The notes beneath the pieces are model-generated. The model ran no database searches and was not told where the DNA came from. It worked only from the letters and a program-made list of their open reading frames with translations. Shown piece after piece: positions 1-46,228 of a stretch of 46,228 bases of DNA. Both the position numbers and the translations under genes were made by a program. This DNA is from Natrinema thermotolerans DSM 11552 (lineage in GTDB: Archaea; Halobacteriota; Halobacteria; Halobacteriales; Natrialbaceae), in NCBI GenBank assembly GCA_000337115.1, contig AOIR01000053.1, positions 21,260-67,487 of the forward strand, read 5' to 3'. Each line of letters opens with the position of its first letter. The stretch's first letter is position 1.

Positions 1-73
1 CGCCCGAGGCGGGATTTGAACCCGCGTCACAACCGTGACAGGGTTGTATGATGGGCCACTACACCACCCGGGC
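1..73 (-). tRNA. tRNA-Asp (anticodon GUC)
   Basis: On the minus strand the sequence folds as a complete cloverleaf. The 7-bp acceptor stem GCCCGGG (67-73) pairs with CTCGGGC (2-8), and base 1 gives a G discriminator. The anticodon stem is CAACC/GGTTG around loop CTGTCAC, so the anticodon is GTC (Asp). The T arm is GCGGG-TTCAAAT-CCCGC. No intron is seen and CCA is not encoded. The gene diverges from the RNA polymerase operon. Confidence 0.96.
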
Positions 74-97
74 TCGCAACTCTTCATTTCGCGGTTA

Positions 98-109
98 CAG
101 TATTAAGGC
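98..109 (-). promoter_or_regulatory. Promoter of tRNA-Asp
   Basis: Read on the minus strand, CCTTAATACTG lies about 30 nt before the mature 5' end at 73. This fits an archaeal TATA box with a start a few nt upstream of the mature tRNA. Inferred from position and AT-richness only. Confidence 0.5.
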
Positions 110-305
110 TTTTCAATCGAACCCCGTGTGGTACGGTCAATCGATCCATGATCGCCGCCTCGAGCGCCCCTCTCGCCAGTATCGTGATACCGGATCACAC
201 GACCCACAAGGAATATAACTGAGAACCGGCTACTCTCGAGTGTGATCGTTCGCTCCGGTCAGGTTCGCCCGGCCGGGTAGCCCTGCTTGTGCCCCGAGTT
301 AGTAA

Positions 306-316
306 CCGTTAAATGG
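306..316 (+). promoter_or_regulatory. Likely promoter of the rpoH-rpoB-rpoA-nusA operon
   Basis: The 316-base gap 74-389 holds no gene. It contains two TATA-like elements reading rightward: GGAATATAACTG near 210-221 and CCGTTAAATGG at 306-316. The nearer one predicts a start near 340 and a leader of about 50 nt before the rpoH ATG at 390. The upper one could be a second promoter. Confidence 0.45.
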
Positions 317-389
317 TTCCCGCCGCTATCTGCCTGTAGTATCTCGTGACAGCCGCTTCTCTCCCGATAGCAGACACGCACACCCACAC

Positions 390-617
390 ATGGTAGACGT
401 AAGCCAACACGAACTCGTTCCGGAGCATACCGTCCTCGAGGACGACGAACTCGAGGAAGTGCTGACGGAATACAACATCGATCGTACAGATCTGCCGAAA
501 ATAAAGCGCAACGACGCCGCGCTCCCCGACGACGCGGCGGTCGGCGACGTCATTCGGATCGTACGCGACTCGCGGACGACCGACCAGTCAGTCGTATACC
601 GACTCGTGGTGGAATAA
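390..617 (+). CDS. rpoH: RNA polymerase subunit H (Rpo5)
   Basis: This 75-residue protein is the archaeal homologue of the C-terminal half of eukaryotic RPB5, a small subunit at the downstream DNA jaw of RNA polymerase. It starts [13 protein letters not shown] and contains the family core around [10 protein letters not shown] followed by a [12 protein letters not shown] strand and VVYRLVVE at the C terminus. Its length is normal for archaeal Rpo5. It is the first gene of the polymerase operon. Its stop codon is followed with no gap by the ATG of rpoB'', so translation is probably coupled. Confidence 0.96.
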
Positions 618-2198
618 ATGGCAATGGAACTCAACCGCGACAAACGACGAGAGATCTCGCGCGAATATTTCTCGAAGGAACGGATCGCCGAACACCACTA
701 CCGCTCGTTCAACGCCTTCCTCAACCGGGGGATGCAGGAGGTCGTCGACGAGAAGGCGACGATCGACACGGACATCGGTGACAAGGAAGGCGAAGAGCCG
801 GTCCACGTCGAGCTGGGCGACGTCCGCGTCGTCACGCCCCGCGTCCGCGAGGCCGACGGCTCCGAGGAACTGCTCTACCCGCAGGAGGCCCGCCTCCGGA
901 ACATCACCTACTCCGCGCCCGTCTTCATGGAGATGTCGATCGTCAAGGGCGAGGAGGGCGACCAGCGGGTCGTCGACTCCACGGAGACGAAGATCGGTCG
1001 GATGCCGATCATGGTCGGCTCCGAGAAGTGTAACATCGCCGGCTTCTCCGACGAGGAACTGATCGAGATCGGCGAGGACCCCGCCGACCCCGGCGGCTAC
1101 TTCATCGTCAACGGCTCCGAGCGGGTCCTGATGACCAGCGAGGACCTCGCACCGAACAAGATCCTCGCCGAATACGACACCAAGTACGGCGACGAGATCC
1201 AGGTCGCCAAGACGTTCTCCCAGCGCCGTGGCTACCGCGCCCTGGTGCTGTGTGAACGAACACGGGACGGCCTGCTCGAGGTATCGTTCCCGTCGGTCTC
1301 GGGCTCGATCAACTTCGTCACGCTCGTGCGCGCCCTCGGACTGGAGTCGGACGAGGAGATCGTCCACAAGGTCTCGAACGACCCCGAGGTCGTCAAGTAC
1401 ATGCTCGAGAACTTAGAGGAAGCGGAGGTCCAGACCGAAGAGGAGGCCATCGAGGAACTGGGCAAACGCGTCGCCTCCGGGCAGGGCAAGAACTACCAGC
1501 TCAAGCGCGCGAATTACGTCATCGACCGCTATCTCCTGCCGCATCTCCACGAGGACGGCGTCGAGGAAGAGGACGTCCGCATCAACAAGGCCCACTACCT
1601 CTGTCGGATGGCCGAAGCCTGCTTCGAACTCGCCTTGGGCCGGCGCGATTCCGACGACAAGGACCACTACGCGAACAAGCGGCTGAAGGTCAGCGGCGAC
1701 CTGATGAAGGACCTGTTCCGGACCGCGCTGAACAAGCTGGCCCGGGACGTCAAATACCAGCTCGAGCGCGCGAACATGCGCAACCGGCAGCTCTCGGTCA
1801 ACACGGTCGTCCGCTCGGACGTCCTGACCGAACGGCTCGAGCATCCGATCGCGACGGGCAACTGGGTCGGCGGCCGCTCCGGCGTGAGCCAGCTGGTCGA
1901 CCGGACCGACTTCATGGGCGTTCTCTCGCACCTGCGCCGCCTGCGCAGTCCGCTCTCGCGCTCGCAGCCACACTTCGAGGCGCGGGACCTCCACGCGACC
2001 CAGTGGGGTCGCATCGGTCCCTCCGAGACGCCGGAGGGTCCCAACTGTGGGCTGGTGAAGAACTTCGCCCAGTCGATGGAGCTGTCCCAGAACGTCGAGG
2101 ACGAACAGGAACTCAAACGCGAACTGGCATCCATGGGGGTCGAGGGCATTCCCGGCCTCGAGGGTATCGAACGAACGGCGGCCTCAGGGGACGACTAA
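618..2198 (+). CDS. rpoB2: RNA polymerase subunit B'' (N-terminal half of beta)
   Basis: This 526-residue protein is the N-terminal half of the second-largest polymerase subunit, split from B' as in other haloarchaea. Visible features are the protrusion and lobe region, with VNGSERVLMTSED at about 170-182, and a fork-loop region ending in the family motif TPEGPNCGLVKNFA near residue 475. The chosen ATG at 618 directly follows the rpoH stop. A second in-frame ATG two codons later (624) is equally possible. The C terminus lies three bases from the start of B', and together the two proteins cover one bacterial-type beta subunit. Confidence 0.96.
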   Translation: MAMELNRDKRREISREYFSKERIAEHHYRSFNAFLNRGMQEVVDEKATIDTDIGDKEGEEPVHVELGDVRVVTPRVREADGSEELLYPQEARLRNITYSAPVFMEMSIVKGEEGDQRVVDSTETKIGRMPIMVGSEKCNIAGFSDEELIEIGEDPADPGGYFIVNGSERVLMTSEDLAPNKILAEYDTKYGDEIQVAKTFSQRRGYRALVLCERTRDGLLEVSFPSVSGSINFVTLVRALGLESDEEIVHKVSNDPEVVKYMLENLEEAEVQTEEEAIEELGKRVASGQGKNYQLKRANYVIDRYLLPHLHEDGVEEEDVRINKAHYLCRMAEACFELALGRRDSDDKDHYANKRLKVSGDLMKDLFRTALNKLARDVKYQLERANMRNRQLSVNTVVRSDVLTERLEHPIATGNWVGGRSGVSQLVDRTDFMGVLSHLRRLRSPLSRSQPHFEARDLHATQWGRIGPSETPEGPNCGLVKNFAQSMELSQNVEDEQELKRELASMGVEGIPGLEGIERTAASGDD

Positions 2199-2201
2199 AT
2201 C

Positions 2202-4031
2202 ATGAGCAGCCAAGAACGAGAGGCGAAAGTCTACGTCAACGGATCGCTGGTGGGGACCCACCCCGATCCGCACGAACTCGCAGAACAGATCCGAGAAGCA
2301 CGACGCATCGGCGATGTCTCCGAGATGGTCAACGTCTCGGTCAAAGACCGCACCCGCGAAGTGATCGTCAACGCCGACGCCGGCCGCGCGCGACGACCGC
2401 TTCTGGTCGTCGAGGACGGCGAACCGCGCATCTCCGAGCAGGAAATCGAGGCGCTCCAGGAGGGCGACCTCGAGTTCGAAGATCTGGTCGATCACGGCTA
2501 CATCGAATTCATCGACGCCGAGGAGGAAGAGGACATCCTCGTGGGCGTCGACGAGGACGACCTCACCGAGAACCACACCCACCTCGAGATCGACCCGTCG
2601 CTGATCTTCTCGATCGGTGCGGGGATGATCCCCTACCCCGAACACAACGCCAGCCCCCGCATTACGATGGGGGCGGGGATGATCAAGCAGTCGCTCGGTC
2701 TGCCGAGCGCGAACTACCGCATTCGGCCGGACACGCGCCAGCACCTGCTGCATTACCCGCAGCTCTCGATGGTCAAGACCCAGACGACCGAACAGATCGG
2801 CTACGACGAGCGGCCCGCCGCCCAGAACTTCGTCGTCGCCGTGATGAGCTACGAGGGGTTCAACATCGAGGACGCGCTGGTCATGAACAAGGCCAGCGTC
2901 GAGCGTGCGCTCGCTCGCTCGCATTTCTTCCGGACCTACGAGGGCGAGGAACGCCGGTATCCGGGCGGCCAGGAGGACCGCTTCGAGATCCCCTCCCAGG
3001 ACGTCCGCGGGGCCCGCGGCGAGGAAGCCTACAACCACCTCGACGAGGACGGACTGGTCAACCCCGAGACGACGGTCGACGAGAACTCCGTCCTGCTCGG
3101 GAAGACGTCCCCGCCGCGATTCCTCGAGGAGCCCGACGACATGGGTGGACTCTCACCCCAGAAACGGCGCGAGACCTCCGTCACGATGCGCTCGGGCGAG
3201 TCGGGGATCGTCGACACCGTCACGCTCATGGAGGGCGAGGACGGCTCGAAGCTCTCGAAGGTCTCGGTGCGTGACGAACGGATCCCCGAACTCGGGGACA
3301 AGTTCGCCAGCCGCCACGGCCAGAAGGGGGTCGTCGGCCACCTCGCACCCCAGGAGGACATGCCCTTCACCGAGGAAGGGGTCGTCCCCGACCTCGTGCT
3401 GAACCCCCACGCCCTGCCGTCCCGGATGACCGTCGGCCACATCCTCGAGATGATCGGCGGCAAACTCGGCTCGATGGAAGGTCGCCGCGTCGACGGGACG
3501 CCCTTCCTCGGCGAGGACAAGGACGAACTCCGTGAGGGGCTCGAGGAGGCCGGCTTCGATTCCGCCGGCAAGGAGACCATGTACTCGGGCATCACGGGTG
3601 AGAAGATCGAGGCCGAGATCTTCGTCGGCGTGATCTTCTACCAGAAGCTCTACCACATGGTCTCGAACAAGCTGCACGCCCGCTCGCGCGGGCCGGTGCA
3701 GGTGCTGACCCGCCAGCCCACCGAGGGGCGGGCCCGCGAGGGCGGGCTCCGTATCGGGGAGATGGAACGCGACGTGTTCATCGGCCACGGGGCGGCCATG
3801 ACGCTGAAAGAACGACTCCTCGACGAATCCGACCGTGAGTTCATCCACGTCTGTGCCAACTGTGGGATGAGCGCGGTCGAGAACGTCGAACAACGGCGTG
3901 TCTACTGTCCGAACTGCGACGAGGAGACCGATATCCACGAAATCGAGATGAGCTACGCGTTCAAGCTCCTCTTGGACGAGATGAAGGCGCTGGGTATCGC
4001 ACCGCGACTCGAACTGGAGGACGCCGTCTAA
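2202..4031 (+). CDS. rpoB1: RNA polymerase subunit B' (C-terminal half of beta)
   Basis: This 609-residue protein forms the hybrid-binding and wall regions of the catalytic core. Motifs include [15 protein letters not shown] (about 218-232), [15 protein letters not shown] (about 365-379) with the conserved basic residues near the active site, and a C-terminal zinc-binding block, CANCGM followed by YCPNCDEE. Its length is typical for haloarchaeal B'. It starts three bases after the B'' stop and ends three bases before rpoA', consistent with one polycistronic mRNA. Confidence 0.97.
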
Positions 4032-4034
4032 CCC

Positions 4035-6962
4035 ATGCAAGACACGACACCCAAAGACATCGGAGCGATCAACTTCGGGCTCATGGAGCCCGAGGAGTAC
4101 CGGGAGATGAGCGCGACGAAGATCATCACCGCCGACACCTACGACGATGACGGCTTCCCCATCGACATGGGGCTGATGGACCCGCGGCTGGGCGTCATCG
4201 ACCCCGGCCTCGAGTGCAAGACCTGCGGGAAGCACTCGGGTTCCTGTAACGGCCACTTCGGCCACATCGAGTTGGCCGCGCCGGTGATCCACGTCGGCTT
4301 CACGAAGCTCATCCGACGGCTCCTGCGTGGCACCTGCCGGGAGTGTTCCCGCCTGCTGCTGACCGAGGACGAGCGCGACGAGTTCCACGACCAGCTCGAC
4401 GAATCGCGGAAGCTGAGCCGGGATCTCAACGACGTGACGAAGGCCGCCATTCGGCAGGCCCGTAAGAAGGACCGATGTCCGTTCTGCGGCGAAATCCAGT
4501 ACGACATCGACCACGAGAAGCCGACGACCTACTACGAGGTCCAGCAGGTCCTGACCAGCGAGTACTCCCAGCGCATCGCCGGCGCGATGCAGGGCGACGA
4601 GGAGGAAGGCATCGAGCGGACGACGCCGGACGAACTCGCCGAACAGACCGAGATCGAGCTGACTCGAGTCAACGAGATCCTCTCGGGCTCGTTCCGCCCG
4701 CGTGAGAGCCAGCGCAAGGCCATCGAGAAGGCCCTGGACATCGACCTGACCGAGGAGGACACGAACAAGCTGATGCCTTCCGACATCCGGGACTGGTTCG
4801 AAGCGATCCCGGACGAGGACATGGAGGTTCTGGGGATCAACCCCGAGCGCTCCCGTCCCGAATGGATGATCCTCACCGTCCTCCCGGTACCGCCGGTCAC
4901 CGCGCGGCCGTCGATCACGCTCGACAACGGCCAGCGCTCCGAGGACGACCTCACGCACAAGCTGGTCGACATCATCCGGATCAACCAGCGGTTCATGGAG
5001 AACCGCGAGGCCGGCGCGCCCCAGCTGATCATCGAGGACCTCTGGGAACTGCTGCAGTACCACGTCACGACGTTCATGGACAACGAGATCTCGGGAACGC
5101 CGCCGGCGCGACATCGCTCCGGCCGCCCCCTCAAGACCCTCTCCCAGCGCCTGAAGGGCAAGGAGGGTCGCTTCCGCGGCTCGCTGTCCGGGAAGCGTGT
5201 CAACTTCTCCGCCCGAACCGTCATTTCGCCGGACCCGACCCTCTCGCTCAACGAGGTCGGTGTCCCCGATCGCGTGGCCAAGGAGATGACCCAGACGATG
5301 AACGTCACCGAGCGCAATCTCGAGGACGCCCGGCGGTTCGTCTCCAACGGACCGGAGGGCCACCCCGGCGCGAACTACGTCCGACGGCCGGACGGTCGTC
5401 GGCTGAAGGTGACCGAGAAGAACTGCGAACAGCTCGCGGAGAAAGTCGAGGCCGGCTGGGAGGTCAACCGGCACCTCATCGACGGCGACATCGTCATCTT
5501 CAACCGGCAGCCGTCGCTGCACCGGATGTCGATCATGGCCCACGAGGTCGTGGTCATGCCGTACAAGACGTTCCGGCTGAACACCGTCGTCTGTCCGCCC
5601 TATAACGCCGACTTCGACGGCGACGAGATGAACATGCACGCGCTGCAAAACGAGGAGGCCCGCGCCGAAGCGCGCGTCCTCATGCGCGTGCAAGAACAGA
5701 TGCTCTCGCCGCGGTTCGGCGAGAACATCATCGGGGCCATTCAGGACCACATCAGTGGGATGTACCTCCTGACCCACGACAACCCCCGGTTCAACGAGAC
5801 GCAGGCGCTTGACCTGCTGCGTGCCACCCGGATCGACGAACTGCCCGAACCCAGCGGCGTCGACGACGAGGGCGAGCCGTTCTGGACCGGTCACGACGTC
5901 TTCTCGGAACTGCTTCCCGACGACCTCGATCTGGAGTTCACCGGCACCGTCGGCGACGAAGTCGTCGTCGAGGACGGCCAGCTCCTCAAGGGGACCATCG
6001 CCGAGGACGAGGTCGGCGAGTTCGGCGGCGAGATCGTCGACACCATCACGAAGGTCTACGGCAACACCCGCGCCCGGATCTTCGTCAACGAGGTCTCGAC
6101 GCTTGCCATGCGGGCGATCATGCACTTCGGGTTCTCGATCGGGATCGACGACGAGACCATCCCCGATGAGGCCGAGTCCCGCATCGACGAGACGATCGCG
6201 GACGCCAACGACCGCGTCGAAGAACTGATCGAAGCCTACGAGAACAACGAACTCGAGAGTCTCCCCGGGCGGACCATCGACGAGACCCTCGAGATGAAGA
6301 TCATGCAGACGCTCTCGCGTGCGCGTGACAACGCGGGGAACATCGCTGACGAACACTTCCAGGACGACAACCCCGCGGTCGTCATGGCCAACTCCGGTGC
6401 GCGTGGGTCGATGCTCAACCTGACCCAGATGGCCGGTGCCGTCGGTCAGCAGGCAGTTCGGGGCGAGCGGATCAACCGCGGCTACGAGGACCGCACCCTC
6501 TCGCACTACGAACCGAACGACCTCTCGGCCGAGGCCCACGGCTTCGTCGAGAACTCCTACACCAGCGGGCTCACGCCTCGGGAGTTCTTCTTCCACGCGA
6601 TGGGTGGCCGCGAGGGCCTGGTCGACACTGCAGTCCGGACCTCGAAGTCCGGCTACCTGCAGCGGCGGCTGATCAACGCCCTCTCGGAACTCGAGACCCA
6701 GTACGACGGCACGGTCCGGGACACCTCGGACACGATCGTCCAGTTCGAGTTCGGCGAGGACGGCACCTCGCCGGTCAAGGTCTCCTCCGACGAGGACAAC
6801 GACATCGACGTCGAGGCGATCGCCAGCCGCGTCCTCGATTCGGAGTTCGATTCCGAGGAAGACCGCGAAGAGTTCCTCGGCTCCAAGCCGCGCCCGACGA
6901 ACCTCTCGGAACACGCCGACGACCGACTGACCGAGGGCACGGAGGTGAGTTCCGATGACTAA
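4035..6962 (+). CDS. rpoA1: RNA polymerase subunit A' (N-terminal part of beta')
   Basis: This 975-residue subunit carries the catalytic magnesium site [14 protein letters not shown]. It has an N-terminal zinc site with [11 protein letters not shown] followed by GHFGHI, a second Cys pair CPFCGE, and the bridge-helix region [19 protein letters not shown]. The [12 protein letters not shown] motif precedes the active-site loop, as in all multisubunit polymerases. The last eight bases overlap the start of rpoA'' (ATGACTAA arrangement), which suggests coupled translation of the two halves. Confidence 0.97.
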
Positions 6963-8151
6963 CGTCGAGTACGACGTCGACGACGATACCATCGCGGTCG
7001 TCGAGGACACCGATCTCCCGCGGCGACTCAAGGACAACGTCTACGAGACCCTCGAGGATCGCGGCGACGCGACCGTCGAGGACGCCGACGAACTGGCGAA
7101 GGCTGTCGAGACCCGGTATCTCGACACCCGCGTCGATCCGCTCGATCCCGTCGGCACCGTCTCGGCCCAGTCGATCGGCGAACCCGGGACGCAGCTGACG
7201 ATGAACACGTTCCACTACGCCGGCGTCGCCGAGATCGACGTGACCCAGGGGCTGCCCCGGCTGATCGAACTGGTCGACGCCCGGAAGACGCCGGACACGC
7301 CGATGATGACCGTCTACCTCGAGGGCGAGTACGCCACCGAGCGCGAGAAGGCCCACGAGGTCGTCTGGAAGATCGAGGCGACGAAGATCCTCGCGCTGGG
7401 TGACGTCTCGACGAACGTCGCGGACATGCGCGTCCAGATCTCGCTCAACGAGGACACCCTCAAAGAGCGGATGATCACACCCGACGAGGTCGCGGGGATC
7501 ATCGAGGACTCACTGGGCGTCCAGACGGTCCAGCAGGGCACCGAGATCCAGTTCGGCCCCGAGGAGCCGTCCTACCGGGACCTCCTCCAGCTCGTCGAGG
7601 AGTTGCGCGATATCACGTTCAAAGGAATCGAGGACATCTCCCGCGTCGTCATCCGCCGCGAGGAACTGGACAACGGCAACGAGGAGTTCGTCCTCTACAC
7701 CGAGGGGTCGGCCTTCGGCGACGTCTTGGAGATCGAGGGCGTCGACGCCTCACGAACGACGTGTAACAACATCCACGAGATCCATCGGAACCTCGGCATC
7801 GAGGCGGCTCGCGAGGCCATCATCGAGGAGACGAACAACACGCTGGCCGAGCAGGGTCTCGACGACGTGAACGTCCGCCACCTGATGCTGGTCGCGGACA
7901 TGATGACCAACCGCGGCGAGATCGAGTCGATCGGTCGCCACGGGATCTCGGGCTCGAAGGAGTCCGTGCTGGCCCGCGCGGCGTTCGAGGTGACGGTCAA
8001 CCACCTGCTCAACGCCGCGATCCACGGCGAAGTCGACGATCTCGACGGCGTCACGGAGAACGTCATCGTCGGCAAGCCGATCAAGCTCGGCACCGGCGAC
8101 GTCGATCTCCGGATGGGGTCGACCACCTCCGGCAGCGGTCAGGCCGACTGA
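6955..8151 (+). CDS. rpoA2: RNA polymerase subunit A'' (C-terminal part of beta')
   Basis: This 398-residue protein completes the largest subunit. The trigger-loop region is clear: [19 protein letters not shown] at about 73-91, followed by the GLPRLIEL helix and [12 protein letters not shown]. The C-terminal clamp part contains [21 protein letters not shown]. The start ATG at 6955 overlaps the end of rpoA' by eight bases. The last residues (about 385-398) are a low-complexity Ser/Gly tail. nusA follows after three bases. Confidence 0.96.
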
Positions 8152-8154
8152 TCG

Positions 8155-8580
8155 ATGGGCGTTACCCTCGACGACGACGCCCGGCAGTATCTGGCGGCCT
8201 TCGAGGACGTGACCGGCGTCGACGGGCGGGACTGTCTCGTCACCGACGGCGGTGACAGTCTCCTGATCGTCGTCGAACGCGGCGGCATGGGCGAGGCGAT
8301 CGGTCCCGACGGCCGTACCGTAAAGCGGTTCGAGGATCGTGCCGATGCGCAGGTCCGACTCGTCGAAGACGCCGACAACGCCGCGGAGTTCGTCGCCAAC
8401 GCGCTCGCACCGGCGGCGGTCTACAACGTCACGATCAGCGAAAACGACGATACCGTCGCGTACGTCGAGGTCGCGCAAGCGGATCACGGCGTCGCGATCG
8501 GCACGAACGGTCGCACGATCGACGCCGCCCGCACCCTCGCGAAGCGCCACTTCGGAATCGACGACATCCAGCTGTTGTAG
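8155..8580 (+). CDS. nusA: NusA-like transcription factor, two KH domains
   Basis: This 141-residue archaeal NusA homologue consists of two KH RNA-binding domains without the bacterial N-terminal and S1 domains. The GxxG loops are visible at about residues 45-50 (GEAIGPDG) and 115-121 (AIGTNG). The length is normal for the archaeal family. It is the last gene of the polymerase operon. In most haloarchaea rps12 comes next, but here the following genes are on the other strand and unrelated, so nusA is the left edge of a large interruption. Confidence 0.93.
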   Translation: MGVTLDDDARQYLAAFEDVTGVDGRDCLVTDGGDSLLIVVERGGMGEAIGPDGRTVKRFEDRADAQVRLVEDADNAAEFVANALAPAAVYNVTISENDDTVAYVEVAQADHGVAIGTNGRTIDAARTLAKRHFGIDDIQLL

Positions 8581-8583
8581 CCC

Positions 8584-8600
8584 GTTTTTGGTTTCTCTCT
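8584..8600 (+). terminator. T-rich terminator after nusA
   Basis: Right after the nusA stop the plus strand reads GTTTTTGGTTTCTCTC, the kind of T-rich tract that ends archaeal transcripts. The next gene is convergent, so an end here is expected. No strong hairpin is needed or seen. Confidence 0.5.
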
Positions 8601-8665
8601 CGAGGCGGAGCGACGCGACCTCCGACGCGGAGGTCGGCCGATCAGAACGCTTTTCGCCGCGATTC

Positions 8666-9511
8666 TCAGCCCAAGTCGCCGACGTTCGCGCCGCAACCGC
8701 CACAGCCGCGGCCGGCGTCACCGAAGACGTCCTCGTTCCACTCGGTGACCTCGGGATCGTCCGGGACCCAGTCGGGGTCGAGGTCGAGGGTCTCGATCTC
8801 GTGTTCGACCAGTGCGGCCAGTAGCTCCGCGAGCGCGGCGTAGAACGTCCCGTCGTCGTGGCTGCCGACCTCGTCGGCGAGCCGCCAGTACCACCGGCCG
8901 AGGTGGTCCTCGAGGAACGAGCGCCGCGCGTCGACGACGATCGCGACGCCCTCGTCGTCGCCCCTCTCCCGGAGCGAGGCCTCCCGGAGACAGAGCGCAC
9001 TCAGGAACTCCGTCAGGTAGCAGACGTGATCCCCGCGGTCGGTCCCCTCGTCGGCCAGTGAGAGGTCGAACGCCTCGTAGAACCCTCTGATGTCGGCGAG
9101 CCGGCGGACGTTGGTCATCAGCGGGCCCGGGAGGTACGTCAGCTCGTAGGGGGAGACGGTCACCCCCTCCTCGACGCCGAACAGGGCGGCCCACTGGTGG
9201 TGGAGTTCGTCGCCGTCGATGCCCTCGAGGGCGTCGGTGACGGCCGCGGCTGCCGCGGCAATCTCGGGATCGATCGCCGCTGCGGACGCGTGGAGGTCCG
9301 CGGCGTATGCGTCCTCGTCGCGGGCCGCCTCGAAGTCCTCGCCCGGGCGGTCGAACCCGAGCGAGAGCAGCGAGTAGAGCCGGCTCCGGTGGACCGCCGT
9401 CTCGGCGTCGCCCGGCAGGTCGGCCGGGTCCGGCGTCGGCTCGGTTTCCGGTTCGTCGGTCGCGTCCGTGGCCCGGTTCGGCGGGCCGCCGAGGATGGTG
9501 TTCTCGCTCAT
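8666..9511 (-). CDS. TorD/NarJ-like molybdoenzyme chaperone (delta subunit)
   Basis: This 281-residue cytoplasmic protein is the last gene of the molybdoenzyme operon, two bases after the beta subunit gene. It is largely helical, with the TorD-like block LYSLLSLGFDRPGEDF (about 46-61) and a core LFGVEEGVTVSPYELTYLPGPLM, where the Tyr-Glu region matches the family signature of chaperones for Tat-exported molybdoenzymes. The C terminus carries GRGCGGCGAN, a short Cys cluster not essential to the family. It probably holds the catalytic precursor for cofactor insertion and proofreads Tat export. The start MSENTILGG is chosen because upstream codons read as Arg-rich shadow sequence. The first 40 residues are a disordered acidic stretch. 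Confidence 0.8.
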   Translation of the reverse strand: MSENTILGGPPNRATDATDEPETEPTPDPADLPGDAETAVHRSRLYSLLSLGFDRPGEDFEAARDEDAYAADLHASAAAIDPEIAAAAAAVTDALEGIDGDELHHQWAALFGVEEGVTVSPYELTYLPGPLMTNVRRLADIRGFYEAFDLSLADEGTDRGDHVCYLTEFLSALCLREASLRERGDDEGVAIVVDARRSFLEDHLGRWYWRLADEVGSHDDGTFYAALAELLAALVEHEIETLDLDPDWVPDDPEVTEWNEDVFGDAGRGCGGCGANVGDLG

Positions 9512-9513
9512 GG

Positions 9514-10716
9514 TTACGTGATATCCAGCCGGTAGACGTCCTCGTCTTCGTCGTAGCGATCCCGTTCGGCGGTGGGTTCGGTGATCGGCACGCGACCGAC
9601 CTCGTCGCCCTCGTAGTAGCCGACCGCTTCGTCGCCGTCGATCTCGAAGGCCGTGATCGACCACTCGGTCGACCCCATCAGTTTGAACAGCCCCTTGAGC
9701 GCGGGCTCGTCGCCGTTACGCATCGCGCGGTAGGTGGCGATGGCGTCCTCGACGCCCGGACCGAACATCTGGGAGAGGTAGTCGGTCGGTGCCGTGATCG
9801 GCGGCACGTAGTAGACGTTCGGCTCGAGGCCGAACTGCGGGTACAGCGGCTTCGCCAGCTCTTTCTGGTGGACGACGAAGTCGAGCGGGTTCGTGGGCTC
9901 GGCCATCGGATCGGATTCGTCGGCTTCCTCGGGCGGGTTGATGTAGCCGTGGAGGCGGATCTTCCCCAGACAGTTCTCGAAACACTGCGGGGCCTTTCCC
10001 TGCTCGGTCTTCGTATAGCAGCCGATGCACTTCTGTGACTTGCTCTCGGCGGGGTTGAAGATCGCCTTCTTGTAGGGGCAGGCCTCGTTGCACTGCTGGA
10101 AGGCCTGACAGGAGTCCTCGTCGATGAGGACGATCCCGTCCTCTTCCCGCTTGTAGATGGCGGGGACCGGACAGGAGCCGGCACACGCGGCGTACGTACA
10201 GTGGTTGCAGATCCGCGGGAGGTAGAAGAACCACACGGGGTGGGTCTCCTCGTCGAAGTGGGTGATCGACTCCATCGAGTCGCCGGCGATCTCGTCCTCG
10301 CCGAGGTTCGGATACCGCCAGTCGTCGGTGCCCGGGAAGAAGCCGGCCAGTTCCCCGGCCGCCTGCTGGGATTCCTGGGGATTGTTCTCCGGATCGTCCC
10401 AGTCGGTCCCGTTGGCCTCGAAGATCGTGTCGCCCTCGTAGGTGCCGTCCTCCCAGTCGCCGGGGTCGAGATCCTCGAGGGTGCGCTTGTCCCAGCCGAC
10501 CGGGTGGGAGCCGTAGGGTTTGGTTTCGACGTTGTTCCAGAACATGTGTTCCTGGCCCTCGCCGTGGGTCCACGTGGTCTTACAGGCCAGGGTACACGTC
10601 TGGCACTCGATACACTTGTTCAGGTCGAAGACGCCGGCCCACTGGTCGTCGGGGCGTGCGCCCTCGTAGGGGTACTCCATCTCGCGGCCGAGTTGCCAGT
10701 TGTCGACTGTTGGCAT
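9514..10716 (-). CDS. Iron-sulfur (beta) subunit of a type II DMSO-reductase-family enzyme
   Basis: This 400-residue electron-transfer subunit resembles NarH, DdhB and EbdB. Four cluster motifs are visible: C35-x2-C38-x2-C41-x3-C45; C170-x2-C173-x4-C178-x3-C182; C203-x2-F206-x2-C209-x3-C213; and C230-x2-C233-x11-C245-x3-C249. In the third motif the second Cys is Phe206, at the position that is Trp in NarH, which predicts one [3Fe-4S] and three [4Fe-4S] clusters. There is no signal peptide, so it should be exported bound to the Tat-targeted alpha subunit. It lies two bases after alpha and two before the chaperone. Subfamily substrate (nitrate, chlorate, selenate, sulfide or hydrocarbon) cannot be read from this subunit. 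Confidence 0.9.
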   Translation of the reverse strand: MPTVDNWQLGREMEYPYEGARPDDQWAGVFDLNKCIECQTCTLACKTTWTHGEGQEHMFWNNVETKPYGSHPVGWDKRTLEDLDPGDWEDGTYEGDTIFEANGTDWDDPENNPQESQQAAGELAGFFPGTDDWRYPNLGEDEIAGDSMESITHFDEETHPVWFFYLPRICNHCTYAACAGSCPVPAIYKREEDGIVLIDEDSCQAFQQCNEACPYKKAIFNPAESKSQKCIGCYTKTEQGKAPQCFENCLGKIRLHGYINPPEEADESDPMAEPTNPLDFVVHQKELAKPLYPQFGLEPNVYYVPPITAPTDYLSQMFGPGVEDAIATYRAMRNGDEPALKGLFKLMGSTEWSITAFEIDGDEAVGYYEGDEVGRVPITEPTAERDRYDEDEDVYRLDIT

Positions 10717-10718
10717 CG

Positions 10719-13700
10719 TTAGTCACCCTCCGTTGACGTGAAGTCGCCGTCGAGATACCGCTGCATCGTCTCGGTTTCGTAGCCGGGCCGTAGCCCCATC
10801 TCGGCGGGTCGCCACAGCCCTTCGCCGTCCTCGCCGGCGTCGCCTTCCTTCTCGAACTTGACGAACGATTCTCTGGGTGCGCCGTTGGCACAGTGGACGT
10901 CCGGGGCGAAGCCCTTGCCGATGGTCTGGCCCATCAGCCCCTTGCGGTTCATCTCGTCGGTCAGGATGGTCGGCCGGAGCCACGAGCGGGTCATGCTCTG
11001 GTGGCCCCCGCGCCGGTACAGCGACACGTAGTCGGTCTCCTCGTTTTTCGCCATGCCCGTTCGGTCGGGCGTCGCCTCGGTCGTCCCGTGGCTGGCCTGA
11101 TTGAGGTTGTGCCAGCTCCGGGTCACGCCCCGCGGCATGGCGGGCTGGTATCGCACCCGCATCAACGCCCGCGAGTACTCGTCGGGATTCCCGTTGGCGC
11201 TGGGATACGGCCGGTCGTTGGGGTCGGCGTCGACCCACACGTAGTCACCGTCTTCGAATCCCTCTTCCTTGGCGTCCTCGGGGTTCATCTCGACGTAGCC
11301 CTCGCCGAAGTACGGTTTGCGATCGTCCTTGCGGTCCCGGTCGCCGAACGGCCCCCACCAGACGGCGATGTTCGGCAGGGCGTTACAGAACGTGTGTGCG
11401 CCGTGTCTGTACTTGGGGGTCATAAAGGAGTACTTGAACCCGGGATCGACGTCCTGCAAGGGGTGACTCGAGTTCACGAGGTCGTCGGTACTCACGACCT
11501 CGTTGCGGACCTGGCGGGCGGACGCGTCCTCGATGTTGTCGTCGTCCCAGCCCAGATCGTCGGGGGTTTCCGGGTCGATGAGCGGGTGGTCGCCGTCGTC
11601 GACGATGACGTTAGGTTTGTAGATGGTGCCGTCGACCGCCTCCCGGTGGACTGGGAGGGTCTCGCCCACCTCGGTCCAGGTCTCCTCCTCGCGGAGGAAC
11701 TCGAGCCGTCCGGTCTTGGTGTACCAGGGTTCGTCGTCTTTGGCCTGTCTGGTCCCGATCTTCTTGGGGTAGGTCGTACTCATCATCAGGGCCGGCTCGC
11801 CGCGTTCGGCCTTCTCGATGAGCGTCTCGGCGTCGTACCCCTTCGTCATGTTGGAGTTGTCGAGGATCCGTTGGACGTAGGGTTTGCCCCTGTACTCGTC
11901 CTCGTCGATGAACTCCCACATCTGCTCGAGGCGGGGTTCGCCCAGTTTCTCGGCCAGTTTCTCCGCCACGCCCTGATAGATCTGGCAGTCATGGCGCGTG
12001 TCGTAGACGCGGTCGATGCCCGTCTCCGGGAACACCATCAGGAAGGGGTTGGTGACGGAGGCGGTGAGGTCGTGGACGTTCTGCTCGGCCCACGAGTCCG
12101 CCGGGAACACGATATCGGAGTACTCGCAGGTCATCGTCCACCACCACTCGTTACAGAAGAACGCCTCGAGTTTCCCGGTTCGCAGCAGACCCTCGATGAT
12201 CTTGTACGACCCCTTCGCGTTGCCCAGAATCGAGTTCGAGCCGGCGACCCACAGCGACTTCGTGGGCGTGTTCATGTGGCTGTCGCCCATGTGGTACTCG
12301 CCCTCGATCTTCAGCGGCTTGTCGAGGTTGGAGTAGAAGTGCATCGACTCCATCGTGATCCGGCTATCGACCCGCGAGTCGGCGTCGGGGTCGAGTTCCG
12401 GATCGAAGGGATCCTCGAGGTGGTAGTGGGGGATCCCGTTGAGCATCGCCGCACGGTAGTTGCCCGCGTAACTGCCGACGTTGCCGCTGTGGGTGCCGAC
12501 GTTGCTGGTCAGCGACGCCACCAGGAAGGCCGCGCGGTCTTTCAGGTCACCGTTGAAGTACTGGTTGGGCCCCATCCCGGTGAGCAGCAGGGTACTCTCC
12601 TTGTTATCGGCGAACTGCTCGGCGAGGTTCGTGACCGCCTCGGGTTCGGTCCCAGTGACCTCGGCGGTGGACTCGGGGTCCCACGTCGTGTCGAGGTACT
12701 CCGTGACGAGGTCGAACACCGGGCGGACCTCGACGGTGTCGCCGTCGGCGAGTTCGAGTTCCCAGCTACCCTCCAGCGCCGCGTCGACGTCGAACTCCTC
12801 GCCGACCGCCTCGCGGTCGACGGCCCGAACGCCGCCGGCCGCGTCGTCGTAGACCACGAAGTCGTCCCAGTCCTCGCGCTGGTCCGGGGTGATCCACTGG
12901 TCCGCGGTGTCGACGGTCGTCGGAGCCGGGTGTTCGTCGGCCGGCGCGACCTGCGTCCGCTCGAGATCCGCCGGGTCGTAGTCCGCGAAGACGTCGCTCG
13001 CACGGAGGTGGTCGCCCGTATCCATGCGGACCAACAGGGGCAGGTCCGTGTTCGACCGGACGAAGTCCTCGTCGTAGCCGTCGGTGGCGATGATCTGCTG
13101 GGCGACGCCGAGGAACAGCGCCGAGTCGGTCGCCGGGCGAATGATGACCAGCTCGTCACACTTCGAGGACGTGGCGTTGTAGTCGGTGAAGATGCCGGTC
13201 ACGTTCGCGCCGTTCATCCTGGCTTCGGTGAGCCAGTGGGAGTCGGCCATCTTCGTACACATCCAGTTGATCCCGGCCAGGACGATGTTGTCGGCGTACT
13301 CGACGTTCGCCAAGTCGAAGTCGACTGTCTGCTGGCCGGTCACCATCGGATGACCCGGCGGGAGGTCAGTGTGGAACGTGTAGTTGTCCCCGCCGACGCC
13401 GCCGAGCGCCTCGTCCTCGCTGACGCCGCGGACGTGGTGATCGACGAGCGCCATCGAGTTGGCAAAGCGGTACTCGCCGAACAGCCCGATGGTACTGAGC
13501 ATCGGCATCCCGCCCCGGAACTTCATCGTACGGGTCCCGACGCCTTGCATCTCCTCGACGACGCGATCGTCGTACCCCTGCTCGAGCAGCATCTCTTGGG
13601 CGTCCGCCCCGGAGTAGTGGTCGGCGAGTTCCAGGAACGTCTTGGCGGCGTACTCGTAGGCCTCGTCCCAGCTCGCCTCGTACCAGCTGTCTTCGCCGCG

Positions 13701-14258
13701 CTGGGCGTACTCCTCGGGCATCGAGCCGTCCTCGTTGCGCGGGAACCCCTCGTCGACCCAGTCTTTGAACCCCTGCCGGATCATCGGTGAGGTCACGCGC
13801 CGTTCGCCGTAGAAGCGCTCGACCATCGACAGGCCCTTCTGACAGACTCGCGGATCCCAGCGGTTCGAGGCCTGATTGCCGTACAGGTCCTCGGCCTCGC
13901 CGTAGTTCATCGACGGGCCGAGACGCGTCACGACCCCGTTCTTGACGTTCGCCTCGAGGTAACAGTTGTGCGTATCGTTCGGCCGACACGCCAGGTAGTA
14001 GGTGTCGTCGACGTCCCAGACGTCGCGGTAGTGGCTCTCCCACTCCCGGTTGGGGTACTCCGTCAGCGGGTTCAGCTTCGACGCCGTCGACGTCCCGTTG
14101 CCGTTCCCCTCCTCGTCGTCGGTAAACAGTCGGAGACAGCCCGCGAAGCCGGCGACGCCGGCTGCCCCTGCGCCACCGAGGAGCGTCCGACGGGAGACCG
14201 ACGTTCCTTCGGCCGACCGCTCGTTTGCCGAGTCGACGCTCCGATCGCGGTTAGCCAT
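10719..14258 (-). CDS. Molybdopterin catalytic (alpha) subunit, type II DMSO reductase family, Tat lipoprotein
   Basis: This protein has 1179 residues. The N terminus has a twin-arginine signal, S22-R-R-T-L, with a lipobox ending GFAGC41, so the mature enzyme is probably a lipid-anchored protein on the outer face of the membrane. The FS0 cluster region aligns with NarG HGVNC but reads C91-x3-D95-x3-C99 with C139 further on. The motif HTDLPPGHP supplies Asp298 at the position of the molybdenum-ligand Asp of NarG and ethylbenzene dehydrogenase, which places it in type II. The C terminus has the cofactor-binding block ending HGTTEATPDR and onward. It is the first gene of a three-gene operon. No heme-b gamma subunit gene is nearby. 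Candidate roles are respiratory oxyanion reduction or oxidation of a hydrocarbon or sulfide. Confidence 0.88.
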   Translation of the reverse strand: MANRDRSVDSANERSAEGTSVSRRTLLGGAGAAGVAGFAGCLRLFTDDEEGNGNGTSTASKLNPLTEYPNREWESHYRDVWDVDDTYYLACRPNDTHNCYLEANVKNGVVTRLGPSMNYGEAEDLYGNQASNRWDPRVCQKGLSMVERFYGERRVTSPMIRQGFKDWVDEGFPRNEDGSMPEEYAQRGEDSWYEASWDEAYEYAAKTFLELADHYSGADAQEMLLEQGYDDRVVEEMQGVGTRTMKFRGGMPMLSTIGLFGEYRFANSMALVDHHVRGVSEDEALGGVGGDNYTFHTDLPPGHPMVTGQQTVDFDLANVEYADNIVLAGINWMCTKMADSHWLTEARMNGANVTGIFTDYNATSSKCDELVIIRPATDSALFLGVAQQIIATDGYDEDFVRSNTDLPLLVRMDTGDHLRASDVFADYDPADLERTQVAPADEHPAPTTVDTADQWITPDQREDWDDFVVYDDAAGGVRAVDREAVGEEFDVDAALEGSWELELADGDTVEVRPVFDLVTEYLDTTWDPESTAEVTGTEPEAVTNLAEQFADNKESTLLLTGMGPNQYFNGDLKDRAAFLVASLTSNVGTHSGNVGSYAGNYRAAMLNGIPHYHLEDPFDPELDPDADSRVDSRITMESMHFYSNLDKPLKIEGEYHMGDSHMNTPTKSLWVAGSNSILGNAKGSYKIIEGLLRTGKLEAFFCNEWWWTMTCEYSDIVFPADSWAEQNVHDLTASVTNPFLMVFPETGIDRVYDTRHDCQIYQGVAEKLAEKLGEPRLEQMWEFIDEDEYRGKPYVQRILDNSNMTKGYDAETLIEKAERGEPALMMSTTYPKKIGTRQAKDDEPWYTKTGRLEFLREEETWTEVGETLPVHREAVDGTIYKPNVIVDDGDHPLIDPETPDDLGWDDDNIEDASARQVRNEVVSTDDLVNSSHPLQDVDPGFKYSFMTPKYRHGAHTFCNALPNIAVWWGPFGDRDRKDDRKPYFGEGYVEMNPEDAKEEGFEDGDYVWVDADPNDRPYPSANGNPDEYSRALMRVRYQPAMPRGVTRSWHNLNQASHGTTEATPDRTGMAKNEETDYVSLYRRGGHQSMTRSWLRPTILTDEMNRKGLMGQTIGKGFAPDVHCANGAPRESFVKFEKEGDAGEDGEGLWRPAEMGLRPGYETETMQRYLDGDFTSTEGD

Positions 14259-14678
14259 GTCGACACCACCTCCCGGCGTCGATCACGCTCGAGAGCCGGT
14301 GCCGCGGTGACTGTTCGAGCACCATGTGTGACGGATGGTGATCGGTACTGTAAGTGGCTCACCACCGTTCTTATCTGACAGGAACGGTCTGGAGGTGTTC
14401 GCCCGACCATTTATGTACCTGCCCCGTTCCTTCACTGGTACAGGTTTATAAACCACCGTTCAAACGGCATCACGCCCCGGAATTATCGGATATCGTCGAT
14501 TCCGGCTACCTGCAACTGTTGCGGTATTCAAGTCGGGTCGGCAAGTAGCGTCCCTCGTCGTTGTGCCGAGTCTTCAGTCTCGCACGCGCAGGCGGAACAT
14601 ATTATTACGAAACGGATCCAGCAGTCGCGAAAACCGTCGTCACCGCGCCGCTACGTCCGTCCCGGGGTCATACGCCGA
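14259..14678 (-). promoter_or_regulatory. Regulatory region of the molybdoenzyme operon
   Basis: This 420-base gap shows no convincing gene. Reading leftward, two TATA candidates lie ahead of the alpha gene: the perfect palindrome GGTTTATAAACC (14444-14455) and ACATAAATG (about 14409-14418). The 10-mer GAACGGTGGT occurs twice in the same orientation, at 14452-14461 (abutting the palindrome) and at 14361-14370. The leader would be 100 nt or more, unlike the leaderless genes elsewhere in the window, so regulated transcription is likely. No regulator gene is adjacent. Confidence 0.45.
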
Positions 14679-15884
14679 TCAGCGCCGCGTCACTGCCAGC
14701 AACGCACCGGTGGTGGCGATCCCCTCCCGGTCGACGTCCGCGAGCAGTTCGCCGGCGTCGCTCCGGAGGGCGTCCCGGACCCATTCGGGGTCCTCGACGA
14801 CGACCCGGACGGTGTCCCCGGCGTCGGCGGCCGCCAGCTCATCACACAGCTGGCGCGTCTGGCTGGCCCGCGGCAGCCCCCGCAGATCGAACGCGTCCTC
14901 GGGGACGTCCTCGAGGACCTCGTCGATGAACGATTCGACGGTCTCGGCCAGCGCATCGATCGTCTCGTGCGAGTCACCCCCGCCGGGAGCGCGCTGAAGG
15001 GTGCGATCGAACGGGAGATCGTGGACGACGGGGACGTCGATGTCGACGGGGTCCTCGAACAGCCGGTTACGCTCCCCACAGCACTCGCAGTCGAAGCTGT
15101 TCATGTTGACCACCCCGGCGACCGGTGCGACCCCGTTCTCGGCGAACAGGTCGACGGTCCGTTTCGTGTCGTCGACGCTCGCGTCGAAGGGGGTCGTGAC
15201 GAAGACGGCCCCGTCGACCGGGACGTGTTCCAGCGCCGCCCCGACTACGTCGTCCGTGCCCGCGGGCATGTCGATGATCATGACGTCGCGGTCCGACCAG
15301 TCGCCCTGACCGAGCAGGTTCTCGACCGCGCCGTAGGCGATCGCTCCCCGTCGCGCCGTCGGCGCGTCGCCGCCGGCCACGCCGGGGCTGAGCATCTCGA
15401 GTCCGTTTTCGGCCGCCAGCGGCACCGGCTGGCCGTGTTCGTTCGTCAGGACCGGCCCGTCGACGTCCTCGAGCAGGTGGGGGACGTTCGGGCCGTAGAT
15501 GTCCGCATCGAATAGCCCGACGTCGACCCCACGGGCGGCGAGGGTCCGCGCCAGTGCGACCGCGACCGTCGTCTTGCCGACCCCGCCTTTCGCGCTCGCG
15601 ACGGCCAGGACGTGATCGACCGTGGGCAACTCGACGTCTTTGTCCGCGTCCCGGACCGATTCGATGCGGACGTGGTCCGCGTCCGGCAGCGCAAGCGCCG
15701 CCCCCCGGACCTGTTCGACGATCCGCTCGGCGAGGTCCTCGCCGAGCCCGTCGATCGCGATTTCGACCGTCATCGTGCCCTCGTTCGAGCGGATCCGCCG
15801 GACGATCCCTTTCGAGATCGGATCGCTGCCGTCGGGCAGTTCGATCGCCCGGAACGGCTCGAGGGAGTCGCTCTGCTGTGCCAT
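14679..15884 (-). CDS. Mrp/NBP35-type P-loop ATPase (Fe-S carrier family) with C-terminal extension
   Basis: This 401-residue protein has three parts. Residues 10-80 look like the small FSCA/MIP18-type domain found in Mrp proteins. Residues 90-320 form the deviant Walker ATPase, with AKGGVGKTT at 98-106 and DMPAGTDD as the Walker B/switch region. The Cys motif NMNSFDCECCGE stands in place of the usual CxxC. The last 60 residues add a small alpha/beta domain. Family members carry and insert Fe-S clusters. It lies upstream of and on the same strand as the molybdoenzyme, whose alpha, beta and FS0 clusters are plausible clients. Start MAQQSDSLE is chosen because a TATA-like element (GGTTTTTACG, about 15908-15918) sits 29 nt ahead, which suggests a leaderless mRNA. 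Confidence 0.82.
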   Translation of the reverse strand: MAQQSDSLEPFRAIELPDGSDPISKGIVRRIRSNEGTMTVEIAIDGLGEDLAERIVEQVRGAALALPDADHVRIESVRDADKDVELPTVDHVLAVASAKGGVGKTTVAVALARTLAARGVDVGLFDADIYGPNVPHLLEDVDGPVLTNEHGQPVPLAAENGLEMLSPGVAGGDAPTARRGAIAYGAVENLLGQGDWSDRDVMIIDMPAGTDDVVGAALEHVPVDGAVFVTTPFDASVDDTKRTVDLFAENGVAPVAGVVNMNSFDCECCGERNRLFEDPVDIDVPVVHDLPFDRTLQRAPGGGDSHETIDALAETVESFIDEVLEDVPEDAFDLRGLPRASQTRQLCDELAAADAGDTVRVVVEDPEWVRDALRSDAGELLADVDREGIATTGALLAVTRR

Positions 15885-16150
15885 ATCGGCGCGTAGGCCA
15901 CACAGCGCGTAAAAACCGGACTCGCATTCCCGCCGGGTGAAAAACGGCTGTCGCGGGTTTCGATCCGCCGCGTGTCCGACCGTTTTCGGGCCCCGCTTGC
16001 CCGACGCGGCACTGGGCCATTTTCCCCGTCGCTTGAGAAGCGAACCGCCCCGGCGTCGGCGGGCCGTCCATCCCGACTGACCTCGATAGTCCACTATCGT
16101 GAATGTCGGATCCAAATGAATAAGCCGGGCCCACCGATAGGCAGACTCAC
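15885..16150. promoter_or_regulatory. Divergent promoter region, Mrp ATPase / aldehyde dehydrogenase
   Basis: The Mrp gene and the aldehyde dehydrogenase gene diverge from this 266-base gap. The leftward TATA candidate is at about 15908-15918. The rightward candidate AATGAATAAG (about 16114-16123) is 30 nt before the dehydrogenase ATG. No gene is seen inside the gap. Confidence 0.45.
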
Positions 16151-17662
16151 ATGACGAATACGAGTACGGAATCAGCCGACGAGATCGCCGTCGATGACCT
16201 CGAGATCGCGCCGGAAACCGGCTGGAACGCCCTGTATCTCGACGGAGAGTGGGTTCCCGCGGGTGACCGTGACCTGATCGACGTCGAAAACCCCGCGACG
16301 CGGACGTCCCTGACGACGGTCCCTTCGGGCACCGAGGACGACGTCGACGAGGCATACGCGATCGCGGAGGAAGCGCAAGCGGAGTGGGCACAGCGACCGC
16401 CCCAGGAGCGTGCCGGGATCGTGTCCGAGGCCTGTCGGTTGCTGGGCGAGTACGCCGACGACCTCGAGACGTTGTTCGCGGTCGAGTGCGGCGGTGTCGG
16501 GCTGAAAGCGGACTTCGAGACCCAACTCGCACAGGGGACGATGGAGGTCGGTGCCGGACTGGCGATGCGCGACGGCGGTCGCCGCAAGGACTCGGTCACG
16601 CCGGGCAAGGAGAACCTGCTCGTGCGCGAACCGGCCGGCGTCGTCGGCGTCATCACGCCGTGGAACTTCCCGCTGTATCTCTCCAGTCGCGTCGTCGCAC
16701 CCGCCATCGCGCTCGGCAACAGCGTGGTATTAAAACCGGACGAACACACCCCGATAACGGGCGGCCTCGTCCTCGCGAAGGTCTTCGAAGAGGCCGGCCT
16801 CCCGGCGGGTGTCCTAAACGTCGTCCCCGGCTACGGTCACGAGATCGGCGACCACTTCTCGGGTCACTCGGTCCCGTCGGTGATGTCGTTTACCGGCTCC
16901 TCGGAAGTCGGACGCGGCGTCGGCCAGCGTGCCGTCGGTGCGTACACGGAACCCGCACTCGAACTTGGCGGAAACAACGCACACATCGTTCTCGAGGATG
17001 CCGACCTCGAGCGGGCGATCGACGCCGGCGCGTTCGGCTCGTTCACCCATCAGGGACAGGAGTGTATTTCGATCAACCGCCATCTGGTCCACGAATCGCT
17101 GTACGACGAGTACGTGGCGGGGCTGGCCGACCGCGCCGAGCAACTCCCCATTGGCGATCCGCTCGAGGAGGGGACCCTCGTCGGCCCGGTCATCAACGAG
17201 AGCCAGCGCGACAAGATCGTCGGCTTCCTCGAGGAATCGGTCGAACGCGGCGCGACGGTCGAGGCCGGCGGCGACTACGAGGGACTGTTCGTCGAGCCGA
17301 CGGTACTGTCGGACGTCACCAGCGACATGCCGGTCGCCTGCAACGAACACTTCGGGCCGGTCGCGCCGGTCGTTCCCTTCGAAACCGACGAAGAGGCGAT
17401 TCGGATCGCCAACGACACCGAGTACGGGCTGTCGGGATCGGTTCACTCGGCGGACGTCGCTCGAGCGCGTGACGTGGCCGACGCGATGGAGACGGGCATG
17501 GTCCACATCAACGACCAGCCGCTGAACGACGAACCGCACGTCGCGTTCGGCGGTGTTGGCGCATCGGGCATGGGTCGGTACAACGACGAGTGGATCCTCG
17601 AGACGCTGACGTCGGTCAAATGGATCTCGGTCCAGCGCGAACCGAGAGAGTATCCGTACTGA
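16151..17662 (+). CDS. NAD(P)-dependent aldehyde dehydrogenase
   Basis: This 503-residue member of the aldehyde dehydrogenase superfamily oxidises an aldehyde to a carboxylic acid. Catalytic features are all present: N172 in PWNFP, the nucleotide-binding FTGSSEVGRG (about 247-256), general base E271 in ELGGNN and nucleophile C305 in GQECIS. The GQECISINR block resembles benzaldehyde/vanillin-type and other aromatic or semialdehyde enzymes more than betaine aldehyde dehydrogenase, but the substrate cannot be settled. The length is normal. It diverges from the Mrp gene and converges with a V4R-like gene. If the adjacent molybdoenzyme hydroxylates a hydrocarbon, this enzyme could act later in the same pathway, which is inference. 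Confidence 0.9.
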   Translation: MTNTSTESADEIAVDDLEIAPETGWNALYLDGEWVPAGDRDLIDVENPATRTSLTTVPSGTEDDVDEAYAIAEEAQAEWAQRPPQERAGIVSEACRLLGEYADDLETLFAVECGGVGLKADFETQLAQGTMEVGAGLAMRDGGRRKDSVTPGKENLLVREPAGVVGVITPWNFPLYLSSRVVAPAIALGNSVVLKPDEHTPITGGLVLAKVFEEAGLPAGVLNVVPGYGHEIGDHFSGHSVPSVMSFTGSSEVGRGVGQRAVGAYTEPALELGGNNAHIVLEDADLERAIDAGAFGSFTHQGQECISINRHLVHESLYDEYVAGLADRAEQLPIGDPLEEGTLVGPVINESQRDKIVGFLEESVERGATVEAGGDYEGLFVEPTVLSDVTSDMPVACNEHFGPVAPVVPFETDEEAIRIANDTEYGLSGSVHSADVARARDVADAMETGMVHINDQPLNDEPHVAFGGVGASGMGRYNDEWILETLTSVKWISVQREPREYPY

Positions 17663-17734
17663 GTCGGTCTCCTCGTTCCGAAACCGGGTCGACCGGGTCG
17701 ACCGGCTACGTCGCCGGTCGCGACACGACCCCTA

Positions 17735-18370
17735 TCAAAGCCATTCGACGCGATACTCACAGCGGTGATCGCCGTCCGATCGACACTGGTCGCCGACTTC
17801 CTCGACCTGGACGGGGTTGTCGGCGAACTTCTTCGCGACGCCCTTGATGAGCCCCTTATCGAATTCACACGGATAGGGGTTCTCACAGATCATCACACCC
17901 GCGTTCGGACCCTCCTGTTGGAACTCGTAGGAGCCGATCTCGCTGCCGCGGTGGTTCTGGTGGTAGGCCGTATCGATCGCCCGTAACGCGTTATCGACTT
18001 CGGACAGGTCCGGCGGAAATTCGACGTGTTCGGGGACGTTCTGGCCCATGTTTCGCATCCTGACGTCGCCGTATTCGTCGCGCATATCGTACAGCATGGC
18101 AAGCGGGACCTGGAGCGGATACCATTCGTCGGGTTCGATCTCCTCGAGTCCGTACTCGGCGAGTTTGGACGTGATCTCTTTCCCCACGAACGAGGAGATC
18201 GATTCGCCGGCAGCGATATACGACAGGGGACTCCGCCCGATCACTTCCGCGTCCTCGAGTGAGGCTTCGAATCCGATTCGGTCATCGACTGCCTGCAGTT
18301 CGTCGCTGGACTGGGACTCCTCGTCGGCGCTCCCGACGAGTCGCTTGATCCAACTGTTCAGTGTGGCCAT
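17735..18370 (-). CDS. V4R-like / heme-NO-binding-like small-molecule sensor domain protein
   Basis: This 211-residue soluble protein has no signal peptide. The second half looks like a V4R (4-vinyl reductase) or related HNOB-type fold. It has ENPYPCEFDKGLIKGVAKKF at about 161-180, then the C-terminal DQCRSDGDHRCEYRVEW, which matches the paired-Cys plus GD pattern closing V4R domains. These domains bind small hydrophobic ligands or metals. The N-terminal 40 residues are acidic and unordered. A TATA-like element (AGTTATTAG, about 18393-18403 read leftward) places the transcript start at or near the ATG. The gene faces the aldehyde dehydrogenase with a 72-base gap. Function is not established. 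Confidence 0.55.
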   Translation of the reverse strand: MATLNSWIKRLVGSADEESQSSDELQAVDDRIGFEASLEDAEVIGRSPLSYIAAGESISSFVGKEITSKLAEYGLEEIEPDEWYPLQVPLAMLYDMRDEYGDVRMRNMGQNVPEHVEFPPDLSEVDNALRAIDTAYHQNHRGSEIGSYEFQQEGPNAGVMICENPYPCEFDKGLIKGVAKKFADNPVQVEEVGDQCRSDGDHRCEYRVEWL

Positions 18371-18785
18371 AACGAGTACAGAACAGCCCTAGTCTATCTA
18401 ATAACTTTAGCTATCGATCCGGTAAGATTATATGTCTCGGGTTGCCCCGACTCGCGATCAGCGACGTTCTGGTCGCTTCGGATCGCAGTTGTCGGACGGT
18501 TCGCGGCAACAAACTCACTCCCGATCGCGCTTCGAGACGAAAGGCGGGCCACGACTCGACGCGCAGCGAGGCGAACAAGGTGTCGATTGCCGGACTGCGT
18601 CGGGAACGAGTGGTCGTCGCGAACGGCACCGATACCGATCCGAACGCAACCGATCCGACGCCAGCGGGCGCCTCCGGCGACGAAACGCGCTGAAATCGCT
18701 TCGTTCCCCCTCGTCGCCGATTCTCGAGCCGTAACGCGCGACTCGAAACGGGTCGCTTAAGTGCCTCCGTCGGATAGCGACGCCC
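18371..18785. promoter_or_regulatory. Intergenic region with rps12 promoter
   Basis: This is a 415-base gap between divergent genes. Reading frames here are Arg/Ser-rich and lack acidic bias, so I see no gene. The element GCTTAAGTG at about 18755-18763 lies 27 nt before the rps12 ATG, giving a leaderless or nearly leaderless transcript. This shows that rps12-rps7 has its own promoter and no longer depends on the polymerase operon. A second AT-rich element (GATTATATG, about 18426-18434) reads rightward with no obvious product. Confidence 0.5.
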
Positions 18786-19214
18786 ATGGCAAACGGCAAA
18801 TACGCCGCGCGCAAGCTCAAGAAGGACCGCCAGAATCAGCGGTGGTCCGACTCGGACTACGCGCGCCGCGCCCGTGGACTTCGCGAGAAGTCCGACCCCC
18901 TCGAGGGCGCACCTCAGGCCCGCGGTATCGTACTCGAAAAGGTCGGCATCGAGGCCAAACAGCCTAACTCGGCGATTCGGAAATGCGTCCGGGTCCAGCT
19001 GATCAAGAACGGCAAGCAAGTCACCGCGTTCTGTCCCGGTGACGGTGCTATTTCGTTCATCGACGAACACGACGAAGTCACCATCGCCGGGATCGGTGGG
19101 GCCAAGGGTCGTGCGATGGGTGACCTCTCCGGTGTCAACTACAAGGTCGACAAGGTCAACGGCGTCGCACTGAAGGAACTCGTTCGCGGGAACGCGGAGA
19201 AACCGGTGCGATAA
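18786..19214 (+). CDS. rps12: Small ribosomal subunit protein uS12
   Basis: This 142-residue protein has the archaeal uS12 length. The decoding-centre signature [19 protein letters not shown] is complete, followed by [10 protein letters not shown] and [18 protein letters not shown]. It forms part of the decoding site of the 30S subunit. The ATG follows a TATA-like element by about 27 nt. rps7 begins two bases after its stop, so the pair is one transcription unit, the surviving core of the archaeal str operon. Confidence 0.97.
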
Positions 19215-19216
19215 CC

Positions 19217-19825
19217 ATGGCGGCAGAAGACCAACCCGACCCGGACGCGCCGGCCGGCGGCGCGGACGTTTCGGCCAAGCTGTTCGGCGAGTGGGAGATC
19301 GGCGAAATCGAGTACGCTGACCCCTCGACCGAACGCTACATCACGGTATCACCCGTCGCTCACACCGCGGGTCGCCACGCCAGCAAACAGTTCAAAAAGT
19401 CCGAGATCTCCATCGTTGAGCGCTTCATCAACCGCTTGATGCAGACCGAGGAGAACACGGGCAAGAAACAGCAAGTCCTCAACTACGTCAGCGACGCGTT
19501 CGACATCGTCCACGAGCGCACCGAGGAGAATCCGATTCAGATCCTCGTGACCGCCGTCGAGAACGCGGCCCCGCGCGAGGAAACCGTCCGCCTGAAATAC
19601 GGTGGTATCTCGGTCCCGAAAGCCGTCGACGTCGCTCCCCAGCGCCGCGTCGACCAGGCCCTGAAGTTCCTCGCCGAGGGCGTCTACAACGACTCGTTCA
19701 AGACGACCACTGACGTCGAGGAGGCCATCGCGAACCAGCTCGTCGGCGCGTCCAACTACGACGTTGGCACCTACGCCGTCAGCCAGAAAGAAGAGAAAGA
19801 GCGCGTCGCGGCAGCCGCACGCTAA
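19217..19825 (+). CDS. rps7: Small ribosomal subunit protein uS7
   Basis: This 202-residue protein has the archaeal uS7 size with an acidic N-terminal extension (about 1-20) common in halophiles. Core motifs include KSEISIVERFINRLMQTEENTGKKQ and the conserved ENAAPREETVRLKYGGI with VPKAVDVAPQRRVDQALKF, which contact the 3' major domain of 16S rRNA. It is co-transcribed with rps12. EF-2, its usual partner, now lies 4.5 kb away. Confidence 0.97.
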   Translation: MAAEDQPDPDAPAGGADVSAKLFGEWEIGEIEYADPSTERYITVSPVAHTAGRHASKQFKKSEISIVERFINRLMQTEENTGKKQQVLNYVSDAFDIVHERTEENPIQILVTAVENAAPREETVRLKYGGISVPKAVDVAPQRRVDQALKFLAEGVYNDSFKTTTDVEEAIANQLVGASNYDVGTYAVSQKEEKERVAAAAR

Positions 19826-19841
19826 CGCGTTATACCGTTGC

Positions 19842-19855
19842 GTTTCGGTTTTCTT
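19842..19855 (+). terminator. T-rich terminator after rps7
   Basis: The plus strand reads GTTTCGGTTTTCTTC starting about 17 bases after the rps7 stop, a typical T-rich archaeal termination tract. The rest of 19856-20020 shows no gene. Confidence 0.45.
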
Positions 19856-20021
19856 CGGACGGGATGGCTTCGCCTTCCGGTAGCGAGCGGGCTGCTCGTG
19901 ACCGCGGGCCATTTTCGACGAACATAGCGGTTCGAGATCGCTTCTCCGAGTCGAGCCGCTTCCGCCGGCCGACTCGAGGCCGAAGATAATTCCGGTCGGT
20001 TCTTGTATCCGCGTTCTACTG

Positions 20022-20108
20022 ATGTTCCACATTGTTGATATTATTGGTTTGGCATATATTATATTAAGATAGATTTATGTCAACAGACAACTATTGGTTG
20101 ACTGTACC
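20022..20108 (+). promoter_or_regulatory. AT-rich promoter and leader of the small membrane peptide gene
   Basis: An AT island contrasts with the GC-rich surroundings. A TATA stretch CATATATTATATTAAG (20053-20068) predicts a start near 20085. Upstream lie ATGTTCCACA (20022-20031) and TTGGCAT (20049-20055), both repeated upstream of the DUF7504-like gene. TATTGGTT occurs at 20042-20049 and again at 20092-20099. GTCAAC (20079-20084) and GTTGAC (20097-20102) form an inverted repeat just ahead of the ATG, which could fold in the mRNA or bind a protein. Confidence 0.55.
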
Positions 20109-20237
20109 ATGACGGATGTTACACAGCACCTGAAGAACCACCCACGACTGATCGGCGCGCTGTTTACGATCCTGTTGTTACTCGGACAGACAGGCAACGT
20201 CGCAGCGACGAATGCGAGTACCTTCGTCGGCCCCTAA
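20109..20237 (+). CDS. 42-residue single-span membrane peptide (DUF7503-like)
   Basis: A very short gene encodes a protein starting MTDVTQHLKNHPRLIG and ending STFVGP. Residues 14-26 (LIGALFTILLLLG) form one hydrophobic span preceded by a basic/polar N terminus. The tail QTGNVAATNASTFVGP is small and polar with a terminal Gly-Pro. The layout resembles the haloarchaeal DUF7503 family of tiny membrane peptides, recalled from annotation and not checked here. A strong AT-rich promoter precedes it, and it converges on the CHAT protease gene with 95 bases between. Its role is unknown. Protease substrate, pore-forming effector or membrane anchor are possibilities. Confidence 0.72.
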   Translation: MTDVTQHLKNHPRLIGALFTILLLLGQTGNVAATNASTFVGP

Positions 20238-20332
20238 ACCGGAAATCGCGGACCGGGAGCTGATTTCGCGTGCCAGTGTTGACCGCCGTCGGGTATCGAC
20301 CGCCGTGATCGCTTCCGTCGGTCGGACTCGAG

Positions 20333-22441
20333 TCAGTCGTCGACGAGGTCGGTACTCCACTGGACGTGTCCGTTCCGTATTACAGGGAACAACGCCTCAT
20401 CGAAAAGCGCCTCGAGTTCCGACTCCGTCACCGAAATCGGCCCCGTCTCACCGGGAACGACGAAATACGACTCGACCGAATCGATGTGTGGCGACAGGAC
20501 GCTTCCGTGCCGTCTGTTTGCCGCCGTGTACGCGACGATGTTCGCCGTGAGCGTGTCACGTTCCCCGGATACCAGACAGACGTTCGGGATTCGCGTTTCG
20601 GACTGTGTAATCGTCGTTCTTCCATCACCGACTAACTGGTACTGTTGCCCGACGATGTTTTCCTGCCGGGCGATGTCCAGCGTGCTGTAGAGGGAGAACC
20701 CAAGGTTCAACAGCTGGGAAACGAGGACGCCGACGCTGACTGCGCCGCTGTTGACGACGTTACTGAGCGTGACGATTCCGCCGATACTCCCCCGCTCGAC
20801 GAGATGCAGTCCCTGCTCGTGGGATCGACATGCGTTCAATAAGAACGCTTTTATCCCGACGGTATCGACTGTGTGGGCATCTAACTTCCCGTCCGAACAC
20901 TGGAATCCCTCGTCGTCGATGTGTCCGATGTAGTGTAAGAAGTCGCTGTCTTTCGCGAGAACGGCCGCGAGGTCGTCCGTGGTGAGATCGTAGTGGATCG
21001 TCGTCTCGAACGGGAGTCGCGTCCGGCTCCCGTAGGTTCCGTTGACGCTTTCGAGTTCCTCGCGCATATCCGGGTCGTTACAGACGACCTCGATTTCGAT
21101 GGGGCCGTCTTTCGGCGTTCGCCCGATATCGTTCCGGTAGGCCGTGACAGACGTGGTGCTGACGATTTCCGTATCGTCGATACCGGTCCACGACTGCTGG
21201 ACCGTCGGGACGGCCGACTGGTCGGTTGCCGTCTCGACGCGTGTGTCCCCACGGACGGAACTGGGCTGTGTGCTTCGCACGAAATCGTCCCGCGTGAACG
21301 CGTCGATCGCCCGTTCCGCGACCGGCTCCGGCCCCGCCCGGTCTCGGTCGCTTTCTCTCGTCGTGACGACCGCGAGATCGTCGGCGAGAAACGGGAGAAA
21401 CGGCACGTGATCGGCGGTCGGCTCGAGTCGTGTCTCGAACTGCCAGTCCGGGAGATGGGGTTCCAGTTTCTCGTATGGAATCTCGAGATAGCGCTCGAGC
21501 CGTTCGGCCAACGGTCGGTCGTACGTGTCCGCGATATCGAGGTCGATCACCGGTTCGATCGATCGTCGTTCGCGTGACGGGAGCGGCGTGTTCCCTTCGG
21601 TCCTGACGACACAGTCGAGGAGGAACGTTCGTTGCAGGACCCGCTTGACTGCCGGTTCGAACCCGTCCGAACCGTCGAGTGACTGCGTGTATCCGCTTTC
21701 GGTGACGATCCGTGGACTCGATCCCGGAACGACTTCCGCATCGAGATAGTACGCGAGCGGTGCGACGACGAACACGTGCCGGAGCGTCTCGGGAACCGCT
21801 ATCCGAACGCTGTGATCTCGATCGAGTGGGGCCGGTATCCGGAGTTCGTCGCCGAGTTCGAGACGGGGCGGATGCCCCCGCAGCGTCGGATACGCCCGTT
21901 CCGGTGACGTCGTCTTCAACTCCGAGCCGAACGCCGACACTGCGGCCATCAGATCGGTCGGCGCAGTCGTCGTCGTAATCGTTCTCGCCGGGCGCTTGTG
22001 TAACGATCTGGCCCCGAGGTGGACGGCCGTCTCCGTCCCGAAGGTGAGATACGTCTTCTCCCGGTCCGAAAACACCTGTACGGAACCGGTAACACGAGCG
22101 TATACTTTCAGCGGACCGGACAAATCAAGCGTATACTCGTCCGGCGGGAGCCCCACCTGCTCGGTCGGGCTTACCTCGGTGAGCATCAGCCCGTCCGAGT
22201 CCCGAACGAGGACCGTATCGGGCTTCGGTAACGTGATCGAATCGGTCGTCACCGTCACTGCGGACCCGATCGGAAAGCCGATCCGATCAGTATCCGCTGC
22301 CGATGGGGTTACCGGACTTCCGGTCTCGAGATGGTAGCGGTGTCGTTCGATCGGATCGATTATTTCTACGCCGCGTCGTGTGGGCTCGAATTTCGGTTTC
22401 ATTGGAACGGTCACTCGTTTCGGTTTCATTGGAACGGTCAC
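20333..22441 (-). CDS. CHAT-domain cysteine protease
   Basis: This 702-residue protein is counted from the GTG at 22441. The C-terminal 250 residues form a CHAT domain (caspase/separase clan). The catalytic His lies in FLHYIGH (H507, or less likely H503) and the catalytic Cys in LLNACRS (C538), with the usual following block GSIGGIVTLSNVV. The N-terminal 350 residues are mostly predicted beta strand and unassigned, followed by an acidic linker at about 360-420. No TPR repeats, transmembrane span or signal peptide are seen. The start is uncertain: a perfect 27-nt tandem duplication gives GTG at 22441, ATG at 22429, GTG at 22414 and ATG at 22402. It lies 60 bases after the DUF7504-like gene without an intervening TATA box, so the two are probably co-transcribed. 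Confidence 0.85.
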   Translation of the reverse strand: MTVPMKPKRVTVPMKPKFEPTRRGVEIIDPIERHRYHLETGSPVTPSAADTDRIGFPIGSAVTVTTDSITLPKPDTVLVRDSDGLMLTEVSPTEQVGLPPDEYTLDLSGPLKVYARVTGSVQVFSDREKTYLTFGTETAVHLGARSLHKRPARTITTTTAPTDLMAAVSAFGSELKTTSPERAYPTLRGHPPRLELGDELRIPAPLDRDHSVRIAVPETLRHVFVVAPLAYYLDAEVVPGSSPRIVTESGYTQSLDGSDGFEPAVKRVLQRTFLLDCVVRTEGNTPLPSRERRSIEPVIDLDIADTYDRPLAERLERYLEIPYEKLEPHLPDWQFETRLEPTADHVPFLPFLADDLAVVTTRESDRDRAGPEPVAERAIDAFTRDDFVRSTQPSSVRGDTRVETATDQSAVPTVQQSWTGIDDTEIVSTTSVTAYRNDIGRTPKDGPIEIEVVCNDPDMREELESVNGTYGSRTRLPFETTIHYDLTTDDLAAVLAKDSDFLHYIGHIDDEGFQCSDGKLDAHTVDTVGIKAFLLNACRSHEQGLHLVERGSIGGIVTLSNVVNSGAVSVGVLVSQLLNLGFSLYSTLDIARQENIVGQQYQLVGDGRTTITQSETRIPNVCLVSGERDTLTANIVAYTAANRRHGSVLSPHIDSVESYFVVPGETGPISVTESELEALFDEALFPVIRNGHVQWSTDLVDD

Positions 22442-22444
22442 TCG
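22391..22444. repeat. Perfect 27-nt tandem duplication over the CHAT start
   Basis: Bases 22391-22417 and 22418-22444 are identical. In the CHAT frame this doubles a nine-residue unit containing TVPMKPK. Perfect identity indicates a recent duplication. Each copy carries a possible GTG and a possible ATG start, so the duplication may have moved the translation start. Confidence 0.95.
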
Positions 22445-22501
22445 TGCGGTCGCCCGCGAACCGCCGGGGTCGTCGCTCGGAACTGGGCTGGCTCCGAGCC
22501 G

Positions 22502-23200
22502 TTACTCGGCGCCGACCGATACCCAACCGGAACGGCGGTCGCCGTCTTCGATCGTCCAGCGCTCCTGATAGTCGCCGTTCCGCTCGCGGAGTTCGACGAT
22601 AATATCGAAAAGCGGCGAGAGAGTCTGGACGATTCTGGCGTCGCGCTCGACCGGCAGGTGGTAGTGGGCCATCCCATTGACGTCCCGCGTTCGTCCGTTG
22701 ATGAGATGGAGGAATTTGAACACCCGCTGGCGACCGTCCGCCTCGAGCAACGGGAGCAGCGAGTCGATCCCCAGCCTGACTTCGCCGGGTTCGAGCGCGG
22801 CGGTACTGGTTTCGAAGTCCTCGATCCCCTGTTCGATGGCGAGCCCGAGGTCGGCGAGCGACTCCGCTTCGGTCGTTTCCGTCCCGACCGACGGTGTCTC
22901 CCCCGGCTCGGCCGTTGTGACGTTGCGAGCCTGCGTCTCGTAAGCGATGACCGAGAGGGCCGCCGACCCGGCCTCGTCGATGTGGTGTGTGGCGTGGTGT
23001 GGGCCCGCCGTCGTCGAGACGAGGACGCGTCGCCGGACCCGATCGGCATCACAGCCAAGCAGCCGTCGACAGGCGTCCCGACACTGATCGGGTTGGACGG
23101 AGCCGACGACGAGAACGCTTGCCCCCCGGCGTTTCAACCGCGATAACTCGTCGGAGAACCCCCTGTCAGTAGCCCCCACGCCGTCCGTTCCCGAGAACAT
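22502..23200 (-). CDS. DUF7504-like protein, degenerate RecA/KaiC-type fold, partner of the CHAT protease
   Basis: This 232-residue acidic cytoplasmic protein has alternating strands and helices: ASVLVVGS at about 27-34, VLVSTTAG at about 59-66, LSVIAYET, then GEVRLGIDSLLPLLE at about 138-152 and VFKFLHLING. The pattern is that of RecA-superfamily proteins of the KaiC type, but no Walker A GxxxxGKT is present, so ATP hydrolysis is unlikely. It resembles haloarchaeal DUF7504 proteins, an assignment made from memory. It is the first gene of a two-gene unit with the CHAT protease. The start codon overlaps an inverted repeat (GAACAT, five bases, ATGTTC), and a TATA-like element lies 35 nt upstream. 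Confidence 0.6.
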   Translation of the reverse strand: MFSGTDGVGATDRGFSDELSRLKRRGASVLVVGSVQPDQCRDACRRLLGCDADRVRRRVLVSTTAGPHHATHHIDEAGSAALSVIAYETQARNVTTAEPGETPSVGTETTEAESLADLGLAIEQGIEDFETSTAALEPGEVRLGIDSLLPLLEADGRQRVFKFLHLINGRTRDVNGMAHYHLPVERDARIVQTLSPLFDIIVELRERNGDYQERWTIEDGDRRSGWVSVGAE

Positions 23201-23241
23201 TCTCTATGTTCCACACGTTCTTGGCATCAAACAATAAACGT
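23195..23241 (-). promoter_or_regulatory. Promoter and operator-like repeat of the DUF7504-like/CHAT unit
   Basis: Read leftward, CGTTTATTGTTTG (23229-23241) is a TATA-like element predicting a start about 9 nt before the ATG. GAACAT (23195-23200) and ATGTTC (23206-23211) form an inverted repeat that includes the start codon. ATGTTCCACA (23206-23215) and TTGGCAT (23221-23227) recur upstream of the small peptide gene at 20022 and 20049. A shared repressor or activator is possible. Confidence 0.45.
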
Positions 23242-23329
23242 TCGGGCCGAACTGTAGGCTGGCTCGAGCGATGGGCGTCGCGTTGTGCGCTGTGGGTGTC
23301 GATGCCGGACCCGCACGTCACGACGGTAC

Positions 23330-24085
23330 TCAATCGGCTGCAAGGCCGTCACCGCCGACGTACGACCGGGTCGCATCGACCAGCACCTGTCGGTACGTAC
23401 TCGCGTCGGTCTCCCGCCCGAGTTCCCGGAACCGCCGTTTGAACCCTTCGAAGTCGATTTTCGGGGCGTCCATCGCTGCCGCGTGCGCGAGATCGTAGAG
23501 TCGGTGGTCCCTGTCGACGAGGTCGTGTCGCTCCGCGAGCGCGAGCGCGAAGGCCGCGTTCACCGCCGTGATCTCGGGATCGGCGCTGGCGGACAGCCGC
23601 TCGAGGCCTGGACGGGGCGGCGTTTCGGGCCGATCGGCAACCGCCGCGGCCAGACTCGACTCGAGGAAGGAGAGCAGTTTCTCGCCGGGACCGACCGAGA
23701 GGGTGATGTCGTCGGCGTAGATGTCTTTCATGTGGTTGGCGATCTGGTAGCAGTGCGAGAGCTTGCGGCGTTCGACGCTCTTGCCGGCCAGTGCCAGGTA
23801 GAGAACCTCCTCGGTCGACTGGGTGTGTGAGGGGTGGTCCTGTTCGTGACGCGCCATGTGTGCGAACTCGTGGAGGGCGAGTTCGCGGGCCATCGCGCTC
23901 GAGGCGGCCTGTCGCGAGATGTTCAGGACATGGCGATCGTCGTAGTGGGCGGCCCAGGTCCGTTCGTCGGGATCGTCCCGCAGCTGGACGTGGACCGGCA
24001 GCGAGAGGTCGTGTTCGGTTTCGAAGAGGTCCCGGGCGCTGAGGAATGGAGAGGTCGGGCCCGGTCCCTGCACGCGAATATCCAT
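23330..24085 (-). CDS. DUF5781 protein, HEFAH metallopeptidase-like
   Basis: This 251-residue protein contains the zinc-metallopeptidase motif LHEFAHMARHEQ (about 91-102), a standard HExxH helix. The likely third-ligand region is TEEVLYLALAG about 15-20 residues further on. It has no signal peptide or membrane span. The protein matches the haloarchaeal DUF5781 family, usually found next to the EF-2 gene, so this gene probably belongs to the ancestral neighbourhood and is not part of the CHAT insertion. The start MDIRVQGPG (24085) is preferred over an upstream Arg-rich extension. Proteolytic activity is inferred from the motif only. Confidence 0.75.
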   Translation of the reverse strand: MDIRVQGPGPTSPFLSARDLFETEHDLSLPVHVQLRDDPDERTWAAHYDDRHVLNISRQAASSAMARELALHEFAHMARHEQDHPSHTQSTEEVLYLALAGKSVERRKLSHCYQIANHMKDIYADDITLSVGPGEKLLSFLESSLAAAVADRPETPPRPGLERLSASADPEITAVNAAFALALAERHDLVDRDHRLYDLAHAAAMDAPKIDFEGFKRRFRELGRETDASTYRQVLVDATRSYVGGDGLAAD

Positions 24086-24326
24086 GTGTAGTTCTACCAA
24101 GAGCCGACGGGATTTGACTCTTTTGTGCGTTCGCACGTCATCGACTCCGTCGCGTTCGTCGTCTCACATCGCGGGCGGCAACCGACTCGCGGCCGGACCG
24201 ACATAATATTGGGAGTGATTCACTCACTCAAATTGGATATTCCAACGTTCAAACCGGGAACGACGGCGGATTTCGGCGCCGACGAAACACTACCCTTTTG
24301 ACCCCGCTGCCGGTAATGAGGGGTAT

Positions 24327-26513
24327 ATGGGCCGACGCAAGAAGATCGTCCAAGAGTGTGAACGGCTGATGGACGAACCGAAGAACATTCGGAACATCGC
24401 CATCGCCGCTCACGTCGACCACGGGAAAACGACCCTTACGGACAACCTGCTGGCCGGTGCCGGCATGATCTCCGACGAGACCGCCGGTGAACAGCTCGCG
24501 ATGGACACCGAGGAAGACGAGCAGGAACGCGGGATCACCATCGACGCGGCGAACGTCTCGATGACTCACGAGTACGAGGACGAAAACCACCTCATCAACC
24601 TCATCGACACGCCGGGCCACGTCGACTTCGGTGGCGACGTCACCCGCGCGATGCGGGCCGTCGACGGTGCCCTCGTGGTCGTCGACGCCGTCGAAGGGGC
24701 CATGCCCCAGACCGAGACGGTGCTGCGACAGGCACTGCGAGAGGGCGTCAAGCCGACGCTGTTCATCAACAAGGTCGACCGCCTGATCTCCGAGCTGCAG
24801 GAGGGTCCCGAGGAGATGCAACAGCGTCTCCTCTCGGTCATCCACGACGTCAACGAACTCATCCGCGGCATGACCGAGGAGATGGACGACATCGAAGACT
24901 GGACGGTTTCCGTCGAAGACGGTACCGTCGGCTTCGGCTCCGCGCTGTACAAGTGGGGCGTCTCCATGCCGTCGATGCAACGCACCGGGATGGACTTCGG
25001 CGAAATCATGGAACTCGAGCGCGCCGACAAGCGCCAGGAACTCCACGACCGAACGCCGCTGTCGGACGTCGTCCTCGACATGGTCTGTGAACACTTCCCG
25101 GACCCCCTCGAGGCCCAGCCCCGTCGTATCCCGCGCATCTGGCGCGGTGACGACGAGAGCGACCTCTCGGAGTCGATGCGTCTCGTCGACGAGGACGGCG
25201 ACGTCGTCCTGATGGTTACCGACATCGGGATCGACCCCCACGCCGGCGAGATCGCCGCGGGACGTGTCTTCTCGGGTACCCTCGAGAAGGGCCAGGAGCT
25301 GTACGTCTCCGGGACCGCCGGCAAGAACCGCATCCAGTCGGTCGGGATCTACATGGGCGGTGAACGCGAGGAGGTCGACGAGGTTCCCGCCGGGAACATC
25401 GCCGCCGTCACGGGTCTCAAAGACGCCATCGCCGGCTCGACCGTCTCGAGTGTCGAGATGACGCCGTTCGAGTCGATCGAACACATCTCGGAGCCGGTCA
25501 TTACGAAGTCCGTCGAGGCCCAGAACATGGACGACCTGCCGAAGCTGATCGAGACGCTGCGACAGGTCTCCAAGGAGGACCCGACGATCCAGATCGACAT
25601 CAACGAGGACACCGGCGAACACCTCATTTCGGGACAGGGTGAACTCCACCTCGAGGTCATCACCCAGCGTATCGAGAAGAACCAGGGTATCCCGGTCAAC
25701 ACCGGTGAGCCGATCGTCGTCTACCGCGAGCAGCCCCAGGAGCCCAGCGACGAAGTGGAGGGCATCTCGCCGAACCGGCACAACCGCTTCTACATCTCCA
25801 TCGAGCCGATGACGGACGACCTCGTCGAGACCATCAAGCGCGGCGAGGCCTCGATGGACATGCCCGAGCAGGAACGCCGTGAGGCCCTGCAGGAGGCCGG
25901 CATGGAGAAGGAGACCTCCCAGAACGTCGAACACATCCACGGGACGAACGTCCTCATCGACGACACGAAGGGGATTCAGCACCTGAACGAGACGATGGAA
26001 CTCGTCATCGAGGGGCTCGAGGAAGCCCTCGACAACGGCCCGCTCGCCAACGAGCCGGTTCAGGGAACGCTCATCCGCCTGCACGACGCACGGCTCCACG
26101 AGGACACCATCCACCGTGGCCCGGCACAGGTCATCCCCGCGACCCGCGAAGCCGTCCACAAGTCGCTGATCGACGGCCAGATCAAGATGCTCGAGCCGAT
26201 GCAGGACGTCCGCATCGACGTGCCCAACGACCACATGGGCGCGGCCTCGGGAGAGATTCAGGGCCGTCGTGGCCGCGTCGACGACATGTACCAGGAAGGC
26301 GATCTGATGGTCGTCGAGGGCATCGCGCCCGTCGGCGAGATGATCGGCTTCGCCTCGGACATCCGCTCCGCGACCGAGGGCCGCGCCTCCTGGAACACCG
26401 AGAACGCCGGCTTCGAGGTCATGTCCAACTCCCTCCAGCGCGACAAGATCATGGAGATCCGCGAGCGCAAGGGCATGAAGCTCGAACTGCCGCCGAGTAT
26501 CGACTACATATAA
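24327..26513 (+). CDS. fusA: Translation elongation factor 2 (EF-2)
   Basis: This 728-residue GTPase drives ribosomal translocation. G-domain motifs are AHVDHGKTT (28-36), [11 protein letters not shown] and NKVD. Domain IV carries the diphthamide site HEDTIHRG, with His596 as the residue modified. The length and C terminus (PPSIDYI) are those of archaeal EF-2. A T-rich element (ACCCTTTTGAC, about 24292-24302) is a plausible TATA box. A CCGTT-CGA-AACGG hairpin (26519-26531) lies just after the stop. The gene is unlinked by promoter from rps7, although the two are normally near neighbours. Confidence 0.97.
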
Positions 26514-26869
26514 GGCCGCCGTTCGAAACGGACAGCCTCGCACCCACGTGCTGATCGGACGCGTTCGGTTCTCTCCGATCAGCCGCGCTTTCTATCGACC
26601 GCGAGTGGAGACGCTCTCACGGCTCGTCGACACCGTGTTCCAGTTTCGCCCGTCGTTCCGACGAAACCCGTCGTGACGTGGAACTGCTTGATGGCTCTCG
26701 AGGAGTCCTGACGTTGTCGTGTCGCAGCCGTTGATTCGCCACTACCCGTTCTCGATGCATCGTCGATCGGCATATTGACTGGCTGTTACTTTAATAAATC
26801 TAAAAACGGTTGAAAATTATTTGTAATTTATAATCGAAAATATTTATCACTGGGGGCATAGTTTGTTGC
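26514..26869. promoter_or_regulatory. Intergenic region with AT-rich promoter of the exported repeat protein
   Basis: No convincing gene lies here. An AT island covers about 26775-26850. The rightward TATA candidate AAAATATTTATC (26838-26849) predicts a start close to 26870, exactly where the folded leader begins. On the other strand TTTATTAAAG (about 26790-26799) could drive a leftward transcript beginning near 26773. The 64-codon frame there is Arg-rich and doubtful. Confidence 0.5.
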
Positions 26870-26935
26870 GCCACTCACACGCAAATAAGTCGCGTTGCGA
26901 ACGCGGTCGGTCAGTGCAGGTAACCGACGAGTGGC
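26870..26935 (+). ncRNA. Candidate structured 5' leader RNA, three-way junction
   Basis: Three perfect helices close a compact junction. The outer stem is GCCACTC (26870-26876) with GAGTGGC (26929-26935). Hairpin 1 is CGCGTT-GCG-AACGCG (26891-26905). Hairpin 2 is GTCGGT (26906-26911) with ACCGAC (26923-26928). Hairpins 1 and 2 and the outer 3' strand abut with no unpaired base. The predicted transcription start coincides with the outer stem. It is not a tRNA: the acceptor-like stem is 7 bp, but the T-loop signature is absent and the length is 66 nt. It could be a riboswitch-like leader of the exported protein gene or a separate small RNA. Confidence 0.5.
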
Positions 26936-26986
26936 AATGCTGTGAGTTCGCCAGCGCCGGGCGTCGTACGGCGTCAGAGAGCAACA

Positions 26987-28525
26987 ATGAATCGACGCAA
27001 GTTCATCGCGAGTACAGGCGGTATCGGCACGGCAGCTATCGGCACTGCAGTAGTGCTTTCGGGTTCAGCAGCAGCAGAAATCGGCGACTATCGGTTCACC
27101 GGAACTAGCATCAGCGGGGAAAGTGACGACGGGTCCCTCTCGGACATCCGTGCAGGTGCGACCAACGTCGTCTTCCAGTACGAAGGACTGGACGAGAACC
27201 CAGGGGAAGCGACGGTCGAACTCCAGGCAGTCCACGGCGGCAACGCGGCGACGATCGACGAGGCGACGACTTCGGTCAGCGGCACCAGCCAGTCTGACGT
27301 TTCCCTCGGAGAGGACCTCTCGGGGAGCGTTCTCGATCACGACGGTCTCTCCGCATCGGATTTCCGAGCGGCAGAAGACGGCAGTGTGACTGAAAAGAAC
27401 GTCGCCCTCCGCCTCGTGGTCAGCGTCAACGACGTCAGCGGCTCGAGCGAGACCGATCTGAACGTCGTCATGCGCAACGCGGCTGCAGACGCCGGAATCG
27501 GTGGCGAAGCCGACGGTGAGGTCGTCACGGAAGAAGAAGAAGACGACCCCGTCGAGGATGGTCCCGTCGAGGAGATCAACGCCATCATCGAGGACATCAA
27601 CGCGGAACTCGCAAACGTCGAGCCTGTCGGGACGATCGAGGACACCGACGACGAGACGATCGGCGCGCTCATCGAGGAGATCTTCACGCAGGTCACGGCC
27701 GAGATCGAGGCCCAGGCCGGCGTCGAGTACGACGTCAGCACGCCCGCTGAGGCGCGGGAAGCGGCCGAGGAGGCCACGCTGCCGCCGATCGCGGACGCAC
27801 TGAACAACGCGGCCGACGCCGTCGAGGAGATCGCGGCTATCGCCGACTACACTATCGACGACGGCGGTGACGACGGTGGCGACGACGATCCGGTTGCGGA
27901 GATCAACTCGATCGTCGAGGACATCAACGCACAACTCGAGAACGTCGAGCCGGTCGGGACGATTGAGGACACCGACGACGAGACGATCGGCGCGCTCATC
28001 GAGGAGATCTTCACGCAGGTCACGGCCGAGATCGAAGCCCAGGCCGGTGTCGAGTACGACGTGAGTACGCCCGCGGAGGCACGAGAAGCGGCCGAGGAGG
28101 CCTCGTTGCCGCCGATCGCGGACGCGCTGAACAACGCGGCCGACGCCGTCGAGGAGATCGCGACTATCGCCGACTACACCATCGACGACGGCGGCGACGG
28201 TGACGACGGCGACGGTGAGGACGGCGATAGCGAAACGGTCGCGGAGATCAACTCGATCGTCGAGGACATCAACGCACAACTCGAGAACGTCGAGCCGGTC
28301 GGGACGATCGACAGCGCCGATGCCGAGACGATCGACGCCCTCGCCGAGGAGATCTTCACGCAGGTCACGGCCGAGATCGAGGCCCAGGCCGGTGTCGAGT
28401 ACGACGTGAGTACCGTCGAGGAGGCCCGTGCAGCCGCCGAAGACGCTACGCTGCCGCCGATCGCGGACGCGCTGAACAACGCGGCCGACGCCGTCGAGGA
28501 CATCCGGAACTTGGCCAGCCAGTAA
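26987..28525 (+). CDS. Tat-exported acidic protein with three tandem repeats
   Basis: This 512-residue protein has an N terminus MNRRKFIASTGGIG, a twin-arginine signal, with a hydrophobic stretch and cleavage probably after GSAAA (about residue 31). Residues 32-180 form an immunoglobulin-like or surface-type beta domain with no recognised family. Three repeats of about 95 residues follow, each starting EINxIxEDINA and ending ADAVEEIA or similar, separated by Asp/Gly linkers (DDGGDDGGDDD). The repeats are predicted helical. There is no C-terminal anchor. The ATG at 26987 is preferred over an upstream GTG at 26942 because the Tat motif then starts at residue 3. A structured leader and AT-rich promoter precede it. 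Function unknown; cell-surface or secreted role inferred. Confidence 0.8.
   Translation: MNRRKFIASTGGIGTAAIGTAVVLSGSAAAEIGDYRFTGTSISGESDDGSLSDIRAGATNVVFQYEGLDENPGEATVELQAVHGGNAATIDEATTSVSGTSQSDVSLGEDLSGSVLDHDGLSASDFRAAEDGSVTEKNVALRLVVSVNDVSGSSETDLNVVMRNAAADAGIGGEADGEVVTEEEEDDPVEDGPVEEINAIIEDINAELANVEPVGTIEDTDDETIGALIEEIFTQVTAEIEAQAGVEYDVSTPAEAREAAEEATLPPIADALNNAADAVEEIAAIADYTIDDGGDDGGDDDPVAEINSIVEDINAQLENVEPVGTIEDTDDETIGALIEEIFTQVTAEIEAQAGVEYDVSTPAEAREAAEEASLPPIADALNNAADAVEEIATIADYTIDDGGDGDDGDGEDGDSETVAEINSIVEDINAQLENVEPVGTIDSADAETIDALAEEIFTQVTAEIEAQAGVEYDVSTVEEARAAAEDATLPPIADALNNAADAVEDIRNLASQ
27572..28522 (+). repeat. Three in-frame repeats of 327-345 nt
   Basis: Repeat units begin at 27572, 27899 and 28244, giving spacings of 327 and 345 nt (109 and 115 codons). 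Long stretches are nearly identical at DNA level, for example GAGATCTTCACGCAGGTCAC in every unit, while the Asp/Gly linkers vary in length. This indicates recent duplication or gene conversion. Confidence 0.9.
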
Positions 28526-28788
28526 CGCCGTTAGTATCGGTGCGGGCGACTGACCCGGGGGCAGTAACCCGGACATCGACGGTGATTCCGTCGCGGTAAT
28601 CCCCCGAACTGGCCGCCGGCGCGCGTTCGCGGCGATCGTCCGCCGTCGGCACCCCTACCCGTCGAGTCAGCAACGGACGACCCAGTCGTCGACGAGGATC
28701 CGATCGCACAGTATTTCTCACCTCCACTGGTCAGCATATCCCGCCCCAGACGTATCGACTCCGGGCCCGAGATCACCGTTCTGACGGG

Positions 28789-28874
28789 CTATAGTAGCTC
28801 TTGAAAGTCAATGCACACCCGATCGAAGGACAACGTTGCGATCGGTGTGTAAATCGTTTCAAGAGCTACTATAG
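28789..28874. repeat. 86-nt palindromic element between convergent genes
   Basis: The outer arms CTATAGTAGCTCTTGAAA (28789-28806) and its exact complement (28857-28874) are 18 bp. Inner arms at 28807-28825 and 28839-28856 pair imperfectly (GCACACCCGATCG against CGATCGGTGTGT), leaving a 13-nt loop. No flanking direct repeat is visible. It could be a MITE-like relic or a two-way terminator for the exported protein gene and serS. The rest of 28526-28908 shows no gene. Confidence 0.85.
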
Positions 28875-28908
28875 GTGATTCCGGACAAGGGAGACCGGCG
28901 GGAGCGCG

Positions 28909-30288
28909 CTACTCGCGTTCGCCTGCACCCAGCGCCGACTCGCCGACCTTCTCGTGGCCTTCGATGACCTCTTTGCCGCCCATGTACGGCCGCAGGGGTT
29001 CGGGGATCGTGACCGTGCCGTCCTCGTTCTGGTAGTACTCGAGGATGGCCACCATCACCCGGGGGATCGCGAGTCCCGATGCGTTCAGGGTATGCAGGTA
29101 CTCGGCCGACTCGTGGCGCTCGGGTCGGTAGCGCAGGCCGGCGCGTCGGGCCTGGAAGTCCTCGAAGTTCGATGCGCTCGAGACCTCGAGCCAGCGCCCG
29201 CCTTCCTCGGGGCCGTCGTCCATGTCGTCGCCGGGGGCCCAGACCTCGATGTCGTAGGTCTTGGCGGAGGCGAACGTGAGATCGCCGGTACAGAGTTCGA
29301 GGATGCGGTAGGGTAGGTCGAGCCGACGGAGGACCTCCTCGGCCTCGTCGAGCAGGTCCTCGAGGCGGTCGTAGCTGTCCTCGGGTTCGACGAAGTTGAC
29401 GAGTTCGACCTTGTTGAACTGGTGGACGCGGACGATGCCCCGGGTTTCGGTGCCGTGTTCGCCGGCTTCACGCCGGAAGTTCGGGGTGTAGGCCTGGTGT
29501 TTCAGCGGGAGGTCGTCGTCCAGCAGGATCTCGTCGGCGTACATGTTGGTGACCGGGACCTCTGCCGTGGGACAGAGCCAGAGGTCGTCGTGGTCGTACT
29601 CCTCGTCGTTGCTGCCGCCCAGCCGGTAGGCGTCGTCGGCGAACTTCGGCAACTGGCCGGTTCCCTGCATCGACGAACTCTTGACCGGGACCGGCGGGAA
29701 GACGTCGACGTAGCCCTGCTCGCGGTGGACGTCCATCATGAATTGGATCAGGGCGTGTTCGAGCTGTGCGCCCTCGCCCTTGAGGAAGTAGAAGCCGGCA
29801 CCGGTCGTCTTGGCGGCCCGTTCCTCGTCAATGATGTCGAGTTCCTCGCCGAGTTCGTAGTGGGGGGTGACCTCGTCGGGGAGGTCGTGGTCCTCGTCGA
29901 AGCCCCAGCGGCGATCCTCGACGTTGTGGCGCTCGTCGACGCCCAGCGGCACGCTCTCGTCGGGGAGCTGGGGGACCTCGAGCAGCCGCTCCTGGAGTTC
30001 GTCCTGCAGTTCGATGGCCTCGTCCTCGACGTCCTCGATCTCGGCTTTGAGGTCCTGGGAGCGCTCGATGGCCTCCTCCCGTTTCTCGTCCTCGCCGTCG
30101 GCGACGAGCTGTCCGATCTTCTTGGTGATCTGGTTGCGCTCGTGGCGCAGGTCGTCGCCGCGGGCCTTCAGCTCCCGCCAGCGCTCGTCGAGTTCGAGTA
30201 ACTCGTCGATATCGACGTCGGCCCCGCGGTCATCGAGGGCCGAGCGCACCTCGTCTGGGTTCTCGCGTAGATCGGTCCGGTCGAGCAT
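28909..30288 (-). CDS. serS: Seryl-tRNA synthetase
   Basis: This 459-residue class II enzyme of the standard type charges tRNA-Ser. The N-terminal coiled-coil arm covers about 25-105 (ERWRELKARGDDLRHERNQ and onward). Motif 2 is TPNFRREAGEHGTETRGI, with the nearby serine-binding VHQFNKVE. Motif 3 lies at SGLAIPRVMVAILEYYQ, ending PEPLRPYMGG. The start MLDRTDLREN is chosen because the family begins this way and a T-rich element (GGTTTTGCCC, about 30310-30320) lies about 28 nt ahead. It diverges from the PhoU/TrkA_C gene. Confidence 0.96.
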   Translation of the reverse strand: MLDRTDLRENPDEVRSALDDRGADVDIDELLELDERWRELKARGDDLRHERNQITKKIGQLVADGEDEKREEAIERSQDLKAEIEDVEDEAIELQDELQERLLEVPQLPDESVPLGVDERHNVEDRRWGFDEDHDLPDEVTPHYELGEELDIIDEERAAKTTGAGFYFLKGEGAQLEHALIQFMMDVHREQGYVDVFPPVPVKSSSMQGTGQLPKFADDAYRLGGSNDEEYDHDDLWLCPTAEVPVTNMYADEILLDDDLPLKHQAYTPNFRREAGEHGTETRGIVRVHQFNKVELVNFVEPEDSYDRLEDLLDEAEEVLRRLDLPYRILELCTGDLTFASAKTYDIEVWAPGDDMDDGPEEGGRWLEVSSASNFEDFQARRAGLRYRPERHESAEYLHTLNASGLAIPRVMVAILEYYQNEDGTVTIPEPLRPYMGGKEVIEGHEKVGESALGAGERE

Positions 30289-30397
30289 GCTCGTGCGTTC
30301 TCTGTGCCCGGGCAAAACCGTGTCGGAAGGCTGGCTCGCGGTCGGCCGCGGGATCGGCGGGAAACGCTTTTTTCGTCGGCGGGCGGACTCTCGAGGT

Positions 30398-31606
30398 ATG
30401 GATCCGCTCGAGGGCGAGACATCGTCGGCATCGATCGAGTACGAGCCGGTCAGTGTCAAGGACGTACTCGTCGAGATGAAAGACACCGCGGAGCTGTTGA
30501 TCGACCTCTCGTACTCGGCGGTCCTCCATCGCAGCGAGGAACTCGCGACGGAGGTCCTCCGACTCGAGGAGCGAATGGACGTCCTCGAGATGCGCGCGCG
30601 GATGAGCCTGCTGATGGCCGCCCGGAAACCGGCCGACGCCGAACAGCTCGCGCCGGTGCTTGGCATCGTCGGGGCTGCCGACGAGATCAGCGATGCCGCC
30701 GGCGACATCGCGAAGATCGTCCTCGAGGATATGGGGCTGCCCGAAGCGATGCGGGCGGCCCTGCCCGACGCCGCCGAGGCCCTGCTGCGGGGCGTCGTCG
30801 CGGCCGACTCCCCCTACGCCGGCCGCACGTTACAGGAGATCGACCTCGAGTCCGAGACCGGCGTCCGGGCCATCGCGCTCCGGCGGGGCAACGAGTGGCT
30901 GCTCAATCCGGGGCCGACGACGCGGATCGAGGCCGACGATGTCGCGTTCCTCCGGGGGCCCGAGTCGGCGATCGGCGACGTCTGTGAGACCCTGACCGGG
31001 GAGGTCTACGAAGCGCCCACGGTCGAGAGCCCCGATATCGACGATCTCGAGCGGGCGGTGGACACGATCATCCACATGAAGGACTTCTCGGAGCTGGCGG
31101 TCGATCTGGCCTACAGCAGCGTGCTGTTCGACAGCGAGGAACTGGCCGAGGAGGTCCGCAACTTGGAGGTCGAGGTCGACGCGATGCAGTCGCGGTTCGA
31201 GGCCTGGACGTTGCGGGCGGCCGCGGACGCGACGGATCCGGTCGTGTTGCGCGGACTGATCCAACTGGGCAGCAGCACCGAGCGGATCAGCGACACCGCG
31301 ATCGAGATCAGCGAGGGCGTCCTGCGCGATATCGACGTCCATCCGGTCGTCCAGTTGGCGGTCCAGGAGAGCGACGAGATCATCGCCCGCATCCCGGTCG
31401 AACGGGGCAGCGAACTCGACGGGACTGCGGTGACCGAGGGCGTTCCCGACGCCGACTCGACGATGTCGGTAATCGCCATCCGCCGGCCGGACGAGGGCTG
31501 GCTGCTGGTGGCCGACGCCGATGCCGAACTGCGCGGCGGCGACGTATTGATCGCGAAAGGGACCCGGACGGCCGCCGCCGCCTTCCGGGATCTCGCGTCC
31601 GCGTAG
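30398..31606 (+). CDS. Duplicated PhoU-TrkA_C regulator of ion transport
   Basis: This 402-residue protein is built as PhoU-like helices (about 15-110), TrkA_C/RCK_C (about 125-195), a second PhoU-like bundle (about 215-315) and a second TrkA_C (about 325-400). The halves are paralogous: MKDTAELLIDLSYSAVLHRSEELA matches MKDFSELAVDLAYSSVLFDSEELA closely (split here only for comparison). TrkA_C domains bind ligands that gate cation transporters. The protein is soluble, so it should act as a regulatory subunit. It faces two MgtE half-transporters 160 bases downstream, its probable partners. The ATG at 30398 follows TATA-like CGCTTTTTTC by about 30 nt, which suggests a leaderless mRNA. Confidence 0.85.
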   Translation: MDPLEGETSSASIEYEPVSVKDVLVEMKDTAELLIDLSYSAVLHRSEELATEVLRLEERMDVLEMRARMSLLMAARKPADAEQLAPVLGIVGAADEISDAAGDIAKIVLEDMGLPEAMRAALPDAAEALLRGVVAADSPYAGRTLQEIDLESETGVRAIALRRGNEWLLNPGPTTRIEADDVAFLRGPESAIGDVCETLTGEVYEAPTVESPDIDDLERAVDTIIHMKDFSELAVDLAYSSVLFDSEELAEEVRNLEVEVDAMQSRFEAWTLRAAADATDPVVLRGLIQLGSSTERISDTAIEISEGVLRDIDVHPVVQLAVQESDEIIARIPVERGSELDGTAVTEGVPDADSTMSVIAIRRPDEGWLLVADADAELRGGDVLIAKGTRTAAAAFRDLASA

Positions 31607-31767
31607 CCACGCGGAGGGCGGGTTCGGGGCCCACCGGGTCGCTCGCCCTTTAAGTAGTTCTGGTCACAAGGTGAAGATACGACGGGAAAACGGTCCTTTC
31701 TCGAGTCGGCTGTGACCGGTGAGACGCCAGTCCGGCGTTCGAGCCTTGAGTTCCGTTCGGGACGGTC

Positions 31768-32349
31768 TCAGTTCAGGACGACGATCGCAACCCCCGAGAG
31801 GACGATCACGCCGAGGATGTCACAGACGTTCGTGACGACCGGGATCGTCGTGTCGTCGGGGTCCAGCCCCTGTTTGTAGGAGACGTAGGTCGCGAGGACG
31901 CTGAGGACGATCGCCAGCCCGGCCAGCACCATCCCGCTGACGACCGAGATGACCATGAGGTCGACGAGCGCCATCGGTTCGGCGATGAACTGGCCGACGA
32001 GCCAGGCGACGATCCCCAGCGCGGTAAAGATCGTCGCCGCGAGCCCGAGTATCGCCAACACGTTCGTCCACAGCACCTCGTCGCGGGGGTCGAACTCGAG
32101 CAGGCCCAGGTGGAGCCGCGTCGAGAGCCGCGAGGAGAGGATCGCGCCGAGGTTGCCGCCCATACCGATCATCACGGGCACCAGGACGAGCAGCGTGGGA
32201 TTTGCGAGGTAGGTTGCCTCGAGTTCCTCGAGGACGTAGCCCGACCCCATCTCGAGGATCGAGAGTGCGATCAGGATGGGAAACATCGTGGCGACGATGC
32301 TCCGGACCGACCAGGTGTTGACCGACTCGTCGGGATCGGTCGCGCCCAT
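31768..32349 (-). CDS. MgtE-type cation transporter membrane half (second gene)
   Basis: This 193-residue protein is the membrane domain of MgtE alone, with about five transmembrane spans and no N or CBS domains. Family marks are MIGMGGNLGAILSSRLSTRLHLG (residues about 64-86, spans the GN...SSRLST block) and LDPDDTTIPVVT followed by NVCDILGVIV, which contains the conserved cation-site Asp. The start MGATDPDES overlaps the stop of the upstream MgtE gene in an ATGA. Two halves in tandem suggest a heterodimeric Mg2+ or divalent cation channel. Gating, done by CBS domains in full MgtE, may be supplied by the neighbouring PhoU-TrkA_C protein. Confidence 0.85.
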   Translation of the reverse strand: MGATDPDESVNTWSVRSIVATMFPILIALSILEMGSGYVLEELEATYLANPTLLVLVPVMIGMGGNLGAILSSRLSTRLHLGLLEFDPRDEVLWTNVLAILGLAATIFTALGIVAWLVGQFIAEPMALVDLMVISVVSGMVLAGLAIVLSVLATYVSYKQGLDPDDTTIPVVTNVCDILGVIVLSGVAIVVLN

Positions 32350-32924
32350 CAGAAGATCACCCCGACGACGGTGATCGCGACGAACAGGAAGACGACGCCG
32401 AAGATATCGCCGAGCGTGGTGACGATCGGCCCGATCAGGTTGTCGGGATCGAGCCCGTACTCGTAGCTGGCAAACACCAGCGCCAGCATGCCGAAGATCA
32501 GCGTGAACGAGGTCAATACGCCCGAGACCAGCATGATGCCGACGAGTTCGATCAACCGCGCCGATTCGCGACTCAGGACCTGCAGGAGGCCCCACGAGAG
32601 GACGGCGATGAACACCGAGATGCCGATCCCGTTGATAAAGGAGGCCGCGACGGCGTTGACGAGTCGCCGGTCCCACGAGAACTCCGGATCGATCATCCCC
32701 TGATGGAGGCCACTCGAGATGCGCGCGCCGAGTGCCCCGTAGACGTTCCCCCGAGTCGCGAGGAATGCGGGCAGGAGCAACAGGAGGCCGGGGAACCGCT
32801 CGAATCCCGCGGTCATCCCCTCCGAGCCGAGGACTGAGCCGGCGAAAACCCCGCCGGCGAGGCTGACCACGAGGATCGGCAGTGACTCGCGGTAGATGCG
32901 CCACGCGTCTTGGCGAGCCGCCAT
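32349..32924 (-). CDS. MgtE-type cation transporter membrane half (first gene)
   Basis: This 191-residue MgtE membrane domain is the paralogue of the next gene. Visible are LLLLLPAFLATRGNVYGAL with SSGLHQG, and the pore-region block LDPDNLIGPIVT and LGDIFGVVFLF with the conserved Asp. Around five transmembrane spans are predicted. The start MAARQDAW at 32924 gives a short polar N terminus. The two genes overlap by four bases and should be co-translated. The separate halves differ at many positions, as expected for an obligate heterodimer. Confidence 0.85.
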   Translation of the reverse strand: MAARQDAWRIYRESLPILVVSLAGGVFAGSVLGSEGMTAGFERFPGLLLLLPAFLATRGNVYGALGARISSGLHQGMIDPEFSWDRRLVNAVAASFINGIGISVFIAVLSWGLLQVLSRESARLIELVGIMLVSGVLTSFTLIFGMLALVFASYEYGLDPDNLIGPIVTTLGDIFGVVFLFVAITVVGVIF

Positions 32925-33065
32925 AGCGTCGTCTAACGCAGGCCGGACATATACCTACCACGGGTCGAACCCGAGCGGATCGCGCGAAACCATGGGGATG
33001 GGTATCACACATGGTGGATCGCTAACGTGTTTCGACCGGGCCGGCGTGGTTCCCCGAACTGGACC

Positions 33066-33494
33066 TCAGAGGGCGGCGACGAGTCCCCACGCGAGGCCGA
33101 TCGCGGCGAGCGACCCGGCGAGACCGGCCGCGGCGTTGCCGATCGCGAGGGCGCGGTCGCCGTCCTCGTACAGTCGAACGGTCTCGACGGAAAACGAGGA
33201 AAACGTCGTGAACGAGCCACAGAACCCGGTCGCGACGAGTCGTAGTGTCGACTCGCTCGCGCCTGCGAAGACGACGAGCCCGAGGGCGAAGCTCCCGAGA
33301 ACGTTGACGACGAACGTCGCCAGCGGGAGCCGCCCGCTCTCGAGGCGACTCGAGGCCCAGTGGCCGACCAGGTACCGACAGACCGCCCCGATCGCGCCGC
33401 CGGTGCCGACGACGTGGGCCGGCTCGGGGTCGACGGTGACGGTCGCGCGGGCGAGCGCCTCGAGCAGCGGGGCGCTCAGCAGTGCCGGGCTCAC
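33066..33494 (-). CDS. crcB: CrcB/Fluc fluoride channel subunit 2
   Basis: This 142-residue four-span protein belongs to the Fluc family of dimeric fluoride exporters. Motifs are GGAIGAVCRYLVG (about 32-44), FVVNVLGSFALG with the pore Asn, and GFCGSFTTFSSFSVE, the TM3 break with the conserved Phe pair. The start is GTG, overlapping the stop of the first crcB gene in GTGA. Paired genes usually make heterodimers in which each subunit keeps part of the pore residues. The pair lies under a fluoride riboswitch, which strongly supports the function. Confidence 0.92.
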   Translation of the reverse strand: MSPALLSAPLLEALARATVTVDPEPAHVVGTGGAIGAVCRYLVGHWASSRLESGRLPLATFVVNVLGSFALGLVVFAGASESTLRLVATGFCGSFTTFSSFSVETVRLYEDGDRALAIGNAAAGLAGSLAAIGLAWGLVAAL

Positions 33495-33898
33495 GCCGTC
33501 TCACCACCGGCGGGTCGGGGACCGCCGAGGCGACGCGCGAGCGCACGACCCGCGAGTACCCCGGCCAGTCCGAAACCGTAGTTGGCGGCGACGATGCCCA
33601 GCAGGGCAAGCGGCGTCGACGAGAGCGCGGCCTGCAGCGCGAACGTGCTGTAGGTCGACAGCGAGGAGAGGAATCCGGTCGTAAAGACGAGTCGCGCCCG
33701 CGACGACAGCCGGCCGGCGGCCTCGGCCTCGTAGACGACGACGGCGAGGACGGCACTGGCGACCGCGTTGACGAGGACGATCGACGCCGTATCCGGGACC
33801 ACACCCATCGCGAAGAGCCGGAGGTTCGAGCCAGCGAACCCGCCGATAGCGATCAGTGCGACCGTCTCGAGTCGAACGAGGGGATGTGAGTCTGCCAT
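33491..33898 (-). CDS. crcB: CrcB/Fluc fluoride channel subunit 1
   Basis: This 135-residue four-span protein has GGFAGSNLRLFAMG (about 19-32), VLVNAVASAVLAV with the conserved Asn, and TTGFLSSLSTYSTFAL, the TM3 motif. It is more divergent from the consensus than its partner: Arg in GAxxRY is kept but the Tyr is Leu. It is the first gene of the pair and its ATG lies 11 nt after the 3' end of the fluoride riboswitch, so fluoride sensing should control translation or early elongation of both genes. Confidence 0.9.
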   Translation of the reverse strand: MADSHPLVRLETVALIAIGGFAGSNLRLFAMGVVPDTASIVLVNAVASAVLAVVVYEAEAAGRLSSRARLVFTTGFLSSLSTYSTFALQAALSSTPLALLGIVAANYGFGLAGVLAGRALARRLGGPRPAGGETA

Positions 33899-33908
33899 GG
33901 CTGGTGGT

Positions 33909-34002
33909 GGCAGGGACCGTCAGCCGACCGGCGCCCACGACGCGGGGGCGTCACGGCCCGGTCGCGACGGTCGGCAGTTGGGTCAGGCGGGCCCCATCGC
34001 CC
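33909..34002 (-). ncRNA. Fluoride riboswitch (crcB motif)
   Basis: On the minus strand the aptamer begins GGGCGATGGGGCCCGCC (33986-34002), continues AACTGCC, and ends GGCTGACGGTCCCTGCC (33909-33925). This matches the crcB-motif consensus almost base for base. The pseudoknot GGCG/CGCC is present, stem GGGGCC pairs with GGTCCC (one G-U), and hairpin GCCGACCG pairs with CGGTCGGC. The hairpin loop is unusually long (about 37 nt, GC-rich). The ligand is fluoride. It ends 10 bases before the crcB start, with no T-rich terminator between, so translational control is more likely than termination. Confidence 0.88.
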
Positions 34003-34109
34003 GGATACGACGCGGTTCGTCCAGGCACGAAATGAACGTTGCGAACACCGTCACGCCGCGACGAGCGAGGAGGGAAAGACCCAAGGTTAGACTCGCTCTA
34101 AACCGAGCC

Positions 34110-35021
34110 ATGGCCGAAGACGTCCCCGCGGACGGTGGTCGGTCGGCGTTCGCGCGAGCGTCGTGGGCGAACGTCCTCGGTAACGTCGTGAAGATCGTCG
34201 CCGAGGGAAGCGCGGGGCTTGCCTTCGGCAGCGTTGCCCTGCTCGCCGACGCGGCCCACTCGCTGGCGGATCTGGTCGCCAGCGTCGTCGTCCTCGTCTG
34301 GGGGCGGAGTTCATTCGACGAACCCGACACGACGCATCCACACGGGCACGACCGGATCGAACCGCTGACGGCGCTTTTCGTCGGGGCGATGATCGCACTG
34401 CTCGGGCTGAACCTGCTCTACCGGTCGGTCGAGGGACTCCTGGCAGGCCCCGATATCGAGTTCAGCGTCCTGTTGCTCGCGGCGCTTGGCTTCTCGATCG
34501 GCGATATGTACCTGGTCTATCGCTACACCGTCCGTATCAACGACCGTCTCCAGTCGACCGCACTCGCCGCGCTCGCGAAGGACTGTCTGAACGACATCTA
34601 CACGTCGATTGCCGCCATCGTCGGCGTCCTCGGCGTGCTGGTGAACTACCCGATCCTCGACCCGATCGCCGGCGGCCTCGTCAGCCTGCTCGTCGTCTAT
34701 CAGGGCGTCGAGATCGGCCGGGAAAACGTCGACTACCTCATCGGTGCTGCTCCCGGGCCCGAGAAACGGGGGGAGATCACTGGGGCCCTCCGTCGCCACC
34801 CGGCCGTCGAGGGCGTCCACGACCTGACGGTTTTCTACGACGGTACCGTCCTCGAGGTCGAGGTCCACGTCGAGGTCGACGGTGACATGCCGTTCCGGGA
34901 GGCCCACGACATCGAGTCGGCGTTGGTCGATCGCCTCCGGGGGCTCGAGGACGTCGGTGACGCACACGTCCACCTCGATCCATCGGGGATCGGCGAGTGG
35001 AAGGAGTCGGCCGAGCGGTGA
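34110..35021 (+). CDS. Cation diffusion facilitator (CDF) metal exporter
   Basis: This 303-residue protein has six predicted spans and a cytoplasmic C-terminal domain. CDF marks are SVALLADAAHSLADLVAS (about 41-58), carrying D47, H50 and D54 of the transport site, HPHGHDRIEPL after TM2, and KDCLNDIYTS (D-x3-D) in TM5. The C-terminal ZT_dimer-like region includes VHDLTVFYDGT and HVEVD. It probably exports Zn2+, Mn2+ or another divalent cation in exchange for protons. The His in TM2 favours zinc, but this is inference. The start MAEDVPADG is chosen over a long Arg-rich upstream extension. It converges on the histidine kinase gene with a 12-base gap. Confidence 0.9.
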   Translation: MAEDVPADGGRSAFARASWANVLGNVVKIVAEGSAGLAFGSVALLADAAHSLADLVASVVVLVWGRSSFDEPDTTHPHGHDRIEPLTALFVGAMIALLGLNLLYRSVEGLLAGPDIEFSVLLLAALGFSIGDMYLVYRYTVRINDRLQSTALAALAKDCLNDIYTSIAAIVGVLGVLVNYPILDPIAGGLVSLLVVYQGVEIGRENVDYLIGAAPGPEKRGEITGALRRHPAVEGVHDLTVFYDGTVLEVEVHVEVDGDMPFREAHDIESALVDRLRGLEDVGDAHVHLDPSGIGEWKESAER

Positions 35022-35033
35022 CGGGCAGTCGCC

Positions 35034-36194
35034 TCACTGCGAACGCTCGGCCGCATCGACGTCCGCGTCGGTGGACGCCGCGCGCTGTAAGGTCACCCCG
35101 AAGACGCTGCCGTCCGGGCCGGTCTCGACGAGTTCGACGCCGCCCCCGTACCTGTTCGCGAGGATCCGCGAAAGGTAGAGCCCGAGCCCGTGGTTGGTCG
35201 ATCTGCGTTCGAACAGCGTTTCCCTGTCGGCCTCGGCAATCCCCGGGCCGTCGTCGGCGACCCTGACGACGACGGTTTCCGGCCCCCGCTCGGCGGTGAC
35301 CCGAACGCGGGCCCGGCCCTCGTTGTGTTCGATCGCGTTCTCGAGGAGGTTCGCGAAGATCCACTTGACGCCTTCGTTAGCGCTGACATGGGCAGTTTCC
35401 GGCAGGTCGGCCTCGATGTCGACGTCGTCGAACCGGGTGCGATATTCGAGGAGTTGAGCCTCGAGTACCGCGACGAGATCGACCGCGGTCCCGCTCTGTG
35501 GCCCCCGATTCGCGTCCAGCATCGCCCGAACGTCCTCGATGACGCCGACGAGGTCGTCACTCTCGCGTTCGATCGTCTCGAGGCGGTCGCGAACCACCTC
35601 GCGGTCACACTCCGTCTGCAGGAGCGTCGCATGGCCCCCGATGATCTGGGAGGAGTTGAGGACCTCGTGTCGCAACAGGTCGTTCAGGTACGCCAGCAGT
35701 TCCCGTTCGTCCTCGAGTTGCCGGGCGCGGACCGTGGCGGCCGTCGCTTCGACCTCCCGCTGGATGGCCCGCGCTTCGACGTAACCGACGGCGAACCCGC
35801 CGACAGCGCCCGTGTTGAGCGCGAAGTGGGCCCAGGTGGTGTTGGCGGCCACCGAGTCGGCGGGAAAGAAGACGATCGATAGCATGTTGACCGCCAGAAA
35901 GGCGACCGCACCGCCGAAACACCACTTGCATACCCGGCCGTACCGGCTCTCATCGATGTCGCTTTCCGTGAGCCGGTGGCCGCCCCAACCCAGTCCGACG
36001 GCGGGGACGCCGATCGAGAGCAGGGTGGTCAGGTAGGCGGTGGCCCCGATCGTGTCCGCGAAGGCGAGCCACCAGCCGACGAGGCCGGCGATCGAGAGCC
36101 CGCCGAACGCGGTGACGAGCCAGGGCAGCGACGACCGCTCGAGCCACAGTGGGGTGCCGACGAGTCGGCTCGAAGCCGGCGTATCGTGGCTCAT
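35034..36194 (-). CDS. Membrane histidine kinase without PAS domain
   Basis: This 386-residue protein has four hydrophobic segments in the first 140 residues, then a coiled-coil (about 140-168) and an H box LLRHEVLN with phosphoacceptor H176. The ATPase domain has N box NLLENAIEHNEG, G1 VADDGPGI and G2 STNHGLGLYL. No PAS, GAF or receiver domain is present, and no response regulator is nearby, so the partner is elsewhere. The start MSHDTPASS is chosen because a TATA element at 36234-36245 predicts transcription from near 36212, which excludes the upstream ATG at 36251. Confidence 0.88.
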   Translation of the reverse strand: MSHDTPASSRLVGTPLWLERSSLPWLVTAFGGLSIAGLVGWWLAFADTIGATAYLTTLLSIGVPAVGLGWGGHRLTESDIDESRYGRVCKWCFGGAVAFLAVNMLSIVFFPADSVAANTTWAHFALNTGAVGGFAVGYVEARAIQREVEATAATVRARQLEDERELLAYLNDLLRHEVLNSSQIIGGHATLLQTECDREVVRDRLETIERESDDLVGVIEDVRAMLDANRGPQSGTAVDLVAVLEAQLLEYRTRFDDVDIEADLPETAHVSANEGVKWIFANLLENAIEHNEGRARVRVTAERGPETVVVRVADDGPGIAEADRETLFERRSTNHGLGLYLSRILANRYGGGVELVETGPDGSVFGVTLQRAASTDADVDAAERSQ

Positions 36195-36233
36195 ATCGGC
36201 CCCGATGACGGTGGCGATTCGCGGACGATGCGG

Positions 36234-36245
36234 GTCATTTACACT
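36234..36245 (-). promoter_or_regulatory. Promoter of the histidine kinase gene
   Basis: Read leftward, GTGTAAATGACC is a good TATA-like element. The predicted start is near 36212, 18 nt before the chosen ATG at 36194. It decides between two in-frame starts. Confidence 0.5.
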
Positions 36246-36338
36246 GTCCATGAGAGCGAGGTGTGAAATCTGTACCGGCTCTGGGCCCGGGGTCGCCGCG
36301 ACGCGAGCTTTTATCGGGTCCCATGACGGCGTTTCGAT

Positions 36339-37259
36339 ATGGCAATCGGAGACGTCCGCGAGGTCACCGCCGGCGACTGTTCGGACTGCTACTACCTCGA
36401 TACGGGAATGTACGAAACCAGCGGCTACGGTGCCGTTTACATCCTCGACGATGACCGCCCGGCCGTCGTCGATACGGGTATCGGTACGAACTACGACCTG
36501 CTTCGCGAGGCGCTCGCCGAGGTCGGCATCGACCGCGAGGACCTCGCGGTCATCGCGCTGACGCACGTCCACCTCGATCACGCCGGCGGGGCCGGCTTTC
36601 TCGCCGCCGACTGTCCGAACGCCGACGTCTACGTCCCCTCGCTGGGGGCCGATCACATCGCCGACCCTTCCCGACTGGTCGCGGGGACGAAGGCGGCCGT
36701 CGGCGACCAGTGGGACCACTACGTCGAACCGGAACCCGTCCCCGAGGACCGGATCGTCGCGATCGAGGACGGGGACCATATCGATCTCGGGACACACGAA
36801 CTGCGAGTCCACGCGGCACCCGGCCACGCCCCCCATCAGGTCGTCTACGAAGATCCCGCAAACGACGCGGTCTTCGTCGCCGATGCCGCCGGCATCTGGG
36901 TCCCCGACGTCGAACGGATCAGGCCGACCTCGCCGCCCTCGAACTTCGACCTCGAGCAGTGTCTCGCGGACGTCGAAATGCTGCAAGCCCTCGACCCAGC
37001 CGTCCTCCTGTACCCGCATTTCGGCCCTCGATTCGTCGGCAACGACGCCGAACGGGCCCTCGACGAATACGCGACCGTCCTCGAGGAGTGGGTCGACCTG
37101 GTCGCCGACAAACGCCGCGAACTCGCCGACGACGAGGCGGTGCTGGAGTACTTCGCCGACGAGGCCGAACTGGCCGACGTCTGGGGCAGGGAGAAAGCCA
37201 GCGAGGAGGCGAAACTGAACACGCGTGGCGTGTTGGGCTATCTCGACCACCGGGAGTGA
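36339..37259 (+). CDS. MBL-fold metallohydrolase
   Basis: This 306-residue protein has the metallo-beta-lactamase fold. The metal-binding motif THVHLDHAGG gives H76, H78, D80 and H81. A later HAAPGHAPHQ supplies the third-site His, VFVADAAG the bridging Asp, and LYPHFGP the last His. It resembles glyoxalase-II-like or Zn-dependent hydrolases of the haloarchaeal type, with a C-terminal helical extension (about 230-306) of unknown role. Substrate unknown. TATA-like GCTTTTATCG (about 36307-36316) lies 27 nt before the ATG, giving a leaderless mRNA. The gene diverges from the histidine kinase. Confidence 0.85.
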   Translation: MAIGDVREVTAGDCSDCYYLDTGMYETSGYGAVYILDDDRPAVVDTGIGTNYDLLREALAEVGIDREDLAVIALTHVHLDHAGGAGFLAADCPNADVYVPSLGADHIADPSRLVAGTKAAVGDQWDHYVEPEPVPEDRIVAIEDGDHIDLGTHELRVHAAPGHAPHQVVYEDPANDAVFVADAAGIWVPDVERIRPTSPPSNFDLEQCLADVEMLQALDPAVLLYPHFGPRFVGNDAERALDEYATVLEEWVDLVADKRRELADDEAVLEYFADEAELADVWGREKASEEAKLNTRGVLGYLDHRE

Positions 37260-37409
37260 CCGGGTAGCGTCGCCGCCATGGCGACTCGGTTCCATCGCTC
37301 GGAGCCGATTTCGAAACCAGCGCTCGGATCTTTTCGGTTGAGCGCCCGGCTTCGGGGCGCTCGCGGGTTCTCTCCCGTACGGCAGCGACGAGCGATAAAC
37401 GTAGTGATA

Positions 37410-37437
37410 GATGAAACAAGTTTCATCACGTTTTATC
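37410..37437 (+). promoter_or_regulatory. Operator palindrome and TATA box of the acyl-CoA synthetase gene
   Basis: GATGAAAC-AA-GTTTCATC (37410-37427) is a perfect 18-bp palindrome. It directly abuts CGTTTTATCG (37429-37438), a TATA-like element 28 nt before the ATG at 37463. A dimeric regulator bound here would cover the BRE/TATA region and repress, or if placed just upstream could activate. The fatty-acid context suggests a lipid-responsive regulator, which is inference. Confidence 0.65.
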
Positions 37438-37462
37438 GCACGGGAGCAACTCTCACACACAT

Positions 37463-39421
37463 ATGAACTGGCGGGACGCGGAACGAGAGTACGAGGACGA
37501 GGTCATCGGCGAGACGAATCTCGCACGCATGTTCGAGGACGCGGCCGAGCGGTACACGAACCGTCCAGCCCAACAGTACAAGGGCGGTATCTACGATCGG
37601 TCGCTGACGGACGACGTCGTCCCCGCCGCGACGCCCGGCGAGTTCCGGACCCTCTCCTATGCCGAGATGCGCGACATCGTTCGCAACCTCTCGGCCGGCT
37701 TTCGCGAACTGGGGGTCGAAACGGGCGATCGGGTCGGTATCTTCTCGAACACGCGCATGGAGTGGGCCCAGACCGACTTCGCCCTGCTGTCTGCTGGCGC
37801 GGCCGTCACGACGGTCTATACGAGTTCCTCGCCCGACCAGGTCGCGTACCTGCTCGACGACCCCGACGCCGACGGCGTCGTCGTCGAGAACGCGGACCTG
37901 CTCGAGAACGTCCTCGCGGTCGAGGACGAACTCGACCTCGAGTTCATCGTCACCATCGACGAGGTCGACGGCTACGACGATCGCGACGACGTGCTGACGC
38001 TTGGCGAGGTCTACGACCGCGGTGAGGACGCCTTCGACCTCGAGACCTACCAGGAGCGCATCGATGGGATCGATCTCGACGATCTGGCGAGCCTGATCTA
38101 CACAAGCGGGACGACGGGCAAGCCAAAGGGCGTCCAGCTGACCCACTGGAACTTCCGATCGAACGTCAACGGCTCCCGGAAGCGGTTCGGTCCGCGGCCG
38201 GACAAGGACGACGACGTCCCCGTCCTCGACGAGGAGTCGGTAGCGATGTCGTATCTGCCGCTGGCTCACGTCTTCGAGCGGACTGCAGGCCACTTCGCCC
38301 TGTTTGCCGGCGGCACCTGTATCGCCTACGCGGAGAGCCCGGACACGCTCCAGGAGGACTTCAGCACCGTCCAACCGACGACGGCCACGAGCGTTCCCCG
38401 CGTCTACGAGAAGATCTACGACGGCATCCGCGAGGAGGCCAGCGGCTCGAGCGTCTCCCGGCGGATCTTCGAGTGGGCGACCGACGTCGGCGTCGCGTAC
38501 CAGCAGGCGGAGTCGCCGGGCGCGATCCTGAAGGCCAAGCAAGCCCTAGCCGACAAGCTCGTCTTCTCGACGGTTCGGGAAGCGCTCGGCGGCAACATCG
38601 AGATCCTGATCAGCGGCGGCGGGAGCCTCTCGCCGGAGCTGTGTCGGCTCTATCACGCGATGGGGCTGCCGATCTTCGAGGGGTACGGGCTGACCGAGAC
38701 CTCGCCCATCGTCGCGACGAACCCGCCCGAGGGCGCGAAGATCGGGACCATCGGGCCGACGCTGTCCAACGTCGAGGTGAAAGTCGACGAGGCCATCGCC
38801 GATCAGGACGCTTTCACTGACGACGCCGGCGAGGTCGGCGAACTCCTCGTCAACGGCCCCAACGTCACGCAGGGCTACTGGAACAAGCCCGGTGCGACCG
38901 AGGGCGCGTTCACCGAGGACGACGACGGCACGCGCTGGTTCCGCACCGGCGACATCATCCACGTCCGCCCCGACGGCTACCTCGAGTTCCGCGATCGCGT
39001 CAAACAGATCATCGTCCTTTCGACGGGGAAAAACGTCGCGCCCGGCCCGCTCGAGGACGCCTTCGCGGCCAGCGAGGTCGTCGAGCAGGCGATGGTCGTC
39101 GGTGACGGCGAGAAGTTCATCGGTGCCCTGCTGGTACCGAACACGAACCACGTCCGCGAGTGGGCCGACGCGGAGGGGATCGACCTGCCCGACGACCCGC
39201 AGGCGATGTGTGACGACGAGCGCGTCCGCGATCACATTCAGGAAGAGGTCGATCGCGTCAACGAGAACTTCGAGAAACACGAGACGATCAAGCAGTTCGA
39301 ACTCGTTCCCCAGGAGTTCACCGAGGAAAACGACATGCTCACCCCGACGATGAAAAAGAAGCGACGGGTCATCCTCGAGCGGTTCGAGGATCGGGTCGAC
39401 CGGATCTACGAGGACGCCTGA
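37463..39421 (+). CDS. Long-chain acyl-CoA synthetase (AMP-forming)
   Basis: This 652-residue ANL-superfamily adenylating enzyme activates fatty acids to acyl-CoA. Motifs are the phosphate-binding loop LIYTSGTTGKPKGVQLTH (about 212-229), GYGLTETSP (about 410-418), the ATP/hinge region WFRTGDI and FRDRVKQIIVLSTGKNVAPGPLED with the catalytic-loop region beyond. The order and length fit bacterial/archaeal FadD15-like or LC-FACS enzymes. It is soluble with peripheral membrane contact expected. A palindromic operator next to the TATA box suggests tight control. No beta-oxidation gene is adjacent. Confidence 0.92.
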   Translation: MNWRDAEREYEDEVIGETNLARMFEDAAERYTNRPAQQYKGGIYDRSLTDDVVPAATPGEFRTLSYAEMRDIVRNLSAGFRELGVETGDRVGIFSNTRMEWAQTDFALLSAGAAVTTVYTSSSPDQVAYLLDDPDADGVVVENADLLENVLAVEDELDLEFIVTIDEVDGYDDRDDVLTLGEVYDRGEDAFDLETYQERIDGIDLDDLASLIYTSGTTGKPKGVQLTHWNFRSNVNGSRKRFGPRPDKDDDVPVLDEESVAMSYLPLAHVFERTAGHFALFAGGTCIAYAESPDTLQEDFSTVQPTTATSVPRVYEKIYDGIREEASGSSVSRRIFEWATDVGVAYQQAESPGAILKAKQALADKLVFSTVREALGGNIEILISGGGSLSPELCRLYHAMGLPIFEGYGLTETSPIVATNPPEGAKIGTIGPTLSNVEVKVDEAIADQDAFTDDAGEVGELLVNGPNVTQGYWNKPGATEGAFTEDDDGTRWFRTGDIIHVRPDGYLEFRDRVKQIIVLSTGKNVAPGPLEDAFAASEVVEQAMVVGDGEKFIGALLVPNTNHVREWADAEGIDLPDDPQAMCDDERVRDHIQEEVDRVNENFEKHETIKQFELVPQEFTEENDMLTPTMKKKRRVILERFEDRVDRIYEDA

Positions 39422-39608
39422 TCGGTCCGGCTTGCCGACGGCCGACGCGTTCGATCCCGCTCGGCCGCGATCGACGCGGCAGCAGTTACCCTCGGCCATT
39501 CGTACGGATTTCTCACAGGAGTTAACCGCATGGACTGATTCCTTCCAACCGAATGGACGGACGAGTCGCACCGGGACGGCGATCGGGTATGGAGCGTCGG
39601 GTCCGACA

Positions 39609-41492
39609 ATGACGGGTGCAGAGGCCAGTGGCGACCTCCTGATACTGGTCGCCATGATCGTCGGACTCGGTGTCCTCTCACAGTTGTTGTCGGCACGGTT
39701 TCGGGTGCCGAGTGTTCTCTTTCTCATCACCGCGGGGGTCGCGATCGGCCCGGAGGGGCTCGGCGTATTGACCATCGACTCCTTCGGCGAGAGCGGACTC
39801 TCGACGATCGTCGGGCTCTCGGTAGCCATCATCGTCTTCGAGGGTGCGTTCCACCTCAAGGCCGAGAAGATACGGGAAGCGCCGGCAGCCGTGATCCGAT
39901 TGACGACGGTCGGTGCGGCGATCGCCTTTCTGGGAACCGCCGGCGCAGTCCGCTTTTTCCTCGGGGCGAACTGGGACATCGCGCTGTTGATCGGCGCACT
40001 CTTGGTCGCGACGGGACCGACGGTCGTCACGCCGATCCTGAAGGTCGTCCCCGTCCGTGACCGGGTCGCAGCGACCCTCGAGACGGAGGGGATCGTCAAC
40101 GACGTGACGGCGGCGATCCTCGCGGTCGTGCTGTTCAAGTCGATGACCGTCAGAGAGGCCCACGCGGACGTCTACCTGCAACTGTTCGCCGAGCGGCTCG
40201 GAACGGGCCTGCTCGTCGGCGTCGTCGTCGCCGCGGTCGTCTGGGCGGTGTTGCAGTACGTCGACATTTCGCCCGACGATGCGCCGCGGAACGCACGATT
40301 GCTGACGTTAGCGGGGGCGATCGTCGCCTTCGGGACGGCCGATTACGTTTTCGCCGAGGCGGGCGTCGCGGCCGCGGCGACGGCCGGCCTGATCCTGGGC
40401 AACGCCAACCTCCCCTACGAGGAGGAGATCGAGGCGTTCAAGGGCGATATCACCCTGCTCGTTCTCTCCTTCGTCTTCATCACCCTCGCGGCACTGCTCG
40501 AGTTCGACCAGCTGTTCGCGCTCGGGCTCGGCGGCGTGGCGGTCGTGGTGGCTGTCATGCTCGTCTTGCGGCCGTTTCTGGTCTTTCTCTCGACACGGGG
40601 TGGCCGGTTTACGTTCAGAGAGCGGCTCTTTATGAGCGCCGTCGGGCCGCGGGGGATCATTCCGGCCTCGGTCGCGACGCTGTTCGCGATCCGACTCCAG
40701 ACCGGCGCAGCGCCGACCAACCCGGCCGGTGCGGACCTGCTCGTCGGGACGGTCTTTCTCGTCATCCTCGTGACGGTCGTCCTCGAGGGCGGCCTGGCCC
40801 GGCAGATCGCGGAGACACTCGACGTGATACCCATGCGTGTACTCATCATCGGCGGCGGCCGCGTCGGTCGCTCGCTGGCAGAACGACTCGAAGCGCGCGG
40901 CGAAAACGTGGTCCTGATCGAGGCGGACAAGACGGTCCTCGAGGAGCTTCGCAACGACGGGTTCACCGCCCGCGAAGGCGACGGCACCGACACCGAGGTG
41001 TTACGTGAGGCGGGCGTGGAGAACGCCAAGACCGTCGTCGCGGCGTCCGGCGACGACGACGTGAACCTCCTCGTGGCCCAGCTCGCGAAATCGAACTTCG
41101 ACGTCGAGAACGTGATCGCTCGGGCGAACAACCCGTCGAACGCGTCGGCGTTCGAGGACCTCGGCGTCCAGACGATCTCGGCGGCCGAGTCGACCGCGTG
41201 GGCGATCGACAATCGGATCGAGCGGCCCGCACTCTCGGACTGGATGTCCGAACTCGGTCGCTCCGGCGACGTACAGGAGATCGAGGTCACCGACGAGGAT
41301 CTCGTCGGGCAGCGGATCGTCGACGTCGGGGGCGAACTCCCGAACGGCGTTCTCATCGCACTCGTGAGCCGGAACGGGACCAGCGAAGTGCCGACCCCCG
41401 ACGTCGAACTGCAGGCGGGGGATCATATCACGCTCATCGGCCGCACGGAGGCCGTTCAGGAGGCGATCAACCAGTGTGGCAAACCGGTCTAA
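39609..41492 (+). CDS. CPA-type cation/proton antiporter fused to RCK (TrkA-N, TrkA-C) domains
   Basis: This 627-residue protein has about twelve transmembrane spans in residues 1-410. The region GPTVVTPILK and the segment ETEGIVNDVTAAIL match NhaP/CPA1 antiporters, with the acidic ND pair at the ion site. From about 413 a TrkA_N domain begins with the nucleotide motif RVLIIGGGRVGRSLAERL, followed by EAD at the end of strand 2. A TrkA_C domain occupies about 545-625. It probably exchanges Na+ or K+ for H+ under nucleotide control. The start MTGAEASGD is taken as upstream codons encode a non-hydrophobic, unlikely extension. It could be a KefB-like K+ efflux system instead. Confidence 0.9.
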   Translation: MTGAEASGDLLILVAMIVGLGVLSQLLSARFRVPSVLFLITAGVAIGPEGLGVLTIDSFGESGLSTIVGLSVAIIVFEGAFHLKAEKIREAPAAVIRLTTVGAAIAFLGTAGAVRFFLGANWDIALLIGALLVATGPTVVTPILKVVPVRDRVAATLETEGIVNDVTAAILAVVLFKSMTVREAHADVYLQLFAERLGTGLLVGVVVAAVVWAVLQYVDISPDDAPRNARLLTLAGAIVAFGTADYVFAEAGVAAAATAGLILGNANLPYEEEIEAFKGDITLLVLSFVFITLAALLEFDQLFALGLGGVAVVVAVMLVLRPFLVFLSTRGGRFTFRERLFMSAVGPRGIIPASVATLFAIRLQTGAAPTNPAGADLLVGTVFLVILVTVVLEGGLARQIAETLDVIPMRVLIIGGGRVGRSLAERLEARGENVVLIEADKTVLEELRNDGFTAREGDGTDTEVLREAGVENAKTVVAASGDDDVNLLVAQLAKSNFDVENVIARANNPSNASAFEDLGVQTISAAESTAWAIDNRIERPALSDWMSELGRSGDVQEIEVTDEDLVGQRIVDVGGELPNGVLIALVSRNGTSEVPTPDVELQAGDHITLIGRTEAVQEAINQCGKPV

Positions 41493-41522
41493 CACTCGGC
41501 TTCTCGCGGACGGACTGACTGA

Positions 41523-41936
41523 TCAGGTCGCGACGAGGCCGACGGCGACGACCGCGAGGACAAGTCCCGCGACGTTCGTCGCGCTGAGCTGTGCCCCGAA
41601 GTAGAAGACGCCGACGATGGCCGGGATCACGAAGTAGAGCGCGGCGATCGCGGAGACGATCGCCATGTTACCCCGGGCGAGACCGGCGTAGAAGCAGATG
41701 GAGGCGGCCGCGAGGAACGCGCCGGAGACGAGGGCGGCGGCGACGTCGACGCGGGTGCCGGAGACGGGACGGCGAAGCGAGAGGACGTAGCCGCCGGCGA
41801 TGACGAGGCTCGCGACGTAGGAGAGGAACACGGCGTTGACCGGCGAGAGCGAGCGGGTCGCGACGCCGCCGGCCACCGCCCAGCCGCCATAGAGGAGCAA
41901 CGCGCCCAGTGCGAACAGGATCGACGTACTGACCAT
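41523..41936 (-). CDS. EamA/DMT-type small membrane transporter
   Basis: This 137-residue protein has five predicted spans, half the size of full DMT exporters. The EamA fold is seen in GALLLYGGWAVAGGVATR near the N terminus and AASICFYAGLARGNMAIVSAI with the typical AxxxxxP turn in ALYFVIPAIVG. Half-size members work as dimers. Substrate unknown. It lies 30 bases past the antiporter gene on the opposite strand and shares direction with the DUF2391 gene. Confidence 0.78.
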   Translation of the reverse strand: MVSTSILFALGALLLYGGWAVAGGVATRSLSPVNAVFLSYVASLVIAGGYVLSLRRPVSGTRVDVAAALVSGAFLAAASICFYAGLARGNMAIVSAIAALYFVIPAIVGVFYFGAQLSATNVAGLVLAVVAVGLVAT

Positions 41937-41987
41937 GCGGCCGGCTTCGCCGTGATTCGGAAAAACGTTGCGTTCGCGCCGACTGTC

Positions 41988-42611
41988 TTACGCGTCGTCG
42001 CGATCGTCCCCGCGACGATCGGGGGCGTCTATCGGCCGATGCTCGGCTTCGCCGGGGAGAATATCGCCCAGCGAGCCGCCAAGCGCCATCGCGGTGAAGA
42101 CGACCGAGACCTGACAGAGATTGACCCACGGCTCGTCCCACGCGATCCGCCCCCACAACGTCATGAGCCCGGCCGCGGTCGAGAACGCGATGAGCAGGAC
42201 CCAGACCGGGCGACGCGGGACGGCGCCGAAGTAGGGGTCGTGGATCTGCACCTCCCTGAAATCGGCGACGTAGAGAATGCCGACGACGAGCCCGACGGTA
42301 AACAGGAGGTTCGCCACCAGCAGTGCCGGATGGGTCGCGAGGAACGCGCCGATACTGAAGACGCCGTCCTCGACCAGCATCGGGAGCCCGATGACGACGC
42401 TGCCCACGAACGCTTCGGCCTTGTCCTTGTAGGTGAACCGGGTGATGACGTTCCCGACCGCCGCATTGTGCGAGAGCCGGCCCAGTAGCCGCATCGTCCG
42501 CCGCACCTCCGTCCGCTCGTCGGCCGTGTCGACCGTCTCCTCGAGCGTCTCGAGTTGCTCGTAAACGTCGTCGATGGTCGCGCCCTCGAGCGACTCGTCC
42601 GGCTGGGACAT
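41988..42611 (-). CDS. DUF2391-like integral membrane protein
   Basis: This 207-residue protein has a cytoplasmic N terminus with a helical TIDDVYEQLETLEETV stretch (about 12-27), followed by five or so hydrophobic segments. FVGSVVIGLPMLVEDGVF (about 68-85) and HPALLVANLLFTVGLVVGIL match the archaeal and cyanobacterial DUF2391 family. The last 25 residues are charged. No function is assigned to the family. The start MSQPDESLE is preferred to an upstream alternative. It diverges from the aldehyde:ferredoxin oxidoreductase gene with about 145 bases between. Confidence 0.7.
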   Translation of the reverse strand: MSQPDESLEGATIDDVYEQLETLEETVDTADERTEVRRTMRLLGRLSHNAAVGNVITRFTYKDKAEAFVGSVVIGLPMLVEDGVFSIGAFLATHPALLVANLLFTVGLVVGILYVADFREVQIHDPYFGAVPRRPVWVLLIAFSTAAGLMTLWGRIAWDEPWVNLCQVSVVFTAMALGGSLGDILPGEAEHRPIDAPDRRGDDRDDA

Positions 42612-42756
42612 ACCGGGACCAGACGTCGCGAGTGGATAAATCCGGTCCGACTCGGGATCCACCGGCCCGATCGCAGCCGCCGCCCGAACGGCTCAGCGTC
42701 GAATCCCGCCCGAAAAACCGATACCGTTTTGCGGCCGTGTCCACCACTGTGGTACT

Positions 42757-44442
42757 ATGAAACACTCACGGGGACCGCTGTGTTCGATCGATGTCGGGGA
42801 CCGAACCGTCGAGACCGAAGACATCGACGACGTCCTCGAGTCCTATGTCGGCGGTCGGGCGCTCGGGACGAAACTCGCCCACGAGCGGATCCCGTTCGAT
42901 GTCGATCCGCTCGGAGCCGACAACCGCCTGTTCTTCGCGACGGGGCCGCTTCAGCACTCGACGATGAGCTTCACCGGGCGGACGTCGGCGACGACCGTCT
43001 CGCCGCTGACCGACGGGCTGCTCTCCTCGAACGCCGGCGGGTTCGTCTCGCGGAACTTTACGGGGACCGGCTACAGTGCCGTCGAGATTACCGGCGCGAG
43101 CGACGACCTCGTCGTCGTCCACGTCACCGACGACGGCGTCGAGTTCGAGGCCGTCCCCGACCTCGAGGGGGCGACCGTGCCCGAGACCTGCGAGTACCTC
43201 GAGGACGAACACGATCTCGGGCCGGAACACACCGCCGTTATCGGGCCGGCCGGCGAGAACGAGGTCCGCTTTGCCTCGGTCATGACCTCGGAGGAACGGG
43301 CCTTCGGCCGCGGCGGGCTCGGCGCGGTGCTGGGCGCGAAAAACGTCAAGGCGATCACCTTCGACGGCGACTCGACCCGCGAGGTCGAGATCCCGGCCGT
43401 CCAGATGGAGATCCACGGCGAGGCCGCGCAGGCCGACCACCCGATGAAGGCACAGGGGACCACCTCGGTCGCCGAGTACGCCAACATGGTCGAGGCCCTC
43501 TCGAGTTACTACTTCGAGGACCTGTCCTTCGAGGGGATCGACGGGATCAGCGGCGACCGCGTCGAGGAGAAGAAGTACAAGAAAGGCACCTGCTCGTCGT
43601 GTGCCTTCGCCTGCAAGCTGCCGACCCGCGACGAGGAGTCCGGCCTCGAGACGGAAGGCCCCGAGTTCGAGACGCTGATGGCCTTCGGCTCGAACTCGGG
43701 CGTCGACGACATCGTCGACGTGATGCAATCGAACAAGCTGTGTGACGTCTACGGGCTCGACACCATTTCGACGGGCGACACCATCGCGGCCTACCTCAAG
43801 AGCGAAGACGAGTTCGGCAACGTCGATCTCATCCACGACCTCGTCGAGCAGATCGCCCACCGCGAGGGCGTCGGTGATACGCTCGCGGAGGGCGTCGACC
43901 GGATCCACGAGGACCTCGGCGTCGAGAACTGGTCGGTCAAGGGCATGGAGTTCGCCGCCCACGACGGCCGCACCCTGAACGGACAGGGGCTGGCCTTCGC
44001 TACCTCGAACCGCGGCGCCGACCACATGTACGCCGAGTTCTACCCCTACGAGTACCCGCTGGTCGGCGAGGAAGACGCGTTCCAGAAGGAGGGCCTGGAG
44101 GGCAAGCCGCCCAAGCTCGTCGAACTCGAGAACCTAAACGCCGTCAAGGACAGCGCGATCTTCTGTAAGTTCTCCCGGGACTTCCTGACCGAGGAACGCA
44201 TCGAGACGCTGCTCGATGCCGACTACGACGACCTGCTCGCCCTCGGTGGCGAAGTCGTCGCCATGGAACGGCACTTCAACAACCAGCGCGGCTTCGACCG
44301 CGGCGACGACCGGCTGCCCTACGAGCTGCCCGACTTCGAGCAGGGCCTCGAGGAGTACTACGCCGAGCGCGGCTGGAACGACGACGGCACCGTCCCCGAC
44401 ACGAAAGTCGGCGGAGGCAGCGCGGCACCGGCCGACGACTGA
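42757..44442 (+). CDS. Aldehyde:ferredoxin oxidoreductase, tungsten type
   Basis: This 561-residue member of the AOR family oxidises aldehydes to acids with ferredoxin, using a tungsten (or molybdenum) bis-pterin centre. The [4Fe-4S] ligands are clear: C279-x2-C282-x3-C286 in CSSCAFAC and C470 in AIFCKF. Other family marks are LLSSNAGGFVSRNF, GRGGLGAVLGAKNVKAI and GLAFATSNRGADHM. The length is a little short of hyperthermophile AOR. A TATA-like CCGTTTTGCG (about 42724-42733) sits 28 nt before the ATG. No ferredoxin or cofactor gene is adjacent. It is the second aldehyde-oxidising enzyme in this window. Confidence 0.92.
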   Translation: MKHSRGPLCSIDVGDRTVETEDIDDVLESYVGGRALGTKLAHERIPFDVDPLGADNRLFFATGPLQHSTMSFTGRTSATTVSPLTDGLLSSNAGGFVSRNFTGTGYSAVEITGASDDLVVVHVTDDGVEFEAVPDLEGATVPETCEYLEDEHDLGPEHTAVIGPAGENEVRFASVMTSEERAFGRGGLGAVLGAKNVKAITFDGDSTREVEIPAVQMEIHGEAAQADHPMKAQGTTSVAEYANMVEALSSYYFEDLSFEGIDGISGDRVEEKKYKKGTCSSCAFACKLPTRDEESGLETEGPEFETLMAFGSNSGVDDIVDVMQSNKLCDVYGLDTISTGDTIAAYLKSEDEFGNVDLIHDLVEQIAHREGVGDTLAEGVDRIHEDLGVENWSVKGMEFAAHDGRTLNGQGLAFATSNRGADHMYAEFYPYEYPLVGEEDAFQKEGLEGKPPKLVELENLNAVKDSAIFCKFSRDFLTEERIETLLDADYDDLLALGGEVVAMERHFNNQRGFDRGDDRLPYELPDFEQGLEEYYAERGWNDDGTVPDTKVGGGSAAPADD

Positions 44443-44487
44443 TCGCGACCCGATTTGCCCCGGTCGGCGCGAGCGGTTCGAGCCCGC

Positions 44488-45246
44488 TCACTCGATCGGA
44501 ATTCGCGTTACCGTTCGTGCGGGCGTTCTGATCGGGACCGACTCGGTCCGCTCGGCGGCGTTGCGCTCGCCCTCGAGCGTCGCGAGCAGCCGCTCGATCC
44601 CGTTGTGGTGGCCCGCGCCGACGACTGCGACGACGTCGTGACCGTCACGACGGAGCGCGTGCAGTCGCTGCGCCATCGACCGATCCCGGCGGTCGATTAG
44701 TACCGCCGCCACCTCGGGGAACAGCCGCCGTAGGTGGTCGATCGCCGGCTGGACGTCGTCGCCGTGTGAGATCTCCGCGACGGGCTGCTCGAGCAGCGCC
44801 AACTGGTCGACGTACGCGTCCGGTCCCATCGACTGCGCACGGAGCATACTTCGAGGGATCGTCAACGGCCCGACGCGACGGGCGAGTTCCCGCAGGGTCT
44901 CCGCCACCGGATCGTCGATCAGCGCGACGTCGGTTCCGCGCTCGGCGGCCGTCTCGATGGCGGCCTCCATATCGGTGTAGTCGGGATCGAGTCCGGCGAG
45001 GCGGACGACCGTCCGCTGGAACGCACGCACCGCGCCGTAGGCAGCCGCGGCCGGCGGCGACAGTTCGCGGCTCAGTTCGGCGAGGTCCGGCCCGCTATCG
45101 GCCTCGAGGCGCTCGAAGCGCGACTCGTCGAGTTCGACGGCCACGAGGTCCGGCTCGACCGCACGGATCCGTTCGCGGACCCGCCGGCAGTGGCTCGGCG
45201 AGAAGTGGACGCTGGGGACGAGAGTGACTGTGCCGTGGTCGGACAT
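44488..45246 (-). CDS. TraB/PrgY-family protein
   Basis: This 252-residue protein begins with the TraB core strand VTLVPSVHFSPSH (about 6-18, containing the conserved H), then VAVELDESRFERL, and ends with VVAVVGAGHHNGIERLL, the GxxHxxGI motif that supplies the second conserved His. The family relates to TIKI/EreA-like folds and includes pheromone-shutdown PrgY; some members act as metalloproteases. No transmembrane tail is seen, unlike full-length archaeal TraB. The start MSDHGTVTL is chosen at the family boundary. It converges with the AOR gene. Cellular function unknown. Confidence 0.82.
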   Translation of the reverse strand: MSDHGTVTLVPSVHFSPSHCRRVRERIRAVEPDLVAVELDESRFERLEADSGPDLAELSRELSPPAAAAYGAVRAFQRTVVRLAGLDPDYTDMEAAIETAAERGTDVALIDDPVAETLRELARRVGPLTIPRSMLRAQSMGPDAYVDQLALLEQPVAEISHGDDVQPAIDHLRRLFPEVAAVLIDRRDRSMAQRLHALRRDGHDVVAVVGAGHHNGIERLLATLEGERNAAERTESVPIRTPARTVTRIPIE

Positions 45247-45293
45247 CCCCTGTGGGTTCACCGGCCAGCGGCTTGAAGCCACGACCCCGCCCG

Positions 45294-45611
45294 CTACTCG
45301 TCGTCGGTTTCCTCGAGGTCCGGCTCGAGGCGGTCGTCACCGCGTGATGGCAGCGACGTGTCGTCGGCGCGCGAGGGGTGGATGTTGACGTTGTGTCCCC
45401 GATAGGGGTCGCTCTCGGGGTCGTAGGAGAGTTCGCTGCGCTCGAAGATGTAGATGAAAAACCCGATCAGCGGGATACAGAAGGTGATCGCCGCCCACTT
45501 CCACTGGGGCTCGAGGCCCACCCGACCGGCGTCCCAGTAGGCGACCGCGGTGAGCCCGAGATGCCAGGCCAGCGGGATGCCGACGATGATCGCGAGGAGG
45601 CCGATGCGCAT
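45294..45611 (-). CDS. Small membrane protein, PLDc_N-like
   Basis: This 105-residue protein has two hydrophobic segments: about 1-25 (MRIGLLAIIVGIPLAW and onward) and about 38-55 (WAAITFCIPLIGFFIYIF). The second, with its preceding WKWAA and following ER, looks like the PLDc_N domain found alone in many small membrane proteins. The C-terminal half is acidic and soluble. No function can be assigned. It lies 47 bases before the TraB-family gene on the same strand and may be co-transcribed with it. Confidence 0.65.
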   Translation of the reverse strand: MRIGLLAIIVGIPLAWHLGLTAVAYWDAGRVGLEPQWKWAAITFCIPLIGFFIYIFERSELSYDPESDPYRGHNVNIHPSRADDTSLPSRGDDRLEPDLEETDDE

Positions 45612-45695
45612 ACGCGGCCTACGGACTCGAGACTACTAAACGACCCGCCACCTGACGGGACTCGAGGACGGTGGCAGTGAGAGGACGGGGTGCTG

Positions 45696-45917
45696 TTAGC
45701 TCTCGTTGGCCCCAAATCGTCCGAACGCGTACTCCAGACCGAACATGACAAGCGCCATCGTGAGCGCTCGAAGGAGGAGGAGGTCTCGACTCAACAGGAA
45801 CCCGGCTGCGAGGACGCCGATACCGGTCATTAGCCCCAACACGGCCGCGTACGGTCCGCGAGAGAGCCCTCGGAGCCACGCATCAGTGCGCTCGTAGAGA
45901 CGTTTCACACCGCGCAT
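45696..45917 (-). CDS. Small two-span membrane protein, unknown
   Basis: This 73-residue protein is not recognised. The basic N terminus (MRGVKRLYERTD) is followed by two hydrophobic segments at about 24-42 and 46-64. A short acidic C terminus ends GANES. It shares direction with the next two genes and is 84 bases from the PLDc_N-like gene. The size, basic-in topology and conserved neighbours of this type in haloarchaea make a real gene likely. Confidence 0.6.
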   Translation of the reverse strand: MRGVKRLYERTDAWLRGLSRGPYAAVLGLMTGIGVLAAGFLLSRDLLLLRALTMALVMFGLEYAFGRFGANES

Positions 45918-45965
45918 CTGTAACTACAACAACTCGAGCGTGAATATCCTATCGGAGCAACAGTA

Positions 45966-46228
45966 CTTTTTGTCTCAGGCGACGCTCCCGCGTTGTCCTC
46001 GCAAAATCCGGACCAAAAAGTCCAGTTTCCGCCGCTCGCGGGTCACCGCGTTCCCCGCTCGCGATCCGCGGTTCTCGGCCGCTGGCCTCCGAACCGCGCT
46101 TAGTTAACGTCGAATTCGATCGCCACACCCTGACGCGACCACCTTTTGTCTCGGACGACGCTCCTACGTCGTCCTCGCAAAATCTGGACCAAAAAGTCCA
46201 GTCCCCGCTGCTTAGTTAACGTCGAATT
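45966..46228. repeat. Two copies of a structured intergenic repeat at the right edge
   Basis: Copy A (about 45967-46026) and copy B (about 46144-46202) share about 59 nt. Each has a GTCTC start, a GACG...CGTC-type stem (perfect in B: GGACGACG with CGTCGTCC, 46152-46173) and a hairpin (T/C)GGAC-CAAAAA-GTCC. Both are followed by GCTTAGTTAACGTCGAATT (46099-46117 and 46210-46228). Between them lies a hairpin CGCGGTTC/GAACCGCG (46067-46074, 46091-46098). On the minus strand each shared tail could be a C terminus ending FDVN and a stop, so a partial gene may enter from the right and have a duplicated 3' end. The stretch 45918-45965 shows nothing else. Confidence 0.8.

Follow-up and report, generated by a model that had tools for sequence, protein, structure and literature searches.

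A Natrialbaceae variant of the crcB-class fluoride riboswitch aptamer before a two-subunit Fluc operon of Natrinema thermotolerans, and its probable role in translation

Known fluoride riboswitches and the crcB locus

The crcB motif has been known in archaea from the start (PMC2864571), and, as of 2021, tests were available for only a single archaeal riboswitch (PMC8241225). The same source reports the fluoride riboswitch of T. kodakarensis as tested and describes it as presumably translational (PMC8241225). The element described here shares with it the archaeal host, the ligand fluoride and a presumably translational mode of action, and differs in that T. kodakarensis is a hyperthermophile whose aptamer is located before TK0513, and not directly before crcB (PMC4247193). 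In the haloarchaea, a parallel to the proposed mechanism is provided by the synthetic theophylline switches of Haloferax volcanii, in which binding of the ligand releases the start codon from an RNA structure that buries it, although these switches are artificial and mask a Shine-Dalgarno sequence as well (PMC8241225). In Haloferax, leaderless molecules make up 72% of the protein-coding transcripts, and leaders that are long and structured have been termed atypical (PMC4983044). Full-text searches, with few subscription journals in their coverage, found no published haloarchaeal fluoride riboswitch.

The locus considered here belongs to a window (the whole stretch of 46,228 nucleotides that was analysed) of the genome of Natrinema thermotolerans DSM 11552. 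To judge from its sequence, the minus-strand leader of crcB in this window carries a complete crcB/fluoride aptamer, for which the binding of fluoride is predicted, and which lies 5' of two fluoride-resistance genes, crcB1 and crcB2, both of the PF02537 family. These genes overlap by 4 nt, with crcB1 being the first of the pair (Table 1). The favoured explanation, held with moderate confidence, is that a Natrialbaceae form of the crcB-class fluoride riboswitch acts as a translational ON switch for this operon, which encodes the two subunits (CrcB1 and CrcB2) of a Fluc exporter.

The neighbourhood has two other features. Just downstream of the crcB1-crcB2 pair, at 31768-33012 on the minus strand, two ORFs encode MgtE divalent-cation transporter domains (PF01769), so that the transport of magnesium might be linked to a fluoride sensor that depends on this ion. 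On the plus strand, at 34110-35021, a gene for a cation diffusion facilitator (PF01545) is transcribed in the opposite direction to the crcB leader.

In comparison with the crcB aptamers of T. petrophila and B. cereus (RF01734), the Natrialbaceae form retains P1, the pseudoknot, P3, the bases A6/U7/G8, U38, G39, A40, and U48, and the position before crcB, but has C41, a GGGGCC/GGUCCC pseudoknot with a fixed G-U pair, and a J1/3 that is 3 nt longer. Its P3 reaches up to 76 nt, it has no terminator platform, and the copy in the window scores below the Rfam cut-off. The other haloarchaeal RF01734 aptamers (type A) are likewise located directly before crcB1, with the ATG some 10-19 nt away in the examples read, but these keep U41, have mostly a GGAGUC/GACUCC pseudoknot and a short P3, and clear the Rfam cut-off. 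The class is a known one, and the clade-specific variant of the Natrialbaceae is new.

Table 1. Coordinates of the features of the crcB locus (window positions; T. petrophila numbering for C41).
Feature	Position	Strand	Basis or remark
Fluoride riboswitch aptamer, Natrialbaceae variant	33912..34002	-	RF01734 19.6 bits; model R1 59 bits
Hairpin P1, GGGCG 34002-33998 / CGCCT 33989-33985	33985..34002	-	Sequence; 100% of cells paired in 24 aptamers
5' pseudoknot strand, GGGGCC	33995-33990	-	Sits inside the P1 loop
3' pseudoknot strand, GGTCCC, partner of 33995-33990	33913..33918	-	Covariation
Extended P3 arm	33923..33975	-	Sequence; perfect 8-bp base and 37-nt apical extension (33967-33931)
P3 base strands, GCCGACCG / CGGTCGGC	33975-33968 / 33930-33923	-	Perfect 8 bp
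C41, replacing the highly conserved U41	33919	-	C at this site in all 60 intact leaders of the family
crcB1, Fluc-type fluoride exporter subunit, 135 aa	33491..33898	-	PF02537 43.6 bits (cut-off 32.9); ATG at 33898
crcB2, second Fluc subunit, GTG start	33066..33494	-	PF02537 90.8 bits; TIGR00494 86.6 bits (cut-off 80.45)
Promoter-like block CGCAACGTTCATTT, BRE/TATA position	34030..34043	-	Conserved, one leader per genus
CAGCC directly before the ATG, candidate anti-aptamer	33899..33903	-	Complementary to GGCUG 33925-33921
Alternative hairpin, CUGCCA 33913-33908 / UGGCAG 33897-33892	33892..33913	-	Minimum-free-energy fold of the leader

Architecture, homology, and decay of the aptamer

The original prediction of a crcB-class aptamer in a haloarchaeal crcB leader is borne out by the blocks found on the minus strand, which include AACTGCC, GGCTGACGG, and GGCTGACGGTCCCT, and by the score of an independent covariance model (59 bits, E 1e-15). 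All of the blocks that it named are correct, but two labels must be exchanged, given that GGCG/CGCC forms P1, and GGGGCC/GGTCCC, the pseudoknot. The prediction made no mention of C41 throughout the family, the match of the spacer to the 3' strand of the aptamer, the pairing of two exporter genes in one operon, or the degenerate copies of the congeners. In the window, this pseudoknot is of 6 bp (GGGGCC/GGUCCC), J1/3 is GACCCAACT, and the P1 hairpin and the P3 stem are found at the conserved spacing. The conserved positions A6 (33997), U38 (33922), A40 (33920), and U48 (33912) are all present, providing both the A6-U38 positions and the A40-U48 linchpin, which is important in the fluoride riboswitch (PMC8752731). 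The window copy is intact. U48 lies 13 nt before the ATG, and the end point originally given, 33909, lies 10 nt before it.

The GC-rich "loop" of about 37 nt reported in the P3 hairpin is present, but is for the most part a base-paired extension rather than an open loop. Its interpretation as a halophile-specific insertion is rejected, because P3 ranges in length from 12 to 76 nt in the Natrialbaceae alone, and the P3 hairpins of other haloarchaeal families are short. This arm is an expanded peripheral helix, the length of which is free to vary. When the distinct variant P3 arms were compared with shuffled sequences, 40 of the 45 folded better (mean z -1.5), with the window's own arm reaching a z of only -0.58.

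A match well above the gathering score of the Rfam 15 RF01734 covariance model (34 bits) had been named as support for the prediction. The stock model gave the window aptamer only 19.6 bits (E 0.0039 for a search of 401 nt), although this was still the best RF01734 match in the whole genome. Many of its relatives score 20-31 bits, in matches of approximately 90-114 nt. The shortfall is attributed to the length of P3 and to substitutions specific to the clade, and not to the absence of the element. Four relatives that share the C41 core but have a short arm (G020, G046, G212, and G350) do clear the cut-off, with 35.4-38.6 bits, and it is through homology to these that the clade is tied to the fluoride riboswitch class.

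Given the low stock score, a haloarchaeal model (R1) was built from an alignment of 24 haloarchaeal aptamers, from which the window and its genus were excluded. This model recovers the element at 34004-33911 with the score given above, and the highest score that it gives over 400 kb of this genome is 14.8 bits, so that a chance match is rejected. The helices are kept in the 24 aligned aptamers, with P1, P3, and the pseudoknot being paired in 100% of the cells and five pairs altered on both sides, whereas pairing falls to 35-58% in a control in which the partners were slid. The pseudoknot covaries across types A and B, through GC/AU/GU and CG/UA exchanges, with no unpaired cells. The element almost certainly belongs to the riboswitch-class aptamers, and its ligand is very probably fluoride.

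The distribution of the element depends on the model that is used. Model R1 detects it in 26 of the 29 genomes of the window's genus and in 77 of 121 Natrialbaceae genomes (E <= 1e-7). With the stock model, 34 of 391 haloarchaeal genomes exceed the Rfam cut-off, of which 29 are from outside the Natrialbaceae and only five from inside, which indicates that archaeal fluoride switches are under-counted. A crcB1 orthologue is present in all 29 congeners, and the element is directly 5' of this gene in those that bear it. The distance from the aptamer to the crcB start is nearly constant (11-20 nt) in nearly all intact members of the family. The architecture of the aptamer, its conservation, covariation, and near-constant position, together with the family-wide change of U41 to C, are all demonstrated at the level of the sequence.

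Within the genus, the aptamer has also been subject to degeneration. It is deleted in one congener (G027), has lost its 5' half in a second (G307) and the GGCTGA block in a third (G398), and bears point changes in a further six (G005, G142, G202, G391, G392, and G393). In two others (G375 and G395), a short insert with inverted ends separates GGCTGA from CGGTCCC; these inserts (loci L145 and L146, respectively) resemble a small non-coding mobile element, with the ends of the latter being TACGG...CCGTA. Elsewhere in the Natrialbaceae, a degenerate type A aptamer (GGCUAAUGGCUCCG, with G39A and no partner for U48) still stands before crcB (L060, in G056).

The survey also encountered fluoride aptamers in other settings. 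In three genomes of the same phylum from outside the haloarchaeal order (L195, G698:C3:201000-216000; L196, G638:C16:69000-78000; and L198, G436:C3:26000-34500), three to seven fluoride aptamers over the Rfam cut-off are found within 7-14 kb, preceding glutamine synthetase, F420-0:gamma-glutamyl ligase (CofE), enolase, and a prenyltransferase-toroid-like protein. Glutamine synthetase and CofE were not encountered as fluoride-switch genes in the fluoride-riboswitch literature examined. Two haloarchaea (L013 in G296 and L011 in G358) have a second fluoride aptamer approximately 415 nt upstream of the crcB aptamer, which precedes a small ORF of some 68-72 aa that has a Shine-Dalgarno-like GGTGGAGGTC.

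The crcB leader and its expression platform

A real 5' leader on crcB, as originally claimed, is supported by the conserved promoter-like block upstream of the aptamer. When one leader is taken per genus, the block cGcAAcnCTCATT is conserved at -42 to -31 from GGCG, and is followed by gaGAAC, and then by GTATCCG. The promoter-like block is also retained in G027, despite the deletion of the aptamer. At the usual archaeal distance between promoter and start, transcription would begin within GTATCC, at approximately 34004-34008, a few bases before P1, which would result in a leader of about 108-110 nt.

The absence of a terminator before the ATG was likewise correctly noted, given that no intrinsic terminator was found between the aptamer and the crcB start, nor any U-tract in 33899-33912. 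A translational platform, also part of the original prediction, is the most plausible form of control, and translational ON control without a Shine-Dalgarno site or terminator is considered probable. In the proposed mechanism, the bases just before or over the AUG would pair with the 3' strand of the aptamer when fluoride is absent, hindering initiation. This pairing would involve GGCUG and CAGCC or, alternatively, in the window leader, CUGCCA and UGGCAG. The switch would thus release the gene start and allow the protein to be made.

The evidence for this pairing comes mainly from the family. In the spacer, CAGCC at -5 to -1 holds 1.1-1.5 bits, versus 0.14-0.8 at -6 to -14, and CAGCC directly precedes the ATG in 34 of 60 leaders, with CAGYY in this position in 45 of the 60. 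The possibility that CAGCC is a general start context is rejected, given that, in a 446-kb portion of the genome with starts taken from a crude gene finder, only two of the 207 genes that begin with ATG have it, and one of these two is crcB1 itself. The spacer pairs with the 3' strand of the aptamer 5.9 kcal/mol better than shuffled spacers (mean by genus) in all 22 genera, although these are related and so do not count as wholly independent cases. As controls, neither the start of the coding sequence nor the region upstream has comparable complementarity. The match reaches 9-10 bp ending at the ATG in some genera (G028 and G253), and GUCAGCC is kept in G344 and G719 even though it is away from the ATG, as is GACCGUCUCAGCC in G212, before a start that is 95 nt distant. 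The CAGCC is missing from the leaders of genus g9 and some others.

The alternative pairing is found in the minimum-free-energy fold of the window leader, in which the CUGCCA/UGGCAG hairpin buries the start codon and takes up C47 and U48 of the aptamer. In a hand count, ATGGCAG was present in 11 of the 12 leaders that have CTGCC, versus nine of the 27 other leaders.

In a simple folding model of the family, positions -5 to -1 open in the bound state (0.33 versus 0.14 in shuffled sequences, p 0.004, uncorrected for relatedness), with no such opening of the AUG (-0.05). In the window leader, the predicted accessibility is the same in the two states, at 0.94/0.94 for -5 to -1, and 0.39/0.39 for the AUG. 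The anti-aptamer pairing here is of only 5 bp, and the very stable long P3 wins in folding. Given this short pairing and the lack of a predicted switch, the platform of this particular leader remains inferred, and the specific pairing at its start is put forward tentatively. A further fold, which pairs 33972-33966 with 33921-33915, is specific to the window; the relatives differ, and it is treated as unproven.

It is also conceivable, if unlikely, that fluoride is bound by the aptamer with an effect on transcription or on the stability of the RNA, through factor-dependent termination or the decay of the crcB mRNA, with the complementarity near the ATG being incidental. Among the fluoride riboswitches of bacteria, those best studied control transcription (PMC11077080), and the failure of the AUG to open in the bound state would be in keeping with this arrangement, as would the persistence of CAGCC in congeners with broken aptamers (G142, G307, G393, and G398), which suggests that this motif may have another role or that the decay may be recent. 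This alternative is opposed by the lack of any terminator hairpin or U-tract in the stretch from the aptamer to the start, by the distance of only about 13 nt from U48 to the ATG, and by the systematic nature of the spacer complementarity, which extends over 22 genera. Control of translation is preferred.

The substitution at position 41 and its significance

The position of U41 is occupied by C in all 60 of the intact Natrialbaceae leaders that could be anchored, which represent 22 genera, and U41 is kept in all of the genuine aptamers seen outside the family, in both the other haloarchaea and related members of the phylum. A pattern search of the phylum also returned GGCTGACG matches with C41 outside the family, but these lacked the AAC-GCC block, were coding-like, and were rejected. 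U41 is described as a highly conserved base, and the B. cereus riboswitch no longer responded to fluoride once it carried the substitution U41A (PMC11077080). The bound fluoride, for its part, touches magnesium and backbone phosphates, and not the bases (PMC8752731). As the ligand is held in this way, the exchange of one pyrimidine for another at position 41 may be tolerated for binding.

The behaviour of U41A in B. cereus, the fixation of C41, and the repeated decay of the RNA within a single genus would all be compatible with a substitution that had retuned or broken recognition, leaving an aptamer with a very different affinity for fluoride or salt dependence, one that recognizes another ion, or one that does not switch at all. 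This possibility is considered improbable, given that the linked gene is a fluoride exporter in every case examined, and that the other conserved positions and the three helices are nearly identical over 22 genera, unlike a dead element. The contacts of fluoride with the phosphates and magnesium also favour tolerance of the exchange. A conserved DNA or protein-binding element of the divergent crcB/CDF promoter region, with a chance likeness to the motif, might be suggested by the divergent intergenic location and the Rfam score under the cut-off, but is highly improbable in the face of the 59 bits obtained with the independent model, the compensatory changes in the pseudoknot, and the association of the element with crcB, downstream of the promoter block.

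A bolder version of the preferred reading, in which the riboswitch controls translation, is that the Natrialbaceae form is a functionally distinct aptamer, in which C41, the fixed pseudoknot, and the long J1/3 shift the affinity or the magnesium or salt dependence, and which works in molar KCl and controls a start without a Shine-Dalgarno sequence through direct anti-aptamer pairing. This is a possibility of rather low likelihood. If true, it would represent the first natural translational riboswitch shown in the haloarchaea, and a natural counter-example to the view that U41 is indispensable.

The fixed U41C substitution is a probe of the true requirements of the ligand site, and the congeners with broken or deleted aptamers provide natural loss-of-function comparisons. 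For the family as a whole, a leader defined by its sequence, in genetically tractable organisms, would make the action of a riboswitch testable in a setting in which most genes are leaderless and a Shine-Dalgarno sequence is not required.
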